A model generated the notes under the pieces. That model saw only the letters and a list, made by a program, of their open reading frames with translations, was not told the DNA's origin and did not search any database. The translations under genes were made by a program, and so were the position numbers. Below are positions 1-64,000 of a stretch of DNA of 64,000 nt, piece after piece (the first letter of the stretch is position 1; each line of letters opens with the position of its first letter). This stretch comes from Pandoraea apista (GTDB lineage: Bacteria > Pseudomonadota > Gammaproteobacteria > Burkholderiales > Burkholderiaceae): contig NZ_CP013481.2 in assembly GCF_001465595.2 (NCBI RefSeq), positions 2,108,001 to 2,172,000 on the forward strand, given 5' to 3'.

Positions 1-365
1 TCAGCGTTGGCGATTTCGTTTTGTCGGGTGGCGAGTTGCCTGCCATGGCGTTGATGGATTCGCTGATCCGGCTACTGCCGGGGGCGCTGAACGACGAACA
101 ATCGGCTCAGCAGGACAGTTTCGTGAATGGACTGCTCGATTGCCCGCATTACACGCGGCCTGAAGAGTACGAAGGTGTGCGCGTGCCCGATGTGCTGTTG
201 GGCGGGCACCACGCAGAGATTGAAAAATGGCGACGCCGCGAGGCGTTGACCAATACCTGGCGCAAGCGTCCCGATCTGATCGAGAGTGCGCGCGCCAACG
301 GATTGCTCAGTCGTGCTGATGAGGCGTGGCTGGCAAGCCTGCGGGCCGATACGTCGGTCAAGTAG
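1..365 (+). CDS. trmD: tRNA (guanine-37-N1)-methyltransferase TrmD, C-terminal part
   Basis: This is the last ~120 residues of a gene that begins before the window; the frame is open from base 3. TrmD methylates N1 of G37 next to the anticodon and so limits +1 frameshifting. The first visible residues, [15 protein letters not shown], match the S-adenosylmethionine-binding trefoil-knot segment of the SPOUT family. They are followed by the conserved [16 protein letters not shown] and VLLGGHH..I..W stretches and a helical tail. The gene lies 103 bp upstream of rplS, the usual end of the rpsP-rimM-trmD-rplS operon, so rpsP and rimM are expected just outside the window. Confidence 0.95.
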
Positions 366-468
366 GTCGCGGGTGTCGTCATGGGGACGGCATTCGGTTT
401 GAACCCATCCTCTGTCGGGGCCGGCATGCCGGTATATAACGCCGATACGATGGCACAAGGAGTGGTAA

Positions 469-858
469 ATGAATCTGATCGCTAAGATCGAGCAGGAAGA
501 AATCGCGCGTCTGACCGCGAACAAGACGATCCCCGACTTCGCCCCGGGCGACACCGTGATCGTCAACGTGAACGTTGTGGAAGGTACGCGCAAGCGTGTG
601 CAGGCTTACGAAGGTGTTGTGATCGCCAAGCGTAACCGCGGCCTGAACTCGGCGTTCATCGTTCGCAAGATTTCGTCAGGTGAAGGCGTTGAGCGTACGT
701 TCCAGACGTACTCGCCGCTGATCGCCAGCATCGAAGTCAAGCGTCGTGGTGATGTTCGCCGCGCCAAGCTGTACTACCTGCGCGAGCGTTCGGGCAAGTC
801 GGCACGTATCAAGGAAAAGCTCACGTTCAAGAGCAAGACCACTGCTGCTGCCGAGTAA
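469..858 (+). CDS. rplS: Large ribosomal subunit protein bL19
   Basis: 129-residue bL19, which sits at the 30S-50S interface. Length and sequence match the family throughout: [12 protein letters not shown] at the N-terminus, [14 protein letters not shown], the [15 protein letters not shown] core, [13 protein letters not shown], and [20 protein letters not shown] near the end. A good AGGAG ribosome-binding site lies just before the ATG. It follows trmD in the same direction and is followed by a strong hairpin terminator at 915, so it is the last gene of its operon. Confidence 0.98.
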
Positions 859-914
859 GTCGGACGCCGCTACGCCTGGCGACCTCGTGGCCGGGCGCAG
901 CCAAAACCGCATGG

Positions 915-942
915 AAAAAGCACCCTTCGGGGTGCTTTTTTC
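915..942 (+). terminator. Rho-independent terminator of the trmD-rplS operon
   Basis: A perfect GCACCC/GGGTGC stem (920-925 with 930-935) closes a TTCG tetraloop. It is preceded by an A-run and followed by seven T residues. It sits about 60 bp after the rplS stop. Confidence 0.9.
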
Positions 943-1091
943 ATTGTGTCAGGCCGCATCTATCGCAATGCGGCGGCGCGTCATCGCCAATGAATGCGAC
1001 GAATTGCCGAGGGATTGGCATTTTCTTCGCGAGTACGCATTTCCGGCTTACTCGCTAAAATAGCGAAGTTATTTCTCATTTAAAGGTCTAC

Positions 1092-1778
1092 GTGGCGCCA
1101 CCTCTCATCCTGCATCCTGAAGCGTTACCCATCGTCTCGACGGGCGAAGGGGAGCCCACGGTGCCGGCAGAGCGGCTGACCCCCGACGCGTTACGAGATC
1201 GCCTCGCCAGCCCACCGATATGGACACCGGAGTCAGGCGCCATCGAGCTTGTCTCCCCGTCACTCTTCACGCCACGGGCTGCCGCCGTGCTCGTGCCACT
1301 GGTGATGCGTCCGCATGGCACCACGGTATTGCTCACCCGGCGCACGCAGCATCTCAGCACGCATGCGGGACAAGTCAGTTTCCCTGGCGGTAGTCGGGAG
1401 CCCGATGACCCGACGCCGATTGCGACTGCCTTGCGCGAGTCGCGAGAGGAAATCGGGCTTGATTCCAGGGTGGTGGAAGTCATTGGCCGCTTGCCTGACT
1501 ATGTCACGGGCACAGGTTTTCGTGTCGCGCCGGTCGTGGGGTTGGTCAAGCCGCCGTTCGATCTCGTGGCCGATGCCGGTGAGGTGGACGAGATTTTCGA
1601 AGTCCCGCTCGATTTTCTGATGAACCCCGCGCATCATCAGATTCGCGTCTTCAACTATCAGGTGGGCGAGCGCCGGTTTTACGCGATGCCTTATCCGAAG
1701 CCGGCGGGCGGAGAGTACTTCATCTGGGGAGCGACAGCTGGCATGCTGCGTAATTTCTATCAACTGCTGCGGGCTTGA
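1092..1778 (+). CDS. Nudix hydrolase, coenzyme A pyrophosphatase type (NudL/YeaB-like)
   Basis: 228-residue Nudix protein of the CoA diphosphatase subgroup, which cleaves CoA and its thioesters to 4'-phosphopantetheine and 3',5'-ADP. The subgroup signature is visible at about residues 78-100 (LLTRRTQHLSTHAGQ then VSFPGG). The Nudix box follows and ends in the metal-binding RESREEIGL. The C-terminus carries the expected YFIWGATAGML motif. The start is a GTG with AAAGG upstream; no better ATG exists before the conserved region. It stands alone between the rplS terminator and the cobD-like gene. The exact substrate cannot be read from sequence. Confidence 0.88.
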   Translation: MAPPLILHPEALPIVSTGEGEPTVPAERLTPDALRDRLASPPIWTPESGAIELVSPSLFTPRAAAVLVPLVMRPHGTTVLLTRRTQHLSTHAGQVSFPGGSREPDDPTPIATALRESREEIGLDSRVVEVIGRLPDYVTGTGFRVAPVVGLVKPPFDLVADAGEVDEIFEVPLDFLMNPAHHQIRVFNYQVGERRFYAMPYPKPAGGEYFIWGATAGMLRNFYQLLRA

Positions 1779-1913
1779 TGCGAAAGACGAATCGATTTCG
1801 CGAGTTGTCTGCTCGAACGATGAATTGAGCGCGCCGTAGAGGCGCTTGGGGCGGGCATTCGCGAGAAGCTGTGCTATCGTTACATCATTCCGTCTGGTGA
1901 TCTGAACGCACGC

Positions 1914-2852
1914 ATGACATTCTTTTCGGTACTCCTCGCGCTGATCCTCGAGCAGGTGCGTGCGCTCTCCACGCAAAACCCGATCTACAACCTGATTCGC
2001 TCCCACGCGACCCACACTTCGCAGACCTTCGACGCGGGGCAACCCCGTCATGGCGTACTTGCATGGCTGGTCGTCGTGTTGCCGTTCGTGCTGGCCGTCG
2101 GCGTTGTCTACTACCTGCTGATGCGGGTCAACATTTTCCTGGGTTTTGCATGGAACGTGTTCATCGTCTACCTGACGATGGGCTTCCGGCAGTTCAGTCA
2201 CTATTTCACCGACATTCATGTCGCGCTGAACAACGACAACGTGAGCGAGGCGCGCGAAATTCTGCGCCAGTGGATTGGTATCGACACGGTCGACATGCCG
2301 GTGGATGAAATCGTGCGCCACACGTTGTTGCATGCGGTTATTGCGTCGCATCGTCACGTATTTGGTGTGTTCTTCTGGTTCCTGATGCCGGTCGGTCCGG
2401 CCGGCGCCGTGTTGTACCGTCTCGCGGAATATCTGTCGCGTCGCTGGACGGAGAACGTGCCGGATCGTAGCCCTGCGTTCGGCGCATTTGCACGCAAGGC
2501 GTTTTACGTGATCGATTGGGTGCCTGCACGGTTGACGGCGATCGGCTTCGCCATCGTCGGTAACTTTGAAGATGCGATCTACGCGTGGCGTCACTTCGCC
2601 AAGCAGTGGCCGAACGAGAACGAGGGAATTCTGTTGGCCGCCGGAAGCGGTGCGCTCGGCGCGCGACTCACGGGGCCGCTGGCGGAAGTCTCCAGTGTCG
2701 ACGCGCTCAATCAGGTCGACGATGCAGTCCTGCCGGTCGGTAGCGAATGCACGCCTCGTACGCTTCAGGCGGCGGTTGGGCTGGTATGGCGGGCGGTCTT
2801 GTTGTGGATGCTGCTATTGCTGCTGCTCACCCTCGCCGTGTGGTTGGGCTGA
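1914..2852 (+). CDS. CobD/CbiB family membrane protein
   Basis: 312 residues with hydrophobic segments near the N-terminus (residues 1-15), at about 50-85, 145-165, and at the very C-terminus. It resembles the CobD/CbiB family, whose founding members attach aminopropanol to cobyric acid in cobalamin synthesis. The stretch SEAREILRQWIGIDT followed by IVRHTLLHAVIASHRHVFGVFFWF is the recognisable part; it matches the family region where the reference enzymes have their acidic and histidine residues. No other cobalamin gene is nearby, and this betaproteobacterial branch, found next to rsgA, has no proven role. The family call is fairly safe; activity as adenosylcobinamide-phosphate synthase is doubtful. 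Confidence 0.75.
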   Translation: MTFFSVLLALILEQVRALSTQNPIYNLIRSHATHTSQTFDAGQPRHGVLAWLVVVLPFVLAVGVVYYLLMRVNIFLGFAWNVFIVYLTMGFRQFSHYFTDIHVALNNDNVSEAREILRQWIGIDTVDMPVDEIVRHTLLHAVIASHRHVFGVFFWFLMPVGPAGAVLYRLAEYLSRRWTENVPDRSPAFGAFARKAFYVIDWVPARLTAIGFAIVGNFEDAIYAWRHFAKQWPNENEGILLAAGSGALGARLTGPLAEVSSVDALNQVDDAVLPVGSECTPRTLQAAVGLVWRAVLLWMLLLLLLTLAVWLG

Positions 2853-2884
2853 GGCTCACACCACGAGCCTCATGAGGCATTTAC

Positions 2885-2912
2885 AAAAAACCCCGCAGAC
2901 GCGGGGTTTTTT
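2885..2912. terminator. Bidirectional terminator between the CobD-like gene and rsgA
   Basis: CCCCGC (2891-2896) pairs with GCGGGG (2901-2906) around an AGAC loop. Six A residues precede it and six T residues follow it, so it can stop transcription from both convergent genes. Confidence 0.9.
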
Positions 2913-2943
2913 ATTGCCGATCCCTCTGAAAGGGCCGGTGTCC

Positions 2944-3885
2944 TTAATACGGAATCTGTTGCTCCGATTCGTGAACAAGCTGCGCATACAGGGCATGCCG
3001 CTGTTTCGAGATCCGCCCGTCGGCGACGGCCTCGAGAATGGCGCAACCCGGCTCTTTCAGATGGTGACAGTTGTAGAAACGACATCCCGTGAGCAATGGA
3101 CGAAACTCGGGAAATGCACGCTCCAATGCCCCTTCTTTGAGATGGTGCAGACCAAACTCCTGGAAGCCGGGTGAGTCGATGAGCAAGCCACCGTCGGGCA
3201 GATGAAAGATACGTGTGAAGGTGGTCGTGTGCTTGCCGGAGTTCAGCACCGTGGAGATTTCACGGGTCGCCGCGTCGGCGTCGGGTACTACGAGGTTCAC
3301 AAGGCTGGATTTGCCCATGCCCGACTGCCCGAGCAGCAGCGATGCCTGATGCGCGAGACGCGGCAGCAGTAGCGCCTTCGCCGTCTCCGGGTCAGCGCGT
3401 ACAGACAGTTCCAGTACCTCATAACCCAGCGCTCGGTAAGGCGCAAGACGCTCACGTGCTGCGGGCAGGGCATCCGCCACGTCCGTCTTGTTGAGGACGA
3501 TCAGCGGCCGCAACTCGTTGGCTTCCGCCGCGACGAGCGCACGGCCGAGCAGATCCTCGCTGAAGTACGGCTCAGTTGCCAGCATGATGACTAGCTGATC
3601 AATGTTGGCAGCGAACAGCTTGCTCTTGAACTGGTCGGAGCGATAGAGCAGATTGCGGCGCGGCAGAATTTCTTCGATCACCCCCTGATCGCCCGTGCGT
3701 GCCCAGGCTACCTCGTCACCCACCGCAATCTCGCTCTTCTTGCCGCGCGGGAAGCAGAGTACCGTCTCGCCATCGTCGGCTTCAACGACATAGTGACGAC
3801 CGTGGGCCGCAGCCACGCGGCCGTGGCGTCGTTCCTGAGGGGTCGTATCGACCACCATGGCTTTCGCTTTGCTGCTTCGCTTCAT
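2944..3885 (-). CDS. rsgA: Ribosome small-subunit-dependent GTPase RsgA
   Basis: 313-residue circularly permuted GTPase that helps late maturation of the 30S subunit. An N-terminal OB-fold (about residues 20-80) is followed by permuted G motifs: NKTD (G4) at 132-135, P-loop GQSGMGKSS (G1) at 186-194 and DSPG (G3) at 237-240. The C-terminal zinc finger has C268, C273, H275 and C281. All expected motifs are intact. Its ATG overlaps the TGA of the upstream M48 protease gene (ATGA), so the two are translationally coupled. Confidence 0.97.
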
Positions 3886-5129
3886 GCGTGCCCCAGCAGA
3901 CGGTCGATACGCTGGGAGGCAGGCGGATGCGAGTAGTAAAACGCGGTGTAGACCGGGTCGGGCGTCAGGGTCGACGCGTTGTCCTGATACAGCTTTACAA
4001 GGGCATTGATCAGATCGCTGGCTTGTGTCTGGCTGGCGGCGAATGCGTCGGCCTCGAACTCATGTTTGCGGGACGTCAGGCTGCTCAGCGGGCTCGCGAA
4101 GAAGCCGAACACCGGCAACACGAGGAAGAACAACACGAGCGCCAACGCATTGTTGCTGCCGGTCATCGACGGCATCACGCCGAGTTCGGTATAGAACCAT
4201 GTGCGTCCGGCCAGCCATCCGAGCAGCGCAAGGAACGCCAGGGACAACGCGAAAGCGACGACCAGCCGTTTGGTAATGTGGCGACGTTTAAAGTGTCCCA
4301 GCTCGTGTGCCAGCACCGCTTCGATTTCAGCGGGCGAGAGTCGCTCGATCAACGTATCGAAGAACACGATGCGCTTGGCGCGGCCGAATCCGCTGAAGTA
4401 CGCGTTGCCATGAGCCGAGCGCTTGGAGCCGTCCATTACGAAGAGGCCGCGCGCCGCGAAACCGCAGCGCTTCATTAGGCCTTCAATGCGTTGTGCCAGC
4501 GAGGCATCGGCGAGCGGCTCGAACTTGTTGAACATTGGTGCGATGACGTGCGGGAAGATGAACTGCACGAACAGATTGAAGGCAACCCAGACAATCCACG
4601 TGTACAGCCACCACAGCGGTCCCGCTCGCTCCATCAGCCACAGTACGACGAAGAGCAGCGGCAACCCGAGCACAATCCCGATGGCAGTGCCCTTGAGCAG
4701 ATCGACGATGAACAGCCCTAGCGACATGCGGTTGAAGCCAAAGCGCTGCTCGATGACAAACTGCCGCACATAAGTGAACGGCAGGTCGACGATGCCTGAG
4801 ATCAGGAGCACGGCGGCGATCAGCGCGATCTGGCCCAGATAGCCCTCGCCAAGCCATTCGGAGATACCGATATGCAGCAGATTCAATCCGCCAAGCAGCG
4901 TGAAAGCGACGAGCAGCACGGCCTGGGCGAAGATCTCTGCCATGCCGAGCCGAGTACGGGCGACCGTGTAATCGGCGGCACGCTGGTGATCGGTCAGCGT
5001 GATCGTATCGGCGAACCGTTCGGGAACGGCAGCCCGATGGGCGACCACATGGCGAACCTGACGGGCGGCCAGCCAGAGCTTGGTCATGACCATCGCCAGC
5101 AGGAAGATCACGAAGAGATAAGTGAACAT
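3882..5129 (-). CDS. M48 family metallopeptidase, Ste24/CaaX-protease type
   Basis: 415-residue integral membrane zinc protease. It has a first membrane helix at residues 3-18, helices at about 65-85, 100-120, 140-165 and 172-195, then the catalytic HELGH motif at 275-279. The likely third zinc ligand is in the later HEFEAD motif. This matches the Ste24-like branch with the M48 N-terminal domain, thought in bacteria to act in membrane protein quality control. The open frame runs further upstream, but homology begins at [13 protein letters not shown], so the start was placed there; no clear Shine-Dalgarno sequence precedes it. It overlaps rsgA by 4 bp and is divergent from orn. Confidence 0.9.
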
Positions 5130-5231
5130 GCGCTTTAGGAGAATCCGAAGTATGCGAGAATTATAAGTTCTTTCGACCGGCCAGGCGCCGCGCCGGTCGC
5201 CAACCGATGCGTTTTCCAGAGTCTTCCGATC

Positions 5232-5870
5232 ATGTCTGTCATCCCATCCCAAAATCCCGCGTCTGCCGCTGCCGAGACGACGCTCGCCCGCGCCGAGTTC
5301 AATTTGGTCTGGCTCGACATGGAAATGACCGGTTTGCAGCCTGACAGCGACCGGATTATCGAGGTGGCGGTCGTTGTCACGGATTCTGCGCTGACGCGTC
5401 GTATCGAGGGGCCGGTTTTCGCAATCCACCAGTCAGATGCAGTGCTGGACGGCATGGACGACTGGAATAAATCGACGCATGGCCGCTCGGGGCTGATCGA
5501 CCGGGTGAAGGCATCGGTCATTGATGAGGCCTCGGCGGAAGCCCAACTGATCGAGTTCCTGTCCCAATACGTGCCGCCGAACAAGTCGCCGATGTGCGGC
5601 AACTCGATTTGCCAGGACCGCCGCTTCATGGCGCGTTACATGCCCAAGCTCGAAGCCTTCTTCCATTACCGGAATCTGGACGTCAGCACACTCAAGGAAC
5701 TGTGCCGCCGCTGGGAACCGACGGTCTACAAAGGCTTTACCAAGCGTGCAGCGCACACGGCGTTGGCCGACATTCACGAGTCGATCGACGAACTGGTGTA
5801 TTACCGCGAACATTTCCTGAAAACAGCCGTGCCTGGCGCGCCGGACGCCCCGGCATCTGCGCCGGTCTGA
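5232..5870 (+). CDS. orn: Oligoribonuclease
   Basis: 212-residue DEDDh 3'-5' exonuclease that degrades 2-5-nucleotide RNAs, including pGpG from c-di-GMP turnover. The DEDD residues are seen in WLDMEMTGL (D, E at about residues 30-32), in the middle Asp of [10 protein letters not shown], and in [11 protein letters not shown] near the C-terminus. An N-terminal extension of about 20 Ala-rich residues and a short C-terminal tail make it longer than E. coli Orn (181 residues). It is divergent from the M48 protease gene and followed by a bidirectional terminator. Confidence 0.97.
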
Positions 5871-5884
5871 TGCTCGCCGTACGA

Positions 5885-5918
5885 TAAAAAACGCCAGCGA
5901 ATTCGCTGGCTTTTTTTG
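5885..5918. terminator. Bidirectional terminator between orn and mog
   Basis: An 18-bp perfect palindrome, GCCAGCGAATTCGCTGGC (5893-5910), is preceded by six A residues and followed by seven T residues. It lies between the convergent orn and mog genes. Confidence 0.9.
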
Positions 5919-5953
5919 TTTGGAATCACCACGCCAGCCAGACCGGCAGGGGC

Positions 5954-6574
5954 TTACGTCGACTTCGGGGCACGAATCGCGCTTTTGGGGCGGAACGCTT
6001 TGCAGATGCCTTCGTCCGTCTCGACGTATGGCCCGCCGATCAGGTCGATGCAGTAAGGCACGGCGGCAAAAATGCCGGGCACGACCGACTTGCCGTCGGC
6101 GTCGCGCAGCCCTTCGAGCGTTTCCTTGATCGACTTGGGTTGCCCGGGCAGGTTGATGATCAGGGCAGCGTGGTCCGCCGTCTCGCGGATCACTGCCACC
6201 TGACGCGACAAAATCGCCGTCGGAACGAAGCGCAGGCTGATCTGACGCATCTGTTCCCCAAAGCCCGGCATTTCCTTTGTGCCTGCACGCAGGGTGGCTT
6301 CCGGCGTGACATCGCGTCGCGCCGGGCCGGTGCCGCCGGTCGTGAGCACCAAGTCGCACTTCAAGGTGTCGACGAGATCGATCAGGGTCGCGGTGATGCC
6401 GTCGGCGTCGTCGGGAATCAAGCGGGTTTCGGCGACCCACGGCGAGGCCAGCGCGCTGGCGAGCCAGTCTTGCAGCGCAGGAATTCCCTGATCCTGATAC
6501 GTACCCTGGCTCGCGCGGTCGCTGATCGAGACCAGGCCTACGCGGAGTTCGTCCGGATGTGAGCGGGCGACCAT
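5954..6574 (-). CDS. mog: Molybdopterin adenylyltransferase
   Basis: 206-residue MogA-type protein that adenylylates molybdopterin before molybdate insertion. The MoCF fold is shown by VGLVSISDRASQGTYQDQG at the start, LTTGGTGPARRDVTPEAT in the middle (the substrate-binding TGGTG loop), and ALIINLPGQPKSIKETL. The length fits bacterial MogA. Its ATG overlaps the TGA of darP by one base (TGATG), so the two form one transcription unit reading leftward and ending at the terminator at 5885. Confidence 0.93.
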   Translation of the reverse strand: MVARSHPDELRVGLVSISDRASQGTYQDQGIPALQDWLASALASPWVAETRLIPDDADGITATLIDLVDTLKCDLVLTTGGTGPARRDVTPEATLRAGTKEMPGFGEQMRQISLRFVPTAILSRQVAVIRETADHAALIINLPGQPKSIKETLEGLRDADGKSVVPGIFAAVPYCIDLIGGPYVETDEGICKAFRPKSAIRAPKST

Positions 6575-7182
6575 CAGTCTTCCTCGCGAGTTGGGAATTC
6601 CGGCAGATCGCTATCGGCCACTTCCGAAGATTCGGCGGTCCCGGCCGATCCCGTGCCCAGCAGGTCCTTAAGGACCTGGAAGAGTTCGCGGAAAGCCTTG
6701 GGCGGCTTTTGTGCTGCCTGTTCGCGGCGAGCATTGCGAACGAGCGTGCGCAGTTGCTGGGCGTCGGCTTCCGGGTGCTGGGTCAGCAGTTCGGTGAGCG
6801 CTTCGTCCTTGGCCAAAAGGCGTTCGCGCCAGCGCTCAAGGGCGTGCAGCTTGGCGGTTTCCGCCTTCGAGACACCGTTGATGATGTCCAGAGCCCGGCG
6901 AATTGCCTCGACTTCCGACTCGTCCAGGGTGCGCATTTGCTTGCCCACATACTGCATTTGGCGGCGGCGGCCCTCGTGGGCTGTGATCTTGCGGCAGTCG
7001 CGGACGGCCCGTTCAAGGTTCTCGGGCATCGGCACGCGGGCGAGCGCGTCCTTGCCGAGATTGACCAGTTCTTCGCCCAGATCCTGCAAGGCATGCGACT
7101 CGCGCTTGCGCTGGGATTTGCTCGGGCCTTCGTCGGCAAGCTCGCTGTGAGCGATACGGTTAAAGCGTTGAATGTGCGTCAT
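6574..7182 (-). CDS. darP: Ribosome biogenesis factor DarP (YjgA/DUF615)
   Basis: 202-residue highly charged helical protein of the YjgA family, which binds dual-associated pre-50S particles. The family N-terminal block [22 protein letters not shown] is present, followed by [12 protein letters not shown] and a basic helical C-terminal half ending in an acidic tail. The frame continues 18 codons further upstream, but family proteins start at MTHIQRFNR, so that ATG was chosen. It is the first gene of a two-gene unit with mog and is divergent from pmbA. Confidence 0.92.
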
Positions 7183-7297
7183 GGGCGCTATTGTAACGCG
7201 GCGCGCGCTGTCCAAATAGTTGCTGGGCCCATGCACTATGGTGGAGAAGTCGCGCTAAGATGGCGGTTCCTATTCAGCCACTGACCGAATCGCGCCG

Positions 7298-8656
7298 ATG
7301 TCCCAAGCGACCCAGCACTTCACGCACACCCAGGATCAACTCAAGGAAATCGTCAGCGACGTACTGCAATACGCCCGTTCGCTCGGCGCAACCGACGCGG
7401 CCGCCGAAATCTCCGAGGGCGACGGTCTGTCGGTCTCGGTGCGGCGCGGCAAGGTCGAGACCATTGAGCGCAACCGCGACAAGCTCGTGGGCGTGACGGT
7501 CTTCATCGGCCAGCGTCGCGGCAACGCCAGCACGTCGGATTTCTCGCGCAAGGCATTGCACGACACTGTCGATGCCGCCTACAACATTGCCCGTTTCACG
7601 GCAGAGGACGACTGCGCCGGGCTCGCCGAGTCTGAACTACTGGAAATGCATCCGCAGGATCTGTCGCTATTCCATCCGTGGCGCATTACGGCAGACGAAG
7701 CGGTGGAACTCGCCCGTCGAGCCGAGAAGGCGGCGCTCGACGTGAGCCCGATCATCCGCAATTCCGAAGGCGCCAGCGTGTCGGCGCAGCATTCGCAGTT
7801 CATGCTCGGCACGACGCGAGGCTTCCTCTCGGGGTATCCGTATTCGCGCCATTACCTGTCGGTCTCGCCGATTGCGGGTTCGGGCAGCCATATGCAGCGC
7901 GACGACTGGTATTCGTCCAAGCGCGCCGCCGAGGATCTGGCGTCGCCGGAATCGGTAGGCCGTTACGCTGCCGAGCGTGCGCTGGCCCGTCTGCATGCTC
8001 GCAAGCTCTCCACGCGCAAATGCGCGGTGCTGTTCGAGGCGCCGCTTGCTGCCGGCCTGCTGGGGGCGTTTGTGCAGGGCGTGAGCGGTGGAGCGCTGTA
8101 CCGCAAAGCCACGTTCCTCGTCGACACGCTGGGTAAGCCGGTGTTTGCCGATCACGTGGGGATTCACGAAGATCCGCATGTACCGCGCGCCATGGGCAGC
8201 GCTCCGTACGACGAGGAAGGCGTGAAAACGCGTGCCCGCGATGTCGTGAGCGATGGCGTTGTGCAAGGCTACTTCTTGTCGACGTACTCGGCTCGCAAGC
8301 TGGGCATGCAGACGACCGGCAACGCCGGCGGCTCGCACAACCTACGCATGTACAGCAAACTCACGGCACCGACCGATGACTTCCGGGCGATGTTGCGCAA
8401 GCTGGGCACCGGGTTGCTCGTGACCGAGTTGATGGGGCAGGGCGTGAACTATGTGACCGGTGACTATTCGCGTGGCGCGTCGGGCTTCTGGGTCGAGAAC
8501 GGTGAAATTCAGTATCCGGTCGAGGAAATCACGCTGGCCGGCAACTTGAACGACATGTTCCGCCAGATCGTGGCGATCGGTGCCGACACGCTCGTGCGGG
8601 GCACCAAAGAGGTGGGGTCGATCCTGATTGAACAAATGACCATCGCCGGTCATTGA
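7298..8656 (+). CDS. pmbA: Metalloprotease PmbA (TldE)
   Basis: 452-residue U62-family protein. In other bacteria PmbA/TldE pairs with TldD to process microcin B17 and CcdA. Full family length is present with typical blocks: YARSLGATDAAAEISEGDGLSV at the N-terminus, VMGSAPYDEEGVKTRARDVVSDG and GTGLLVTELMGQGVNYVTGDYSRGASGFWVENGE near the C-terminus. It is divergent from darP-mog, an arrangement common in Burkholderiales. TldD is not in the window. Confidence 0.95.
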   Translation: MSQATQHFTHTQDQLKEIVSDVLQYARSLGATDAAAEISEGDGLSVSVRRGKVETIERNRDKLVGVTVFIGQRRGNASTSDFSRKALHDTVDAAYNIARFTAEDDCAGLAESELLEMHPQDLSLFHPWRITADEAVELARRAEKAALDVSPIIRNSEGASVSAQHSQFMLGTTRGFLSGYPYSRHYLSVSPIAGSGSHMQRDDWYSSKRAAEDLASPESVGRYAAERALARLHARKLSTRKCAVLFEAPLAAGLLGAFVQGVSGGALYRKATFLVDTLGKPVFADHVGIHEDPHVPRAMGSAPYDEEGVKTRARDVVSDGVVQGYFLSTYSARKLGMQTTGNAGGSHNLRMYSKLTAPTDDFRAMLRKLGTGLLVTELMGQGVNYVTGDYSRGASGFWVENGEIQYPVEEITLAGNLNDMFRQIVAIGADTLVRGTKEVGSILIEQMTIAGH

Positions 8657-8768
8657 TGCTGCGAAAGGCCCTTGTGGCGCGATAAACGCGTTGCATTTAT
8701 GCGCCAAAGCGGGGCAAAAATCCATTTGCCGTGTCCTGCACAGGCAGTTTGCGTTATGCTTAGGAGTT

Positions 8769-8790
8769 TTCTTAAGCCGTGGCTTAAGAA
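8769..8790. promoter_or_regulatory. 22-bp perfect inverted repeat upstream of livK (candidate operator)
   Basis: Half-site TTCTTAAGCC and its exact reverse complement GGCTTAAGAA are separated by GT. It lies about 85 bp before the livK start. No T-run follows, so it looks like a protein-binding site rather than a terminator. The regulator is unknown. Confidence 0.5.
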
Positions 8791-8813
8791 CGGACACGGT
8801 AGTTAGGGTAATG

Positions 8814-8834
8814 GGCGCGCTCATAAGGCGCGCC
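8814..8834 (+). promoter_or_regulatory. Hairpin in the livK leader
   Basis: A 7-bp GC-only stem (GGCGCGC with GCGCGCC) closes a TCATAAG loop about 40 bp before the livK ATG. It may mark a leader structure or attenuator. There is no T-run long enough for a classical terminator. Confidence 0.3.
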
Positions 8835-8874
8835 TTCTCATAACTAGAGACTAGGTATTGGAGGAAGAAGACTC

Positions 8875-10026
8875 ATGAAAAGCACCATGACCAAGTTGCT
8901 GAGCGCGCTTGTCGCTACGGGGATGGTGGCTGCGGCGCACGCGGCCGATCTGAAGATCGGTGTGGCCGAAGCACTGTCGGGCGGTGCTGCGCAATATGGC
9001 GCGGCCATCAAGAATGGTTTCCAGCTCGCTGCTGACGAAATCAACGCCGCTGGCGGCATCAACGGCAACAAGCTTGTACTGCAGGTCGAAGATGAGCAGG
9101 GCAAGAAGGAAGAGGCGATCAACGTCTTCAAAAAGCTGATCTTCCAGGACAAGGTGCTCATGGTGTTCGGCCCGACGCTGTCGAACTCGGCGCAGGCAGC
9201 CGATCCGATCGCTCAAGCCGGCAAGACGGTGGCGTTTGGCACGTCGAATACGGCAGACGGCATTACGTCGATCGGCGATTTCATCTTCCGCAATTCGGTG
9301 ACCGAAGCCGACGTGCTGCCGGAGACCATCAAGGTCGCGGCCAAGCACACGGGCATCAAGAAGGTCGCGGTGCTGTACGGCAACGACGACGTGTTCACCA
9401 AGAGCGGCTACGACAACTTCAAGAAGGCGCTTGAAGACCTGAAGATTCCGGTCACGACGACCGAAACGTTCGCCAAGGGCGACGTGGACTTCAAGGCGCA
9501 GCTCACGAAGATCAAGGCGAGCAACCCCGACGCCATCGTGCTGTCGGCGCTGATTGCCGAAGGCGCGCCGATCATGGTGCAGGCCCGTCAACTGGGGATC
9601 AACGTGCCGTTCATTGGCGGCAACGGCATGAACTCGGTCAAGGTGTTCGATCTGGCCAAGGGCAGCTCGGACGGTCTGTGGGTGGGTAGCCCCTGGTCGA
9701 TCGAGAACAACACGCCGGCCAACACGAAGTTCATCGGCGCTTACAAGGCGAAGTACAACGTGGCGCCGGACCAGTTCGCCGCGCAGGCGTACGACGCGAT
9801 GTACATCGCAGCGGGTGCGATCAAGAACGTGAAGATCTCGGGCAACCTCGAAGCTGACCGCAAGGCGCTGCGCGACGCGCTGCCGAAGGTCACGCACGAA
9901 GGCGCGACGGGCAAGTTTGCGTTCCGTCAGGCCATGGGCAAGAACGGCAAGCCGGCCGGCTACGATGCACAGCAGGCACCGATCGTCAGTGTGACGAAGG
10001 GTGGCAAGTACGTCATCGAGAAGTAA
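8875..10026 (+). CDS. livK: Branched-chain amino acid ABC transporter, periplasmic binding protein
   Basis: 383-residue type I periplasmic binding protein. A signal peptide is obvious: a basic start, a hydrophobic core SALVATGMVAA, and cleavage after AHA. The mature domain begins LKIGVAEALSGGAAQYGAAIKNGFQLAADEINAAGGING, typical of the leucine/branched-chain family. A strong GGAGGAAG ribosome-binding site precedes the ATG. It opens a complete livKHMGF operon. The ligand is probably leucine, isoleucine and valine, but this fold also serves other amino acids and aromatic acids. Confidence 0.92.
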   Translation: MKSTMTKLLSALVATGMVAAAHAADLKIGVAEALSGGAAQYGAAIKNGFQLAADEINAAGGINGNKLVLQVEDEQGKKEEAINVFKKLIFQDKVLMVFGPTLSNSAQAADPIAQAGKTVAFGTSNTADGITSIGDFIFRNSVTEADVLPETIKVAAKHTGIKKVAVLYGNDDVFTKSGYDNFKKALEDLKIPVTTTETFAKGDVDFKAQLTKIKASNPDAIVLSALIAEGAPIMVQARQLGINVPFIGGNGMNSVKVFDLAKGSSDGLWVGSPWSIENNTPANTKFIGAYKAKYNVAPDQFAAQAYDAMYIAAGAIKNVKISGNLEADRKALRDALPKVTHEGATGKFAFRQAMGKNGKPAGYDAQQAPIVSVTKGGKYVIEK

Positions 10027-10155
10027 GCAGCCCGGCAGTACTTGAAGAAGTCCGCATGGGCGTAGGGCCGAAAGGCGCTACGCCCATCGGCGTTTCTGGC
10101 GCACGCCGTACCCCCTGCGACGCGCGCCTCCGTCCCTCAGGCTGGAATACACACC

Positions 10156-11037
10156 ATGCTGGAACAGCAACTCGTCAACGCGCTCTCCCTCGGGTGCGTC
10201 TACGCCTTGTTCGCGCTCGGGTTCACACTCGTGTTCGGCATCCTCGGCGTCATCAATCTCTCGCACGGCGCGGTCTTCATGGTCGGTGCCTATGCGGCAC
10301 TGCAAGCCGTCGTGCGCCTTCATCTGCCGCTGTGGGCGGCCATTGTGACGGCGGTCATCGTTGCCGGTCTGCTTGGCTTGCTGATCGACGTGCTGGTGCT
10401 CAAACCGTTGCGCAAACGCGGGGCGCCTCACCTGATCCCGATGATTGCCACCATTGGCGTGGGCATTCTGCTCAACAACGGAGTGCAAGGCATCTTCGGC
10501 GCGGAGAATCTGCGTTTCCCCTACGACGTGGTGTCGCAGGAGACTCTCACGGTCGCCGGCGTTCACATGACGGTGCTCGAACTCGCGATCATCTTCATCT
10601 CGTTTGCGCTGATGGCCGTGCTCATTACCACGATCAAGAAGACGCAACTGGGCCGCGCGCTGCGCGCTATTGCCGAATCGCCGAAGGCCGCGTATCTGCT
10701 CGGGATCAACGTCGAGGGCCTGTTCCTGGCGACGTCGTTCGCTGCGGCCGGTCTGGGCGGCATGGCGGGGGTGCTGATCGGGCTGTACTCCAACGCGGTA
10801 TTCCCGCTGATGGGGCAACCGATGCTGCACAAGGGTATCGCGGTGATCATTCTGGGCGGGATGGGCGACATTCGCGGCGCGATGATCGGTGGCCTGTTCC
10901 TCGGCTTTGCCGAAGTCATGTCGGTCGCGTATATCGGTTCGAACATGCGCGACGCCGTGGCGTTCGGCCTGCTGTTCCTGATCCTGCTGGTGCGTCCGCA
11001 GGGGTTGTTCGGCAAAGTGCTCGAACGCAAAGCGTAA
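10156..11037 (+). CDS. livH: Branched-chain amino acid ABC transporter, permease LivH
   Basis: 293-residue inner-membrane permease with about eight hydrophobic segments. It begins with the family N-terminus (MLEQQLVNALSLGCVYALFALGFTLVFGILGVINLSHG). The cytoplasmic coupling region TQLGRALRAIAESPKAAYLLGINVE and the C-terminal block GGMGDIRGAMIGGLFLGFAE are present. It lies 129 bp after livK and 13 bp before livM. It should form the membrane channel with LivM. Confidence 0.94.
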   Translation: MLEQQLVNALSLGCVYALFALGFTLVFGILGVINLSHGAVFMVGAYAALQAVVRLHLPLWAAIVTAVIVAGLLGLLIDVLVLKPLRKRGAPHLIPMIATIGVGILLNNGVQGIFGAENLRFPYDVVSQETLTVAGVHMTVLELAIIFISFALMAVLITTIKKTQLGRALRAIAESPKAAYLLGINVEGLFLATSFAAAGLGGMAGVLIGLYSNAVFPLMGQPMLHKGIAVIILGGMGDIRGAMIGGLFLGFAEVMSVAYIGSNMRDAVAFGLLFLILLVRPQGLFGKVLERKA

Positions 11038-11050
11038 TTACGGGGGCGCA

Positions 11051-11926
11051 ATGGACTGGTTTAACAATTTCTGGGCGGTCTACAGCAATCTGGTGCTGAG
11101 TTTGGGCACCAATGCGCTGCTGGCCCTGTCGATTTACCTCACGCTCTCGTGCGGCATGTTGGCCATGGCCAATGCGGCGTTCATGGGGATTGGCGCATAC
11201 ACCGCCGCATTGCTCACGATGAACTACGACACGCCGTTTGCGGTGTCGCTCGCGGGCGGCATGGCGGCACCGGCGCTCGTCGCATTCATCATCGGCAAGC
11301 CGACGCTGCGTCTGTCGGGCGTCTACCTCGCCATGGCGACGCTCGGCTTCGGTGAAGTCGTGCGCGTGCTGATTCTGAATACCGAAGACCTGACCGGCGG
11401 CGCACTGGGTCTGAACGGCATTCCGCAACTCACACAGTGGTGGCATGTCGCTGGTGCTGTCGTGATCACCCTTGCGGTGCTGTGGCGCCTGCGCCGCTCG
11501 AAGGTGGGCCGTGCGTTCGAGGCCATCAAGGAAGACGAGACGGCGGCGGGCCTCATGGGCATCAACGTCACGGGCTACAAGATGCTCGCGTTCGTGCTGG
11601 GGGCGGTGCTTGCCGGGCTGGCAGGGGCGCTCAATGCGCATCTTACGTTCTTCATCGGCCCGAACGAATTCGGGTTCGACCGTGGCGTCGAGATTCTGAC
11701 GATGGCAATTCTGGGCGGGATCAACGGGTTGATGGGGCCGATATTGGGCAGCACCATTCTGACGTTGTTGCCCGAGTTGCTGCGCGCGTTCAACGACTTC
11801 CGCCTTGTGGTCAACGGCCTGATCCTGGTGCTGATCGTGCTGTTTCTGCCCAAGGGTATCTGGGACCCGATGCGATTTCGCCGTTGGTTCCGTGCCGACA
11901 AGGCGCGTTCGGCCTCTTCCACGTAA
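11051..11926 (+). CDS. livM: Branched-chain amino acid ABC transporter, permease LivM
   Basis: 291-residue permease, partner of LivH. It has many membrane helices, the conserved LSGVYLAMATLGFGEVVRVLILNTEDLTGG block, and the coupling helix RSKVGRAFEAIKEDETAAGLMGINV. It lacks the long N-terminal extension of the E. coli protein, as is usual in this bacterial group. It sits between livH and livG with short gaps, so it is part of the operon. Confidence 0.93.
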   Translation: MDWFNNFWAVYSNLVLSLGTNALLALSIYLTLSCGMLAMANAAFMGIGAYTAALLTMNYDTPFAVSLAGGMAAPALVAFIIGKPTLRLSGVYLAMATLGFGEVVRVLILNTEDLTGGALGLNGIPQLTQWWHVAGAVVITLAVLWRLRRSKVGRAFEAIKEDETAAGLMGINVTGYKMLAFVLGAVLAGLAGALNAHLTFFIGPNEFGFDRGVEILTMAILGGINGLMGPILGSTILTLLPELLRAFNDFRLVVNGLILVLIVLFLPKGIWDPMRFRRWFRADKARSASST

Positions 11927-11944
11927 GCGGACGGGGAACACGAC

Positions 11945-12745
11945 ATGCTCAAGCTTTCCAATATTTCCAAACGATTCGGTGGATTGCACGTTCTGCAGGA
12001 CGTGAACATCGAGGTGCCGCAGGGCACCATCTTCGGCCTGATTGGCCCGAACGGCGCCGGTAAAACGACCGTTTTCAACCTCATCACCGGCCTGTTGCAG
12101 CCGACTGGCGGCAGCATCACGTTCGACGGCGAGACGCTCGTGGGGCAGAAGCCCCACAAGATCACGCAGCGCGGTATTGCCCGTACGTTTCAGAACATCC
12201 GCATCTTCAAGGAGATGACGCTGATCGAGAACGTGGTGGTCGGTATGCATCGCCACCTCTCCTATGGCCCGGCGGGGCTATTGCTCTCGCTGCCGGGTTT
12301 TCGCGAGATGGAGAAGCGTTCGCGCGAGCGCGCTCACGAATTGCTGTCGTGGGTGAAGCTCGACCATAAGGCATACGACATAGCCGATAACCTCTCGTAC
12401 GGCGACCAGCGCAAGCTGGAGCTGGCGCGAGCGTTGGCCACCGAGCCCAAGCTGTTGCTGCTCGACGAGCCGGTGGCGGGCATGAACACAGGCGAGAAGG
12501 TCGATCTCATGAGCGAGATCGAGAACATCAAGGCGCGCGGTTACACGATCTTCATGATCGAGCACGACATGCGCTTCGTGATGGGCCTGTGCGAACGCAT
12601 CGCGGTGTTGAACTTCGGCCGCATCATTGCCGAAGGCAAGCCCGAAGAGATCAAGAACAACCCGCAGGTCATCGAGGCTTATCTCGGCCGCGACGACGAC
12701 GACGATGCGGCCGCGCTTGCGGCCGGCGCGGAGGACAAAGCATGA
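11945..12745 (+). CDS. livG: Branched-chain amino acid ABC transporter, ATPase LivG
   Basis: 266-residue cytoplasmic ABC ATPase. Walker A is GPNGAGKTT, the Q-loop lies in ARTFQNIRIFKEMTLIENV, the signature is the variant LSYGDQRKLELARAL, and Walker B is LLLLDEPVAGMN; all are typical of LivG. The C-terminus ends in an acidic DDDDDAA tail. Its last codons overlap the livF start (ATGA), so the two ATPases are translationally coupled. Confidence 0.95.
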   Translation: MLKLSNISKRFGGLHVLQDVNIEVPQGTIFGLIGPNGAGKTTVFNLITGLLQPTGGSITFDGETLVGQKPHKITQRGIARTFQNIRIFKEMTLIENVVVGMHRHLSYGPAGLLLSLPGFREMEKRSRERAHELLSWVKLDHKAYDIADNLSYGDQRKLELARALATEPKLLLLDEPVAGMNTGEKVDLMSEIENIKARGYTIFMIEHDMRFVMGLCERIAVLNFGRIIAEGKPEEIKNNPQVIEAYLGRDDDDDAAALAAGAEDKA

Positions 12746-13455
12746 GCGCGCTGCTTGAAGTGAAGGGCCTTAAGGTGGCCTATGGGCATATCGAAGCGGT
12801 GAAGGGCGTTGATTTCTCGTTGCGCGAGCACGAAATCACCTCGCTTGTGGGGGCCAATGGCGCAGGTAAGTCCACGACATTGCTGGCGCTATCCGGTCTC
12901 ATCAAGAAGCAGAGCGGCTCGATCCTGTTCCAGGGCGAAGAGATCGGTGGTCTGGCGCCGAACAAGATCGTGCAGCGCGGTCTCGTTCAGGTTGCCGAGG
13001 GACGAGCTACGCTCACGACAATGTCAGTACGCGAGAACCTTGAGCTCGGCGCCTATACGCGTCGAGACAAGCAGAACGTGAAGCCGGACCTGGACAAGGT
13101 GCTCGATCGTTTCCCGCGTCTTGCCGAGCGCATCGATCAGATGGCGGGCAACCTGTCGGGCGGCGAGCAGCAGATGCTGGCAATCGGGCGTGCGTTGATG
13201 GCACGTCCGCGCTTGCTGCTGCTCGACGAGCCTTCGATGGGGCTGGCGCCGATCATTGTGCAGGGCATCTTCAGCACCTTGAAAGAGATCAACGCCGATG
13301 GCTTGACGATTTTCCTGGTGGAGCAGAACGTGCGTCAGGCGCTGAAGATCGCGCAACATGGCTACGTGCTGGAGACCGGCAAGGTCGTGTTGGAAGACAC
13401 GGGCCGCAGCCTGCTGGGCAATCCACGCGTGCTCGAAGCCTATTTGGGCGGTTGA
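12742..13455 (+). CDS. livF: Branched-chain amino acid ABC transporter, ATPase LivF
   Basis: 237-residue ABC ATPase, partner of LivG. Walker A is GANGAGKST, the signature is LSGGEQQMLAIGRALM and Walker B is LLLLDEPSMGLAP. The start was placed at the ATG overlapping the livG stop; homology begins exactly there (MSALLEVKGLKVAYGHIEAV). It is the last gene of the operon and is followed by a strong terminator. Confidence 0.96.
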   Translation: MSALLEVKGLKVAYGHIEAVKGVDFSLREHEITSLVGANGAGKSTTLLALSGLIKKQSGSILFQGEEIGGLAPNKIVQRGLVQVAEGRATLTTMSVRENLELGAYTRRDKQNVKPDLDKVLDRFPRLAERIDQMAGNLSGGEQQMLAIGRALMARPRLLLLDEPSMGLAPIIVQGIFSTLKEINADGLTIFLVEQNVRQALKIAQHGYVLETGKVVLEDTGRSLLGNPRVLEAYLGG

Positions 13456-13820
13456 CGTCGGCCCGCATTGAGGGATCGTCTTCCGTTATGCGGTGACGTT
13501 GCCGAGATGCCGACAGACAGCCGAAAACGCGCCGATGGGTCTTGAGTGACCGATCGGCGCGTTTTGTTTTTCTCGGTGCGAGGGCGTCGTTACCGTGCGG
13601 TGGTCTACCTTATTACGTACTCGGGCTCCGATACCGCAAGTGACGACGGCGCTACGATCCCCCGCAGCCCATGCGGATCCGGTGCTCGCGGCGCCCCGGC
13701 CGTTGGCATCCGGCGAGAATTGGTGCATGCTTCGCGAATCACCTGCCTACGCAGCGACTCGACTGCAACGCGCCGGTGCGAGCACGAGACACAGACTCGC
13801 GAGGGACTTAAGGAGCCTTC
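13456..13820 (+). other. 365-bp intergenic region between livF and the diguanylate cyclase gene
   Basis: It holds the livF terminator at 13524-13571 and the AAGGAG ribosome-binding site of the next gene at its right end. Open frames crossing it have no recognisable protein. I see no other element. Confidence 0.6.
13524..13571 (+). terminator. Terminator of the livKHMGF operon
   Basis: A 13-bp stem, AAAACGCGCCGAT with ATCGGCGCGTTTT (13524-13536 with 13553-13565), has a 16-base loop and is followed by GTTTTT. It is about 70 bp after the livF stop. Confidence 0.88.
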
Positions 13821-15260
13821 ATGGACGGCTTTCTGATGACGCGGGCATCACGGGGGCAGCGGGCATTTGCCGGCGGTCTGGCGATCGCGATCCTCGCAGC
13901 CCTGATATTGGCGGCGCCGCAGGCAACGGCAGTCTTGCCCGCGGTCGCGCCTTTCCTGCCGATGTGCGGGCTGACGGTGTTCACGACGGCGTCGATTGCG
14001 TCGTTCCTGTTGGCTGCGCAGTTTCAAGTGAGCCGGTTGCCGGTCTTCGGGCTGCTGGCTGGCGCCTATGCCTTCACGGCGTTGACGGTTGCCATGCAGT
14101 TGTTGACCTTCCCGGGCCTGTTCTCGCCGCAAGGGTTGTTTGGCGCGTTTCCCTCTACATCGGGTTGGATTTGGGCGATTTGGCATGCGGGGTTTCCCAC
14201 GCTCGTGCTCATCGCGATGATTTCGCGGCGTCTGTTCGCCACGCAGTCCGTAACGCAATTGCCGCCGACGGGACGCGCCTTGTGGGTCTTCGTCGGCTTG
14301 CCGCTCCTCGTGGGGGCGCTGCTTTGCATGACGGTACTGGCCGTGCAGTTACCGCCAGCGTTGTCACCGGCAACCGCCCCGGGGGATTTTTCGGCGAGGG
14401 GGGCGGGCCTGGTGTTGCTCGTGGTGAATCTGGCGGCGCTGGGAGCGGTGCTGGCTATCGGCCGTCTGCGTACGGTGCTCGATCTGTGGGTGGCGCTGGC
14501 TGTCCTCGCATGTGTGACCGATACCGTGCTCAGCCTGATGAGTACGGTGCGGTTTTCGCTGGGCTGGTACCTGGCGCGACTGTTCAGCATGTCGGCACCG
14601 GGGCTGCTGGTTTGCTTGCTGGTATGGGAGGTCACGCGGCTTTATCGAGAGCTTACGCGCGCGCATCTGCGTCTGATCGAGTACAGCAACCGTGATGCAC
14701 TCACCGGCATTTTCAATCGTCGTTTCTTCAACGACCGGTTTCCGCGCGACTTCGAGCAGGCGCGTCGCTCGGGGCAGCCGCTATCGCTGCTCATGATCGA
14801 CGTGGACTATTTCAAGCGTTACAACGACCAGTATGGCCACCCCGTGGGCGACGAGTGCCTCGAGCATGTGGCATTGGCGCTTATGCGGGCGACGCACCGA
14901 CCGGCGGACGTTGTGGCGCGTTACGGCGGGGAGGAGTTCGTGATCGTGCTGCCCGACACCGGCGCGAACGGCGCGTATTTCGTCGCCACCCGTGTGACGG
15001 AGAGCGTGCGGGCACTGGCGAGGCCGGCACCCGAGCCGCAAGGCATTGTGACCGTCAGTGTGGGGTGTGCGACACATGTGCCGCAGTACGGAAATCCTGC
15101 CGACACGCCGGAGCGCCTGATCGCGCTGGCCGACGAGGCGTTGTACACGGCCAAACGTCTTGGCCGCGATCGCGTGCATGTTTCGGAGGGAATTCTGCCG
15201 GTAAGCGGCGGGGAGACGAGCACGGCGGCACAGGTGCCGCACGCCGATCTGCGCGCGTGA
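13821..15260 (+). CDS. Membrane diguanylate cyclase, MASE4-GGDEF
   Basis: 479 residues. The first ~275 form a MASE4-like sensor region with about eight membrane helices; RFSLGWYLARLFSM resembles the last helix of E. coli DgcT. The GGDEF domain follows (about 285-450) and makes c-di-GMP from two GTP. The active site is GGEEF at 369-373. An RPAD inhibitory I-site lies exactly five residues earlier (360-363), so product inhibition is expected. Metal-binding MIDVDYFKRYND and GHPVGDECL are intact. An AAGGAG site precedes the ATG. The stop codon lies at the edge of a 14-bp tandem repeat array. The signal sensed by MASE4 is unknown. Confidence 0.88.
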   Translation: MDGFLMTRASRGQRAFAGGLAIAILAALILAAPQATAVLPAVAPFLPMCGLTVFTTASIASFLLAAQFQVSRLPVFGLLAGAYAFTALTVAMQLLTFPGLFSPQGLFGAFPSTSGWIWAIWHAGFPTLVLIAMISRRLFATQSVTQLPPTGRALWVFVGLPLLVGALLCMTVLAVQLPPALSPATAPGDFSARGAGLVLLVVNLAALGAVLAIGRLRTVLDLWVALAVLACVTDTVLSLMSTVRFSLGWYLARLFSMSAPGLLVCLLVWEVTRLYRELTRAHLRLIEYSNRDALTGIFNRRFFNDRFPRDFEQARRSGQPLSLLMIDVDYFKRYNDQYGHPVGDECLEHVALALMRATHRPADVVARYGGEEFVIVLPDTGANGAYFVATRVTESVRALARPAPEPQGIVTVSVGCATHVPQYGNPADTPERLIALADEALYTAKRLGRDRVHVSEGILPVSGGETSTAAQVPHADLRA

Positions 15261-15362
15261 GCGCAAGAGCAGGAACGCAAGAACGGGAACGCAAGAACGG
15301 GAACGCAAGAACGGGAACGCAAGAACGGGAACGCAAGAACGGGAACGCAAGAACGGGAACGG
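15259..15362. repeat. 14-bp tandem repeat array between the diguanylate cyclase gene and folA
   Basis: Six perfect head-to-tail copies of GAACGCAAGAACGG run from 15273 to 15356. A degenerate first copy (three differences) at 15259-15272 overlaps the stop codon of the cyclase gene, and a partial copy GAACGG ends the array. There are no spacers, and 14 is not a multiple of three. It ends 27 bp from the folA stop, between convergent genes. It looks like a variable-number tandem repeat. Confidence 0.95.
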
Positions 15363-15388
15363 CGCGTGCGCGCCGCCCGTCGAATCTC

Positions 15389-15877
15389 TCAAATCCGTTC
15401 GTACGTTACAAACGCGTAGTCGAAGTCGTTCGGGGCGGGGGAGTGATGCGTCTCGCGCGCGGTCTCTTGCCACTGCGCAGCGGGCAGGTCGGGGAAATGC
15501 GCGTCGCCCTCGAAGGCTTTGGCAATCTCCGTGACGATCACCTTGTCCGCACTCGCCAGCGACTCCGCGTACAACTGCGCGCCGCCGATCAGGCAGATCT
15601 CCTCTACACCCACACACAGGCGCATCGCATCGATGAGCGAGCTGGCCACCTCGCACCCGTCGATCTTCAGGTCCGGATTGCGCGACACCACGATGTTACG
15701 GCGTCCCGGCAGCGGGCGGCCGATCGAATCGTAAGTCTTGCGTCCCATGACAACGGGCTTGCCGAGCGTTGTGCGCTTGAAGTGGGCAAGATCTTCCGGC
15801 AAACGCCACGGCAATTGATTGTCGCGCCCGATCACGCCGTTTTCGGCGCGGGCGACCACCAGCGTCAGTATCGTCAT
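15389..15877 (-). CDS. folA: Dihydrofolate reductase
   Basis: 162-residue NADPH-dependent reductase that regenerates tetrahydrofolate. Family motifs are intact: [24 protein letters not shown] at the N-terminus with the Met20-loop region and substrate-binding acid, [15 protein letters not shown] for NADPH phosphate binding, and [11 protein letters not shown] for the cofactor loop. The ATG overlaps the thyA stop by 4 bp; the open frame runs further upstream inside thyA, but homology starts here. Paired with thyA, it refills the folate that thymidylate synthase oxidises. Confidence 0.96.
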
Positions 15878-16668
15878 ACGGCCACCGGCGCCTTGATATG
15901 CGGATGCGCCTCGTACCCAACGATCCGGAAGTCTTCGAAACGGTAATCGAAAATCGAATCGGGCTTGCGCGCGATCTCCAGCTTCGGCAGCGGGAACGGC
16001 TCGCGCTCGAGTTGCGTGGCGACCTGTTCCAGATGATTGTTGTACAGATGGCAGTCGCCGCCCGTCCACACGAAGTCGCCGACCTCCAGCCCAGTCTGCT
16101 GCGCCATCATGTGCGTGAGCAATGCGTAGCTCGCGATGTTGAACGGCACGCCGAGGAAGATATCCGCGCTGCGTTGGTAAAGCTGGCATGACAGCTTGCC
16201 GTTGGCCACATAGAACTGGAAGAACGCGTGGCACGGCGGCAGCGCCATGCGCGGAATTTCACCGACGTTCCATGCGGAAACGATCAGACGGCGCGAGTCG
16301 GGTGTTGTGCGGATCTGCTCGACAAGTTGCGTGATCTGATCGATATGACCACCGTCGGGGGTTGGCCACGAGCGCCATTGGGCGCCGTACACCGGGCCGA
16401 GTTCACCGTCGGCATCGGCCCATTCGTTCCAGATGGACACGCCGTTTTCCTGCAGATAGCCCACGTTAGTGCTGCCCTGCAGGAACCACAGGAGTTCATG
16501 CACGATGGACTTGATATGCACTTTCTTGGTCGTGACGAGCGGGAATCCTTCCTGCAGGTCGAAGCGCATCTGATAGCCGAACACCGAGCGCGTGCCCGTG
16601 CCCGTGCGGTCGGTCTTGTCTGTGCCATGTTCGAGTACATGGCGCATGAAGTCGAGGTACTGTTTCAT
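15874..16668 (-). CDS. thyA: Thymidylate synthase
   Basis: 264-residue ThyA, the full family length, making dTMP from dUMP with methylene-tetrahydrofolate. The catalytic Cys is in [12 protein letters not shown]; the dUMP-binding [21 protein letters not shown] and the C-terminal [19 protein letters not shown] are present. It is translated just before folA with a 4-bp overlap, so the folate cycle partners are coupled. It starts 59 bp after the fbpC stop on the same strand and may be read from the same or its own promoter. Confidence 0.97.
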
Positions 16669-16727
16669 AGGCCCATCCGTTTTGCCGGATTTTACCAGCC
16701 TCTGAGTGACGGCGTGCTGTCGAGGCG

Positions 16728-17837
16728 TCAGACCGGCGCGGTACCGGCCGCAAACGCCACCGGATGCTGTACCGCAAGACGCAGCCCCACCCGTTCGCCT
16801 GCCTCGTGCGTCAACTCGCCGTCGACGCGCGCAATGACCTCCTGGCCCGACGCCAGGCGCAACGTGTAAAGCTGATCGGCGCCGCGGAACGCGCGCCGCA
16901 CCAGCGTGGCTTCGAACGGACTGGCGGGGTCATGCGCAATATCGTCTGCGCGCAGCAACACGTCGACGTTCACTGGATACGCGTCTTTCGCGGCGGTGCG
17001 CAGCAGCTTGTCGGCCAATGCCGGCGAGACGGCGATCTCCCCGAGTTCGATCGAGATGCCGCCGCCGTCGGCGTTGCCTCGGAACGTGCCCGGAATCAGC
17101 GCGCCGCGTCCGATGAAATCGGCGACCACGCGGTTGGCGGGCGTGCGCCACAACTCTCGGGCGGGCGACCACTGGGCGATCGCGCCCGCATGCATCACCC
17201 CGATGCGATCGGCCATCGCGAAGGCCTCATGTTGATCGTGCGTGACGAGAATCGCTGTCGCGCCGCTCGCCCGGATGATCTCGCGCACCTCCACGGCCAG
17301 CCGTTCGCGCAGATCGAGGTCGAGATTCGAGAATGGTTCGTCGAGCAGCAGCAGGGCAGGCGAAGGCGCCAGGGCGCGTGCAAGCGCCACGCGTTGCTGT
17401 TGACCCCCGGAGAGTTCGTGCGGGTATTGGCGCAAGGCGCCGGCCAGACCCACACGTTCGGCGAGGGTCGCCACCCGGTCCTCACGTTCGGCCCGGGTCA
17501 TGCGTCCGAGGCCAAAACCGATGTTCTGAGCGACATTCAGATGCGGGAACAACGCGTAATCCTGAAACACCACGCCCACATGACGTCGCTCCGGCGGTTC
17601 GCTCAATTGCGCGTTGGCGACCTCGTGACCGTCGAGCACGATACGTCCGCCGGAGAGCGGCTCGAAGCCGCACACGGCGCGCAACACCGTGGTCTTTCCG
17701 CAGCCGGACGGGCCAAGCAGACAACCGATCTCGCCGCGCGCGAGCGATAGCGTCAGGTCGCGAACGGCCGTGTGGAGGTGGCCGCCGGCGTCGTAATTCA
17801 CCGAGATGTGGTCGAGCAGCAGGTAAGGCAGGGGCAT
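16728..17837 (-). CDS. Iron(III)-type ABC transporter ATP-binding protein (FbpC-like)
   Basis: 369-residue ABC ATPase. Walker A is GPSGCGKTT, the Q-loop lies in [16 protein letters not shown], the signature is [15 protein letters not shown] and Walker B is [12 protein letters not shown]. After about residue 240 a TOBE-like C-terminal domain follows, as in FbpC/AfuC/PotA. It is divergent from a two-domain permease gene of Fbp type at 18135, so the pair probably forms one importer. No periplasmic binding protein is encoded nearby. Other Fe/sulfate/putrescine-class substrates cannot be excluded. Confidence 0.82.
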
Positions 17838-18134
17838 CGGTTCGGGAGGGCGTGTGTCGACGCAGGTGCGTCAACGAAAGTGGATCGAAAAATCAGCTCG
17901 ACAGGCCGATCGACGCAAGCGATTCGGTGGGCTCTGCACGGCGGCAGGGCACTTTCTGCGGCGGGCCGCGTCAGAGATCCAATCGCGAATGCGTATAATT
18001 TACAACGCTTTAGACCGGCGAGCGTCTTCCGGTTCCCTGAGACGATGCAAGGCGCACGGCCGTCGGCCGTCATGGGCGTACTTTCCGCCACCTGATTGTC
18101 CCTCCCATTTACCGCTACCCATCACGATTTGCCG

Positions 18135-19949
18135 ATGTCATCGACGCCCCCGTCACGCGCCGCCAATGATTCTGTTTCCGTCGATGCCTTGTCCCGGCTG
18201 GGCGATCCGGCTGAGGGCCTGATCACGTCCCCCGCACAGGCTGGCACTGCGCAGACGCAGCCCCTCGGCCGTCGTTCGTCGGTGCCCGACCGTGAAGTCG
18301 GCTACGCCGGCCGGCGCCCACGGGCAGGCCGGCTTTCCCGTGCGTGGGCGTGGCGACTGGTGGCGTGGCTGCCTGCATTGGTCGTGCTCGTGCCGATGTT
18401 CGGCATCGTAGCGGCGTTGGGAACGGGAGACGCGCAGACGCGCGCCATCCTCGTTCATATGCTCGACACGGTGCTGCCCGAATACGCCCTCAACTCACTA
18501 CGCATCTCGCTGGCAGTCAGCGCTGGCGTCGTTGTGATGGGGGTGGCAAGTGCCTGGCTGGTTGTGCACTATGCGTTTCCGGGACGACGTCTGCTCGAGT
18601 GGGCGTTGATCCTGCCGCTCGCGATGCCTGCCTATGTGACCGCCTACGCGTACACCGACTTCCTCCAGTTCGCCGGGCCCGTGCAGAGCGCACTGCGCCA
18701 GTGGCTCGCCGTTGATCGTGTGGTGTGGTTTCCGGAGATTCGCTCGTGGTACGGCGCGGCATGGGTGTTCGCCGGCGCCTTCTATCCGTATGTCTATCTG
18801 CTGGCCCGCACGGCGTTTCTCGAGCACAGCCAGCGCTTCTTCGAGGCGGCGCGCACGCTCGGCTGCACGCCCTTGCAGGCGTTCATGCGTGTGGCCTTGC
18901 CGCTGGCGCGACCGGCGCTGGTCGCGGGCGTGGCGCTCGTGCTCATGGAGACACTTGCCGATTATGGGGCCGTCGCTTACTTCGGCGTGCCGACATTTAC
19001 AACCGGCATTTACCGCGCGTGGTTGTCTATGGGGGATCGGGTCGCCGCCGCACAACTCTCCGCATGTCTGCTGTTTGCCGTTCTTTTCCTGCTGATCGCG
19101 GAGGCACGCAGCAGGGCGCGGCTGCGGTATTACGGGACACCGGGACGTGCGCCGACGATCTCGCGGCGCACCCGCCTGCGAGGCGCGCGCGCAGCGTTGG
19201 CGACGCTCGCATGTGCGCTGCCGCTCATCGCCGGCTTCGTGCTGCCCGCACTGGTCATGCTGCGACTGGCCGTCTCGGAACTGGATCAGGTGCCTTGGCC
19301 CCGCTATGGCGAATGGGTCTACAACACCGTGCGTCTGGCGGCCGTGGCGGCGCTTGTCGCGAGTGCCTTCGCCATTGTGCTTGGCTATGCGCAGCGTCTG
19401 GCGCCGGGACGTGTGACGCGCGTTGCTACCCGGCTGGTAGGGGTGGGCTACGCGATTCCCGGCGCCGTCATTGCCCTGGGCATTCTCACGCCGGTGTTGT
19501 TTCTCGACACCTGGCTGGGCAACGTGTTTGGGGCCAGGGGGCTGGTGCTTGCCGGCACGGGCGGCGTCCTGATCTATGCCTACGTCGTACGATTCCTGCC
19601 GGCGGCGCTGCAAAGTGTGGATGCCGGCTTCGCGCGCATCGCGCCGAATCTCGATGCCAGCGCCCGCAGCCTGGGCGTGGGCGGCTGGTCGATGTTGCGC
19701 CGGGTGCATTTGCCGTTGCTGCGCGGCAGCGTGCTGACGGCCGCGCTGCTGGTGTTCGTCGACGTGATGAAAGAACTGCCCGCCACGCTCGCGTTGCGCC
19801 CGTTCAATATGGATACGCTGGCGGTTGTCACCAGCCACCTGGCGGCCGACGAGCGCCTCGCCGAGGCCGCCGTGCCCGCCCTGACGCTGGTGCTCGTGGG
19901 CTTGCTGCCCGTGCTGGTACTTGCGCGCGCCATTGCGCGACGGGCCTGA
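18135..19949 (+). CDS. Iron(III)-type ABC transporter permease (FbpB-like, two fused permease domains)
   Basis: 604-residue permease with about 12 membrane helices in two halves, each with a binding-protein-dependent permease signature: EAARTLGCTPLQAFMRVALPLARPA in the first half, and SARSLGVGGWSMLRRVHLPLLRGS in the second. This duplicated layout is typical of FbpB. An N-terminal extension of about 70 polar residues precedes the first helix. The ATG at 18135 was preferred over an in-frame TTG at 18096; neither has a good ribosome-binding site. A TATAAT box at 17994-17999 could serve it. Its ATPase partner is divergent at 17837. Confidence 0.83.
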   Translation: MSSTPPSRAANDSVSVDALSRLGDPAEGLITSPAQAGTAQTQPLGRRSSVPDREVGYAGRRPRAGRLSRAWAWRLVAWLPALVVLVPMFGIVAALGTGDAQTRAILVHMLDTVLPEYALNSLRISLAVSAGVVVMGVASAWLVVHYAFPGRRLLEWALILPLAMPAYVTAYAYTDFLQFAGPVQSALRQWLAVDRVVWFPEIRSWYGAAWVFAGAFYPYVYLLARTAFLEHSQRFFEAARTLGCTPLQAFMRVALPLARPALVAGVALVLMETLADYGAVAYFGVPTFTTGIYRAWLSMGDRVAAAQLSACLLFAVLFLLIAEARSRARLRYYGTPGRAPTISRRTRLRGARAALATLACALPLIAGFVLPALVMLRLAVSELDQVPWPRYGEWVYNTVRLAAVAALVASAFAIVLGYAQRLAPGRVTRVATRLVGVGYAIPGAVIALGILTPVLFLDTWLGNVFGARGLVLAGTGGVLIYAYVVRFLPAALQSVDAGFARIAPNLDASARSLGVGGWSMLRRVHLPLLRGSVLTAALLVFVDVMKELPATLALRPFNMDTLAVVTSHLAADERLAEAAVPALTLVLVGLLPVLVLARAIARRA

Positions 19950-20068
19950 ACCTGCGACAGATTCCGGTCACGTTATTTCCTGAAATGATTGATGGTTGCC
20001 GCCCCGATAGCGCCGCACTATAGTCAAAGCAGACCCGGCGACGAAACCGGGATGACTGAGCGTCAACA

Positions 20069-20089
20069 AAATGATTGCGATCGTCATTT
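20069..20089. promoter_or_regulatory. Inverted repeat AAATGA-N9-TCATTT (weak Fur-box resemblance)
   Basis: AAATGA and TCATTT flank nine bases. Its size and AT-rich arms recall a Fur site, and it lies close to an iron-type permease gene. However, it is downstream of that gene and matches the NATWAT hexamer model only in part. It could instead serve an unrecognised small transcript. Confidence 0.25.
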
Positions 20090-20234
20090 GCAAATGTTGG
20101 CTCTTCATGGCCTTGGCGTCGGCACCGCCGCCCGAGGTATCGTTCGACACGGCGGACGGCGGCTGGAATGCCGTACTGATGGCGGGAGCGATACGCTAGG
20201 CGCAGTCCTGGGAGGGACCGGTGCAGGCACCTGA

Positions 20235-20255
20235 ATCGGACGCCCGACGTCCGAT
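20235..20255. promoter_or_regulatory. Perfect 7-bp inverted repeat ATCGGAC-N7-GTCCGAT
   Basis: Two exact 7-bp arms are separated by seven bases, about 220 bp before the LysR start. It has no T-run, so an operator or a weak stem-loop is more likely than a terminator. Confidence 0.35.
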
Positions 20256-20474
20256 GGCTGCGTGTAACCTGTGGGCTTGAAGACAGTTTCATGTCATTCG
20301 GCGTCTGACGCGTTCTCCCCCTCCTGAGTCGTCGAGCCATCGGGTTTTCTGAATTTCGCGTTCTATTGGCGATTTCGGTGTTGTTTTCCGGTGTCGTCGG
20401 GGGTGGTCGCGCGTGGTGTTTTTGCCACATGCGCCGCAAAATCGCTGTCAATGCAGTGCCTTCGGGAGATGGGC

Positions 20475-21398
20475 ATGGCGCTATGGCGGATCGATCTTGT
20501 CTCGCTGCGACTGTTTGTCGCCGTTTGCGAAGAAAGCAGTATTGCCCGTGCCGCCGAGCGCGAATTCATTGCGCCCTCGGCTGTCAGCAAGCGCATCAAC
20601 GACCTCGAGTCACTCGTGGGGTCGGCGCTTCTCCAGCGCCACAAATGGGGCGTTCGGGCCACTCCGGCAGGCGAAGCCCTGTTGCATCACGCGCGCAACG
20701 TCTTGCGCAGTCTCGAGAAGATGCAGGGCGATTTGTCTGAGTACACCAGTGGTGTGCGCGGGCACATTCGTATCTTCGCCAATGTTTCCTCGATCGTCGA
20801 AACCTTGCCCGATGAACTGGGCGCGTTCCTGCGCCGCCATGAAGGGGTGAAGGTCGACCTCGAAGAGCACACCAGTGCACAGGTGGTGCGTGGCGTGGCC
20901 GACGGTGCGACCGACATCGGTATTTGCTGGGATGCGGTCGACACCCGCGACGTCGAAGTCTTTCCCTACCGTCACGACCAGATCGTGACCGTGCTGCACC
21001 GTGAACACCCGTTGGCGTGCGCGGAGCAACTCGCGTTCGTCGAAACGCTCGACTTCGATCAGGTCGGTGTGCATCCGGACAGCGCCATGTATACCGTGCT
21101 GCGGCGTCTGGCCGCCGAGCAGGGCAAGACTGTCAAATTCCGCATCCATGTCTCGACCTTCGAAGCGGTTTGCCGCATGGTGCGCGCGAACCTTGGGTTG
21201 GCGATCGCGCCGCGCGAGGCGGTCGGCATCTATTCGCAGGTGACGGACGGAGAGGCGCTGCGCATTGTGCCGCTGACCGATCCGTGGGCGCAGCGGCGTC
21301 TGATTGTGTGCGTGCGCCGGTACGATGCCCTGCCGGTGGCGTCGCGCATGCTGGTCGACCATTTGTGTGCACGTAACGTAACAGAGGGTAACGCCTGA
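20475..21398 (+). CDS. LysR-type transcriptional regulator of the catabolic cluster
   Basis: 307 residues. The N-terminal winged helix-turn-helix is clear (residues about 6-65: LRLFVAVCEESSIARAAEREF, APSAVSKRINDLESLVGSALL). It is followed by a periplasmic-binding-like effector domain. The ATG at 20475 has GGGAG six bases upstream. Unusually for LysR systems it is not divergent from its likely targets; it heads the same-strand series binding protein, hydratase, CoA-transferase, racemase. The inducer is unknown but is probably the acid handled by this cluster. Confidence 0.88.
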   Translation: MALWRIDLVSLRLFVAVCEESSIARAAEREFIAPSAVSKRINDLESLVGSALLQRHKWGVRATPAGEALLHHARNVLRSLEKMQGDLSEYTSGVRGHIRIFANVSSIVETLPDELGAFLRRHEGVKVDLEEHTSAQVVRGVADGATDIGICWDAVDTRDVEVFPYRHDQIVTVLHREHPLACAEQLAFVETLDFDQVGVHPDSAMYTVLRRLAAEQGKTVKFRIHVSTFEAVCRMVRANLGLAIAPREAVGIYSQVTDGEALRIVPLTDPWAQRRLIVCVRRYDALPVASRMLVDHLCARNVTEGNA

Positions 21399-21559
21399 TG
21401 CGTGGCGCGGTGGCAAGCATCGTGATCGACGATGTCTGGCATGCCGAAACACAACTTGCCGAGGCATCGGGGGCGGCGGATGCTTTGTGGGCCGATAGCG
21501 ATTCCGGCCGGCGAGCCGGAGCGCGCCTGTGTCCCGCATCGTGCGGGAGGAGACACGCG

Positions 21560-22636
21560 ATGACACATGTCGAAGCGCGCCGTGTGCGCGATGCCGTAGG
21601 ACGCCTGATTTTCGTGCTCATCTTGATTGCGCTGGGCCTCGTGGCGTTGAGCCTGAGCGCCGGGGCGTCTGCGGCTGCCGCTCAGCCGCTCGAAAAGCCG
21701 AAGATCACCATTGCCGTAGGCGGAAAACCCGGTCTTTATTACCTGCCGCTGACCATCGCCGAACAACTGGGCTACTTCAAGGATGAAGGTCTAGATGTCA
21801 CTATCGACGATTTCGCGGGGGGCTCGAAAGCGTTGCAGGCCGTGGTCGGCGGCAGCGCGGATGTGGGCACCGGCGCTTTCGAACATACGTTGCTGATGCA
21901 GACCAAGGGGCTGACCTATCAGGCGTTCGCCGTGCTGGGCGCCGCACCGCAACTGGTACTCGGCGTGGTGAAGGCCAAGGCCGGTGAGGTCAGATCGGTC
22001 AAGGACCTGAAAGGGATGCGGATCGGTGTCAGTGCACCGGGATCGAGTACGCACATGCTGGTGAACGTGGCGCTTGCGAAGGTCGGGCTCAAACCGTCCG
22101 ATGTCTCGATTGTCGGTGTCGGCAGCAACGCAACGGTGGTCGCTGCCGCCCGTGGCGGACAAGTCGACGCCGTCTCCAACGTCGATCCGATGATGACGCT
22201 GTTGCAGGAGTCGGGCGATCTCAAGGTACTTGTCGATACCCGTACGCAGGCCGGCACTCGCGCCATGTTCGGCGGCCCGATGCCCGCGGCTGTCATGTAT
22301 GCACCGCAAAGTTTCATTCAGAAGAACCCACGGACTGTGCAGGCGTTAGCCAATGCCATCGTGCGGGCGGACAAATGGCTCCAGCGCGCCTCTGCCGCCG
22401 ACCTCCTGAAAACCGTGCCGGAAGCCTATCTGCTGGGGGACAAGACGCTTTATCTGAAGGCATTCGCCAACTGTCGCGAGGCGTTTTCGCCGGACGGCAT
22501 GATGCCCCCCGATGGCCCCGCCACCGCGCTCAAGGCGCTCGCGTCGTTCACCCCCGAAGTCAAGCCGTCGCAGATCCGGCTTGGCGACACGTGGACCAAC
22601 ACGTTTGCGATACAGGCAAATCGGCAGTACCCCTGA
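21560..22636 (+). CDS. NMT1/SsuA-type periplasmic substrate-binding protein (orphan)
   Basis: 358 residues. The start at 21560 is supported by GGGAGGAG upstream. A signal sequence with a hydrophobic core (LIFVLILIALGLVALSL) ends near ASAAAAQ. The mature part, KITIAVGGKPGLYYLPLTIAEQLGYFKDEGLDV, is typical of the family binding sulfonates, nitrate, taurine and pyrimidines. DVGTGAFEHTLLMQTKG and MRIGVSAPGSSTHMLV fit the same fold. No permease or ATPase gene accompanies it, so it either works with a distant transporter or acts as a sensor or scavenger. Its place between LysR and the hydratase suggests it binds the substrate of the cluster. Confidence 0.82.
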   Translation: MTHVEARRVRDAVGRLIFVLILIALGLVALSLSAGASAAAAQPLEKPKITIAVGGKPGLYYLPLTIAEQLGYFKDEGLDVTIDDFAGGSKALQAVVGGSADVGTGAFEHTLLMQTKGLTYQAFAVLGAAPQLVLGVVKAKAGEVRSVKDLKGMRIGVSAPGSSTHMLVNVALAKVGLKPSDVSIVGVGSNATVVAAARGGQVDAVSNVDPMMTLLQESGDLKVLVDTRTQAGTRAMFGGPMPAAVMYAPQSFIQKNPRTVQALANAIVRADKWLQRASAADLLKTVPEAYLLGDKTLYLKAFANCREAFSPDGMMPPDGPATALKALASFTPEVKPSQIRLGDTWTNTFAIQANRQYP

Positions 22637-22764
22637 GCATCTGCTGACAAACGCGTGTTTGGACGTCATGACCTCACATTCCCCACCTTGCCGCGCGAGC
22701 GTTCGGCACGGAACTTGCGATCAAAACGGGTGAACCCATGCGGGAACATTCGAGGAGCGATCTT

Positions 22765-24792
22765 ATGCAAGCCACCGTGCGACTGAACGGACGTGTGCTG
22801 TGGTTGAGCGACCGTGCCGAAGTCATGACCCGTCAACTGGCGGGCGAGTCCCTGACGCGGGCCGAAGCCGGGCCTCTGCGCGACCAGATTTCCACCGACG
22901 AGATGACGCCCGCGTGGGCGTGCCTGGCGTTCGACGAAACGCTGGGCGACTACGTTTATGTCGGATTGCGATGCAGCGAAGACTCGGCTGACCCCGCCGG
23001 GGTGTTTCCCGTCAGGCCGAAGGCGGTACGTGAGGGGGGCTTTGCACTCTCGGTCGCGGGCCTGCGCCGGGGCAAGGGGTCGTCGCGAGAGGCCAGTCCG
23101 TTTGCCGAATGGTGCGCGGGAATTCGCGTGGTGATTGCCGAGAGTTTCGAGCGTATCTACGCGCAGAACTGTCAGAACCTCGGGCTCTTGATGTCGACCG
23201 ACCTGACGCTTGCGGAGCGCTTGCAGGCGGGAGAGGCGGTACCGATCGAAGCCTTTCTCGAAGATTGCGATTCGTTGGGCGAGGCGATCGTGCGCAGCGG
23301 CGGGCTGTTCGGCTATACGCGACGGCGGCTGGCGGGCGATACCGTGCCGCCGCGTCCCGCCCACCCGCCGGGCGCGATGACCTACGGCGAAAAGCTGATT
23401 GCGAAGGCGCTTGGCGTTGCGCGCGTGCGAGCGGGAGACGCGGTGTTCGTGCCCGCCGACTGGCGTTTCTCCCACGAATATGTGACGCCGATGGCCGTGA
23501 GTTTCCTTCGGCATGCCTTTGGCAACGCTGTGCCGGCGTTGCACGATCCGGAGTCGATGCTGTGCTTCGAGGACCACCTGACCCATCTCGACGCGGTTTC
23601 CGCCGACGGCAGCCGCCCGCCGCCGCTGGTGGATGCGGCGAGACGCTTGGGGGCGGTGCAGCGGGAATTCTGCGCGCAGTACGATCTGCGCCTTCACGGG
23701 CGTGCGCCCGGCGGCGGCTCGGAAGGCATCTGCCACGCGCTGATGCTTGAGCGCTACGCACTGCCGGGGCAGGTGATTGTGGGAACCGATTCGCACACCC
23801 CGCATTGCGGTGCTGTCGGTGCGTTTGCGTTCGGCGTCGGTGCGACGGAAATGGCGAACGCCTGGCTCACGGGCGACGCACGTCTGGCCGTACCCGGCAC
23901 CTGCCTCATTCATTTGCGCTCGCGTTTGCCGGCGGGGGTCGGGGCGAAGGATCTGGCGTTGCATCTGCTGCATCTGCCGTATATTCGCGACGGCCGCGCG
24001 ATCGGCCAGATCATCGAATTTTCCGGCGAGGCGGTGGCGCACCTGTCGACCGACGAGCGCGCCACGCTTACCAATATGGTCGCCGAGATCGGCGGGCTGA
24101 CCGGACTGATCGTGCCCGACGCCGAGACCGTCCGTTATCTGCGCGAGCGGCGTGGCATCGACTTCGCGTTGGCCCCGTGGATGACGAGCGATGCGCAGGC
24201 GTCATATGCCCATGTGATCGAGATCGATTGCGCGTGTCTCGGGGCAATGGTGGCGAGTCCCGGAGATCCCGGCAACGGTCTGGCGCTCGCCGATCTGAGG
24301 GCGTCGGTGCCGATCGACATTGCGTATGGCGGGTCGTGTACGGGCAGCAAGCGCGACGATTTGCGTGCCTGCCACGACGTACTCGCGTGGGGGCTGTCGC
24401 GGGGGCACCGTGTGGCCGAAGGCGTGCGCTTCTACCTGCAGTACGGCAGCGAAGATGTGCGCGCGTGGTGCGAGAGACAGGGTTACACCGAGGTATTCAG
24501 GGCGGCGGGCGTGACGATGCTCTCGCCCGGGTGCGGCGCATGCGTGAATGCCGGGCCGGGCGTGTCTCGCGCGCCGGGTGAGGTGGTCATCAGCGCGCAG
24601 AACCGTAATTTTCCCGGACGCTCCGGTCCGGGACAGATGTGGCTGGGAAGTCCGGCCACCGTGGCGGCGAGTGCCTTGGCGGGGTACATCGTCGGCTTCG
24701 ATCAACTACAACGCGACGGATTCGTTTCGCAGGCCGTGAGCACGCCGGGCCGGTCGTGCAGCGAAGCGTCGCGGGCAGGTTCGGGGGGGTAG
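22765..24792 (+). CDS. Aconitase/isopropylmalate isomerase family hydratase with N-terminal swivel domain
   Basis: 675 residues. Residues ~35-190 resemble the small (LeuD-like) swivel domain, with the GKGSSRE loop near residue 105. Residues ~205-650 resemble the large (LeuC-like) subunit: TDSHT at 341-345, first cluster Cys C525 in GGSCTGSK, the other two C590 and C593 in PGCGAC, and the active-site-like NRNFPGR near 613. All three [4Fe-4S] cysteines are present, but the usual SCTN reads SCTG. The swivel comes first, unlike LeuC-LeuD fusions and AcnA. The ATG at 22765 has GAGGAG upstream. The gene ends 3 bp before a CoA-transferase gene. It probably hydrates or isomerises a di- or tricarboxylic acid; the substrate is unknown. 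Confidence 0.85.
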   Translation: MQATVRLNGRVLWLSDRAEVMTRQLAGESLTRAEAGPLRDQISTDEMTPAWACLAFDETLGDYVYVGLRCSEDSADPAGVFPVRPKAVREGGFALSVAGLRRGKGSSREASPFAEWCAGIRVVIAESFERIYAQNCQNLGLLMSTDLTLAERLQAGEAVPIEAFLEDCDSLGEAIVRSGGLFGYTRRRLAGDTVPPRPAHPPGAMTYGEKLIAKALGVARVRAGDAVFVPADWRFSHEYVTPMAVSFLRHAFGNAVPALHDPESMLCFEDHLTHLDAVSADGSRPPPLVDAARRLGAVQREFCAQYDLRLHGRAPGGGSEGICHALMLERYALPGQVIVGTDSHTPHCGAVGAFAFGVGATEMANAWLTGDARLAVPGTCLIHLRSRLPAGVGAKDLALHLLHLPYIRDGRAIGQIIEFSGEAVAHLSTDERATLTNMVAEIGGLTGLIVPDAETVRYLRERRGIDFALAPWMTSDAQASYAHVIEIDCACLGAMVASPGDPGNGLALADLRASVPIDIAYGGSCTGSKRDDLRACHDVLAWGLSRGHRVAEGVRFYLQYGSEDVRAWCERQGYTEVFRAAGVTMLSPGCGACVNAGPGVSRAPGEVVISAQNRNFPGRSGPGQMWLGSPATVAASALAGYIVGFDQLQRDGFVSQAVSTPGRSCSEASRAGSGG

Positions 24793-24795
24793 CAG

Positions 24796-26079
24796 ATGCC
24801 GGATGAATCTCCTGCGGCGCCGACGCCGTTGCAAGGCATTCGCGTCGTGGAGTTTTCCCATATGGTCATGGGCCCCATGTGCGGCATGGTGCTTGGCGAT
24901 CTCGGTGCCGACGTCATCAAGGTGGAGCCGGTAGGGGGCGACGCAACGCGGCGTTTGCTGGGCACCGGGGCGGGCTTCTTCCGCACATTCAATCGCAACA
25001 AGCGCAGCCTCGCCGTGGATGTTACGCGGCCCGAAGGGCGCGAACTGATTTTGCGTCTGGTGAGCAAGGCCGACGTGGTGACCGAGAACTTCAAGCCGGG
25101 GCGAATGCGTCAGATCGGGTTGGACTATGCGACGTTGTCGCGGTTGAACCCGGCGCTTGTCTACGTCTCGCTCAAAGGCTTCTTGCCGGGACCGTACGCC
25201 GCACGCACGGCGCTCGACGAGGTCGTGCAGATGATGGCGGGGCTGGCCTATATGACGGGGCCGGTCGGGCAGCCATTGCGTGCAGGCACGTCGGTCAACG
25301 ACATCATGGGCGGTGTGTTCGGCGCACTCGCTGCCATCGCGGCGTTGTACGAGCGCAAGACGACCGGACGGGGACAGGAAGTGCAGGGTGCCCTGTTCGA
25401 GAACTGTGTGTTGCTCGCGGCGCAGCACATGCAGCAGTACGCGGTGACCGGCGTGGCGCCCGACCCGATGCCTGCGCGCGTGTCGGCCTGGGGCATTTAT
25501 GACGTGTTCACGGCGCGCGATGGCGTGCAGATCTTTCTCGCCGTCGTGAGCGATACCCAGTGGCGGATTTTCTGCGACGTGTTCGGTCGCCACGATCTGG
25601 CCGACGACGCCCGGCTCGCGACGAACAATGACCGGGTTCTGGCCCGTGACTGGCTGTTGCCTCTGCTGCGCGAGATGATGCAAGGGTTCGACGCCGGTTA
25701 TCTGGCGGCAGCGTTCGAGCGTCACGGTCTGCCGTTCGCGCCGATCGTCACGCCACAGGCGTTGTTCGACGATCCGCATTTGCTCGCCAGCGGCGGATTG
25801 GGCGACCTGGTGACTGAGAACAGTGAGCACACGCAGGTGCCGTTGCTGCCGATCACCCTGGCGGGGCAGCGTTTGCCCGCGCGTTTGCCGTTGCCGGCGG
25901 TGGGGGAGAATACACATGAAATCCTGCGCGATCTGGGATATCTCGATGCCCAGATCTCCCGTCTGGTGACGGAGGGGGTGGTGGCCGGTCCGGCGGACGA
26001 ACCTCATACGGACGCTACCTCGGATGTCGGCGATCCCGCCAACGCCGTTATGTGGGAAGACGGCACCCGCCGCGGCTGA
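24796..26079 (+). CDS. Family III (CaiB/BaiF) CoA-transferase
   Basis: 427-residue protein of the formyl-CoA/succinyl-CoA transferase family. The N-terminus PLQGIRVVEFSHMVMGPMCGMVLGDLGADVIKVEP is canonical. The candidate catalytic aspartate, which forms the acyl-anhydride in this family, is D141 in ALDEVVQMMAGL. The block GRGQEVQGALFENCVLL also fits. The C-terminal ~40 residues are an unstructured extension. It starts 3 bp after the hydratase stop, so the two are co-translated. It probably activates a dicarboxylic acid by transfer of CoA from a donor such as succinyl-CoA; the substrate cannot be read from sequence. Confidence 0.87.
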   Translation: MPDESPAAPTPLQGIRVVEFSHMVMGPMCGMVLGDLGADVIKVEPVGGDATRRLLGTGAGFFRTFNRNKRSLAVDVTRPEGRELILRLVSKADVVTENFKPGRMRQIGLDYATLSRLNPALVYVSLKGFLPGPYAARTALDEVVQMMAGLAYMTGPVGQPLRAGTSVNDIMGGVFGALAAIAALYERKTTGRGQEVQGALFENCVLLAAQHMQQYAVTGVAPDPMPARVSAWGIYDVFTARDGVQIFLAVVSDTQWRIFCDVFGRHDLADDARLATNNDRVLARDWLLPLLREMMQGFDAGYLAAAFERHGLPFAPIVTPQALFDDPHLLASGGLGDLVTENSEHTQVPLLPITLAGQRLPARLPLPAVGENTHEILRDLGYLDAQISRLVTEGVVAGPADEPHTDATSDVGDPANAVMWEDGTRRG

Positions 26080-26191
26080 ATTCGGCGTTTTCCGAGAGAG
26101 GTAAGCGTGTTGTCTGCTTGCCGGCAGACGGCAGGGCGCGGTACGGTGTGGGCATCGCCCCTCACTCGTTTGCCGCCCACTACCGCCCACT

Positions 26192-27301
26192 ATGACCGAA
26201 CCGCTCGAACCGTCTCAGGCACGTGAATCGTCCGCCCAGTTTTCAGCCTCGGCGTCTTCCGGAGCGCCGGACACTCCCGACGCTCCGCTTGTTGGCGTCA
26301 CCGTTCTGGATCTCACACGTTTGTTACCCGGTCCGCTCGCGGGGCTTCGCCTCGCCGAATTGGGGGCACGCGTCATCAAGATCGAGGACAAGGGCGCCGG
26401 TGACTATGCCCGCGAGATGATGCTTGGTGAGAGCGAGGCGCCACCGAGCGCCTTCTGGCGTTTGCTCAATCGCGGCAAGGCGATCGAACGACTCGACCTC
26501 AAAGACGACACCGATCGCGCGACGTTTCGGGAATGGGTGTCTCGTGCCGACGTGTTGCTCGAGGGTTTCCGCCCCGGCGTGATGGCGCGACTTGGCTTCG
26601 ATTACGAGACACTGGCGCGTCTCCGGCCGTCGCTGGTGATGGCGTCGATTACGGGTTACGGACAGCATGGCCCAATGGCACACGCCGCGGGGCATGACAT
26701 CAACTACATCGGCTACGCCGGCGTGCTCGATCAGTTGGGTGACACGGCAGACGCACCGATCGTTCCGAACTTCCAGATCGGCGACTTGTACGGCGGCGGG
26801 CAGGCGACGGTGCAAGCCGTATTGGCGGCACTTGTCTCGGCACTGCGTACGGGGCGCGGCAGATGGCTCGATATCTCGATGACCCACGAGGTGTTTCGGG
26901 CGAATCTTATCCCTGCGGTCGCGTTGCATCGGCAGGGGCATGTATCGCGGGCGGGCACCGATTTGCTCAACGGGGGCGTGCCTTGCTATCAGGTCTATCG
27001 TACGCAGGATGGACGGCACATGGCCGTGGGGGCGCTTGAGCTCAAGTTCTGGCAAGCCTTGTGCGACGTGCTCGGGCGCAACGACTGGAAGTCGCGGCAC
27101 TGGTCACTTGGGCAAGTGATCGGCGGCGCCGATGCTCGTGCGCTTCAGGGCGAACTGGCCGCGGTGTTTGCGAGCGCGTCGCTGGCAGACTGGACGTTGC
27201 GTTTTGCCAATGCGGATTGCTGTGTCACTCCTGTGTTGCGTCTGGAGGAAGCCATGACGCACCCGCTGTTCGCTCAGACGCGCGGGTCGCTGACGCCGTG
27301 A
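26192..27301 (+). CDS. CaiB/BaiF family protein of alpha-methylacyl-CoA racemase type
   Basis: 369 residues with an N-terminal ~30-residue polar extension, then VGVTVLDLTRLLPGPLAGLRLAELGARVIKIE. The residues matching the racemase triad are present: H168 in AAGHDINY, D198 in QIGDLYGGG and E283 in GALELKF. Each lies 42 positions after H126, D156 and E241 of Mycobacterium tuberculosis Mcr, so the spacing is exactly kept. This points to 1,1-proton transfer on a 2-substituted acyl-CoA rather than CoA transfer. It follows the CoA-transferase gene by 112 bp on the same strand and is the last gene of the cluster. A CoA-transferase role cannot be excluded. Confidence 0.82.
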   Translation: MTEPLEPSQARESSAQFSASASSGAPDTPDAPLVGVTVLDLTRLLPGPLAGLRLAELGARVIKIEDKGAGDYAREMMLGESEAPPSAFWRLLNRGKAIERLDLKDDTDRATFREWVSRADVLLEGFRPGVMARLGFDYETLARLRPSLVMASITGYGQHGPMAHAAGHDINYIGYAGVLDQLGDTADAPIVPNFQIGDLYGGGQATVQAVLAALVSALRTGRGRWLDISMTHEVFRANLIPAVALHRQGHVSRAGTDLLNGGVPCYQVYRTQDGRHMAVGALELKFWQALCDVLGRNDWKSRHWSLGQVIGGADARALQGELAAVFASASLADWTLRFANADCCVTPVLRLEEAMTHPLFAQTRGSLTP

Positions 27302-27432
27302 TGCCGAGGTGAGGGCGCCGAGGGGGCGGATAGTGCGGAGCGTTACCGAATGTCACAATTTTTCAGGCAGGAGAAACGCGAAGCGTGGCTGTTCATCGCG
27401 TAGAGTCGTCGCTGACTGACACAGATACGCTC

Positions 27433-28221
27433 ATGACCCGACGGCTTGCCCTGCACCAACATCGATACTGGATTACCCGTGCCGCGCGAGGACGACTGGC
27501 AATGGTGCTCGTGAGTGCGGCTGCGGGCGCGGCGGTTTCCGGGTGTGTGTCTTATCAGGATGCGCCGATCGATCACGGGAAGGTGCGATCGACGCCGATG
27601 ACGACGGCCGATCTGGCGCAGACGGACATCAATCGGATGGCGACGCTGGGCATGCGGGCCAATCTCGAGAGTCTGTACGTGCTTGCCGACAAGCTTTACA
27701 AACGCAACCCGCGCGAATGGCGTAAGGGCGGGCTCGCGACTCAGGCGCAGGCAATGGCGCAGTTGCGCGCTGCGGTGGAAGGGCGTCGCAATCTGCCGGA
27801 ACTGAAGGACCTGCGCGACGTGAAGGCACTCTCGCTCTCACTCGATCCGGCATTTGGCGGCGATCGCGTGGCCGCTTTCGTCTTCAGCCTGTCCGATACG
27901 ATCATTGCCGCGCATGGCGGAACGACCGTGTTTTATCTGAGCGATGGTCTTGACGCGCAGCGAATCTACAACGCCGCGCGCAACGTCGAAATCGCGGCCT
28001 GGTTGCTGGCGAGCCGTCGTGACGCCGTGGGCAAACCACTACTGCTGGCGAACGAGATCGCCGACGTGCGGAACGTGAGCTTTGAACGGGAATTCGGCAA
28101 GATCATCGGCCGACTCGATCTGCTGGCCGAAATGCTTGACGAGAAGTACCGTCGGGCGGGCATCGGTTACGCCCAAAATCTGCTCGGTGCGCAGTTTCTC
28201 CAGTTCCTGCCGGTGCGATGA
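27433..28221 (+). CDS. Predicted lipoprotein of unknown function
   Basis: 262 residues with a basic N-terminus, a hydrophobic stretch MVLVSAAAGAAVSGC and a lipobox cysteine, so it is probably an outer- or inner-membrane lipoprotein. The mature part is soluble and alpha-helical, with no motif I recognise. It is full length with good codon use. An in-frame GTG at 27385 with AGGAG 12 bases upstream is the main alternative start; it would lengthen the signal sequence to over 50 residues. It lies between the catabolic cluster and dinB on the same strand, with no evident link to either. Confidence 0.75.
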   Translation: MTRRLALHQHRYWITRAARGRLAMVLVSAAAGAAVSGCVSYQDAPIDHGKVRSTPMTTADLAQTDINRMATLGMRANLESLYVLADKLYKRNPREWRKGGLATQAQAMAQLRAAVEGRRNLPELKDLRDVKALSLSLDPAFGGDRVAAFVFSLSDTIIAAHGGTTVFYLSDGLDAQRIYNAARNVEIAAWLLASRRDAVGKPLLLANEIADVRNVSFEREFGKIIGRLDLLAEMLDEKYRRAGIGYAQNLLGAQFLQFLPVR

Positions 28222-28259
28222 CCAGACGTTACTGATGGGGCGCAGATGCTGCGCAAATG

Positions 28260-28275
28260 CTGTATATTTGCACAG
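28260..28275 (+). promoter_or_regulatory. LexA (SOS) box upstream of dinB
   Basis: The 16-bp site CTGT-ATATTTGC-ACAG is a perfect match to the CTGT-N8-ACAG LexA consensus. It ends 18 bp before the dinB ATG, and a TATATT -10-like hexamer lies inside it, so LexA would block the promoter directly. Confidence 0.9.
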
Positions 28276-28292
28276 TGTTTTCGCTGCCCGCC

Positions 28293-29420
28293 ATGTCATC
28301 CTCAATTCGCAAGATCATTCACTGCGACGCTGACTGCTTCTACGCCTCCGTCGAGATGCGTGACGATCCGTCGTTGCGAGGAATCCCGTTGGCCGTCGGT
28401 GGGCAGCCCGATCAGCGCGGCGTGGTTGCGACATGCAATTACGAGGCTCGCGCCTTTGGTGTGCGTTCCGCAATGCCGTCGGCTCAGGCGCTCAAGCTGT
28501 GTCCCGAACTGCGCATTATTCCGCCCGCGATGAGCCGGTACCAGGAGGCGTCGCGGCGCATCATGGCGATCTATCGCGATTACACGGATCTCGTCGAACC
28601 GCTTTCGCTGGATGAAGCGTATCTGGACGTGACGGACAGTGAGCATTGCGATGGCTCAGCGACATTGATCGCTCGCGAGATTCGCGCGCGCGTCGCGGCC
28701 GAAGTCGGGCTGACGGTCTCGGCAGGCGTAGCGCCTAACAAGTTCATCGCGAAGATTGCCAGTGACTGGCGCAAGCCCGACGGCATGTTCGTTGTGAAGC
28801 CCGCGCAGGTCGATGCGTTCGTGGCGGAGCTGCCGGTCGAACGTCTGTTCGGCGTGGGGAAGGTCACGGCTGAGAAGCTCCGCGCGCTGGGCGTAGATTC
28901 GTGCAGCGATCTGCGACGTCATTCGATGGCTGATCTCACCGAGCGTTTCGGTGTGTTCGGACAACGTCTTTTCGAGCGATGCCGCGGCATCGACACGCGC
29001 GAAGTGAGCCCAGATCGTGAGCGCAAGTCGATCAGCGTCGAGACGACTTACACGCGCGATCTGCGAACGCTCGCCGAATGCGAGACGGCGCTCGAACCGC
29101 TGCTTCGCCAATTGTTCGAGCGCATTGAGCGCGCGCGACGCAGCGAGCCGCTTTCGGTTGCCAAGGTCTTCGTCAAAATCCGCTTCGCCGACTTTTCGCG
29201 CACGACAGCCGAAGCCGGTGCGTTGCGCGTCGACCCCGCGCAGTGCCGAGAACTGCTGGCGGAAGCCGTGGGACGCAAGCGCAAACCGGTTCGACTGATG
29301 GGCGTTGGCGTGCGCCTCATGGAGGCGCAGGCTGCCCGCCAGTTGCGACTGTTCGACGACTGGGATGACGCCACCTTACTCATTGCGCCGACGGGTGATA
29401 ATGCTCCATCACAGTCATAG
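28293..29420 (+). CDS. dinB: DNA polymerase IV
   Basis: 375-residue Y-family translesion polymerase. Catalytic residues appear in IHCDADCFYASVEMRD near the N-terminus and SLDEAYLDVTD near residue 100. The helix-hairpin-helix region (VGKVTAEKLRALGV) and little-finger domain follow. A beta-clamp motif QLRLF is near the C-terminus. The ATG at 28293 was chosen from family homology (MSSSIRKIIHCDAD). A perfect LexA box lies 18 bp upstream, so SOS induction is expected. MgtC-like gene 29446 follows after 25 bp and may be co-transcribed. Confidence 0.96.
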   Translation: MSSSIRKIIHCDADCFYASVEMRDDPSLRGIPLAVGGQPDQRGVVATCNYEARAFGVRSAMPSAQALKLCPELRIIPPAMSRYQEASRRIMAIYRDYTDLVEPLSLDEAYLDVTDSEHCDGSATLIAREIRARVAAEVGLTVSAGVAPNKFIAKIASDWRKPDGMFVVKPAQVDAFVAELPVERLFGVGKVTAEKLRALGVDSCSDLRRHSMADLTERFGVFGQRLFERCRGIDTREVSPDRERKSISVETTYTRDLRTLAECETALEPLLRQLFERIERARRSEPLSVAKVFVKIRFADFSRTTAEAGALRVDPAQCRELLAEAVGRKRKPVRLMGVGVRLMEAQAARQLRLFDDWDDATLLIAPTGDNAPSQS

Positions 29421-29445
29421 ATCGCACAGGCGAGTGAGGTGAGGG

Positions 29446-29955
29446 ATGGCGGAGATCATCGAGGTCACATTGCGACTGACGGCGGCATTGATTCTGGGCG
29501 GCCTTGTCGGACTCAATCGAAATCTGCATCACAAGTCTGTCGGCTTGCGAACGCTGGCAATCGTGTCGTTTGGCTCGGCGTTATTCGTGCTGGCGGTCGT
29601 GCCGTTTCCGGGGTCGTCGCTCCCCTATGACGGTTCGTCGGTCAGCCGGGTGATACAAGGCATTGTTGCCGGCATCGGTTTTCTCGGCGCGGGTTGCATC
29701 ATCCGTCCGAGTCACGGTGCCTCGGTCCATGGGTTCACGACGGCGGCGGCGCTTTGGAGCACCACGGGAATTGGCATTATTTGCGGTCTGGGGCGCTGGC
29801 ACATTGCGCTCGTGGCGATGGTGCTACTGCTTATCGTGCTGGCTGTCGGCGGGCGCATCGAAGCGCTCGTACACCGCTGGCTGGGACACGGCGAACCGCA
29901 GGCGCCGTCGTTTGACGGGGACGCATCGGCGCCGCGTGAGCGCGACGGCAAGTGA
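29446..29955 (+). CDS. MgtC/SapB family membrane protein
   Basis: 169 residues with four to five membrane helices. The family signature is clear: ALILGGLVGLNRN, SVGLRTLAIVSFGSALF, IVAGIGFLGAGCIIRP and HGFTTAAALWSTTGIGIICGLG. It has only the short membrane module and lacks the ~80-residue ACT-like C-terminal domain of the Salmonella virulence protein MgtC, so it is closer to SapB/YhiD. Family members have been linked to magnesium homeostasis and to inhibiting the F1Fo ATPase. It starts 25 bp after dinB on the same strand. Confidence 0.88.
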   Translation: MAEIIEVTLRLTAALILGGLVGLNRNLHHKSVGLRTLAIVSFGSALFVLAVVPFPGSSLPYDGSSVSRVIQGIVAGIGFLGAGCIIRPSHGASVHGFTTAAALWSTTGIGIICGLGRWHIALVAMVLLLIVLAVGGRIEALVHRWLGHGEPQAPSFDGDASAPRERDGK

Positions 29956-30035
29956 CATCCATCCAGCGTCTGCAAAAGATGCACATCGCTGCCCCCTTGC
30001 CCGGGAAGTCACGGGAAAAATCCTGCGGATACCGA

Positions 30036-30059
30036 AGAAAAATGCCCGCCGAAGCGGGC
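30036..30059 (-). terminator. Probable terminator for the leftward lipoprotein gene
   Basis: GCCCGC/GCGGGC (30044-30049 with 30054-30059) closes a CGAA loop. Read on the minus strand it is followed by TTTTTC. It lies about 140 bp after the stop of the lipoprotein gene at 30202-30657. Confidence 0.6.
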
Positions 30060-30201
30060 AAATGACGTTGTCGCAGTACCCCCAAAAGGACGTAAGAGGG
30101 CGATTTCATTTTGGTCAGCGGCGTGTCGTTCGCCAATCGGGGCTTGCCCGATTAGGGAAAGCACGTCGGGGGGACTACGTAGGTTCCCGCGATATCCCGC
30201 T

Positions 30202-30657
30202 TTACCGGATCGCGCGAAGTTCCGTGGCGCGGGCGCGTGCAACGCGCAGGCCGTCGGCCTTCAGGGAGAGGGTAGCAGCGTCGGCTTGCTGCGCGGCGTC
30301 GGTTGCTGAGGTGTACGTCAGAATGGCCGCCTGCCGCTCACGGTAAAACCGCTCGGTAATCGGTGCGCACTCCGCAGCGGCTTCGTCTGCCAGCCGGCCG
30401 GGATCGGGCACGAGATTGATGTAACGCGCCACATGGCCGTAAAGGCACGTACGGTACTGATCGGCTGCGGCGTCAGCGGCCGCCAGATGTCGCTCACGCA
30501 AAGTCGCGGCGTCCGGCGCGGCAGGACGCGTTGCCGCAGGTCCGGTATTCGGTTTCGACGGGGTGGCGCAGCCGGTGACAAGCAGGGCGGTTGCGACACA
30601 GAAGAGGGCCGGCGCGACAAGGCACGCACGGACCAAATTCGGAAACTTCCGAGTCAT
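30202..30657 (-). CDS. Small predicted lipoprotein of unknown function
   Basis: 151 residues with a signal sequence and lipobox ending LLVTGC at about residue 30, followed by a Pro/Ala-rich linker and a helical domain of about 100 residues. The mature domain has a pair of cysteines (in YRTCLYGH and AAECAPI) that could form a disulfide in the periplasm. I recognise no family. It is divergent from the photolyase gene and shares a 111-bp promoter region with it. Confidence 0.75.
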   Translation of the reverse strand: MTRKFPNLVRACLVAPALFCVATALLVTGCATPSKPNTGPAATRPAAPDAATLRERHLAAADAAADQYRTCLYGHVARYINLVPDPGRLADEAAAECAPITERFYRERQAAILTYTSATDAAQQADAATLSLKADGLRVARARATELRAIR

Positions 30658-30768
30658 GAGGTAATCGAGGCCGATGGCATAAAGTCCGCGATATCGCTAT
30701 GGTACGGGATTTGAAGGATTCGTCCCGAATCAACCGACAACGGCGCGCAGGTGTCGCGCCAATCCGAC

Positions 30769-32265
30769 ATGAGCGAATTTCAAAAAGGGCTGGTATGGAT
30801 GCGGCGCGATCTGCGCTGCACCGATAACGCAACACTGACGCAGGCGCTCAATGCGTGCCGCGAGGTGTATGCCGTGTTCGTTTTCGACACCACGATTCTC
30901 GAGGGATTGCCGACCAACGATCGTCGTGTTGCATTTATTCACGAGAGTGTCGCCGAGTTGGCGCGAACCTTTGAAACTGCCGGAGGGGCCCTGATCGTGC
31001 GTCACGGCGATCCGACGGTGGAGATACCCTCGTTGGCGAAGTCGCTGGGTGTTCAGGCAGTGTTTTCAGGGCGGGACTACGAACCGGCAGCGGTGGCGCG
31101 CGATCGCTCTGTGGCGCACCTTCTCGACGATCTCGGCATCGCGTTCGAGACAGTGAAGGATCAGGTGATCTTCGAGGCGAACGAGATTCTGACCGCACAG
31201 GGCGAGCCGTACAGCGTGTTCACGCCTTATCAGCGGGCGTGGTTGAAGCAGGTGCGTCCGGTCGATCTGGCGCCTCACGGGCGTAAAGGCGATCTGCAAC
31301 GTCTGGCGGTACCCCCGGGCGGCGCCCAGCCACTTCCTTCGCTCGCGTCGATGGGATTCGAGGTGCCCGAAGCACGCCGGATCGCGATCCCCGCCGGAGA
31401 ATCCGGTGCGCGGCAACTGCTGGAGGATTTTCTGCCGCGCATGGCGCATTACCACGAGTGGCGGGATTATCCCGCAGTGCGAGGGCCGAGCTATCTGTCG
31501 GTTCATTTGCGATTCGGCACGATCTCGATCCGTACGCTGGCACGCGAGGCGCATCAGGCCATGTTGAAGGGCGGTGACGGGGGCAGTGGCGCCCAGACGT
31601 GGCTAAGCGAACTGATCTGGCGCGAGTTTTACTTCATGATCCTGCATCACCATCCCGAGGTCGTCGGGCGCGCATTCAAGCCGGCGTACGACGCCATCGA
31701 ATGGGCCTTGGGCAAGGCTGCCGAGGCGAATTTTCAAGCCTGGTGTGAGGGCCGAACGGGGTATCCACTGGTCGATGCGGCCATGCGTCAGATCAACCAG
31801 ACCGGCTACATGCACAACCGTCTGCGGATGGTCACTGCCAGTTTCCTGGTCAAGGATCTGGGCATCGATTGGCGGAGGGGAGAGGCGTATTTTGCCCGCG
31901 CGCTCAACGATTTCGACTTGGCGGCGAACAACGGAGGCTGGCAATGGGCTGCCTCGACGGGGTGCGACGCGCAACCCTATTTCCGCATCTTCAACCCGGT
32001 CACGCAGTCGGAGAAGTTCGACCCGCAAGGCCGTTTCATCCGGAAGTACGTGCCAGAGCTGGCCGGATTGCCGGATAAGGCGCTACATGCGCCGTGGCGA
32101 GCCGATGCGCAGACGCTGCTGGACGCCAAAGTGACGCTGGGACGCGACTATCCGCAGCCCCTGGTTGCCCACGACCTAGCGCGAAAGGAGACGCTGGCGC
32201 GGTATGCGGTGGTGAAAACGCCTGCCGTTTCCAGCGACAACGACGACACGTCGAGCGCCGATTGA
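30769..32265 (+). CDS. phrB: Deoxyribodipyrimidine photolyase, class I
   Basis: 498-residue photolyase that uses blue light and FADH- to split cyclobutane pyrimidine dimers. The N-terminal Rossmann antenna domain starts KGLVWMRRDLRCTDNATL. The C-terminal FAD domain has WLSELIWREFYFMILHHHP, GYPLVDAAMRQINQTGYMHNRLRM and DFDLAANNGGWQWAASTGCDAQPYFRIFNP. The length fits the family. An in-frame GTG at 30751 is a possible alternative start. A predicted terminator lies 270 bp downstream. Confidence 0.94.
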   Translation: MSEFQKGLVWMRRDLRCTDNATLTQALNACREVYAVFVFDTTILEGLPTNDRRVAFIHESVAELARTFETAGGALIVRHGDPTVEIPSLAKSLGVQAVFSGRDYEPAAVARDRSVAHLLDDLGIAFETVKDQVIFEANEILTAQGEPYSVFTPYQRAWLKQVRPVDLAPHGRKGDLQRLAVPPGGAQPLPSLASMGFEVPEARRIAIPAGESGARQLLEDFLPRMAHYHEWRDYPAVRGPSYLSVHLRFGTISIRTLAREAHQAMLKGGDGGSGAQTWLSELIWREFYFMILHHHPEVVGRAFKPAYDAIEWALGKAAEANFQAWCEGRTGYPLVDAAMRQINQTGYMHNRLRMVTASFLVKDLGIDWRRGEAYFARALNDFDLAANNGGWQWAASTGCDAQPYFRIFNPVTQSEKFDPQGRFIRKYVPELAGLPDKALHAPWRADAQTLLDAKVTLGRDYPQPLVAHDLARKETLARYAVVKTPAVSSDNDDTSSAD

Positions 32266-32568
32266 CGAGAGATCGGTGTATACCCCGGTCAACTTTTTCT
32301 GTGGCCGACCGTTGATATCGGTAGGGCCCGTGAGAGGCCCAGGCTTCCGTAACGGTTCGCAACGTCGGGGGGCGTTAGTGAGCGTCAGTGAGCGCCAGTG
32401 GGTGTCAGGGAGGGAGTCGTACACCAGCGAGAAGTGCTCGGAAACGAGCGAGGGCAGGCCAAAACCACACGGAGAAGCTGAAAAATCCTTTGCCGCACAG
32501 ACGGCAGCTTCGCCACACGGGGTTTGCGAAGAGCGAATGCCCGGAGCGTGATCGTTCCGGGCATTTTT
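32266..32568 (+). other. 303-bp intergenic region after the photolyase gene
   Basis: It contains a short run of imperfect 10-bp direct repeats (32372-32411) and a rho-independent terminator (32536-32570). I find no credible gene. Confidence 0.55.
32372..32411. repeat. Four imperfect 10-bp direct repeats
   Basis: Consecutive units GCGTTAGTGA, GCGTCAGTGA, GCGCCAGTGG and GTGTCAGGGA differ from one another by one to four bases. They form a short degenerate tandem repeat in non-coding DNA. Confidence 0.6.
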
Positions 32569-32570
32569 TT
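32536..32570 (+). terminator. Rho-independent terminator downstream of phrB
   Basis: AATGCCCGGA (32536-32545) pairs with TCCGGGCATT (32556-32565) around a ~10-base loop and is followed by seven T residues. It faces rightward; the convergent urea transporter gene ends inside its T-run. Confidence 0.85.
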
Positions 32571-33444
32571 ATGGAGCGCCGGGCCGCCGACGCCGAGCGG
32601 TGGCCCCCAAAACGATCCAGACTGCCAGATTGAACGGCAGTGTGAAGTACGGCCAGCCCAGAGGGCCCAGCGCCTGACCCAGCGCGATACAGATAACGCT
32701 GGCCAGCGCGGCGCCAGCAAAGCGCAGGGCGGGTCGGCGGTTGAATACGCCCAGCCCGAGTGCCGCTAGAAACGCGTTCACGCCAATACCGCCCGCCTGC
32801 GCGGCCATCGCAGGCCATGGGATGGCCAGACCTGCGAGACCCGCCCACACGGAGATACCTGCTGCAAGCGCCCACAGCGTGACCCGCACGTTCCACAGCG
32901 CGAGGAGGTACCAGGTGAGCAGGCCCAGCACCAACGGGGCCACGAAGACGACCTGACCGACGGAGCAGAAGACGAAACCGGGGGTGCCTGTGTCGCACGA
33001 GAGTGCCCCCATGCGTGGCAGTAACGCCAGCCAGGGCTGCGCGGCCCATGTGAGCACCATAACGCCTACGAACGGGCCGGTCAGCGCCGGGAGGCTGTGG
33101 CGGGCGAGTATGACCGTCATGAAGACAGTCAGGCAGACGCAAACCACGAGCCACGCAGCGAACGTGGCGTTGGGCTGCCACAAGGCGCCAAATGCAATGC
33201 CGGTCAATGCACCGTTGTAGCCGAGTAATCCGCTGCGGCGCTGCTCGCGTGGCAGCCGTAGCGCAATCCCCAGACACGACGCGGCAACGCTGGCGGCCAA
33301 CCCCGACAGCGCCGCAGGTAAGTCAGCGAGCGCGAGTAGGGCGAACAACAGCATGCCGATGCCGGCCGATGGAATGAAATAGATCTGCGCAAAGTTCGCG
33401 ACCGTGCCGCGTAGCTCGTCGATCAGCCAATGGCGCTCGCCCAT
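32569..33444 (-). CDS. Urea transporter (UT family)
   Basis: 291 residues, almost entirely membrane segments. It carries urea-transporter hallmarks: IYFIPSAGIGMLLF, LLGYNGALTGIAFGALW in the first half, and the C-terminal FTLPFNLAVWIVL pore segment. These channels let urea cross passively. The start at 33444 (MGERHWLIDEL) has a GAGG sequence upstream; in-frame ATGs at 33483 and 33507 would add a Pro-rich tail. No urease or urea-cycle gene is nearby. It lies downstream of glnS, but a terminator separates the two. Confidence 0.85.
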   Translation of the reverse strand: MGERHWLIDELRGTVANFAQIYFIPSAGIGMLLFALLALADLPAALSGLAASVAASCLGIALRLPREQRRSGLLGYNGALTGIAFGALWQPNATFAAWLVVCVCLTVFMTVILARHSLPALTGPFVGVMVLTWAAQPWLALLPRMGALSCDTGTPGFVFCSVGQVVFVAPLVLGLLTWYLLALWNVRVTLWALAAGISVWAGLAGLAIPWPAMAAQAGGIGVNAFLAALGLGVFNRRPALRFAGAALASVICIALGQALGPLGWPYFTLPFNLAVWIVLGATARRRRPGAP

Positions 33445-33786
33445 CGCTTGCCTCGGGGACCTCGGGGCGGGGGATGCTGGCATGGGTGAGGGGCGAGGCA
33501 GTGGCATGGGCGTACAGCAGTAATTCGGGCGAATGTTGACGGTGGGCTCACGGCGCACGGCGGCTCGGTGGGAGGCGTGGCCCACATGAGCAGGAGCGAT
33601 GGGCGCGAGCTTACGCCGAACCGGCGTGGGCGAGTGCGGCGGCTAGTTATAGTTGGTATTTGGTGCAACGTGATGGCGTCTCGTCGGACGGTTTGCCTGT
33701 CTGGCCGTTGGGCGTTGCACCCCGGAAAAAACAAAACCCGCGCACAACGGCGCGGGTTTGGTTTGGCGATTGTCGCTACGCGGCGA
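33445..33786 (-). other. 342-bp intergenic region between the urea transporter gene and glnS
   Basis: It contains the glnS terminator (33725-33759), the probable promoter of the urea transporter gene, and possibly that gene's alternative upstream starts. I see no other gene or repeat. Confidence 0.5.
33725..33759 (-). terminator. Terminator of glnS
   Basis: Read on the minus strand, AAACCCGCGC pairs with GCGCGGGTTT (33750-33759 with 33734-33743), followed by a TTTTGTTTTTT run. It sits 28 bp after the glnS stop. Confidence 0.88.
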
Positions 33787-35505
33787 TTACTTGCCGCCGC
33801 CCTTGGCCGGTTTGACCGCCCAGCTATCCTTCAGCGACACGCTGCGATTGAAAACGGGCTTGCCCGGTACCGAATCGTGACGATCGGCAACGAAGTAGCC
33901 GTGACGCTCGAATTGCACTCGATCTTCCGGCGCAACATGCATCAGGCCCGGTTCGACATAGGCCTGCGTGACACGCTTGGCGTTCGGGTTGAGGGCGTCG
34001 AGGAAGTTCTTGTCACCCGCGTCCGGATTCGGATCGAGGAACAGGCGGTCGTAGATACGCACCTCGGCGGCAACCGCGTGCGGCGCACTCACCCAGTGGA
34101 TGTTGCCTTTGACCTTGTAGTTGTCGGCCCCCGGCGTGCCCGAACGGCTGTCTTCAAAGTAATTGCAATGCACGGCGGTGACGTTGCCGTCGGCATCGGT
34201 ATCGAAGCCCGTGCACTCCACCACGTAACCGTAGCGCAGACGCACCTTGTTGCCCGGGAACAGGCGGAAGAAACCCTTGACCGGCTCTGCCTGGAAGTCT
34301 TCGCGCTCGATCCACAACTCGCGCGAGATCGGGAACGTGCGCATGCCGCGCTCCGGGAAGTGCGGGTGCACCGGGGCCTGACAGTCTTCCTGCTGGCCTT
34401 CCGGGTAGTTGTCGATAATGAGCTTGAGCGGATCGAGCACCGCCGTGGCGCGTGGTGCCTTCGGGTCGAGGTCGTCGCGCAGGGCCTGCTCGAGAATGCT
34501 CATGTCGATCCACGAGGCCGACTTCGCTACGCCGATGCGCTCGCAGAACAGTTGCAGGCTTTCCGGCGAGAAGCCGCGACGGCGCAGGCCGACGAGCGTG
34601 GGCATGCGCGGGTCGTCCCAACCGTCGACGTGCTTTTCGTCGACCAATTGGCGAAGCTTGCGCTTGCTGGTGATGGCATAGGTCAGTTGCAGACGCGCGA
34701 ATTCGATTTGCTGCGGCGTGGGGCGCGTGAACATACCGGCATCGGCCAACTCGCCGAGTACCCAATCGTAGAACGGACGCTGATCTTCGAATTCCAGCGT
34801 GCACAGACTGTGCGTGATGTTCTCGATGGCGTCTTCGAGCGGGTGTGCGTAGGTGTACATCGGATAGATGCACCAGGCATCGCCCGTACGATGATGGTGG
34901 GCGTGACGGATACGATAGATGGCCGGGTCGCGCAGGTTGATGTTCGGCGAGGCCATGTCGATCTTGGCGCGCAGCACATGCGTGCCGTCGGCGAATTCGC
35001 CCGCGCGCATACGGCGGAACAGATCGAGATTCTCTTCGATCGAACGGTTGCGGAACGGCGAATCCTTGCCCGGTTCGGTGAGCGTGCCACGGTTGGCGCG
35101 CATGTCGTCGGCGCTTTGGCTGTCGACGTATGCTTTGCCACGCAGTATCAGGGTCTCGGCGCCCTGATAGAGCGTCTCGAAATAATCGCTGGCGAAGTAG
35201 AGGTGTTCTTTCTGCGGCGTTTGATAGCTGAAACCGAGCCACTTGACCATTTCAATGATCGAGTCGACGTATTCGGTCTCTTCCTTTTCCGGGTTCGTGT
35301 CGTCGAAGCGCAGATGGCACACGCCATCGTAGTCGCGCGCCATGCCGAAGTTCACGCAAATGGCTTTCGCGTGACCAATGTGCAGATAACCGTTGGGCTC
35401 CGGCGGGAAGCGCGTTTCAACGCGCTGGCCCCATTTGCCCGAGCGATTGTCTTCGTCAATGATGTTGCGGATGAAATTGGATGCCGCGTTCAGCTCTGTG
35501 CTCAT
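33787..35505 (-). CDS. glnS: Glutaminyl-tRNA synthetase
   Basis: 572-residue class I aminoacyl-tRNA synthetase. The PEPNGYLHIGHAKA signature is near residue 35. The KMSKS-like loop is TSKRKL in the segment LTYAITSKRKLRQLV, matching the GlnRS variant. KHVDGWDDPRMPTLVGLRRRG is diagnostic of GlnRS rather than GluRS. The C-terminal anticodon-binding beta-barrels are complete. The ATG at 35505 (MSTELNAASNFIRNI) was chosen from homology; the frame stays open 93 codons further without family support. Confidence 0.97.
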   Translation of the reverse strand: MSTELNAASNFIRNIIDEDNRSGKWGQRVETRFPPEPNGYLHIGHAKAICVNFGMARDYDGVCHLRFDDTNPEKEETEYVDSIIEMVKWLGFSYQTPQKEHLYFASDYFETLYQGAETLILRGKAYVDSQSADDMRANRGTLTEPGKDSPFRNRSIEENLDLFRRMRAGEFADGTHVLRAKIDMASPNINLRDPAIYRIRHAHHHRTGDAWCIYPMYTYAHPLEDAIENITHSLCTLEFEDQRPFYDWVLGELADAGMFTRPTPQQIEFARLQLTYAITSKRKLRQLVDEKHVDGWDDPRMPTLVGLRRRGFSPESLQLFCERIGVAKSASWIDMSILEQALRDDLDPKAPRATAVLDPLKLIIDNYPEGQQEDCQAPVHPHFPERGMRTFPISRELWIEREDFQAEPVKGFFRLFPGNKVRLRYGYVVECTGFDTDADGNVTAVHCNYFEDSRSGTPGADNYKVKGNIHWVSAPHAVAAEVRIYDRLFLDPNPDAGDKNFLDALNPNAKRVTQAYVEPGLMHVAPEDRVQFERHGYFVADRHDSVPGKPVFNRSVSLKDSWAVKPAKGGGK

Positions 35506-35734
35506 GCCTGACCAGTATTTGGAGTTTGGCGAATATTCTACCGTACCGCATTGCACCATGGGCGAGCGTTCATGCGGGAATACGGCGGGTGGGCGGGGCG
35601 GCGCAGCGTTTCGCCTTGAGGCATGGCGACAGAAGGGGGGCTGATGTCGTGCAAACCACGTCCTGCAAACCAGCACATCAGCGCGGGAGCGCAGATCGCC
35701 GATGCCTCGCGCGAGGGGCACCGGCGCGGCAGCG

Positions 35735-35932
35735 TCAGACGTTCGGGGCCTGTACGGCCGAGCGTTGTCCCGGCCAGTTGGCATAGGACAACAACCAGAG
35801 AGAAATGATGTTCACGACCGGGATGAAGGCCAATATCGTGAACCATGGCGACAGGCCGAGCCGCGTCAGAATGCGCCAGACGGGAACACCAACGAGCACG
35901 ATAGCGACGAGCAAGCCAATAAGACTGGACAT
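35735..35932 (-). CDS. Small two-helix membrane protein of unknown function
   Basis: 65 residues with two hydrophobic segments (SSLIGLLVAIVLVGVPVW at the start and WFTILAFIPVVNIISLWLL in the middle). A GGGAGA ribosome-binding site lies seven bases before the ATG at 35932, supporting translation. The PWFTILAFIPVVNI pattern resembles small membrane proteins annotated next to transport or stress genes, but no function can be given. It lies 229 bp upstream of glnS on the same strand. Confidence 0.68.
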   Translation of the reverse strand: MSSLIGLLVAIVLVGVPVWRILTRLGLSPWFTILAFIPVVNIISLWLLSYANWPGQRSAVQAPNV

Positions 35933-36079
35933 ACGATATCTCCCGAAAGTCCCGCCGGCGGCGGGCCGTGACGCCAAGTATATCGTGCCGCCCTGCCGTC
36001 GCTGCGCCTGGATTGTTCTATCCTGAAAAGACTGCCGGTGCTACCGGCGGCCTGTGAGAATCCCTCAAGGGAGGACATC

Positions 36080-36595
36080 ATGGAACTGCACCTCCACTCG
36101 CATCGCTATACGCACCGTTCGCCCGACTGGGTGGCCGCCGCCGTCGCAGGCTTCGTCGCCTGCGCCTTCTTTTCCGCGGTGGAAATGCTCATGGTGCTGC
36201 TGGTCTCCGGCCAGAGCCCGTGGGTGCCGCCCCGAATGGTCGCAGCCATTGTGCTGGGGCCAGGCATTCTGTCTCAGCCCGCCACCTTTGATGTGTCGAT
36301 CGTTGCCATGGCACTCCTGGTTCATGCGGCCATTGGCGTTGTGCTAGGTGTCGTGCTTGGCGCTATCGTTGCCCCGTTCCGGCTGGACTCGGACGTGGTC
36401 ACGGTGTCGGTTGCCGGCGCCGTTTTCGGGCTGATTGTCTACGCCGTCAATTTCTACGTGATGACGCAGTTGTTCCCCTGGTTCATCGAGTCTCGGGGCT
36501 GGACGATGGTGGCCGGTCACGTGATCTTCGGGGCGTTCGCGGGCTACATGTATTGGGTGCTGGCCCAAATCGACGATCGTACGTCGGCGCCGTAG
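36080..36595 (+). CDS. Predicted four-helix membrane protein of unknown function
   Basis: 171 residues with four clear membrane helices (about residues 17-42, 55-72, 80-108 and 120-160). The N-terminus is histidine-rich (HLHSHRYTHRS). GGGAGGA lies just before the ATG, a strong ribosome-binding site. I recognise no domain. It is divergent from the small two-helix protein gene; the 147-bp gap between them probably holds both promoters. Confidence 0.75.
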   Translation: MELHLHSHRYTHRSPDWVAAAVAGFVACAFFSAVEMLMVLLVSGQSPWVPPRMVAAIVLGPGILSQPATFDVSIVAMALLVHAAIGVVLGVVLGAIVAPFRLDSDVVTVSVAGAVFGLIVYAVNFYVMTQLFPWFIESRGWTMVAGHVIFGAFAGYMYWVLAQIDDRTSAP

Positions 36596-37152
36596 TCATA
36601 GTGGGCGCATTCGCCTGCTTTGGTGCATGAGCAGGATTTTTCTGTTATCATTCGCCAACTGTGCTCATTTTTCCGACATCTTCGGATTTAATGGGTAGCA
36701 GTCACCCGTGGCATGAATTGCCGGACAGGTTCAGACCCCGTCCGGAGATAGCCAGCGTGTGGCACGATTATCACTACACAAGTGCCGCACGACCGTGCTA
36801 CCGCATGTCGCCCTGAATGTTCGGCGCGATTCCACGTGACCAACGTTCTTGCCGCTGCCCTCGACCGGGCGGCAGTGCATCGTTCCCCGAAATAGGAAGT
36901 CGTACACAGAACGCCCCCATTGCACCTTACGTTGTGCAGTGACGGTGTGCATGCGGTCTTGCGCCATATGCAGCGTTCGGCAGTGCCATCCGTCGTATGT
37001 CAGTCACGCGAATGTCTCGTGCCTGTCACATTTGACGGATACGCTGCGTGCACTTCACGGAAACATTTGTGCAAATCTGCACTCTCATCACCGTAAGCCG
37101 ATTCGAGAGGGATAGTTATTAGTCAAATTTTATGCAGTAAGAAGGATACAAA
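36596..37152 (+). other. 557-bp non-coding stretch upstream of a small protein gene
   Basis: It has no credible coding frame, and its base composition is visibly more AT-rich than its neighbours, with runs such as TTTTTCTGTTATCATT. A hairpin at 36721-36745 is the only clear structure. It could hold a long leader or a small RNA for the gene at 37153, or be a remnant. Confidence 0.45.
36721..36745. ncRNA. Possible structured RNA element (single stem-loop)
   Basis: CCGGAC pairs with GTCCGG, with a further GG/CC inside, around TTCAGA. A GGTTCAGACC segment recalls a tRNA T-arm, but no acceptor or anticodon arms fit around it. There is no T-run. It is listed as a structure only. Confidence 0.2.
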
Positions 37153-37386
37153 ATGAAAACATCGCAATATCAAGAATTCCAGTACAGCGTTCGTGCAGTG
37201 GAGCGTGACAACGCCCGTTGGGACGCGTTCTACGAGATTCACCGCCCGACCCATCGAGGTATGGAAAAAGTGGGCGCCTACCAGGTTCAGACCGCCTACG
37301 GCTTCGCGACGCAAGGTAACGCCCTTGACGACGCCGAGCGTAACGCCCGCGCCGACATCGAGCAGGGCATCGTCTACTACCAGTAA
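37153..37386 (+). CDS. Small conserved-looking protein of unknown function
   Basis: 77 residues, soluble, rich in Tyr, Arg and Ala, with no signal or membrane segment. An AAGAAGGA ribosome-binding site precedes the ATG, and codon use is normal, so it is very likely real. The sequence (FQYSVRAVERDNARWDAFYEIHRP, then ALDDAERNARADIEQ) looks like a compact alpha/beta fold. I know no family. It is preceded by the long non-coding stretch, suggesting complex regulation. Confidence 0.72.
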   Translation: MKTSQYQEFQYSVRAVERDNARWDAFYEIHRPTHRGMEKVGAYQVQTAYGFATQGNALDDAERNARADIEQGIVYYQ

Positions 37387-37483
37387 TTCAGTTCCCCTCA
37401 TTCCCTGTGCGCGATGCCGGCATCGTCGTTTTGTGACGGTGCTATAGTCCCGCCTTTCGCAACGCGAGGCTGGAGAGTCGGGA

Positions 37484-37951
37484 ATGGAATGGATGTGCAA
37501 GTCGTTCGACGAGTTGGGCAGCACACTGCTTTATCGCATTCTGGCGGCGCGAAATGCCGTATTCGTGGTTGAGCAACAGTGCCCCTATCAGGACATCGAC
37601 GGACGCGATCCCCATAGCCTGCATCTCGTCGCGCAAGCGCGCGATGCGTCGGATCAGCCGCAGATAGCCGCATATCTGCGCTTGCTGTCACCGGGACTTG
37701 CCTACGACGAAGCGTCGATCGGGCGGGTGATCACGGCGTCGTCGCATCGCGGTACCGGACTCGGGCGCGAGTTGCTGGCCCGGGCGGTAGCCATTGCCGA
37801 GGTGCAGTGGCCGTCGGCCTCGCTGCGTATTGGTGCTCAGGCACATCTGGAAGCGTTCTACGGCGCATTCGGGTTCGTCAAGGCAAGCGAGCCGTATGAC
37901 GAAGACGGCATCATGCATATTGAAATGCTGCGTGCACCGGCCGCGCAATGA
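37484..37951 (+). CDS. GNAT acetyltransferase of the ElaA family
   Basis: 155-residue GNAT-fold protein. The N-terminal block LYRILAARNAVFVVEQQCPYQDIDGRD is the ElaA signature. The acetyl-CoA pyrophosphate loop is SSHRGTGLGRELL, near residue 90. GAQAHLEAFYGAFGF is the fourth GNAT motif. The substrate of ElaA proteins is unknown. It has no obvious operon partner; uup starts 129 bp downstream. Confidence 0.9.
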   Translation: MEWMCKSFDELGSTLLYRILAARNAVFVVEQQCPYQDIDGRDPHSLHLVAQARDASDQPQIAAYLRLLSPGLAYDEASIGRVITASSHRGTGLGRELLARAVAIAEVQWPSASLRIGAQAHLEAFYGAFGFVKASEPYDEDGIMHIEMLRAPAAQ

Positions 37952-38080
37952 CAGTGCCGTAGCCAAGTCATGGCGGCGTAATCGCAGTCCCATAGCAATG
38001 CCATAGCAGTGCAATATCGGCCGGGCCTTAGTGCCCGGCACTACAATACCTTCCATCGCAGTTCTCCCGTTCCCCGACAC

Positions 38081-40012
<1,932 letters not shown>

Positions 40013-40251
40013 GGGTCGTTAGCTGGACTGGCGGCCGGATATCCGGCGTCTTGATTTTGCCGGAGGCGGCCTGTCGCTCGATCGCGCCGCGAGTACCAGT
40101 ACAATAGGCCGCGATTCATCGGGCGCGGCTCACTTCCCGGCTGACTTTGCCGGGCGCTGCGTGCGCTCAGAGTGCCCATTATGTGGGCGCCGCAACTCAA
40201 GTCGTTGATCCGGCGTCACTTTTGTCATGTGTTAATGGGTTTTCCCCGTGG

Positions 40252-40274
40252 TTGTCCACAGGAAATGTGGATAA
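40252..40274. promoter_or_regulatory. Two inverted DnaA boxes upstream of parE
   Basis: TTGTCCACA (40252-40260) and, on the opposite strand, the exact consensus TTATCCACA (40266-40274) are separated by five bases. They lie 33-56 bp before the parE ATG. Known family: DnaA binds TTATNCACA. Regulation of parE by DnaA is inferred. Confidence 0.6.
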
Positions 40275-40307
40275 TCGCCGGGCGTTGTACCCCAATTCAG
40301 TCACGCT

Positions 40308-42287
40308 ATGTCGAAAAAAAATACGCCTGCCCAATACAGCGAAGCGTCCATCAAGGTCCTGAAAGGCCTTGAGCCGGTCAAGCAGCGCCCGGGCATGTAC
40401 ACCCGCACGGAAAATCCGCTGCACATCATTCAGGAAGTCATCGACAACGCGTCGGACGAAGCGCTTGGCGGCTTCGGCAAGCAAATTCTCGTCACGCTGA
40501 ACAAGGATGGTTCGGTAAGCGTTGAGGACGATGGCCGGGGCATTCCCGTCGGCATCCACCCGGAAGAGGGGGTGCCGGTCGTCGAAATCGTATTTACGCG
40601 TCTTCACGCCGGTGGCAAGTTCGATAAGGCTGCCGGTGGCGCTTACACGTTCTCGGGTGGATTGCACGGCGTTGGTGTGTCGGTGACGAACGCACTGGCG
40701 ACTCGTCTGGCCGTCACGGTGTGGCGAGACGGCCAGGTCTCCGAACTTGAATTTGCCGACGGCGGTAACGTCAACGTGGCACTGCATTCGCGCGCGGCAC
40801 AACGTGGCGAGAAGAAGAGCGGCACACGCGTCACCGTCTGGCCGGACGCGAAGTACTTCGATAGTCCCACGCTGCCGCTGGGCGAATTGCAACGTTTGCT
40901 GCGCTCCAAAGCGGTGCTGTTGCCGGGCGTGCGCGTGACGCTGCGCCAGGAGAAGAACGGCGAAGAACAGACGTGGTTCTACGAGCACGGTCTGCGTGGC
41001 TATCTGGTCGAGTCGCTGAACGGTGCCGAGCCGCTCATTCCGTTGTTCGAAGGCGAACGATTTGCCGACGGCAACGAAGACAGCTTCGCCGAAGGTGAAG
41101 GTGCGGCGTGGGTCGTTGCATGGACCGAAGACGGTGCGCCGGTGCGCGAGTCGTACGTCAACCTGATTCCGACGCCGGCAGGCGGTACCCACGAATCGGG
41201 GCTGCGTGAAGGGTTGTTTCAGGCCGTGCGCGGCTTTATCGAGCTGCACAATCTTCAACCCAAGGGTGTGAAGCTGCTGCCTGAAGATGTCTTCTCGCGA
41301 GTGTCTTTCGTGCTGTCCGCAAAGGTTCTCGATCCTCAGTTCCAGGGGCAGATCAAGGAGCGTCTGAATAGTCGTGACGCGGTGCGTCTCGTGTCGTCGT
41401 TCACGCGTCCTGCACTCGAACTGTGGCTCAACCACCATGTCGAGCATGGCAAGAAGCTCGCCGAACTCGTGATCCGTCAGGCGCAGGCGCGCACGCGTGC
41501 CGGCCAGAAGATCGAGAAGAAAAAGAGTTCCGGCGTGGCGGTGTTGCCGGGCAAGCTGACCGATTGCGAGACCGAAGACATCACGCGTAACGAACTGTTT
41601 CTGGTCGAGGGCGACTCGGCGGGCGGTTCGGCGAAGATGGGCCGCGACAAGGAATTTCAGGCAATTCTGCCGTTGCGCGGCAAGGTGCTCAACACTTGGG
41701 AAACCGAGCGCGACAGGCTCTTTGCGAACAACGAAGTGCATGACATCGCCGTGGCTATCGGTGTCGATCCGCACGGCGCCAACGATACGCCCGATCTGTC
41801 GAATCTGCGTTACGGCAAGATTTGTATCCTCTCGGATGCCGACGTCGACGGTTCGCACATTCAGGTGCTGCTGCTTACGTTATTCTTCCGTCATTTCCCG
41901 CAATTGATCGCGAAGGGGCACGTATATGTGGCGCGTCCGCCGCTCTATCGGGTAGATGCACCGGCGCGTGGCAAGAAACCTGCGCAGAAGCTCTATGCAC
42001 TCGACGAAGGCGAACTCGAAGCGATTCTCGACAAGCTGCGCAAGGACGGCGTGCGCGAGTCCGCATGGTCGATCAGCCGCTTCAAGGGGCTGGGGGAAAT
42101 GAGCGCGGCGCAGTTGTGGGAAACCACCATGAATCCCGACACGCGCCGGCTGAGTCCCGTGGCACTCGGTGGACTCGATTTCGACGCGACCGTGGCGCGT
42201 ATGAATATGCTCATGGGCAAGGGTGAAGCGGCGCAGCGGCGCAGCTGGCTCGAAGCCAAGGGCAACGAAGTGGAAGCCGACATCTGA
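40308..42287 (+). CDS. parE: DNA topoisomerase IV subunit B
   Basis: 659-residue ATPase subunit of topoisomerase IV, which unlinks replicated chromosomes. The GHKL ATPase region has VIDNASDEALGG and GGKFDKAAGGAYTFSGGLHGVGVSVTNAL. The TOPRIM domain carries LVEGDSAGGSAKMGRD near residue 425 and DADVDGSHIQ near 510. The absence of a ~170-residue TOPRIM insertion, and the presence of parC nearby, favour ParE over GyrB. The ATG lacks a clear ribosome-binding site. Two DnaA boxes lie just upstream. Confidence 0.95.
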   Translation: MSKKNTPAQYSEASIKVLKGLEPVKQRPGMYTRTENPLHIIQEVIDNASDEALGGFGKQILVTLNKDGSVSVEDDGRGIPVGIHPEEGVPVVEIVFTRLHAGGKFDKAAGGAYTFSGGLHGVGVSVTNALATRLAVTVWRDGQVSELEFADGGNVNVALHSRAAQRGEKKSGTRVTVWPDAKYFDSPTLPLGELQRLLRSKAVLLPGVRVTLRQEKNGEEQTWFYEHGLRGYLVESLNGAEPLIPLFEGERFADGNEDSFAEGEGAAWVVAWTEDGAPVRESYVNLIPTPAGGTHESGLREGLFQAVRGFIELHNLQPKGVKLLPEDVFSRVSFVLSAKVLDPQFQGQIKERLNSRDAVRLVSSFTRPALELWLNHHVEHGKKLAELVIRQAQARTRAGQKIEKKKSSGVAVLPGKLTDCETEDITRNELFLVEGDSAGGSAKMGRDKEFQAILPLRGKVLNTWETERDRLFANNEVHDIAVAIGVDPHGANDTPDLSNLRYGKICILSDADVDGSHIQVLLLTLFFRHFPQLIAKGHVYVARPPLYRVDAPARGKKPAQKLYALDEGELEAILDKLRKDGVRESAWSISRFKGLGEMSAAQLWETTMNPDTRRLSPVALGGLDFDATVARMNMLMGKGEAAQRRSWLEAKGNEVEADI

Positions 42288-42397
42288 GCATCTGAGCCGA
42301 TGTCGTTCCAATGACGGGAGCCTCACGGATGGGCAGGCCAGCGTGAGCGCTTACATAGTGGGATAATCCAACCTTCACCCTTACCGGGAGTCGCGTT

Positions 42398-42817
42398 ATG
42401 TTGCGTTCCATGCGTTGCATTTTCGTGCCATTGTTGCTTGCTGGCGCAAGCGTTACCGCTTTGGCACAGTCGGCCCAGCCGCGCGTCTTTTTCGTTGCCC
42501 CGACCAACGGTGCAACGGTTTCGAACCCGGTAGTGGTCAAGTTCGGCGTCGAGGGAATGGCGATCAAGCCGGCGGGCGATATGACGCCCGATACCGGTCA
42601 TCACCACCTCATCATCGACGGCGATCCCATTCCGGCAGGTCAGGTCGTACCCACCGACGACACGCACCTGCATTTTGGCAAGGGCCAGACCGAGACGAGC
42701 GTCAATCTGACGCCGGGCGATCACACGTTGACGATGCAGTTCGCCAACGGTGCGCACCAGTCATACGGTCCGGCAATGAGCCAGACGATCAAGGTGCATG
42801 TCAAAGGTCAGCAATAA
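42398..42817 (+). CDS. DUF4399 periplasmic protein
   Basis: 139 residues with a signal peptide (SMRCIFVPLLLAGASVTALAQ) followed by a compact beta-domain. The pattern RVFFVAPTNGATVSNPVVVKFGVEGM, then DTGHHHLIIDG and HLHFGKGQTE, with several histidines that could bind metal, matches DUF4399 proteins. No function is established for the family. Its 3' end overlaps the next gene (lytic transglycosylase) by 20 bp in another frame, so the pair is probably co-translated. Confidence 0.85.
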   Translation: MLRSMRCIFVPLLLAGASVTALAQSAQPRVFFVAPTNGATVSNPVVVKFGVEGMAIKPAGDMTPDTGHHHLIIDGDPIPAGQVVPTDDTHLHFGKGQTETSVNLTPGDHTLTMQFANGAHQSYGPAMSQTIKVHVKGQQ

Positions 42818-43748
42818 TCGGTTATCCACGGCGGATCGCCTCGGAGCGCTCCGCCGACACGTCTCTCTGCGCAAGCTCGCAGGGCCTGCGGTGGCGGCTG
42901 TGCTACTCGTCGCAGCGCCGTTAGCGCACGCCGAACTCTACGGTTACGTCGACGAGAATGGCGTGGCCCATCTCGCTGCGCGCAAGCTCGATGCGCGTTA
43001 CCGTCTGGTCGTCGGATCGGGGGGTAACGCCGATCTGCGCACCTCGCAGGGCGGCGTTGTTAGCGGTACTGATCGCTCACGTCTTTACGACGCGCTCGCA
43101 CGTCATCCCAATCTGAAAAAGCTGGCGCCTGTAATCGCACAGGCGGCGCAGCGTTTTCATGTGGATGCCGCGCTGCTCAAGGCCGTCATTGCAGCGGAGT
43201 CGGGGTTCGACAGCGATGCGGTGTCGCCCAAGGGGGCGGTCGGCCTGATGCAGGTGTTGCCGGCCACTGGCGAGCGTTACGGCGTGCGTGCCGATGCGAA
43301 GCGCACGGTGGCGGACAAGCTCACCGATCCACGTATCAACGTGCTGACCGGTGCGCGCTACCTTCGCGATCTGCAAGCACGTTATCCCGATCGTCTCGAG
43401 CTTGTGCTCGCGTCGTACAACGCCGGGGAGGGCGCCGTAGCGCGTCATGCCGATCAGATACCGCCTTACGCGGAGACCCGCGATTACGTGGCCGCCGTGC
43501 TCGAACTCTATCGACGCTTCAATCCCGACGCCCCGGACACCACGCCCGGCGGCAGTGTCATCAGGGCGAGCGGTAGCGGTAATACCGGGCAAGTCGGCCG
43601 TGCCCGCGTCAGCGGTACGCGCGATGGCCGCATTCATGTCATTCTGGGCGCGCCGTCCGGTCTGCCCGTCGTGCCTGCTACCATGCCGAACGCGTCGGTG
43701 CGTGACTCGGCGCCAAGGGCGCTGTCGTCCGCATCGTCGACCGACTGA
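42798..43748 (+). CDS. Lytic transglycosylase (Slt-type SLT domain) with DUF4124-like N-terminus
   Basis: 316 residues. A signal region (GPAVAAVLLVAAPLAHA) is followed by a short LYGYVDENGVAHLAARK segment typical of DUF4124. The SLT domain (about residues 100-215) has the catalytic Glu in AVIAAESGFDSDAVSPKGAVGLMQVLPAT and ASYNAGEGAV downstream, as in transglycosylases that cleave the peptidoglycan glycan strand. A Ser/Gly-rich C-terminal tail follows. The ATG at 42798 lies inside the DUF4399 gene (20-bp overlap), preceded by AAGG; no later ATG keeps the signal peptide. Confidence 0.88.
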   Translation: MSKVSNNRLSTADRLGALRRHVSLRKLAGPAVAAVLLVAAPLAHAELYGYVDENGVAHLAARKLDARYRLVVGSGGNADLRTSQGGVVSGTDRSRLYDALARHPNLKKLAPVIAQAAQRFHVDAALLKAVIAAESGFDSDAVSPKGAVGLMQVLPATGERYGVRADAKRTVADKLTDPRINVLTGARYLRDLQARYPDRLELVLASYNAGEGAVARHADQIPPYAETRDYVAAVLELYRRFNPDAPDTTPGGSVIRASGSGNTGQVGRARVSGTRDGRIHVILGAPSGLPVVPATMPNASVRDSAPRALSSASSTD

Positions 43749-43944
43749 ATCCCCACGTCGCCGGGTTCGCCGCCGTGGTCTTGCCGGCGGGGAGGGCCTC
43801 GCGGTCGCCGGCGTCATGTCGGGTCTCGAGACTCGGATTCGTCTGAAACAGGGGGGGTGTCTTCCCGATCCCCGTCTCCCTAGCTCCTAAATCACGTCTC
43901 GCTTTGTCAATCGGACGTGTTTTTGCCGAAATGTGCCGACGAGC

Positions 43945-43954
43945 TTGGTATGAT
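43945..43954 (+). promoter_or_regulatory. Extended -10 promoter element upstream of parC
   Basis: TTGGTATGAT contains a TGG extension directly before a TATGAT -10 hexamer, 60 bp before the parC start. No good -35 lies at the proper distance. It is a plausible but unproven promoter. Confidence 0.35.
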
Positions 43955-44013
43955 CTCGCGGTCAACGTCCACCCGAACTCTCGTCAAACGTTCGCAGCAA
44001 ACCCACAGGTTTT

Positions 44014-46350
44014 ATGGAACAAGTAGAAGATCTCTTTACGCAACCGTCGGATGACGACACGCTGACGCTTGGCGCCTATGCCGAGCGCGCTTATCTGGAC
44101 TACGCAATTAGCGTGGTCAAAGGCCGTGCACTGCCGGACGTCTGCGATGGCCAGAAGCCAGTGCAGCGCCGGATTCTGTTCGCGATGAACGAAATGGGCC
44201 TCGCGGCCGACGCCAAGCCAGTCAAGTCGGCGCGAGTCGTCGGCGACGTGCTCGGCAAGTTTCACCCGCACGGCGATCAGTCCGCTTACGACGCGTTGGT
44301 GCGTCTTGCGCAGGACTTCTCGATGCGCTATCCGCTCATCGACGGCCAGGGCAACTTTGGCTCGCGCGATGGCGATGGCGCGGCAGCCATGCGTTACACC
44401 GAAGCGCGATTGACACCGATCGCGAAACTGCTGCTCGACGAAATCGATGCAGGCACGGTGGACTTCGTGCCGAACTACGACGGCTCGACGGAAGAGCCGC
44501 GTTTGTTGCCGGCACGCTTGCCGTTCGTGCTGCTTAACGGGGCATCGGGGATCGCCGTGGGTCTGGCGACGGAAATCCCGTCGCACAATTTGCGCGAAGT
44601 CGCGTCGGCAGCGGTTGCGCTGATTCGCAACCCGAAGCTCGACGATGCCGAGTTGATGACGTACGTGCAGGGCCCGGATTTCCCGGGAGGCGGTCAGTTG
44701 ATTTCGAGTGCTGCGGAAATTCGTGCTGCCTACGAAAGCGGCCGTGGCAGCCTCAAGGTGCGCGCACGCTGGAAGATCGAAGAGATGGCGCGCGGCCAGT
44801 GGCAAGCCGTGGTGTATGAGCTGCCGCCGAATACCTCGGGCCAGAAGGTGCTCGAGGAAATCGAGGAAATCACCAACCCGAAGGTCAAGCTCGGCAAGAA
44901 GACGCTCACCCCGGAGCAGCAGAATCTCAAGCAATCGGTGCTTGGCATGCTCGATACCGTGCGCGACGAATCGGGCAAAGATGCCCCGGTGCGCCTGGTG
45001 TTCGAGCCGAAGTCGAGTCGCATCGACCAGCAGGAATTCATCACGATGCTGCTCGCGCACACGAGCCTGGAGTCGAGCGCGTCGGTCAACCTCGTTATGG
45101 TGGGGGCCGATGGTCGCCCGGCACAGAAGTCGTTGCGCGACATCATTACCGAGTGGATCGGCTTCCGCTTCGAGACGGTCACACGTCGCTCGCGCCATCG
45201 TCTGGGTAAGGTCAACGACCGCATTCATATTCTCGAAGGGCGGATGATCGTCTTCCTGAATATCGACGAGGTCATTCGCATCATTCGCGAGTCGGACGAG
45301 CCGAAGGCGGCGCTGATGAGCGCGTTCCAGTTGAGCGAGCGTCAGGCGGAAGACATTCTGGAAATCCGTCTGCGTCAGTTGGCGCGTCTGGAAGCGATCA
45401 AGATCGAGCAGGAGCTGACGTCATTGCGCGACGAGAAGGCAAAGCTCGAAGAATTGCTCGCCAACGACAGCGCGATGAAGCGCTTGATCATCAAGGAAAT
45501 CGAGACCGACGCGAAGCAGTTCGGCGACGATCGCCGCACGCTGATTCAGGAAGAGAAGCGCGCGATTGCCGAAGCGCGGGTGGTCGACGAGCCGGTCACA
45601 GTGGTGGTCTCTGCCAAGGGCTGGGTGCGCGCGCTCAAGGGCCACGGCCTTGACGCTCAAGGCTTCTCGTTCAAGCAGGGCGATGCCCTGTACGGCGCAT
45701 TCGAGTGCCGCACCGTTGATCCGCTGATTGCCTGGGGCAGCAACGGCCGTGTCTATTCCGTGGCCGTGTCGCTATTGCCGGGCGGCCGGGGCGACGGCGT
45801 GCCGCTCACGTCGCTGATTGAGCTCGAATCGGGCTCGCGCTTGCTGCACTACTACGCGGCATCGGCCGAGCAGCCGCTGTTGCTGGCCACGTCGGCAGGT
45901 TTCGGTTTCACAACGAAGCTGGGCGATATGGTCAGCCGCGTGAAAGCGGGTAAGTCGTTCATGACCATCGACGACGGCGCAGAGCCGTTGGCACCGACGC
46001 CGATCTGGCAAGGGGCGAGCGCTGTGGCATGTCTGTCGAGCGACGGCCGTCTGCTCGTGTTCGGGATGGACGAGATGAAGTCGCTCACAGGCGGCGGGCG
46101 CGGTGTCACCCTGATCGGGCTCGACGACAAGCAGACGCTGGTGTCGGCCGTGCCGATCAGCGAAGCCGGGGTCACGGTGTACGGCGAAGTTCGTGGCGGC
46201 AAGGTGCAGTCCGAGACTCTCTCGGGGGCATCTCTGGCGCCTAATATCGGCAAGCGTGCCCGTAAGGGGCGTTCGCCCGCGGTCAAGTTCGCTACATTCA
46301 AGCCGCGTTCGCTCGAGCCTGTGTTGCCGGCCGCGCCTTCGGCATCCTGA
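44014..46350 (+). CDS. parC: DNA topoisomerase IV subunit A
   Basis: 778 residues. The catalytic breakage-reunion domain begins with [35 protein letters not shown]; the active-site tyrosine follows in [12 protein letters not shown] (about residue 130). [40 protein letters not shown] is the quinolone-resistance region. A coiled-coil region (about 430-510) and a degenerate C-terminal beta-pinwheel follow. The lack of a GyrA box and the pairing with parE 1.7 kb upstream support ParC. A CopD-like gene follows after 12 bp. Confidence 0.95.
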
Positions 46351-46362
46351 CGGGAGTCATGC

Positions 46363-46815
46363 ATGAGCGTTTATGCCTTTAGCCTGTTCTTGCATCTGGT
46401 GAGCGTCGCGGTCTGGATCGGGGGAATGTTCTTTGCGTTGGTCTGCTTGCGGCCGGCGTCGTCTGAACTCTCGCCACAACAACGCCTGCCGCTGTGGGAG
46501 GCTGCCCTCACGCGCTTCTTTACGTGGGTGGGCGTGGCCATCGTGGTGATTCTGCTCTCGGGCGGTCATATGATGATGGGGACGGGCGGCCTGCACGCCC
46601 GTTGGCCCGTGCATGCGATGGCGGGCATCGGCGTGCTGATGATGCTTGTGTTCGGTCACATCCGGTTTGCGCTGTTCCCGCGCCTGCAACGCGCGGTGCA
46701 GGCGCAATCATGGCCGGATGGTGCTGCCGCGGTGAATGGCATTCGCCGTCTGGTGATCCTCAACCTCGTGCTGGGCGTCGTCGTCATCGGGCTGGCCGCG
46801 TCGCTGCGAGGCTGA
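46363..46815 (+). CDS. CopD-like four-helix membrane protein
   Basis: 150 residues with four membrane helices. The first has FLHLVSVAVWIGGMFFALVCLRP, with the His and Trp conserved in CopD-family membrane domains; a second His-containing helix is VILLSGGHMMMG. Helix histidines could bind heme or copper. It starts 12 bp after parC and is probably co-transcribed with it, though no functional link is known. The family assignment rests on the first helix pattern and overall topology. Confidence 0.72.
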   Translation: MSVYAFSLFLHLVSVAVWIGGMFFALVCLRPASSELSPQQRLPLWEAALTRFFTWVGVAIVVILLSGGHMMMGTGGLHARWPVHAMAGIGVLMMLVFGHIRFALFPRLQRAVQAQSWPDGAAAVNGIRRLVILNLVLGVVVIGLAASLRG

Positions 46816-46822
46816 TCCCGAG

Positions 46823-47746
46823 TCAGTTCGGCGACTGGCCCCTCTCGTGAAGACTGCCAGCCACTTCATGGCACATCGCGACGAACGCCTGCACTAACGG
46901 GCTGGTGTCGTCGCGGCGTTTGGCCAGTAGCAGTGGGGTATGTGCGTCGGGCTCGCTGAGGTCCATGAAACATGCTCCCTCGATCTGAATGCATCGTACG
47001 GCGGCAGGCAGGACAGCAACGCCTAGCCCGCTTGCCGCGAGTGCGACGATGGTTGTCGACTCGCGTGCTTCCTGCACCACGCGCGGCGTGAATCCCGCCC
47101 GCTCACACATCGCACGGATTTTCCCATCAACGGCCGTACCGACATCGTGCGGATGCATGATGAACGCTTCGTTGGCCAGATCCGCAATGGACAGGTGCTT
47201 ACGTCGCGACAGGGCATGCCCTTGATGCAGGACGACCACCAGCGCTTCATCGACCAACGTTTCGAAACTCAATCCGGCCACGGGGGGCGCACTGTCTGCC
47301 TGACGCAACAGGCCGATGTCGAGTGTGCGCTCCGCCAGGGCGTCGCGTTGGCGCTCCGAGGGGGATTCGCTCAGCGTGAGCGTTACACGCGGATACCGCT
47401 GCCGATAGCTGGTGAGCACGCGTTTCATCAGATTGGTCATCGGTGCGGAGGTCGTGAACGCGATGCGCAACTCTCCGGCGTCGAGCCCCGCAATTTGCTG
47501 TACCTCCAGACGGGCTGCGTCGGCGTCGGCGAGGATCTGCCGCGCTCGCGCGAGAAACGCACGCCCGGCGGTGGTCAGGAAGACACGGCGCTGGGAACGC
47601 TCGAACAACGGCACGCCAAGTTCTTCCTCCAGCGCACGAATCTGCATGGAAAGCGGTGGCTGTCCGATATTGAGCTTTTGCGCCGCACGACTGAAATGCA
47701 ATTCTTCAGCCACGGTGACGAAGTAGCGGAGATGGCGCAATTCCAT
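46823..47746 (-). CDS. LysR-type transcriptional regulator
   Basis: 307 residues with the N-terminal helix-turn-helix MELRHLRYFVTVAEELHFSRAAQKLNIGQPPLSMQIRALEEELG, close to the CatM/BenM/CbbR group, and a full effector domain. It is divergent from an MFS transporter gene (47878), and the AT-rich gap between them probably holds the operator, so it is expected to control that transporter. It ends 7 bp from the convergent CopD-like gene. The inducer is unknown. Confidence 0.93.
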   Translation of the reverse strand: MELRHLRYFVTVAEELHFSRAAQKLNIGQPPLSMQIRALEEELGVPLFERSQRRVFLTTAGRAFLARARQILADADAARLEVQQIAGLDAGELRIAFTTSAPMTNLMKRVLTSYRQRYPRVTLTLSESPSERQRDALAERTLDIGLLRQADSAPPVAGLSFETLVDEALVVVLHQGHALSRRKHLSIADLANEAFIMHPHDVGTAVDGKIRAMCERAGFTPRVVQEARESTTIVALAASGLGVAVLPAAVRCIQIEGACFMDLSEPDAHTPLLLAKRRDDTSPLVQAFVAMCHEVAGSLHERGQSPN

Positions 47747-47769
47747 ACGTCGAACCTCGATTGATCTGT

Positions 47770-47802
47770 TTTATATATGAAAACATCACTTAAATATATA
47801 TT
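47770..47802. promoter_or_regulatory. AT-rich divergent promoter/operator region, LysR-MFS
   Basis: The segment between the two divergent genes contains TTATATATGA and TAAATATATATT in inverted arrangement, standing out from the GC-rich surroundings. It offers -10 elements and LysR-type T-N11-A positions for both genes. Confidence 0.4.
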
Positions 47803-47877
47803 GGACGAGGGGTAACGGCAAACCTATCATTCGCTCTATATATTTCATCCTTGGTTCGCGCGAGGCGAACCGGTGTC

Positions 47878-49143
47878 ATGGCATCAACAAACTCATTACC
47901 CCTTCCCAACGGGGCGCCGGCCGGCAGCGCCTCTGCATCCAAGCTTCCAGCAGGTGTCGCGCGTGGCACCCGGGAATATGCCGTCATCAGCCGGGCCCTC
48001 TTCTTCGGTGGCTTTTCGACGTTTGCGCAGTTGTACTGCATGCAGTCGTTGCTGCCGTTGCTGACCACCACGTTCGGTATTACGCCGGCGCAAGCCAGTT
48101 GGTCGGTGTCGGCCGCCACCATGATGATGGCGCTGGGGTTGCTCGTGACCTGCGTTGCTGCCGACCGAGTGAGCCGCAAGCGGATGATGACGATCGCACT
48201 GCTGAGTTCGTCGGTACTCACGCTGGCCAGTGCGTTTTCCACCAACTTCGAGACGGTCGTGATTCTCGGTGCGCTAAAAGGATTGGCGCTCTCCGGGCTG
48301 CCGGCCATCGCAATGGCCTATCTGAGCGAAGAGATCGATCAGCGCTCGCTCGGCATGTCGATGGGTCTGTATATCGGCGGCAACATTCTCGGCGGCATGG
48401 CAGGGCGCGTGCTTGCCGCCTTCGTGGCAGACATGTTCTCGTGGCGGGTGTCGGTCGCGGTGATCGGGCTGGTGTGTCTGGCGATGGGGCTGGAGTTTGC
48501 GCGCAGCCTGCCACATTCGCGCCGCTTCACGCCGCGGCACATGACCGTGCGCGAGGCGGTGGGTCACGCGCGCCGCCATCTGGGCGATCCGGCGCTGTTG
48601 GGGTTGTACTTGTTCGCCGGGCTGATGATGGGCAGTTTTGTCAGCGTCTACAACTATCTGGGCTTCCATCTGTCGGCGCCGCCGTTCCATTTGCCGCACG
48701 CGGCAATTGGCGCGATCTTCACGATGTATCTGATTGGTGTGGTGGGCTCGTTCATCGCCGGGCCGCTCTCGGATCGTGTGGGACGTCCTCGTTTGCTGTG
48801 GGTGCTGGTCGCGCTGTCGCTCGTGGGACTCGTCACCATGCTCTGCTCACAGGTGCTGGGCGTGGTGACCGGCCTGGCGATCTTCACATTCGGCTTCTTC
48901 GGTGCACATACCGTTGCCAGCAGTTGGGTGGGACGCCGCGCCACGGAAGGGCGCGCGATTGCCTCGGCGCTGTACCTGTTCTTCTACTATCTGGGGTCGA
49001 GCCTGTTGGGCAGTTACTCGGGCGTGATGCTGAAGTCGCACGGTTGGCATGGGGTCGTGGCGTTACTTGCCTTGGCAGTAGTGCTGTCGCTTGCCGTTGC
49101 CATTGCCATGCGCCGCGCTTACGGCCGGGGGAAACCTCTCTGA
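47878..49143 (+). CDS. MFS transporter (YnfM-like group)
   Basis: 421 residues with 12 predicted membrane helices. The N-terminal half has FGGFSTFAQLYCMQSLLPLLTTTFGITPAQASWSVSAATMMMALG and a cytoplasmic loop DRVSRKRMM. The second half repeats with GPLSDRVGRPRLL, the MFS motif A copy. It resembles the drug-efflux YnfM group. The ATG at 47878 was chosen; a TTG at 47851 is an alternative. It is divergent from the LysR gene, which probably controls it, and ends at a strong terminator. The substrate is unknown. Confidence 0.88.
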   Translation: MASTNSLPLPNGAPAGSASASKLPAGVARGTREYAVISRALFFGGFSTFAQLYCMQSLLPLLTTTFGITPAQASWSVSAATMMMALGLLVTCVAADRVSRKRMMTIALLSSSVLTLASAFSTNFETVVILGALKGLALSGLPAIAMAYLSEEIDQRSLGMSMGLYIGGNILGGMAGRVLAAFVADMFSWRVSVAVIGLVCLAMGLEFARSLPHSRRFTPRHMTVREAVGHARRHLGDPALLGLYLFAGLMMGSFVSVYNYLGFHLSAPPFHLPHAAIGAIFTMYLIGVVGSFIAGPLSDRVGRPRLLWVLVALSLVGLVTMLCSQVLGVVTGLAIFTFGFFGAHTVASSWVGRRATEGRAIASALYLFFYYLGSSLLGSYSGVMLKSHGWHGVVALLALAVVLSLAVAIAMRRAYGRGKPL

Positions 49144-49183
49144 TCGGGCTTTCGCTCCGGCCGCCGGCACACTCAGCACCCGC

Positions 49184-49221
49184 AAAAGACAACAGCCACC
49201 CGAGGGTGGCTGTTGTCTTTT
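49184..49221. terminator. Bidirectional terminator between the MFS gene and ridA
   Basis: AAAAGACAACAGCCACC and GGTGGCTGTTGTCTTTT form a nearly perfect 17-bp stem with a short CGAG loop. A- and T-runs at the ends suit both convergent genes. Confidence 0.9.
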
Positions 49222-49279
49222 GGTGCGTAAGGGAAGTGGGACGCGCCCGCGACGCGGCACATCGTTCACCCCGCAATCG

Positions 49280-49735
49280 TCATGCGAGTTCTGCGATCAG
49301 TTCGATCTCGACGCACGCGCCCAGCGGAATCTGCGCAACGCCAAAGGCCGAGCGCGCGTGTTTCCCGGCATCGCCGAAGACTTCCGCAATCAGTTCCGAG
49401 GCACCGTTGGTCACCAGATGCTGATCGGTGAATTCCTGCGTCGAGTTCACGAGGCTCATCAGCTTCACAATGCGCTTGACCTTGTTCAGATCCCCTGTGT
49501 GGGCATGCAGCGTGGCGATGAGTTCGATGGCGACAGCGCGTGCGGCAGCTTTGCCTTCGTCAACGCTCACGTCGCGGCCGAGCTTGCCGGTCCAGATCTT
49601 GCCATCCTTCTTCGGCAGATGGCCCGAGAGGAACACGGTGTTGCCGGTTTGGGCGCTCATCACGTAAGCGGCAGCGGGGGCGCCGGCGCTCGGCAGTTCG
49701 ATACCCAGTTGCTTCAGTTTGTCGTAGACGGACAT
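49280..49735 (-). CDS. RidA family enamine/imine deaminase
   Basis: 151-residue RidA/YjgF-like protein. These proteins deaminate reactive 2-aminoacrylate-type intermediates released by PLP enzymes. Matching segments are GNTVFLSGHLPKKDGKIWTGKLGRDV at the N-terminus and LVTNGASELIAEVFGDAGKHARSAFGVAQIPLGACVEIELIAEL at the C-terminus. It belongs to the longer RidA subgroup lacking the short YjgF N-terminus. AAGGAAG precedes the ATG. A 16-bp palindrome lies 31 bp upstream. The neighbouring PLP aminotransferase is a possible partner. Confidence 0.9.
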   Translation of the reverse strand: MSVYDKLKQLGIELPSAGAPAAAYVMSAQTGNTVFLSGHLPKKDGKIWTGKLGRDVSVDEGKAAARAVAIELIATLHAHTGDLNKVKRIVKLMSLVNSTQEFTDQHLVTNGASELIAEVFGDAGKHARSAFGVAQIPLGACVEIELIAELA

Positions 49736-49765
49736 TTACGGCTTCCTTGCAGATGCATTGAAACG

Positions 49766-49781
49766 GACCGATCGATCGGTC
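49766..49781. promoter_or_regulatory. Perfect 16-bp palindrome upstream of ridA (candidate operator)
   Basis: GACCGATC and GATCGGTC abut without a spacer, 31-46 bp before the ridA start. The shape and ACCGA/TCGGT ends resemble TetR-family operators. The regulator is not identified. Confidence 0.4.
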
Positions 49782-49918
49782 GGACAGGTCGGTATGAGGC
49801 TGGTACGGCGATCGGCGTCGAACCCACGGCTTCACCGGAGCTACGCAGTAACGCAGCAACGTCGATATGCCGGTCCGAACTCCCTTCGGGCGGCACATCG
49901 ACGCTCAGGGCGATCGGG

Positions 49919-51109
49919 TCAGGCGGCGCGGCGCGTGAGCGCGTCGGCTACGAGGGCACCCAATCGTGCAACGCCCACCTCGATCTTCTCGGGGGGCACG
50001 GTGACGAACGACAGCCGCAGCGTATTCGATTGCGGTGTGCCGACGTAGAACGGCGCGCCGGGCACGAACGCCACATTCTGCGCAATCGCTTTTTCCAGCA
50101 ACTGCATGGTGTCGATGCCGGCGGGCAATGTCAACCAGATGAACATGCCACCCGCCGGCGTGGTCCAGGTGGCGTCTGCCGGCATGTGCTTCGCCAACGA
50201 GGCCAGCATCGCCTTGGCTTGCGCTGCGTAGAGCGTGCGGATCGACGGGATATGCGTATCCAGGAAGCCGTCTTTCACGACCTCGTACGCAATGCGCTGC
50301 GTAAGGCTGGGCGTGTGCAGGTCGGCGGCCTGCTTCGCCTGAACGAGCTTGGCGATCACGGCCTTCGGGCCGATGATGAAGCCGAGCCGCAGCCCCGGCG
50401 CGAGTACCTTCGAGAACGAGCCCATGTACAGCACATGCTCCGGCGCGAGCGACATGAGACTGGGCAGACGCTGGCCTTCGTAGTCGAGTTCGCCATAGGG
50501 GTCGTCTTCGATGATCGCCAGACCTTCGCGCCTGGCGACGGCAGCCAGCGCCTCACGGCGTGCCATTGGCAGGCGGCGTCCGGTCGGGTTCTGGAAGTTC
50601 GGCATGGCGTACAGGAAGCGCGCGCCATCAACGATCTCGGGCGTAAGTGCCTCGGGCAGCAGGCCGTGCTCGTCGGTCGGCACCGGCACGTACTTCGGCG
50701 CGAACAGCGAGAACGATTGCAGCGCGCCGAGATAGCTGGGGGCTTCCACCAGCACGCGGCTGCCTTCGTCGATGAAGATCTTGCCGATGAGGTCGAGGCC
50801 TTGCTGCGAGCCCGTGGTAATCAGAATGTTCTCGGGCACGAGCACGAGGCCGTCGCGCGAGTAGCGTTTGGCGATCCACTCGCGCAGCGGCGCGAAACCT
50901 TCGGTGGCGCTGTATTGCAGCGCGGCCTGCGGTGACTCGGTCAGCACGCGCTCGGCGGCGGCGCGCATCTGCGCGACGGGGAAGGTGGCGGGCGAGGGCA
51001 GACCGCCAGCGAACGAAATGACTTCGGGGCGTTCCGTAACTTTCAGAATTTCGCGAATGGCCGAGCTGGTCAGGTTGCGGGCACGTTCGGAATATTGCCA
51101 ATCATGCAT
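49919..51109 (-). CDS. PLP-dependent aminotransferase (class I/II, 2-aminoadipate-like)
   Basis: 396-residue fold-type I enzyme. It has SFAGGLPSPATFPVAQMR, YSATEGFAPLREWIAKRY and NILITTGSQQGLDLIGKIF near the N-terminus, NFQNPTGRRLP for the substrate/cofactor site, EDDPYGELDY, and the Schiff-base lysine in YMGSFSKVLAPGLRLGF. It has no GntR domain, so it is an enzyme and not a MocR regulator. It resembles LysN/2-aminoadipate and valine-pyruvate-type transaminases. The start at 51109 (MHDWQYSERARNLTSS) follows homology. It lies between ridA and an EamA exporter gene on the same strand. Confidence 0.9.
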   Translation of the reverse strand: MHDWQYSERARNLTSSAIREILKVTERPEVISFAGGLPSPATFPVAQMRAAAERVLTESPQAALQYSATEGFAPLREWIAKRYSRDGLVLVPENILITTGSQQGLDLIGKIFIDEGSRVLVEAPSYLGALQSFSLFAPKYVPVPTDEHGLLPEALTPEIVDGARFLYAMPNFQNPTGRRLPMARREALAAVARREGLAIIEDDPYGELDYEGQRLPSLMSLAPEHVLYMGSFSKVLAPGLRLGFIIGPKAVIAKLVQAKQAADLHTPSLTQRIAYEVVKDGFLDTHIPSIRTLYAAQAKAMLASLAKHMPADATWTTPAGGMFIWLTLPAGIDTMQLLEKAIAQNVAFVPGAPFYVGTPQSNTLRLSFVTVPPEKIEVGVARLGALVADALTRRAA

Positions 51110-51249
51110 GATGGTCTCGCTTTGAGAATGCGGCCCTGATGAGCGGCCGCGAGTATCGGGCGTTGCGAGTGCCGGGGCGTGAGGGCAGGCGCAAACGCCG
51201 GGGGGCAGGCGCGTCGCGGTGCAGGGATCGCATGCACCGCAATGCGCCG

Positions 51250-52146
51250 TCAGACCGGTTTGCCCGTGAGTCGCGAGGCGCCGATCTTCATGTTCTTGCC
51301 GAGTGCAATGGTCAGGACAACGCCGGCCGCGAAGAGCCACGTCGCTGCGTCGACCTGTTCGCCGAAAAAGAGGGCGGACAACGCAATCGTGAAAAAAATC
51401 TGAAGCAATTGTACTTGGCCCACGCGCGCGATTCCGCCCATGGCGAGACCGGCATACCACGCGAAAAAGCCAATGAACTGCGAGAAAAGGGTGACGTAGG
51501 CGAATGCGCCCCAGGCTTTGCCGCTCACGGGCCAGGGCTGCTGCCATGCGAGCCAGCCCACCGGCAGGACCAGCACCGGCGCGCACACGACCAGCGCCCA
51601 GCAGATCACTTGCCAGCCCCCCATCTCGCGGGCAAGCTTGCCGCCTTCGGCGTAACCCAGGGCGCCAATGATCACGGCGAGCAGCATCAGGCCGTCGGCC
51701 GCATGCAGGCTGCCGCCCCCGGCGCGCAGCGCAAACGCGATCACCAGCGCGCTGCCGGCGAGTGCAAAGACCCAGAAGCCACGCGACGGACGCTCGCCAC
51801 CGAGCCAATATGCGTAGATCGCGACGAAAAATGGCTGCAAACCGTTGACGACCGCACCATGCGACGCCGGGATCGTTTTCATCGCCCATGCGGAGAACAC
51901 GGGGAAGGCAACGATCACGCCCAGCGACGTGATGGCAAGACTTTTGAGTTGCGGTAGCGTGGGCCACGGTTCACGACGCCACCAGAGCAGGGCGCCGGCG
52001 AGCACGGCAGCGACCAGCGCGCGCCCCAGTCCGTTGAGCAGCGGATTGACCTCCGCCACGACGATGCGCGTCATCGGCAACGTCAGACTGAAGATCAGCA
52101 CGCCGATCAGTCCGATCAGCATGCCCCGGGATTCGCGCGAATTCAT
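51250..52146 (-). CDS. EamA/DMT family transporter
   Basis: 298 residues with ten membrane helices in two repeats, typical of EamA exporters of amino acids and metabolites. The first helix pair has GMLIGLIGVLIFSLTLPMTRIVV; PASHGAVVNGLQPFFVAIYAYWLGGERPS lies in repeat one; FGEQVDAATWLFAAGVVLTIALG closes the second. The ATG at 52146 has GAGG upstream and homology begins there. It precedes the aminotransferase gene by 140 bp on the same strand, so it may export a related amino acid; that is inference. Confidence 0.88.
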   Translation of the reverse strand: MNSRESRGMLIGLIGVLIFSLTLPMTRIVVAEVNPLLNGLGRALVAAVLAGALLWWRREPWPTLPQLKSLAITSLGVIVAFPVFSAWAMKTIPASHGAVVNGLQPFFVAIYAYWLGGERPSRGFWVFALAGSALVIAFALRAGGGSLHAADGLMLLAVIIGALGYAEGGKLAREMGGWQVICWALVVCAPVLVLPVGWLAWQQPWPVSGKAWGAFAYVTLFSQFIGFFAWYAGLAMGGIARVGQVQLLQIFFTIALSALFFGEQVDAATWLFAAGVVLTIALGKNMKIGASRLTGKPV

Positions 52147-52221
52147 GTGTCGCCTCGTATGTCTTGTTTTCGGTTGTCCGCCCGCCATGCGTTGTGCCGG
52201 GCGTTCGGTGTGGCTTCAGCC

Positions 52222-52908
52222 CTAGCGCAACGTGCGCGGACCGTCGGGGGTATCGATTTCTGCGACGAGCGACGGCTCGACCAGTGTGGCTTCGACATTG
52301 ATGAGCGTGTCTGCGCCAAGCCATTGCAACTGTTCATTGATCGCGGCCGCCTGCGGATGGAAGCCTCGCAACAGCGTGACGGCACAATCGGCAGACGGTA
52401 GCGTATCGGCCGGGTGCTGCGGCGAATCCCACTGGATCAGCGTCGGCAACACGCCCTGTCCGGCGCCCTGCCACGCGGGCAGGCTGCCGTCTTCGGGCAC
52501 GCCGATCTGCCAGGTCAGCGCGCCGCGCTGCATCTCGATGACCGGGGCGAGCCGTTGCGGATACTGTTTCTGCCAGCGCGGCAGCGAGCGCGGACGATCC
52601 ACCCGTGCCACCCAATGCGCCAGATACGGCCCTTGGGCGAGACGGGCCTGAACCGCCTCGTCGTCAAGCCCGAACCAGCGCGCGCGGCCGGGCGGCGGGG
52701 CGTCCGGATCGATGGCGATGATCTCCAGATAGACACCGCCCCACAGCCCCAGCAAACTGTTGTGCGTGCCCATGCGTGCGTGCTTGCCGCCACGCTGGGG
52801 CACAACCTCCGTCAAACCAAGCTGCTCGATGACATGGGCTTCGCCCGCCTCCAGCGTTTGCGCGGCAACAACGAGGTGATCCAGTTTCAGGGCTTGAGGT
52901 ACGGACAT
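52222..52908 (-). CDS. Glyoxalase-like (VOC-fold) domain protein
   Basis: 228 residues. The N-terminal half (LKLDHLVVAAQTLEAGEAHVIEQLGL then KHARMGTHNSLLGLWGGVYLEIIAIDPDAP) is typical of the glyoxalase_3-like family, with His and Glu positions that could bind a metal. The C-terminal half has a second module. The activity is unknown. The ATG at 52908 was chosen; a TTG six codons upstream is possible. It lies upstream of the EamA gene and downstream of the DUF2917 gene on the same strand, with short gaps, so a four-gene leftward unit is possible. Confidence 0.82.
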   Translation of the reverse strand: MSVPQALKLDHLVVAAQTLEAGEAHVIEQLGLTEVVPQRGGKHARMGTHNSLLGLWGGVYLEIIAIDPDAPPPGRARWFGLDDEAVQARLAQGPYLAHWVARVDRPRSLPRWQKQYPQRLAPVIEMQRGALTWQIGVPEDGSLPAWQGAGQGVLPTLIQWDSPQHPADTLPSADCAVTLLRGFHPQAAAINEQLQWLGADTLINVEATLVEPSLVAEIDTPDGPRTLR

Positions 52909-52962
52909 AGTGGATTCGGGCGACAAAACCGATAGCTTACTCCGCCTCGCGACTTGCGAGAC

Positions 52963-53328
52963 TCATCCACGCGAGAGCCGCGCCATCGACCGATTGGCCA
53001 GCCGCGCGGCCAAGTCGCGCCAGGCCAGTCGCCAGCCAGGGCGTTTGCCGCTCCCCCGGGCCGGCTTCCCGGCGGGAGGCGAGACTGTGTTGGCCGGCTG
53101 GCTCACGCGCAACCGCGCGCCGTCCTGCCACGTGCCGAGCCACACGCGTTGACCGCTGCGAATCTCGAAGCTCTCGCCAGCATGCAGCCAATGGTCGGCG
53201 GGCTCGCCTTCCACAGTCAGCCACAGTAGGCCCTGCAATACCTGAAGCGATTGCGGCAGGTCAGCAGCCGGGCTCGGCCAGAAGACTGTCTGTCCCCGGT
53301 CCAGTTCGAAGAGTCGGATTTCACGCAT
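52963..53328 (-). CDS. DUF2917 domain protein
   Basis: 121 residues. The domain (about residues 1-80) has DRGQTVFWPSPA, LQGLLWLTVEGEPADHWLHAGESFEI and QRVWLGTWQDGARLRV, a cupin-like pattern typical of DUF2917 proteins. The C-terminal ~40 residues are basic and low complexity. GGAG lies six bases before the ATG. The function is unknown. It is divergent from a MocR-type regulator gene, with GTACAG repeats in the gap, so it is probably a target of that regulator. Confidence 0.82.
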   Translation of the reverse strand: MREIRLFELDRGQTVFWPSPAADLPQSLQVLQGLLWLTVEGEPADHWLHAGESFEIRSGQRVWLGTWQDGARLRVSQPANTVSPPAGKPARGSGKRPGWRLAWRDLAARLANRSMARLSRG

Positions 53329-53369
53329 GGCGGTCTCCAGTTGAGAGGACACTTTATCGGTTAACTCCT

Positions 53370-53445
53370 GTACAGTACCGGTACAGATATTCAGGAAATC
53401 TTCGGTACAGTTCGGGATTGACAGGGAATTTGGCTGGCGTACAGT
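53370..53445. promoter_or_regulatory. MocR promoter and four GTACAG direct repeats
   Basis: GTACAG occurs in the same orientation at 53370, 53381, 53405 and 53439. A TTGACA -35 (53418-53423), a 16-bp spacer and a TACAGT -10 (53440-53445) form a promoter for the MocR-type gene; the -10 overlaps the fourth repeat. MocR/GabR/PdxR regulators are known to bind direct repeats, so these are candidate operators for autoregulation and for the divergent DUF2917 gene. Confidence 0.6.
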
Positions 53446-53519
53446 GGCGACCCATGAGCGGATGCGGGCAGACACTTTGGTAGTGCCATGCCGGTCAACC
53501 GGGCAGAGGTAGATAGACG

Positions 53520-54965
53520 ATGACGACAACGAACCGTATTTCTCCGCTGGCGCTGGCGGACAATGCCGCAATCGACACGGCGCGCATGACGCTCGTCGAT
53601 CAACTCGTGCACTGGGCGAGTCTGCGCATCGAGGAGCGGGTGTTCCTGCCGGGCATGCGCATGCCGTCGATCCGCTCGCTCGCGGAAGACAAGCGCGTAT
53701 CGCGCTTTTCCGTCGTGGAAGCGTACGAGCGTCTGGTTGCGCAGGGGTATCTCGAAGCACGTCGCGGCTCGGGTTTCTATGTGCGCGAGCGGCCGGCCGT
53801 GCCGCCGCAGAATGCCGCAATGCCGATGGTGGCCAAGGGCCCCATCGACGTGGCGTGGCTCGTGCGCAGCATGTTGCATTCGGTAGCGCCCGAGCGTGGT
53901 CCTGGCATGGGCTATCTACCCCCTAGCTGGCTCGACGCCGAGATGATGACCTCGGCCATGCGCTCCATGAGCCGTCAGTCGAGTGCGCACTTGCTGCAAA
54001 CCGGCAATCCGCATGGCTTCTTGCCGTTGCGCGTTCAACTGCAAACGCAACTCGCCGAACTCGAAATCGGTGCGCGGCCGGAGCAGATCGTGCTGACGTC
54101 TGGCATTACGCAGGCGGTCGACTTTCTGCTGCGTCTCTACGTGCGCGCGGGTGATACGGTGCTCGTGGGCGATCCGGCATGGTTCGTGATGTTCGGTCGC
54201 ATTGCATCGCAAGGCGCGCATACGGTGGGCGTGCCGTACACGGTTGACGGGCTGGATATGCAGGCGCTGGAGCGTCTGGTGCAGCAGCACCGCCCGAAGT
54301 TGCTGATCCTCAATTCGATCCTTCAGAATCCGACCGGCACGTCGCTGACCCCGGCGCGCGCGTTCCAGATTTTGCGTCTGGCGGAGCAGTACGACTTCAT
54401 GGTGCTTGAAGACGACATTTACTGCGACCTGTGCCCGCCGCACCAGCAAGTCGCGCGTCTGGCGAGTCTCGATCAGCTCAAGCGCGTGATCTACATGGGC
54501 AGTTTTTCGAAGACGCTTGCGGCGAATCTGCGCGTGGCATTCGTCGCCTGTTCTCCCGAACTGGCGAAAACCTTCATCGATCACAAGATGCTGTCGGGCT
54601 CGACCACGCCGGAGATCAACGAGCGGATCGTCTACAAGGCACTCACCGAGGGGCATTACCGGCGTCACGTAGAGCGCTTGCGCTCGCGTCTGGACGACGT
54701 GCGCGACAGCACGCGACGGCATCTGGAGCGCATTGGCCTTCGCATGTTCGGCGATCCGACGTCGGGCATGTTTCTCTGGGTCGACACCGGCGTCGATACC
54801 AGTGCGGTCGCCGCCGCCGGTCACGAGGCAGGGTTTCTGTTTGCGCCGGGCGCGCTGTTCTCGCCGCGTCAGGCGCCGAGTACCTGGATGCGGATGAATG
54901 TCGCGTGCTCCAGCGATCCCGCCATGCTGTCGTTCCTCTCGCGGCAACTCGAACTGGCCGCCTGA
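53520..54965 (+). CDS. MocR-type transcriptional regulator (GntR HTH + aminotransferase-like domain)
   Basis: 481 residues. The N-terminal GntR winged helix (about 25-95) has FLPGMRMPSIRSLAEDKRVSRFSVVEAYERLVAQGYLEARRGSGFYV. A type-I aminotransferase-like domain follows (about 130-475) with QIVLTSGITQAVDFLLRLY, QNPTGTSLTP and a PLP-binding Lys in YMGSFSKTLAANLRVAF. Members sense PLP with an amino compound and regulate a neighbouring gene and themselves. It is divergent from the DUF2917 gene and has repeated GTACAG sites in its promoter. The effector is unknown. Confidence 0.92.
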   Translation: MTTTNRISPLALADNAAIDTARMTLVDQLVHWASLRIEERVFLPGMRMPSIRSLAEDKRVSRFSVVEAYERLVAQGYLEARRGSGFYVRERPAVPPQNAAMPMVAKGPIDVAWLVRSMLHSVAPERGPGMGYLPPSWLDAEMMTSAMRSMSRQSSAHLLQTGNPHGFLPLRVQLQTQLAELEIGARPEQIVLTSGITQAVDFLLRLYVRAGDTVLVGDPAWFVMFGRIASQGAHTVGVPYTVDGLDMQALERLVQQHRPKLLILNSILQNPTGTSLTPARAFQILRLAEQYDFMVLEDDIYCDLCPPHQQVARLASLDQLKRVIYMGSFSKTLAANLRVAFVACSPELAKTFIDHKMLSGSTTPEINERIVYKALTEGHYRRHVERLRSRLDDVRDSTRRHLERIGLRMFGDPTSGMFLWVDTGVDTSAVAAAGHEAGFLFAPGALFSPRQAPSTWMRMNVACSSDPAMLSFLSRQLELAA

Positions 54966-55267
54966 CCGGCTGGACGGCCGGGCGCCGATAGCGAGGCGCG
55001 TAGACAGCGCAGTGAGCCGATGGGCCAACGAGCCCGACGGGCCACGAACGCTCCGGTGGCTGCGGGTGTGGCGAAGGTTTTGCCGCAATTTTCGGCATCG
55101 TCGCGTAACTTGCCTCGAAATAACCCTGTCGTCGGCCTTGAAATGGCGGTGTCCTGTCCCTATGTTCCGATCTGTACCGCCGTTTGGGCAGCGCGCGCGC
55201 AAGTGCGCCGGGCGGCGGTCAGCGTCGACATTCCATCCATCTCACTGATTCACGAGGGTTCCCGACC
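54966..55267 (+). other. 302-bp intergenic region upstream of htpG
   Basis: It holds a sigma-32-like promoter (55137-55165) and the htpG leader with a GAGG ribosome-binding site. No gene is evident. Confidence 0.6.
55137..55165 (+). promoter_or_regulatory. Sigma-32 (RpoH) heat-shock promoter of htpG
   Basis: CTTGAAA (55137-55143), 14 bases, then CCCTATGT (55158-55165) match the CTTGAAA-N11-16-CCCCATNT consensus except for one base. It lies about 100 bp before the start of a classic heat-shock gene. Confidence 0.75.
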
Positions 55268-57154
55268 ATGGCGCAAGAAACCATGAGCTTTCAGGCGGAA
55301 GTCAAACAGCTTCTGCAACTGATGATTCATTCGCTGTACAGCAACAAGGAAATCTTCCTGCGCGAACTGATCTCCAACGCCTCGGACGCCGCCGACAAGC
55401 TGCGCTTCGAAGCCATCAACAACGCAGCGCTGTACGAGCAGGATCCGGAACTCAAGATTCGCGTGTCGTTCGACAAGAATGCCCGCACCATTACCATCGA
55501 GGACAACGGCATCGGCATGAGCCGCGAGGAAGCGATCTCGCATCTCGGTACGATCGCCAAGTCCGGCACCAAGGAGTTCTTCTCGCGCCTGTCGGGCGAT
55601 CAACAGAAGGACGCCGCGCTCATCGGCCAGTTCGGCGTGGGCTTCTACTCGGGCTTCATCGTGGCAGACCGCATGACGGTCGAATCACGTCGCGCCGGCC
55701 TGCCGGCATCGGAAGGCGTGCGCTGGTCGTCGACCGGCGAGGGCGACTTCTCGGTCGAGACCATCGAGCGCGCCTCGCGTGGCACGGCCATCACGCTGCA
55801 CTTGCGCGAAGGCGAAGACGAACTGCTTTCGTCGTGGAGACTCCAGTCGATCATCCGAAAATACTCCGACCACATTTCGCTGCCGATCGTGATGCGCGGC
55901 GAGACATGGGACGAGGAGAAAAAGGAGAGCGTCCCCGCCGAGACCGATGAGACCGTCAATCAGGCAAGCGCGCTGTGGACGCGCAGCAAGAGCGACATCA
56001 CCGACGAGCAGTACACGCAGTTCTACCAGCACATCGCCCACGATATGCAGGCGCCGCTGGCGTGGACGCACAACCGCGTAGAAGGTCGCAGCGAATATAC
56101 GCAACTGCTGTACGTGCCGGGTCACGCTCCCTATGATTTGTGGGATCGCAATTCGCAGGGCGGCCTCAAGCTGTACGTGAAGCGCGTGTTCATCATGGAT
56201 GACGCGGACCAACTGCTGCCGAACTACCTGCGCTTCGTACGCGGTGTCGTGGATTCGGCCGATCTGCCGCTGAATGTTTCGCGCGAAATCCTTCAGGAAA
56301 GCCGCGACGTGAAGGCGATCCGGGAAGGTTGCGCCAAGCGCGTGCTCAGTCTGCTCGAAGATCTGGCCGAGAACCATCAAGACAAGTACACGCAGTTCTG
56401 GGGCGCGTTTGGTCAGGTGCTCAAGGAAGGCACGGGCGAGGATCACGCGAATCGGGAGCGCATTGCCAAGCTGCTGCGCTTCGCCAGCACGCACAACGAT
56501 TCGGCAGAGCAGAGCGTATCGCTGGCCGATTACGTGAGCCGCATGAAGGAAGGTCAGGACAAGATCTACTACGTCACGGCCGAGAGCTGGGTGGCGGCAA
56601 GCCACAGCCCGCATCTCGAAGTCTTCCGCAAGAAGGGCGTGGAAGTGCTGTTGCTGACGGATCGTGTCGATGAGTGGATGCTCTCGTACTTGCATGAGTT
56701 CGACGGCAAACCGCTCGTGAGCGTGGCGCGCGGCGATCTGGATCTGGGCGCGCTTGAGGACGCGGACGAGAAGGCTGCGCAAGAGAAAACCAGCGACGAA
56801 CTCAAGCCGCTCGTCGAGAAGATGAAGGAACTGCTCAGCGACAAGGCGAAGGATGTGCGTGTGACGTTCCGTCTGACCGATTCGCCGTCATGTCTCGTGT
56901 CGGATGAGAACGACATGAGCGGCACGCTTCAGCGTCTGATGAAAGCGGCCGGGCAGAAGATGCCGGAATTCCGCCCGATTCTCGAAATCAACCCTGAGCA
57001 CGCGCTGGTTCAGCGCCTCACGGCCGAGAGCGCCGATTTGTCCGACTGGGCGCAACTCCTGTTCGATCAGGCGTTGCTGGCCGAAGGCGGCAGCCTCGAA
57101 GATCCGGCCGCATTCGTGAAGCATACCAACGCGTTGTTGCTCGCTGCCCGTTAA
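55268..57154 (+). CDS. htpG: Molecular chaperone HtpG (Hsp90)
   Basis: 628-residue Hsp90. The GHKL ATPase domain has [63 protein letters not shown] and [11 protein letters not shown]. The middle domain has the catalytic Arg in [16 protein letters not shown]. The C-terminal dimerisation domain is complete, with no eukaryotic charged linker. The ATG at 55268 was chosen by homology. A sigma-32-like promoter about 100 bp upstream indicates heat-shock control, and a terminator follows. Confidence 0.97.
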
Positions 57155-57233
57155 TCCCGGTAGGTCCGGTCATGCCGGATCCCACGCGCCGAGTCGAGGC
57201 CGATCCCGTCCCGGCATCGCTCGCAGCGTAGTT

Positions 57234-57271
57234 CAAAAACCCCCGCGTCGAAATGTCGCGGGGGTTTTTTA
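57234..57271 (+). terminator. Terminator of htpG
   Basis: AAAACCCCCGCG pairs with CGCGGGGGTTTT around a ~9-base loop and is followed by six T residues, about 80 bp after the htpG stop. Confidence 0.9.
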
Positions 57272-57368
57272 TTCCGCCGGGGTCCCTTGCCGTCACGGCT
57301 GTGCCGACGGATTTCCGTTGGCAGGCAATGGGGAGATGCGTGGGCGGCGCGCTGTCGCCTGGCGCCTT

Positions 57369-57374
57369 TATAAT
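57369..57374 (+). promoter_or_regulatory. TATAAT -10 box immediately upstream of ubiC
   Basis: A perfect TATAAT hexamer ends eight bases before the ubiC ATG. A transcript started from it would have almost no 5' leader. No matching -35 is visible. Confidence 0.4.
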
Positions 57375-57382
57375 GCCGAGCC

Positions 57383-57964
57383 ATGACTTTCCGATTCGAT
57401 GTAGGCGGGCGGCGCTGGCAGGCTGTCCCGGCGCCGGCGCTCTCGCGTCGTCACAAGGACTGGCTGACCCGCGGCGGTGCGCTCACGCGCCATCTGTCGA
57501 CACTCGGCCGGGTGAGCGTGCGTGTGGTGGCAGAGCGGGTGATGCCTGCCGACGCCGATCAGTGCCGCGCTATCGGCGTGCCGTTGCGCACACCGATGTG
57601 GGCCCGCGATGTCATTCTGCTGGTCGACGACGAGCCGGTGGTCGTGGCGCACAGCGTCACGCCGCTCGCGTATAGCCGGTCGATATGGCAGGCAATGCGT
57701 CGTCTGCGTACGCGTCCGCTCGCCGATCTTCTCTACCACGACCCGACGGTCACACGTTCCGTGCTGGTGTCGAGCCCGCTGGGGCCGCGTCATTTGTTGC
57801 ATGGCCGTGCCCGGCACGATGCCCGCGATCCGCTCGTCGGCACCCGGTCGCATTTGCGACTGTGGGCGCGCCGCTCGGTGTTCCTCCGGCACGGTGCGCC
57901 GTTGCTCGTGACCGAAGCGTTTCTGCCCCGATTCTGGCGGCGTCTGCAAGCGACGCACGACTGA
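57383..57964 (+). CDS. ubiC: Chorismate lyase
   Basis: 193 residues. UbiC splits chorismate to 4-hydroxybenzoate and pyruvate, the first step of ubiquinone synthesis. Family features are seen in RRHKDWLTRGGALTRHLSTLG near the N-terminus, the central REV-type strand WARDVILLVDDEPVVVAHSVTP, and the C-terminal LWARRSVFLRHGAPLLVTEAFLP with the catalytic Glu. The ATG at 57383 has no ribosome-binding site but sits right after a TATAAT box. A DNA glycosylase gene follows after 5 bp. Confidence 0.92.
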   Translation: MTFRFDVGGRRWQAVPAPALSRRHKDWLTRGGALTRHLSTLGRVSVRVVAERVMPADADQCRAIGVPLRTPMWARDVILLVDDEPVVVAHSVTPLAYSRSIWQAMRRLRTRPLADLLYHDPTVTRSVLVSSPLGPRHLLHGRARHDARDPLVGTRSHLRLWARRSVFLRHGAPLLVTEAFLPRFWRRLQATHD

Positions 57965-57969
57965 ACCTC

Positions 57970-58497
57970 ATGGCGACACGTCCACTGCCCGAACTCAAGC
58001 GCAACTTCCCGCCGGTGGCGGACGCGCATACACGTGTGCTGATTCTCGGCAGCCTGCCCGGCGAGGTTTCGCTCGCACACCAGCAGTATTACGCGCATCC
58101 GCAGAATCGCTTCTGGCATCTGGTGGGGGATGTGATTGGCGAGCCGTTACCGTCGCTGCCGTATGCGGTGCGGCTGGATGTGCTGCGCACGCATGGCGTG
58201 GGGCTTTGGGATGTGGTTGCGCAGGCGCGGCGCGAAGGCAGTCTCGATAGCAATATTCGTCTGCATGCCGGTAGCGATCTTGCAGGCCTGATCGCCACGC
58301 TGCCGTCGCTGCGTGCGGTGGCGTTCAACGGCGGCACGGCGGCGCGTATCGGGCAGCGTGCGTTGGCACAGGGGGGGGTGACGACGCCGGTGGTGCGACT
58401 GCCGTCGAGTAGCCCGGCTTATACGATTCCCTACGCGACGAAACGCGACGCGTGGCTTGCATTGCGTGACTGGCTGGGGCCGGACGCGTCTGCCTGA
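57970..58497 (+). CDS. Uracil-DNA glycosylase superfamily protein, family 6 (hypoxanthine-DNA glycosylase type)
   Basis: 175 residues. The motif GSLPGEVSLAHQQYYAHPQNRFW near residue 30 is typical of family 6 and related TDG/MUG enzymes, with the Asn of motif 1 (HPQNRFW) used in HDG catalysis. SSSPAYTIPYATKRDAW near the end is the second motif. Such enzymes remove deaminated adenine (hypoxanthine) from DNA. It starts 5 bp after ubiC, so both are probably on one transcript. Confidence 0.88.
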   Translation: MATRPLPELKRNFPPVADAHTRVLILGSLPGEVSLAHQQYYAHPQNRFWHLVGDVIGEPLPSLPYAVRLDVLRTHGVGLWDVVAQARREGSLDSNIRLHAGSDLAGLIATLPSLRAVAFNGGTAARIGQRALAQGGVTTPVVRLPSSSPAYTIPYATKRDAWLALRDWLGPDASA

Positions 58498-58610
58498 GTC
58501 GCCGGATCTTCGCAGTGGCGCGTGACCGGCGGGCAAGCGCGTCGGCTGGGCTGCGCGAACCCGGTACAATGCGAACCCATCGGAATTCCCCGAGTTTCAC
58601 TGAAGGACAC

Positions 58611-59453
58611 ATGACCCTCATCAAACGCAAATCCATCGAAGCCGAAGCGTTCGTCAGCGACGAGCGCACCACGCGTGCTCCCCGTCCCGCTTACAAGCCG
58701 CGTTTTGCGCCGGTGACATTCTCTGAACAGGGTGGCGTGCGTTACCTGCATTTCGGCACGGAGTGGGTGCAAGGGGCGATGCGTCTGTCCAAGCCTGACC
58801 GTATCGAGCTGGAATATGCACAGCAGATGATGGCGTGGTTGCTGTTCATGCGTGCCCCGAAGCACGTGGTGCAATTGGGTCTCGGCACGGGGTCGATCAC
58901 GAAGTTCTCGCACCAGCATTTCCCGCGCACGCAGGTCACGGCAGTCGAACTGAACCCGGCGGTGGTCGTTGCCGCGCGCACGATGTTCAGCCTGCCGGAC
59001 GATTCGCGTTACCTGAAAGTGCTGGAAGCCGATGCCTGGGACTTCGTCACCGACACGGCGAATCACGGTGCCGTCGACGTGTTGCAGGTCGATCTCTACG
59101 ATGCGACCGCACGCGGTCCGGTGCACGATACGCCGGCGTTCTACAAGGCTTGCCGCGCCACGCTGCGTGAGCCGGGCATGCTCACGATGAACCTGTTCGG
59201 CGATCACGACAGCTATCCGAAGAACATTCGTCGTCTGCGTCAGGCGTTCGACAACCGCGTGATCGAATTCCCGGAAGTGCACGACGGCAACGTTATCGTG
59301 CTTGCCTTCAACGGCCCGCTGCTGTCGGTCGAGTGGAAGGACGTGGAAGCGCGCGCGAAGGTGGTTGAAGCTGCCACGGGCCTGCCGGCCAAGCGTTGGG
59401 TCAAGCAGCTCCGGTCGGCTAACGGCGACGGTGGTCCGGTGCTCACGGTCTGA
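58611..59453 (+). CDS. Spermidine synthase-fold protein (SpeE-like)
   Basis: 280 residues with a Rossmann methyltransferase-like fold. VVQLGLGTGSITKFSHQHFPRTQVTAVELNPAVVVAAR is the nucleotide-binding motif I and the acidic end of strand 2; DVLQVDLYDATARGP is strand 4. SpeE proteins carry GGGDG at the first motif; here it is GLGTG, so polyamine synthesis is uncertain. AAGGA precedes the ATG at 58611. It stands alone between the glycosylase gene and a terminator, with no speD nearby. Confidence 0.82.
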   Translation: MTLIKRKSIEAEAFVSDERTTRAPRPAYKPRFAPVTFSEQGGVRYLHFGTEWVQGAMRLSKPDRIELEYAQQMMAWLLFMRAPKHVVQLGLGTGSITKFSHQHFPRTQVTAVELNPAVVVAARTMFSLPDDSRYLKVLEADAWDFVTDTANHGAVDVLQVDLYDATARGPVHDTPAFYKACRATLREPGMLTMNLFGDHDSYPKNIRRLRQAFDNRVIEFPEVHDGNVIVLAFNGPLLSVEWKDVEARAKVVEAATGLPAKRWVKQLRSANGDGGPVLTV

Positions 59454-59498
59454 CGTTTCCCGCCGGATCTGCGCCGTTCATGCGCGTGCAGAAGACGT

Positions 59499-59532
59499 AA
59501 AAAAGCCAGCCGCAAGGCTGGCTTTTCTTTTG
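59499..59532. terminator. Bidirectional terminator after the SpeE-like gene
   Basis: AAAAGCCAGCC (59501-59511) pairs with GGCTGGCTTTT (59516-59526) around a GCAA loop. A- and T-runs on both sides also suit the convergent DUF2322-like gene. Confidence 0.9.
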
Positions 59533-59551
59533 GCGCGGGGCGGTCGCCGGT

Positions 59552-59902
59552 TCAGGCGGCGGCAGCGACTTCGTCGATGCTCAGTGCTTCTCCACCCGCC
59601 ACGATCGCCAGCAGACGATCCACGTTCGGGTGTGCGCCCGGACGGTTGCGTGCGTCGGCAGTGTGCTCGCCGAAGACGGCCAGACCGTGCTCGGCGGCCT
59701 TGGCGTCGAGCGTGCCGAAGGCCTGCTTCAGGTAGTGGTACACGGCGAGCGAGCCTTGTTTGCCCGGGGCGTTCTCGATGGTCGCCACGACCGCGCCCTT
59801 GCCGTCGCGCAGTTCGATGCGAGCGATGCCCTCGATGCTGCCGATAGCGGCCATCTGTGCCAGGTTGTCCTTGAAGACCGGGGTCGGTTCGATCACTGCC
59901 AT
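59552..59902 (-). CDS. Small protein resembling DUF2322
   Basis: 116 residues, soluble, no signal or membrane segment. It has a beta-rich N-terminal half (IARIELRDGKGAVVATIENAPGKQGSLAVYHYLKQAFG) followed by a helix and a HTADARNRPGAHPNVDRLL motif with conserved His and Arg. This pattern agrees with what I recall of DUF2322 proteins; the match is by eye. The function is unknown. It is downstream of benE on the same strand with a 77-bp gap, possibly co-transcribed. Confidence 0.75.
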   Translation of the reverse strand: MAVIEPTPVFKDNLAQMAAIGSIEGIARIELRDGKGAVVATIENAPGKQGSLAVYHYLKQAFGTLDAKAAEHGLAVFGEHTADARNRPGAHPNVDRLLAIVAGGEALSIDEVAAAA

Positions 59903-59979
59903 GATTGTGCTGCTCCTGCGGTTACGTTGAATTCGGAAAACGGTGCGGGCCGAATGGTATCACTTCGGCCCTTGGGAAA

Positions 59980-61176
59980 TCAGGCGCGCCGCCATTGCAG
60001 GATCGTGAGCGTCAGCACGCCCGCGATCAGGCCCCAGAACGCCGAGCCAATCGAGAGCAGCGTCAGGCCCGAGGCCGTCACCATGAACGTAATGAGGGCG
60101 GCTTCGCGTTGGCGGGTGTCGTGCATGGCGTTCGCCAGACCGTTCATGATCGAGCCGAACAGCGCGAGGGCGGCAATCGAGACCACCAGCGCCTTCGGGA
60201 AAGCGGCGAACAGTGCGGCAATGGTCGCCCCAAACGTGCCGGCAATCAGATAGAACACGCCCGACCACACGGCGGCGGTGTAACGTTTGGACGGGTCTTC
60301 GTGCGCTTCGCGTCCCGTGCAGATGGCGGCGGTAATGGCTGCCAGATGAATACCGTGCGAGCCGAACGGTGCGAGCAGCACCGACGCGATGCCGGTGGTC
60401 GAGATGAGCGGCGATGCCGGCACGTTGTATCCGTCTGCGCGCAGCACGGCAAGGCCGGGCACGTTTTGCGACGCCATGGCCACCACGAACAACGGAATCG
60501 CGATGCTGATCGTGGCTGACAGCGAGAAGGACGGTGTGGTCCAAACCGGCATCGCGAGCGAGACATTGAAGTGACTGAAGTCGAGCAGGCCGAGCCCGCC
60601 TGCAACCGCCGTACCCACGACCAAGGCCAGCAGAATCGCGTAACGCGACGCGAAGCGCTTGACGACCAGATACGTGAAGAACATCGAGAGTACCAGCGCG
60701 GTTTGGTGCTGGGCCGCCACGAAGATTTCCAAACCGATGCGAAACAGAATCCCGGCAAGCAGCGCCGAGGCCAACGCCGGGGGCACGCGACGCATGATCG
60801 TCTCGAAGCCCCCCGTCAGCCCGCACAGGGCGATGAGGGCGTTGCAGACGATGAACGCGCCGATGGCCTCGCCATAGGGCACGCCGGGGAGCGAAGTAAT
60901 CAGCAGCGCGGCGCCCGGTGTCGACCACGCAATGACCACCGGGGTGCGATAGCGCAGGGACAGACCGATAGTCGTCACGCCCATGCCGATCGAGAGCGCC
61001 CAGATCCATGACGAGATTTGTGCCGCAGAGAGGTGCGCGGCTTGTCCCGCCTGAAACATCAGAATCAGCGAGCTGGTGTAGCCCGTCATCATGGCCACGA
61101 AGCCGGCGACAATGGCTGACGGCGACGTATCGGCCAACGGCCGGAGCGGTGGCAGGGGAGTGGTGCTGGACGTCAT
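59980..61176 (-). CDS. benE: Benzoate/H+ symporter family transporter BenE
   Basis: 398 residues with about 12 membrane helices. SAIVAGFVAMMTGYTSSLILMFQAG near the N-terminus, TPVVIAWSTPGAALLITS, ASQNVPGLAVLRADGYNVP, and FGSHGIHLAAITAAICTGREAHEDP are diagnostic of BenE. No benzoate-degradation genes (benABC, catABC) lie nearby, so the true substrate may differ. It starts at the ATG at 61176 by homology; the frame stays open 163 codons further without support. Confidence 0.9.
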   Translation of the reverse strand: MTSSTTPLPPLRPLADTSPSAIVAGFVAMMTGYTSSLILMFQAGQAAHLSAAQISSWIWALSIGMGVTTIGLSLRYRTPVVIAWSTPGAALLITSLPGVPYGEAIGAFIVCNALIALCGLTGGFETIMRRVPPALASALLAGILFRIGLEIFVAAQHQTALVLSMFFTYLVVKRFASRYAILLALVVGTAVAGGLGLLDFSHFNVSLAMPVWTTPSFSLSATISIAIPLFVVAMASQNVPGLAVLRADGYNVPASPLISTTGIASVLLAPFGSHGIHLAAITAAICTGREAHEDPSKRYTAAVWSGVFYLIAGTFGATIAALFAAFPKALVVSIAALALFGSIMNGLANAMHDTRQREAALITFMVTASGLTLLSIGSAFWGLIAGVLTLTILQWRRA

Positions 61177-61319
61177 GGTGGAGGGGAGGTTCTCGTTGCG
61201 TTGTCGTTGTGATGGCGTGCCGCGTGATGCGTCGTGCGTCATGCGATGCCGGGGGAGACGTACGCCGCCGACGTCCCGGCCCGGTATCCGATCGGCGGCG
61301 ATGCCGTCGGGTCCCGGCG

Positions 61320-62495
61320 CTACTTGTTTAGCACGCGCATGGCCGATTCCAGCCCGGCTAGCGTAATCGGATACATGCGGCCCGCGAAGAGCTGCCGGAT
61401 AACCGAAATCGACTGACGATATTGCCATATCGCCTCGGGCTCCGGATTGAGCCATGCATGATGCGGGAAGCGGTCGATGAAGCGGCGCAGCCACACGGCG
61501 CCGGCCTCCTTGTTGTTGTATTCGACCGACCCGCCTGCCTGCAACACCTCGTACGGACTCATCGTCGCGTCGCCCACGAAGATCAGCTTGTAGTCGGACG
61601 GGTACTTGCGCAGCACGTCCCATGTCTCGAAGCGTTCGTTGTGACGGCGTCGATTCTGCCGCCACAGATAGTCGTAGACGCAGTTGTGGAAGTAGTAGAA
61701 CTCAAGGTGCTTGAATTCGGATTTTGCTGCGGAAAACAGTTCTTCGGTACGCGCGATGTGGTCGTCCATGGAGCCGCCGACATCGAGCAACATCAGCACC
61801 TTCACGTTGTTGTGGCGCTCCGGCACCAGTTTCAGATCGAGCCAGCCCGCGTTGGCCGCCGTCGAACGAATGGTGTCGTCGAGATCCAGTTCCTCGGCGG
61901 CACCTTCGCGCGCGAACTTGCGCAAGCGCCGCAGTGCGACCTTGATGTTGCGGGTGCCGAGTTCGACGGTGTCGTCGTAGTCGCGGTACGTACGTTGATC
62001 CCACACCTTCACTGCGGTGCGATTGCCATTACTCTCGCCGCCGATGCGGATGCCCTCGGGATGGAAGCCACCGTTGCCGAACGGCGAGGTGCCGCCCGTA
62101 CCGATCCATTTGCTGCCGCCCTCGTGACGGCCTTTCTGCTCTTCGAACAGTTGCTTGAGCCGCTCCATGAGCTTGTCGATGCCGCCCAGCGCCTGAATGC
62201 GCGCCTTGTCCTCGGGGGACAGTTCGCGTTGCATGCGCTTCTTGAGCCACTCGAGCGGTACCTCGCCCGAGGCGTCGACCGCTTGCTGCACGCCCTTGAA
62301 ATATGTCCCGAACGCCTGATCGAACTTGTCGTAGTGCTTCTCGTCCTTGATAAGCGAGAGGCGCGCCAGATAGTAGAACTCGTCGAGCGAGGGCGCGATG
62401 ACCTGACGCTGTAGCGCTTCGAGCAGCGTCAGGTATTCCTTGACCGAGACCGGCAGCTTCGCCGCGCGCAAGGTGTAGAAGAAGTCGATCAGCAT
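61320..62495 (-). CDS. von Willebrand factor A domain protein (CoxE-like), partner of the MoxR ATPase
   Basis: 391 residues. The C-terminal ~170 residues form a VWA domain. Its metal-ion site reads DVGGSMDD at 238-245, where most VWA proteins have DxSxS; the first Ser is Gly here, and the rest of the site looks intact. The N-terminal ~130 residues are helical (CoxE-like). A Gly-rich linker lies at about 125-155. It starts 13 bp after the stop of the upstream MoxR ATPase gene, so the pair is an operon. MoxR-VWA pairs act as chaperones that load metals or assemble complexes; the client is unknown. Confidence 0.85.
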   Translation of the reverse strand: MLIDFFYTLRAAKLPVSVKEYLTLLEALQRQVIAPSLDEFYYLARLSLIKDEKHYDKFDQAFGTYFKGVQQAVDASGEVPLEWLKKRMQRELSPEDKARIQALGGIDKLMERLKQLFEEQKGRHEGGSKWIGTGGTSPFGNGGFHPEGIRIGGESNGNRTAVKVWDQRTYRDYDDTVELGTRNIKVALRRLRKFAREGAAEELDLDDTIRSTAANAGWLDLKLVPERHNNVKVLMLLDVGGSMDDHIARTEELFSAAKSEFKHLEFYYFHNCVYDYLWRQNRRRHNERFETWDVLRKYPSDYKLIFVGDATMSPYEVLQAGGSVEYNNKEAGAVWLRRFIDRFPHHAWLNPEPEAIWQYRQSISVIRQLFAGRMYPITLAGLESAMRVLNK

Positions 62496-62508
62496 GACGG
62501 TGGCGCGC

Positions 62509-63351
62509 TTATCGGTTGGCGCGATTCATGAAGACGATGCGCTCGAACAGATGCATGTCCTGTTCGTTCTTGAGCAGTGCGCCGGCCAGCGGCGGAATCG
62601 CCAGCTTGTTGTCGGCGCTGCGCAGCGCTTCGGGGCCGATTTCCTCGGCCATCAGCAGCTTGAGCCAGTCGATCAATTCCGAAGTCGAGGGCTTCTTCTT
62701 GAGCCCCGGAATCTCGCGCACTTCGAAGAAAGTCGCCATCGCCGCCTTGACCAGTTCGCGGCGAATGTTCGGGAAATGCACGTCGATGATCGACTGCATC
62801 GTCGCCGGATCGGGAAACTTGATGTAGTGAAAGAAGCAGCGGCGCAGGAAGGCGTCGGGCAGTTCCTTTTCGTTGTTCGACGTGATGATGACGATCGGAC
62901 GGTGGCGCGCCTTCACGAGCTGGCGCGTCTCGTACACGTAAAACTCCATGCGATCGAGTTCGCGCAGCAGGTCGTTGGGGAATTCGATGTCGGCCTTGTC
63001 GATCTCGTCGATGAGCAACACGACGGGATGATCGGCCTCGAAGGCCTGCCAGAGCACGCCCTTGACGATGTAGTTGGCGATGTCGCGCACTCGCTCGTCG
63101 CCCAGTTGCGAATCGCGCAGACGCGAGACGGCGTCGTACTCGTACAGGCCTTGCTGGGCCTTGGTCGTGGACTTCACATGCCATTGCAGCAGCGGCATGT
63201 CGAGCGCGGCGGCGACTTCCTCCGCGAGCATGGTCTTGCCGGTGCCGGGTTCGCCTTTGATGAGCAGGGGGCGTTGCAGCGTGGCCGCCGCGTTCACGGC
63301 GAGCTTGAGGTCGTCGGTGGCGACGTACTGGGAAGAGCCTTCGAAGCGCAT
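62509..63351 (-). CDS. MoxR family AAA+ ATPase
   Basis: 280-residue AAA+ protein. Walker A is GEPGTGKT near residue 40 (LLIKGEPGTGKTMLAEEVAAAL). Walker B is VVLLIDEIDKADIEFPNDLLRELD. Sensor I is in PIVIITSNNEKELPDAFLRRCFFHYIKFPD, with the arginine finger, and the small helical lid domain follows. It is of the size and subtype that pairs with CoxE-type VWA proteins, whose gene follows after 13 bp. The pair probably remodels or activates an enzyme complex. Confidence 0.92.
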   Translation of the reverse strand: MRFEGSSQYVATDDLKLAVNAAATLQRPLLIKGEPGTGKTMLAEEVAAALDMPLLQWHVKSTTKAQQGLYEYDAVSRLRDSQLGDERVRDIANYIVKGVLWQAFEADHPVVLLIDEIDKADIEFPNDLLRELDRMEFYVYETRQLVKARHRPIVIITSNNEKELPDAFLRRCFFHYIKFPDPATMQSIIDVHFPNIRRELVKAAMATFFEVREIPGLKKKPSTSELIDWLKLLMAEEIGPEALRSADNKLAIPPLAGALLKNEQDMHLFERIVFMNRANR

Positions 63352-63632
63352 TGTCTATGCCGTCCGCAAACAGCCGGCCAACCGGCCGGGCAGAGAAAAA
63401 GTTCAGTATAAGACATTGCGCATGAGCCTCGCTCAGGCGGTCAAAATCTGTCTTTGCATCAAGGGCTTGCGGAAAAACTTCGGAGAACTGTGCGGGTCAG
63501 CCCCGAGTTTGCGGGGGCGGAGGTGTGGGTTACAATCGATTGCTTTTTTCACAGGTCGGCGGCCTTGGAGTCGGGACGCCGATCTGCGTGTTGCGGGCCG
63601 GTATTCCAACCAAAAACGTTCCCAAGAAGACC

Positions 63633-63998
63633 ATGAAAAAGTTCCTCACGATGATGGCGCTGGCGCTCGGCAGCACGTCGCTTATGTCGCTCAGTGCGCT
63701 TCATGCGGCCGAACTCAAGCCCAATCTGGACGCGGCAAAGGACAAGGTGGCCATGTGTATCGGCTGCCACGGCATTCCCGACTATCGCACCGCATTTCCC
63801 GAGGTGTATCACGTGCCCCGGATCGGCGGACAGAATGCGAAGTACATCGAAAACGCCCTGAAGGAGTACGCCAAGGGCGATCGAAAATTCCAGACGATGC
63901 ATGGCATCGCAGCCACGTTGACCGATCAGGACATCGTCGACATTGCCGCGTATTACGCGGCGCAAACGGCGTCGACGCCGGTCAATCCCCAGAAGTAA
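63633..63998 (+). CDS. Small periplasmic cytochrome c
   Basis: 121 residues with a signal peptide (KKFLTMMALALGSTSLMSLSALHAA) and one heme-attachment site CIGCH near residue 45. The axial methionine is probably in FQTMHGIAATLTDQDIVDIAAYYA, typical of class I cytochromes c (c553/c4-like single domain). The sequence VPRIGGQNAKYIENALKEYAKGDR also fits that class. The stop lies just inside the window end, so neighbours beyond are unseen. It carries electrons in the periplasm; its redox partner is unknown. Confidence 0.9.
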   Translation: MKKFLTMMALALGSTSLMSLSALHAAELKPNLDAAKDKVAMCIGCHGIPDYRTAFPEVYHVPRIGGQNAKYIENALKEYAKGDRKFQTMHGIAATLTDQDIVDIAAYYAAQTASTPVNPQK

Positions 63999-64000
63999 AA

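What the first reader, a model, noticed from the sequence alone, without database searches (positions are those of the whole stretch)
20475..27301. Accessory gene cluster for an unidentified branched dicarboxylate or tricarboxylate
A LysR regulator, an orphan binding protein, a fused-domain aconitase-family hydratase, a family III CoA-transferase and an alpha-methylacyl-CoA racemase-type protein lie in one orientation. The hydratase and CoA-transferase genes are 3 bp apart. Together they suggest uptake or sensing of an acid, hydration or isomerisation by an Fe-S enzyme, CoA activation, and stereocentre inversion at an alpha-methyl (or similar) carbon. C5 acids such as citramalate, mesaconate or methylmalate-type compounds would fit, but I know of no characterised pathway with this exact set.
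Basis: partly seen in the sequence, partly recalled or inferred. Interest (0 to 1): 0.72.

Follow-up and report, generated by a model that had tools for sequence, protein, structure and literature searches.

The report
LysR-controlled hydratase and CoA-transferase operon
A soil and opportunist bacterium carries a small switchable gene set that probably hydrates a branched four- or five-carbon acid and attaches coenzyme A to it, but only part of the proposed set hangs together in related bacteria and the actual food molecule remains unproven.

Summary

Supported: the hydratase (ACN) and CoA-transferase (COAT1) are adjacent in 29 of 29 same-genus genomes that have ACN, and linked again in Trinickia, Burkholderia and Paraburkholderia, there with an HMG-CoA-lyase-like gene, a transporter and a related LysR gene. 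COAT1 orthologues stand beside that lyase in 9 of 20 fetched loci of the order. A T-N11-A palindrome follows LysR in 16 of 16 aligned loci.

Not supported as one five-gene unit: the racemase-like gene (COAT2) occurs as a single match in 81 genomes of other genera, in housekeeping surroundings in the two read. The binding protein is missing from two basal genomes. ACN has decayed independently in two species while the other four genes stay under purifying selection.

ACN keeps the Fe-S hydro-lyase residues. Its specificity loop lacks the arginine recalled for tricarboxylate enzymes, which favours maleate- or citraconate-type acids.

Best reading: citraconate-type acid -> 2-hydroxy acid ((R)-citramalate type) -> CoA thioester -> lyase cleavage. 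No lyase is in the Pandoraea cluster. The substrate is inferred, not shown.

The parts
20475..21398 (+). LysR-family regulator of the operon
   Evidence: Pfam HTH_1 + LysR_substrate; 69-99% identical orthologue in the Pandoraea loci listed; 43-46% to the LysR genes divergent from HMGL-COAT1 in L027, L028, L029, L032, L154, L156
21417..21452 (.). Putative LysR operator and promoter footprint: T-N11-A palindrome (21419-21434) followed by GCATGCCGAAACA
   Evidence: TCG-N7-CGA and GCATGCCGAAACA present in 16 of 16 rows (window plus 15 chosen Pandoraea loci, P. terrae included); by eye a similar palindrome lies between LysR and ACN in basal locus L024; the long pattern occurs once in the genome at up to 3 mismatches
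21560..22636 (+). NMT1/SsuA-type periplasmic binding protein with a signal-peptide-like N-terminus (by eye), no permease beside it; lineage-specific addition
   Evidence: Pfam PF09084; not found between LysR and ACN in basal loci L024, L127
22765..24792 (+). Fused aconitase-superfamily hydro-lyase (ACN): N-terminal swivel (LeuD-like) domain then catalytic LeuC/HacA-like domains; start may be 22738
   Evidence: PF00694 at residues 106-151 then PF00330 at 233-649; Cys triad invariant, GSSRE and NRNFxGR invariant or nearly so in 54 aligned sequences
24796..26079 (+). Family III CoA-transferase (COAT1) with the Asp motif aligned; orthologue of HMG-CoA-lyase-linked transferases
   Evidence: PF02515 E 1.9e-108; alignments to CoA-transferases; orthologues beside HMGL in 9 of 20 fetched loci
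26192..27301 (+). Alpha-methylacyl-CoA-racemase-type family III protein (COAT2), loosely attached to this cluster
   Evidence: His, Asp and Glu aligned with the racemases; matches in 110 of 249 family genomes at E <= 1e-90, one per genome, 29 of them same-genus; surroundings in L162, L163

Best explanation
A LysR-controlled catabolic operon for a small branched cis-butenedioate or its hydrate, citraconate/(R)-citramalate type most likely. Step 1 (inferred from the conserved active-site residues): ACN adds water to the cis-unsaturated acid, or isomerises the hydroxy acid, with a [4Fe-4S] cluster. Step 2 (inferred from family and catalytic Asp): COAT1 moves CoA, probably from succinyl-CoA, onto the 2-hydroxy acid. 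Step 3 (inferred from relatives, not in this cluster): an HMG-CoA-lyase-like or CitE-like lyase splits the thioester, for citramalyl-CoA into acetyl-CoA and pyruvate. LysR, sensing the acid or a product, acts at the palindrome at about 21419 (site shown by conservation, binding inferred). The orphan binding protein is a lineage-specific addition for capture or sensing. COAT2 is a more general racemase-type enzyme that sits at the end and need not belong to the pathway. The hydratase is the optional entry step: in species that lost it, COAT1 still has work, presumably on the hydroxy acid taken up directly or made by the paralogous hydratase.
For: ACN-COAT1 adjacency in 29 of 29 same-genus genomes with ACN and linkage, with HMGL, MFS and a related LysR, in L027, L028, L029, L032 and L184. 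COAT1 orthologues beside HMGL in 9 of 20 fetched loci of the order. In L031 an ICL/PrpB-family lyase with hydantoinase A/B and an isochorismatase-type hydrolase stands beside MFS-ACN; in L085 an ICL-family gene, LysR, a distant CaiB (31%) and an ACN in two pieces. The hydratase thus recurrently sits with a C-C lyase. Cluster and substrate-binding residues kept. The loop after STDE(I/M)TP has no Arg at the aligned position recalled as decisive for tricarboxylates (5th residue after TP) in any row in which the motif was found, and such a loop is described as setting substrate preference in isopropylmalate isomerase and homoaconitase (PMC7308503, passages). EC 4.1.3.46 and EC 2.8.3.20 for (R)-citramalyl-CoA lyase and (R)-citramalate CoA-transferase (PMC8307300, passages). 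Operator footprint. Hydratase lost twice with the other genes under purifying selection.
Against: No lyase lies in the Pandoraea cluster. The genome's one clear HMGL (40% identical) stands elsewhere without a CoA-transferase beside it and scores as an ordinary HMG-CoA lyase. The substrate was not tested. HMGL plus CoA-transferase alone would also fit 3-hydroxy-3-methylglutarate; COAT1's best named family is succinate-glutarate CoA-transferase (270 bits, cut-off 750). 51 of 65 ACN loci searched with nine query proteins, mostly Acidobacteriota and some on short contigs, gave ACN alone. 11 of 20 fetched COAT1 loci show no HMGL beside it. The loop evidence is soft: one paralogue-group row (L122) has Arg one residue further on, several Pandoraea have Arg at the 2nd residue after TP, and the core-Pandoraea loop differs from that of relatives, so the substrate may have shifted.
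Confidence: 0.42

Rival explanations
1. Two overlapping modules. LysR-SBP-COAT1-COAT2 is the functional core and handles a carboxylic acid that needs no hydratase; ACN is a peripheral passenger that widens the range of acids.
For: G005 and G028 keep LysR, SBP, COAT1 and COAT2 in order with dN/dS 0.018-0.109 after independent decay of ACN with different remnants; in G020 ACN reads as two ORFs. COAT1 orthologues in the 20 loci have no ACN beside them.
Against: ACN is under purifying selection in the other species (dN/dS 0.047-0.19), is kept in 29 of 32 same-genus genomes, and stands with COAT1 again in other genera. A 52-54% identical paralogue remains in G005 and G028 and could replace it.
Confidence: 0.27
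2. Salvage of a larger 2-alkylmalate such as 2-/3-isopropylmalate: ACN isomerises, COAT1 activates, an HMGL-like lyase releases acetyl-CoA and a 2-oxo acid.
For: The catalytic domain is nearest to isopropylmalate/homoaconitate-type models and structures; the core-Pandoraea loop is more hydrophobic (CLAF against C(Y/F)HY); the HMGL-like protein of L032 also matches isopropylmalate synthases.
Against: Scores are far below the isopropylmalate dehydratase cut-offs; no leu-type gene in the cluster.
Confidence: 0.11
3. Maleate hydratase: maleate to D-malate.
For: In L031 the hydratase stands near an isochorismatase-type hydrolase and hydantoinase A/B, a set that could yield a cis-enedioate from a cyclic imide (chemistry inferred); a methanogen enzyme tied to leuC has maleate hydratase activity (PMC8307300, passage). 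The LysR-ACN-MFS paralogue stands with no further pathway gene evident.
Against: A CoA-transferase and a C-C lyase would not be needed for D-malate.
Confidence: 0.1
4. One reading: a beta-methylmalate-type route in which COAT2 inverts an alpha-methyl centre of the CoA ester before lyase cleavage.
For: COAT2 has the racemase His/Asp/Glu aligned and begins within 2 kb of the end of ACN in 28 of 29 same-genus genomes with ACN.
Against: COAT2 matches stand alone in genomes of other genera; none found in G015, which keeps ACN-COAT1 (E <= 1e-90); no COAT2 beside ACN-COAT1 in the five loci outside the genus.
Confidence: 0.08

Closest known systems
(R)-citramalate CoA-transferase + (R)-citramalyl-CoA lyase (EC 2.8.3.20 / 4.1.3.46), known from Chloroflexus
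   Same: CoA-transferase then lyase; the COAT1-HMGL pair of relatives matches it (that the Chloroflexus lyase is HMGL-type is recalled)
   Different: No lyase in the Pandoraea cluster; an Fe-S hydratase, LysR and binding protein are added; sequence kinship to the Chloroflexus proteins not tested here
Bacterial itaconate/methylsuccinate cluster (ict, ich, ccl, mcd, msi; PMC12290011, passages)
   Same: CoA activation of a branched C5 dicarboxylate, then lyase
Isopropylmalate isomerase / homoaconitase group
   Same: Conserved residues, nearest profiles and solved structures
   Different: Fused, swivel domain first; below the cut-offs of the 25 NCBIfam families shown; loop differs
AcnB and AcnX type I (domain order 4-1-2-3; PMC8184944, passages)
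   Same: Swivel domain at the N terminus of one chain
   Different: No HEAT-type hit in Pfam and far below the AcnB cut-offs; matches the classical Aconitase/Aconitase_C models
Alpha-methylacyl-CoA racemase (MCR, FAR)
   Same: COAT2 aligns over most of its length with His/Asp/Glu kept
   Different: Substrate unknown; no tie to the other genes seen outside the genus

Membership tests
Aconitase superfamily [4Fe-4S] hydro-lyase | Three cluster cysteines, GSSR and NRNFxGR motifs, catalytic plus swivel domain | tested here: met
   Pfam hits; cysteines invariant and the motifs invariant or nearly so over 54 sequences
Isopropylmalate isomerase, homoaconitase or aconitase (named subfamilies) | Score above the curated NCBIfam cut-off of a named family | tested here: not met
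   NF001614 308.9 against cut-off 385; LeuC, HacA, AcnA, AcnB, AcnD models among the 25 shown all below theirs
Tricarboxylate-specific member (aconitase, homoaconitase) | Arg in the swivel loop for the gamma-carboxylate (position recalled) | tested here: not met
   Not Arg at the aligned position (5th after TP) in the focal protein or the listed relatives with the motif; L122 has Arg at the 6th. The offset rests on the phmmer alignment to 1v7l and recall; no structure model
Family III CoA-transferase | CoA_transf_3 fold with catalytic Asp | tested here: met
   COAT1: PF02515 E 1.9e-108, Asp of SVND aligned; role of the residue recalled
Succinyl-CoA:(R)-citramalate CoA-transferase | Activity with (R)-citramalate, or close kinship to the Chloroflexus enzyme | not testable with these tools
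   No sequence of that enzyme was compared; no assay
Alpha-methylacyl-CoA racemase | His/Asp/Glu of the MCR active site (recalled) in a family III fold | tested here: met
   COAT2 alignments to 2g04, 8rmw, 1x74
HMGL-dependent citramalyl/HMG-CoA route | HMGL-type lyase encoded with the CoA-transferase | tested here: not met
   Absent from the window cluster; the one clear HMGL of the genome is distant; met in L027, L028, L029, L032, L184
Itaconate degradation cluster | Itaconyl-CoA hydratase and CitE-type lyase in the cluster | tested here: not met
   Neither is among the five genes; a 2HCT transporter-CaiB-CitE set lies elsewhere (L179)

The most novel reading that the evidence does not exclude
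An undescribed aerobic route for citraconate and (R)-citramalate in Burkholderiales: a fused swivel-first citraconase, a dedicated family III (R)-citramalate CoA-transferase and an HMGL-type (R)-citramalyl-CoA lyase under one LysR. It would fill the gap left by the itaconate cluster, which serves the (S) side, with Pandoraea as a variant whose lyase lies elsewhere.
Probability: 0.27. Interest if true: 0.6.

Novelty: new variant of a known kind. Interest (0 to 1): 0.42.

Why it matters
Itaconate, mesaconate and citraconate are described as antibacterial and immunomodulatory acids (PMC9875883, passages). The genetics of itaconate and (S)-citramalate breakdown is known, but P. putida carrying the itaconate cluster did not grow on (R)-citramalate or citraconate (same passages). 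If the ACN-COAT1-HMGL set is that route, the gap becomes testable with three enzymes. It would also name a group of fused aconitase-family enzymes, found here in Burkholderiales and Acidobacteriota, that sources-isopropylmalate dehydratase, 2,3-dimethylmalate dehydratase or only 'aconitase family protein'. The two independent hydratase losses are natural controls.

Tried and rejected
That ACN is the housekeeping aconitase of Holophagaceae, where its relatives stand alone: rejected, since the eight Geothrix genomes scanned hold further aconitase-family matches (5 to 8 match rows each, some of them pieces of one gene). That the upstream ABC transporter serves the binding protein: rejected, since permease and ATPase match Fe3+/2-AEP-type models and the ATPase is divergent. 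Promoter and terminator consensus scans gave no excess over shuffles (0 against 1.5, 4 against 6.1); an inverted-repeat scan gave one palindrome inside COAT2. RNA families and tRNAs: none in the window. The same operator pattern before operons of other genera: only partial or scattered matches. In the COAT1 tree several other CaiB rows from the window's genome were evidently cut in a wrong frame (branch length 10) and the root is a midpoint, so only relations inside the COAT1 family were used, and these forks have SH-aLRT 82-90. Gene picking for neighbourhoods was my own ORF heuristic; it missed HMGL in L028, L029 and L184, recovered by tblastn. Of the 20 COAT1 loci, L153 showed no COAT1 in that ORF set and L144 ends at COAT1; both count as misses. 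20 of the 57 matching genomes were fetched. In one search the COAT2 value for L023 is a match to COAT1 and was not used. The footprint alignment took 15 chosen loci plus the window, not every Pandoraea locus held. L164 was fetched but its surroundings were not read.

Literature: the listings show no title or abstract start on this gene set; two searches listed no paper. Only open-access text was searched, and only passages of six papers were seen.

Full report
Where it is. The window is G000:C1:2108001-2172000 of a 5.57 Mb genome of the genus Pandoraea, judged by the nearest named relative of the hydratase, P. bronchicola at 94%. Five genes lie on the + strand at the stated coordinates and carry the stated domains. 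The hydratase-to-transferase gap is 3 bp.

The hydratase. ACN is one chain with the swivel (LeuD-like) domain first and the LeuC/HacA-like catalytic part second. That order is known from AcnB, fungal IPMI and AcnX type I (PMC8184944, passages). The cluster cysteines are invariant, and GSSRE and NRNFxGR invariant or nearly so, over 54 aligned sequences, so it should be an active hydro-lyase. It scores below the cut-offs of the 25 NCBIfam families shown. The loop after STDE(I/M)TP (window 22912-22941) reads A(W/R)(A/V)CL(A/T/S)F in core Pandoraea, AWVCFHY in basal ones, AWACMHY in P. terrae, mostly A-x-(I/V)-C-(Y/F)-(H/Y)-(Y/F) in Trinickia, Burkholderia and Holophagaceae members, and VTVMLTY in the Pandoraea paralogue. 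None of the rows with the motif has Arg at the 5th residue, the position aligned with the one that I recall as decisive for tricarboxylate members (R26 of a methanogen homoaconitase, R580 of mitochondrial aconitase). L122, of the paralogue type, has Arg at the 6th, and several Pandoraea have Arg at the 2nd. Two rows lacked the motif. Such a loop is described as the substrate recognition region of isopropylmalate isomerases (PMC7308503, passages). This argues, softly, against tricarboxylates.

The two family III proteins. COAT1 aligns its SVND Asp with CoA-transferases. COAT2 aligns His, Asp and Glu with the alpha-methylacyl-CoA racemases. The catalytic roles of these residues are recalled.

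Conservation inside the genus. Thirty-two genomes of the genus, own included, were searched. ACN orthologues (69% or more) are in 29; missing are G003 (1.2 Mb), G005 and G028. COAT1 is next to ACN in all 29 (L001, L086-L113). COAT2 was found in 30 of 32: 29, plus G017 through L012, which I take to be the same contig by its coordinates; not in G003 or G015. It begins within 2 kb of the end of ACN in 28 of 29. The binding protein precedes ACN in 26 of 28 genomes where that side could be read; G023 and G025 lack it, and the contig of G029 ends there.

Natural experiments. G005 and G028 keep LysR, SBP, COAT1 and COAT2 in the same order without ACN. The gap holds remnants of different ACN parts (residues 621-676 in G005; 87-141 and 655-676 in G028), so these look like two independent losses. 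The other four genes remain under purifying selection there (dN/dS 0.018-0.088 and 0.047-0.109). In G020 ACN reads as two overlapping ORFs meeting at the swivel/catalytic border. G015 (P. terrae by its contig) keeps LysR-SBP-ACN-COAT1 but has an unrelated ORF where COAT2 would be, and no COAT2 match at E <= 1e-90, with 8 of 25 candidates scored. The hydratase and the racemase each appear dispensable to the rest.

COAT2 elsewhere. In a sample of 249 genomes of the family, 110 have a COAT2 match at E <= 1e-90, one each; 29 are same-genus and 81 are not. Ralstonia proteins are 61-64% identical. In the two surroundings read (L162 from G412, L163 from G504), it lies among Uup-like, RadA-like and alanine-racemase-like genes (names by eye) with no ACN or COAT1 there. 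It is not a mark of this pathway.

ACN and COAT1 beyond the genus. Of 366 other genomes of the family, 7 have an ACN at E <= 1e-225. With loci, the surroundings are: LysR | HMGL-COAT1-MFS-ACN in L027, L028, L029, L032 and L184; hydantoinase A/B - isochorismatase-type - ICL/PrpB-family - MFS-ACN in L031; LysR | ACN in L182; ACN beside a Bug-type binding protein (by eye) in L183 and L185. The five HMGL loci may not all be independent: L184 closely resembles L028. COAT1 orthologues were searched in 300 genomes of the order: 57, own included, matched at E <= 1e-110. Twenty loci were fetched and 9 have HMGL beside COAT1; two of these also carry a LysR 42-44% identical to the window's. In the tree, HMGL-linked members lie both outside and inside the group that holds the Pandoraea branch (support 82-90, midpoint root), so the link may be old. 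The HMGL-like protein of L032 (Burkholderia territorii) scores 261 bits against a family cut-off of 246, while the Pandoraea genome's own HMGL scores 499 and stands elsewhere.

Regulation. The LysR-SBP gap holds a stretch conserved in 16 of 16 rows aligned (window plus 15 chosen loci): TCG-N7-CGA, a T-N11-A palindrome (21419-21434), and after it GCATGCCGAAACA. In basal L024 a similar palindrome, read by eye, lies between LysR and ACN. The longer pattern occurs once in the genome. In the window the short pattern occurs once against 0.36 expected, so the case rests on conservation. The binding-protein gene thus sits between operator and ACN in the species that have it.

What it does. Aconitase-type enzymes act on cis-enedioates and their 2-hydroxy acids (established chemistry, recalled). 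An HMGL-type lyase acts on a 3-hydroxy-3-substituted acyl-CoA (recalled). An acid that fits both and carries no third carboxylate is (R)-citramalate, made from citraconate. EC 2.8.3.20 and 4.1.3.46 name the two CoA steps (PMC8307300, passages). In Pandoraea the lyase must come from elsewhere, the HMGL at 5.09 Mb or the CitE next to a 2HCT transporter and CaiB at 2.94 Mb, or the pathway differs. The substrate remains inferred.

Verdict. The biochemistry is familiar; the combination was not met in the listings of the open-access searches made.

Noticed in passing
G000:C1:1797892-1799862 (L115): A paralogue of ACN (55%) forms LysR-ACN-MFS; similar sets occur in L119, L120, L122, L125 and L130.
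   Followed up: partly
G000:C1:3682000-3700000 (L116): Second hydratase cluster with CaiB, an ICL/PrpB-family-like gene, hydantoinase A/B-like genes, a two-subunit LeuC/LeuD-type hydratase and Liv-like ABC ATPases; homologues of the hydantoinase and ICL genes recur beside ACN in Trinickia mobilis (L031).
   Followed up: partly
G000:C1:2936724-2940191 (L179:5725-9192): 2-hydroxycarboxylate transporter - CaiB - CitE-type lyase in a row, a candidate second CoA-dependent hydroxy-acid route.
   Followed up: partly
window 16728-19949: Fused two-domain ABC permease and a divergent ATPase matching Fe3+/2-aminoethylphosphonate-type models best.
   Followed up: no
G020:C1:3540676-3542744: ACN reads as two overlapping ORFs meeting at the swivel/catalytic border; subunit split or decay not distinguished.
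   Followed up: no
L033, L034, L047, L057, L080: In some Holophagaceae/Acidobacteria loci the ACN relative follows a gene that looks by eye like LarC (nickel-pincer cofactor maturation); not tested by profile.
   Followed up: no
window 22912-22941 (ACN swivel loop): Core Pandoraea have CL(A/T/S)F where basal species, P. terrae and other genera have C(Y/F/M)(H/Y)(Y/F), a possible substrate shift.
   Followed up: partly
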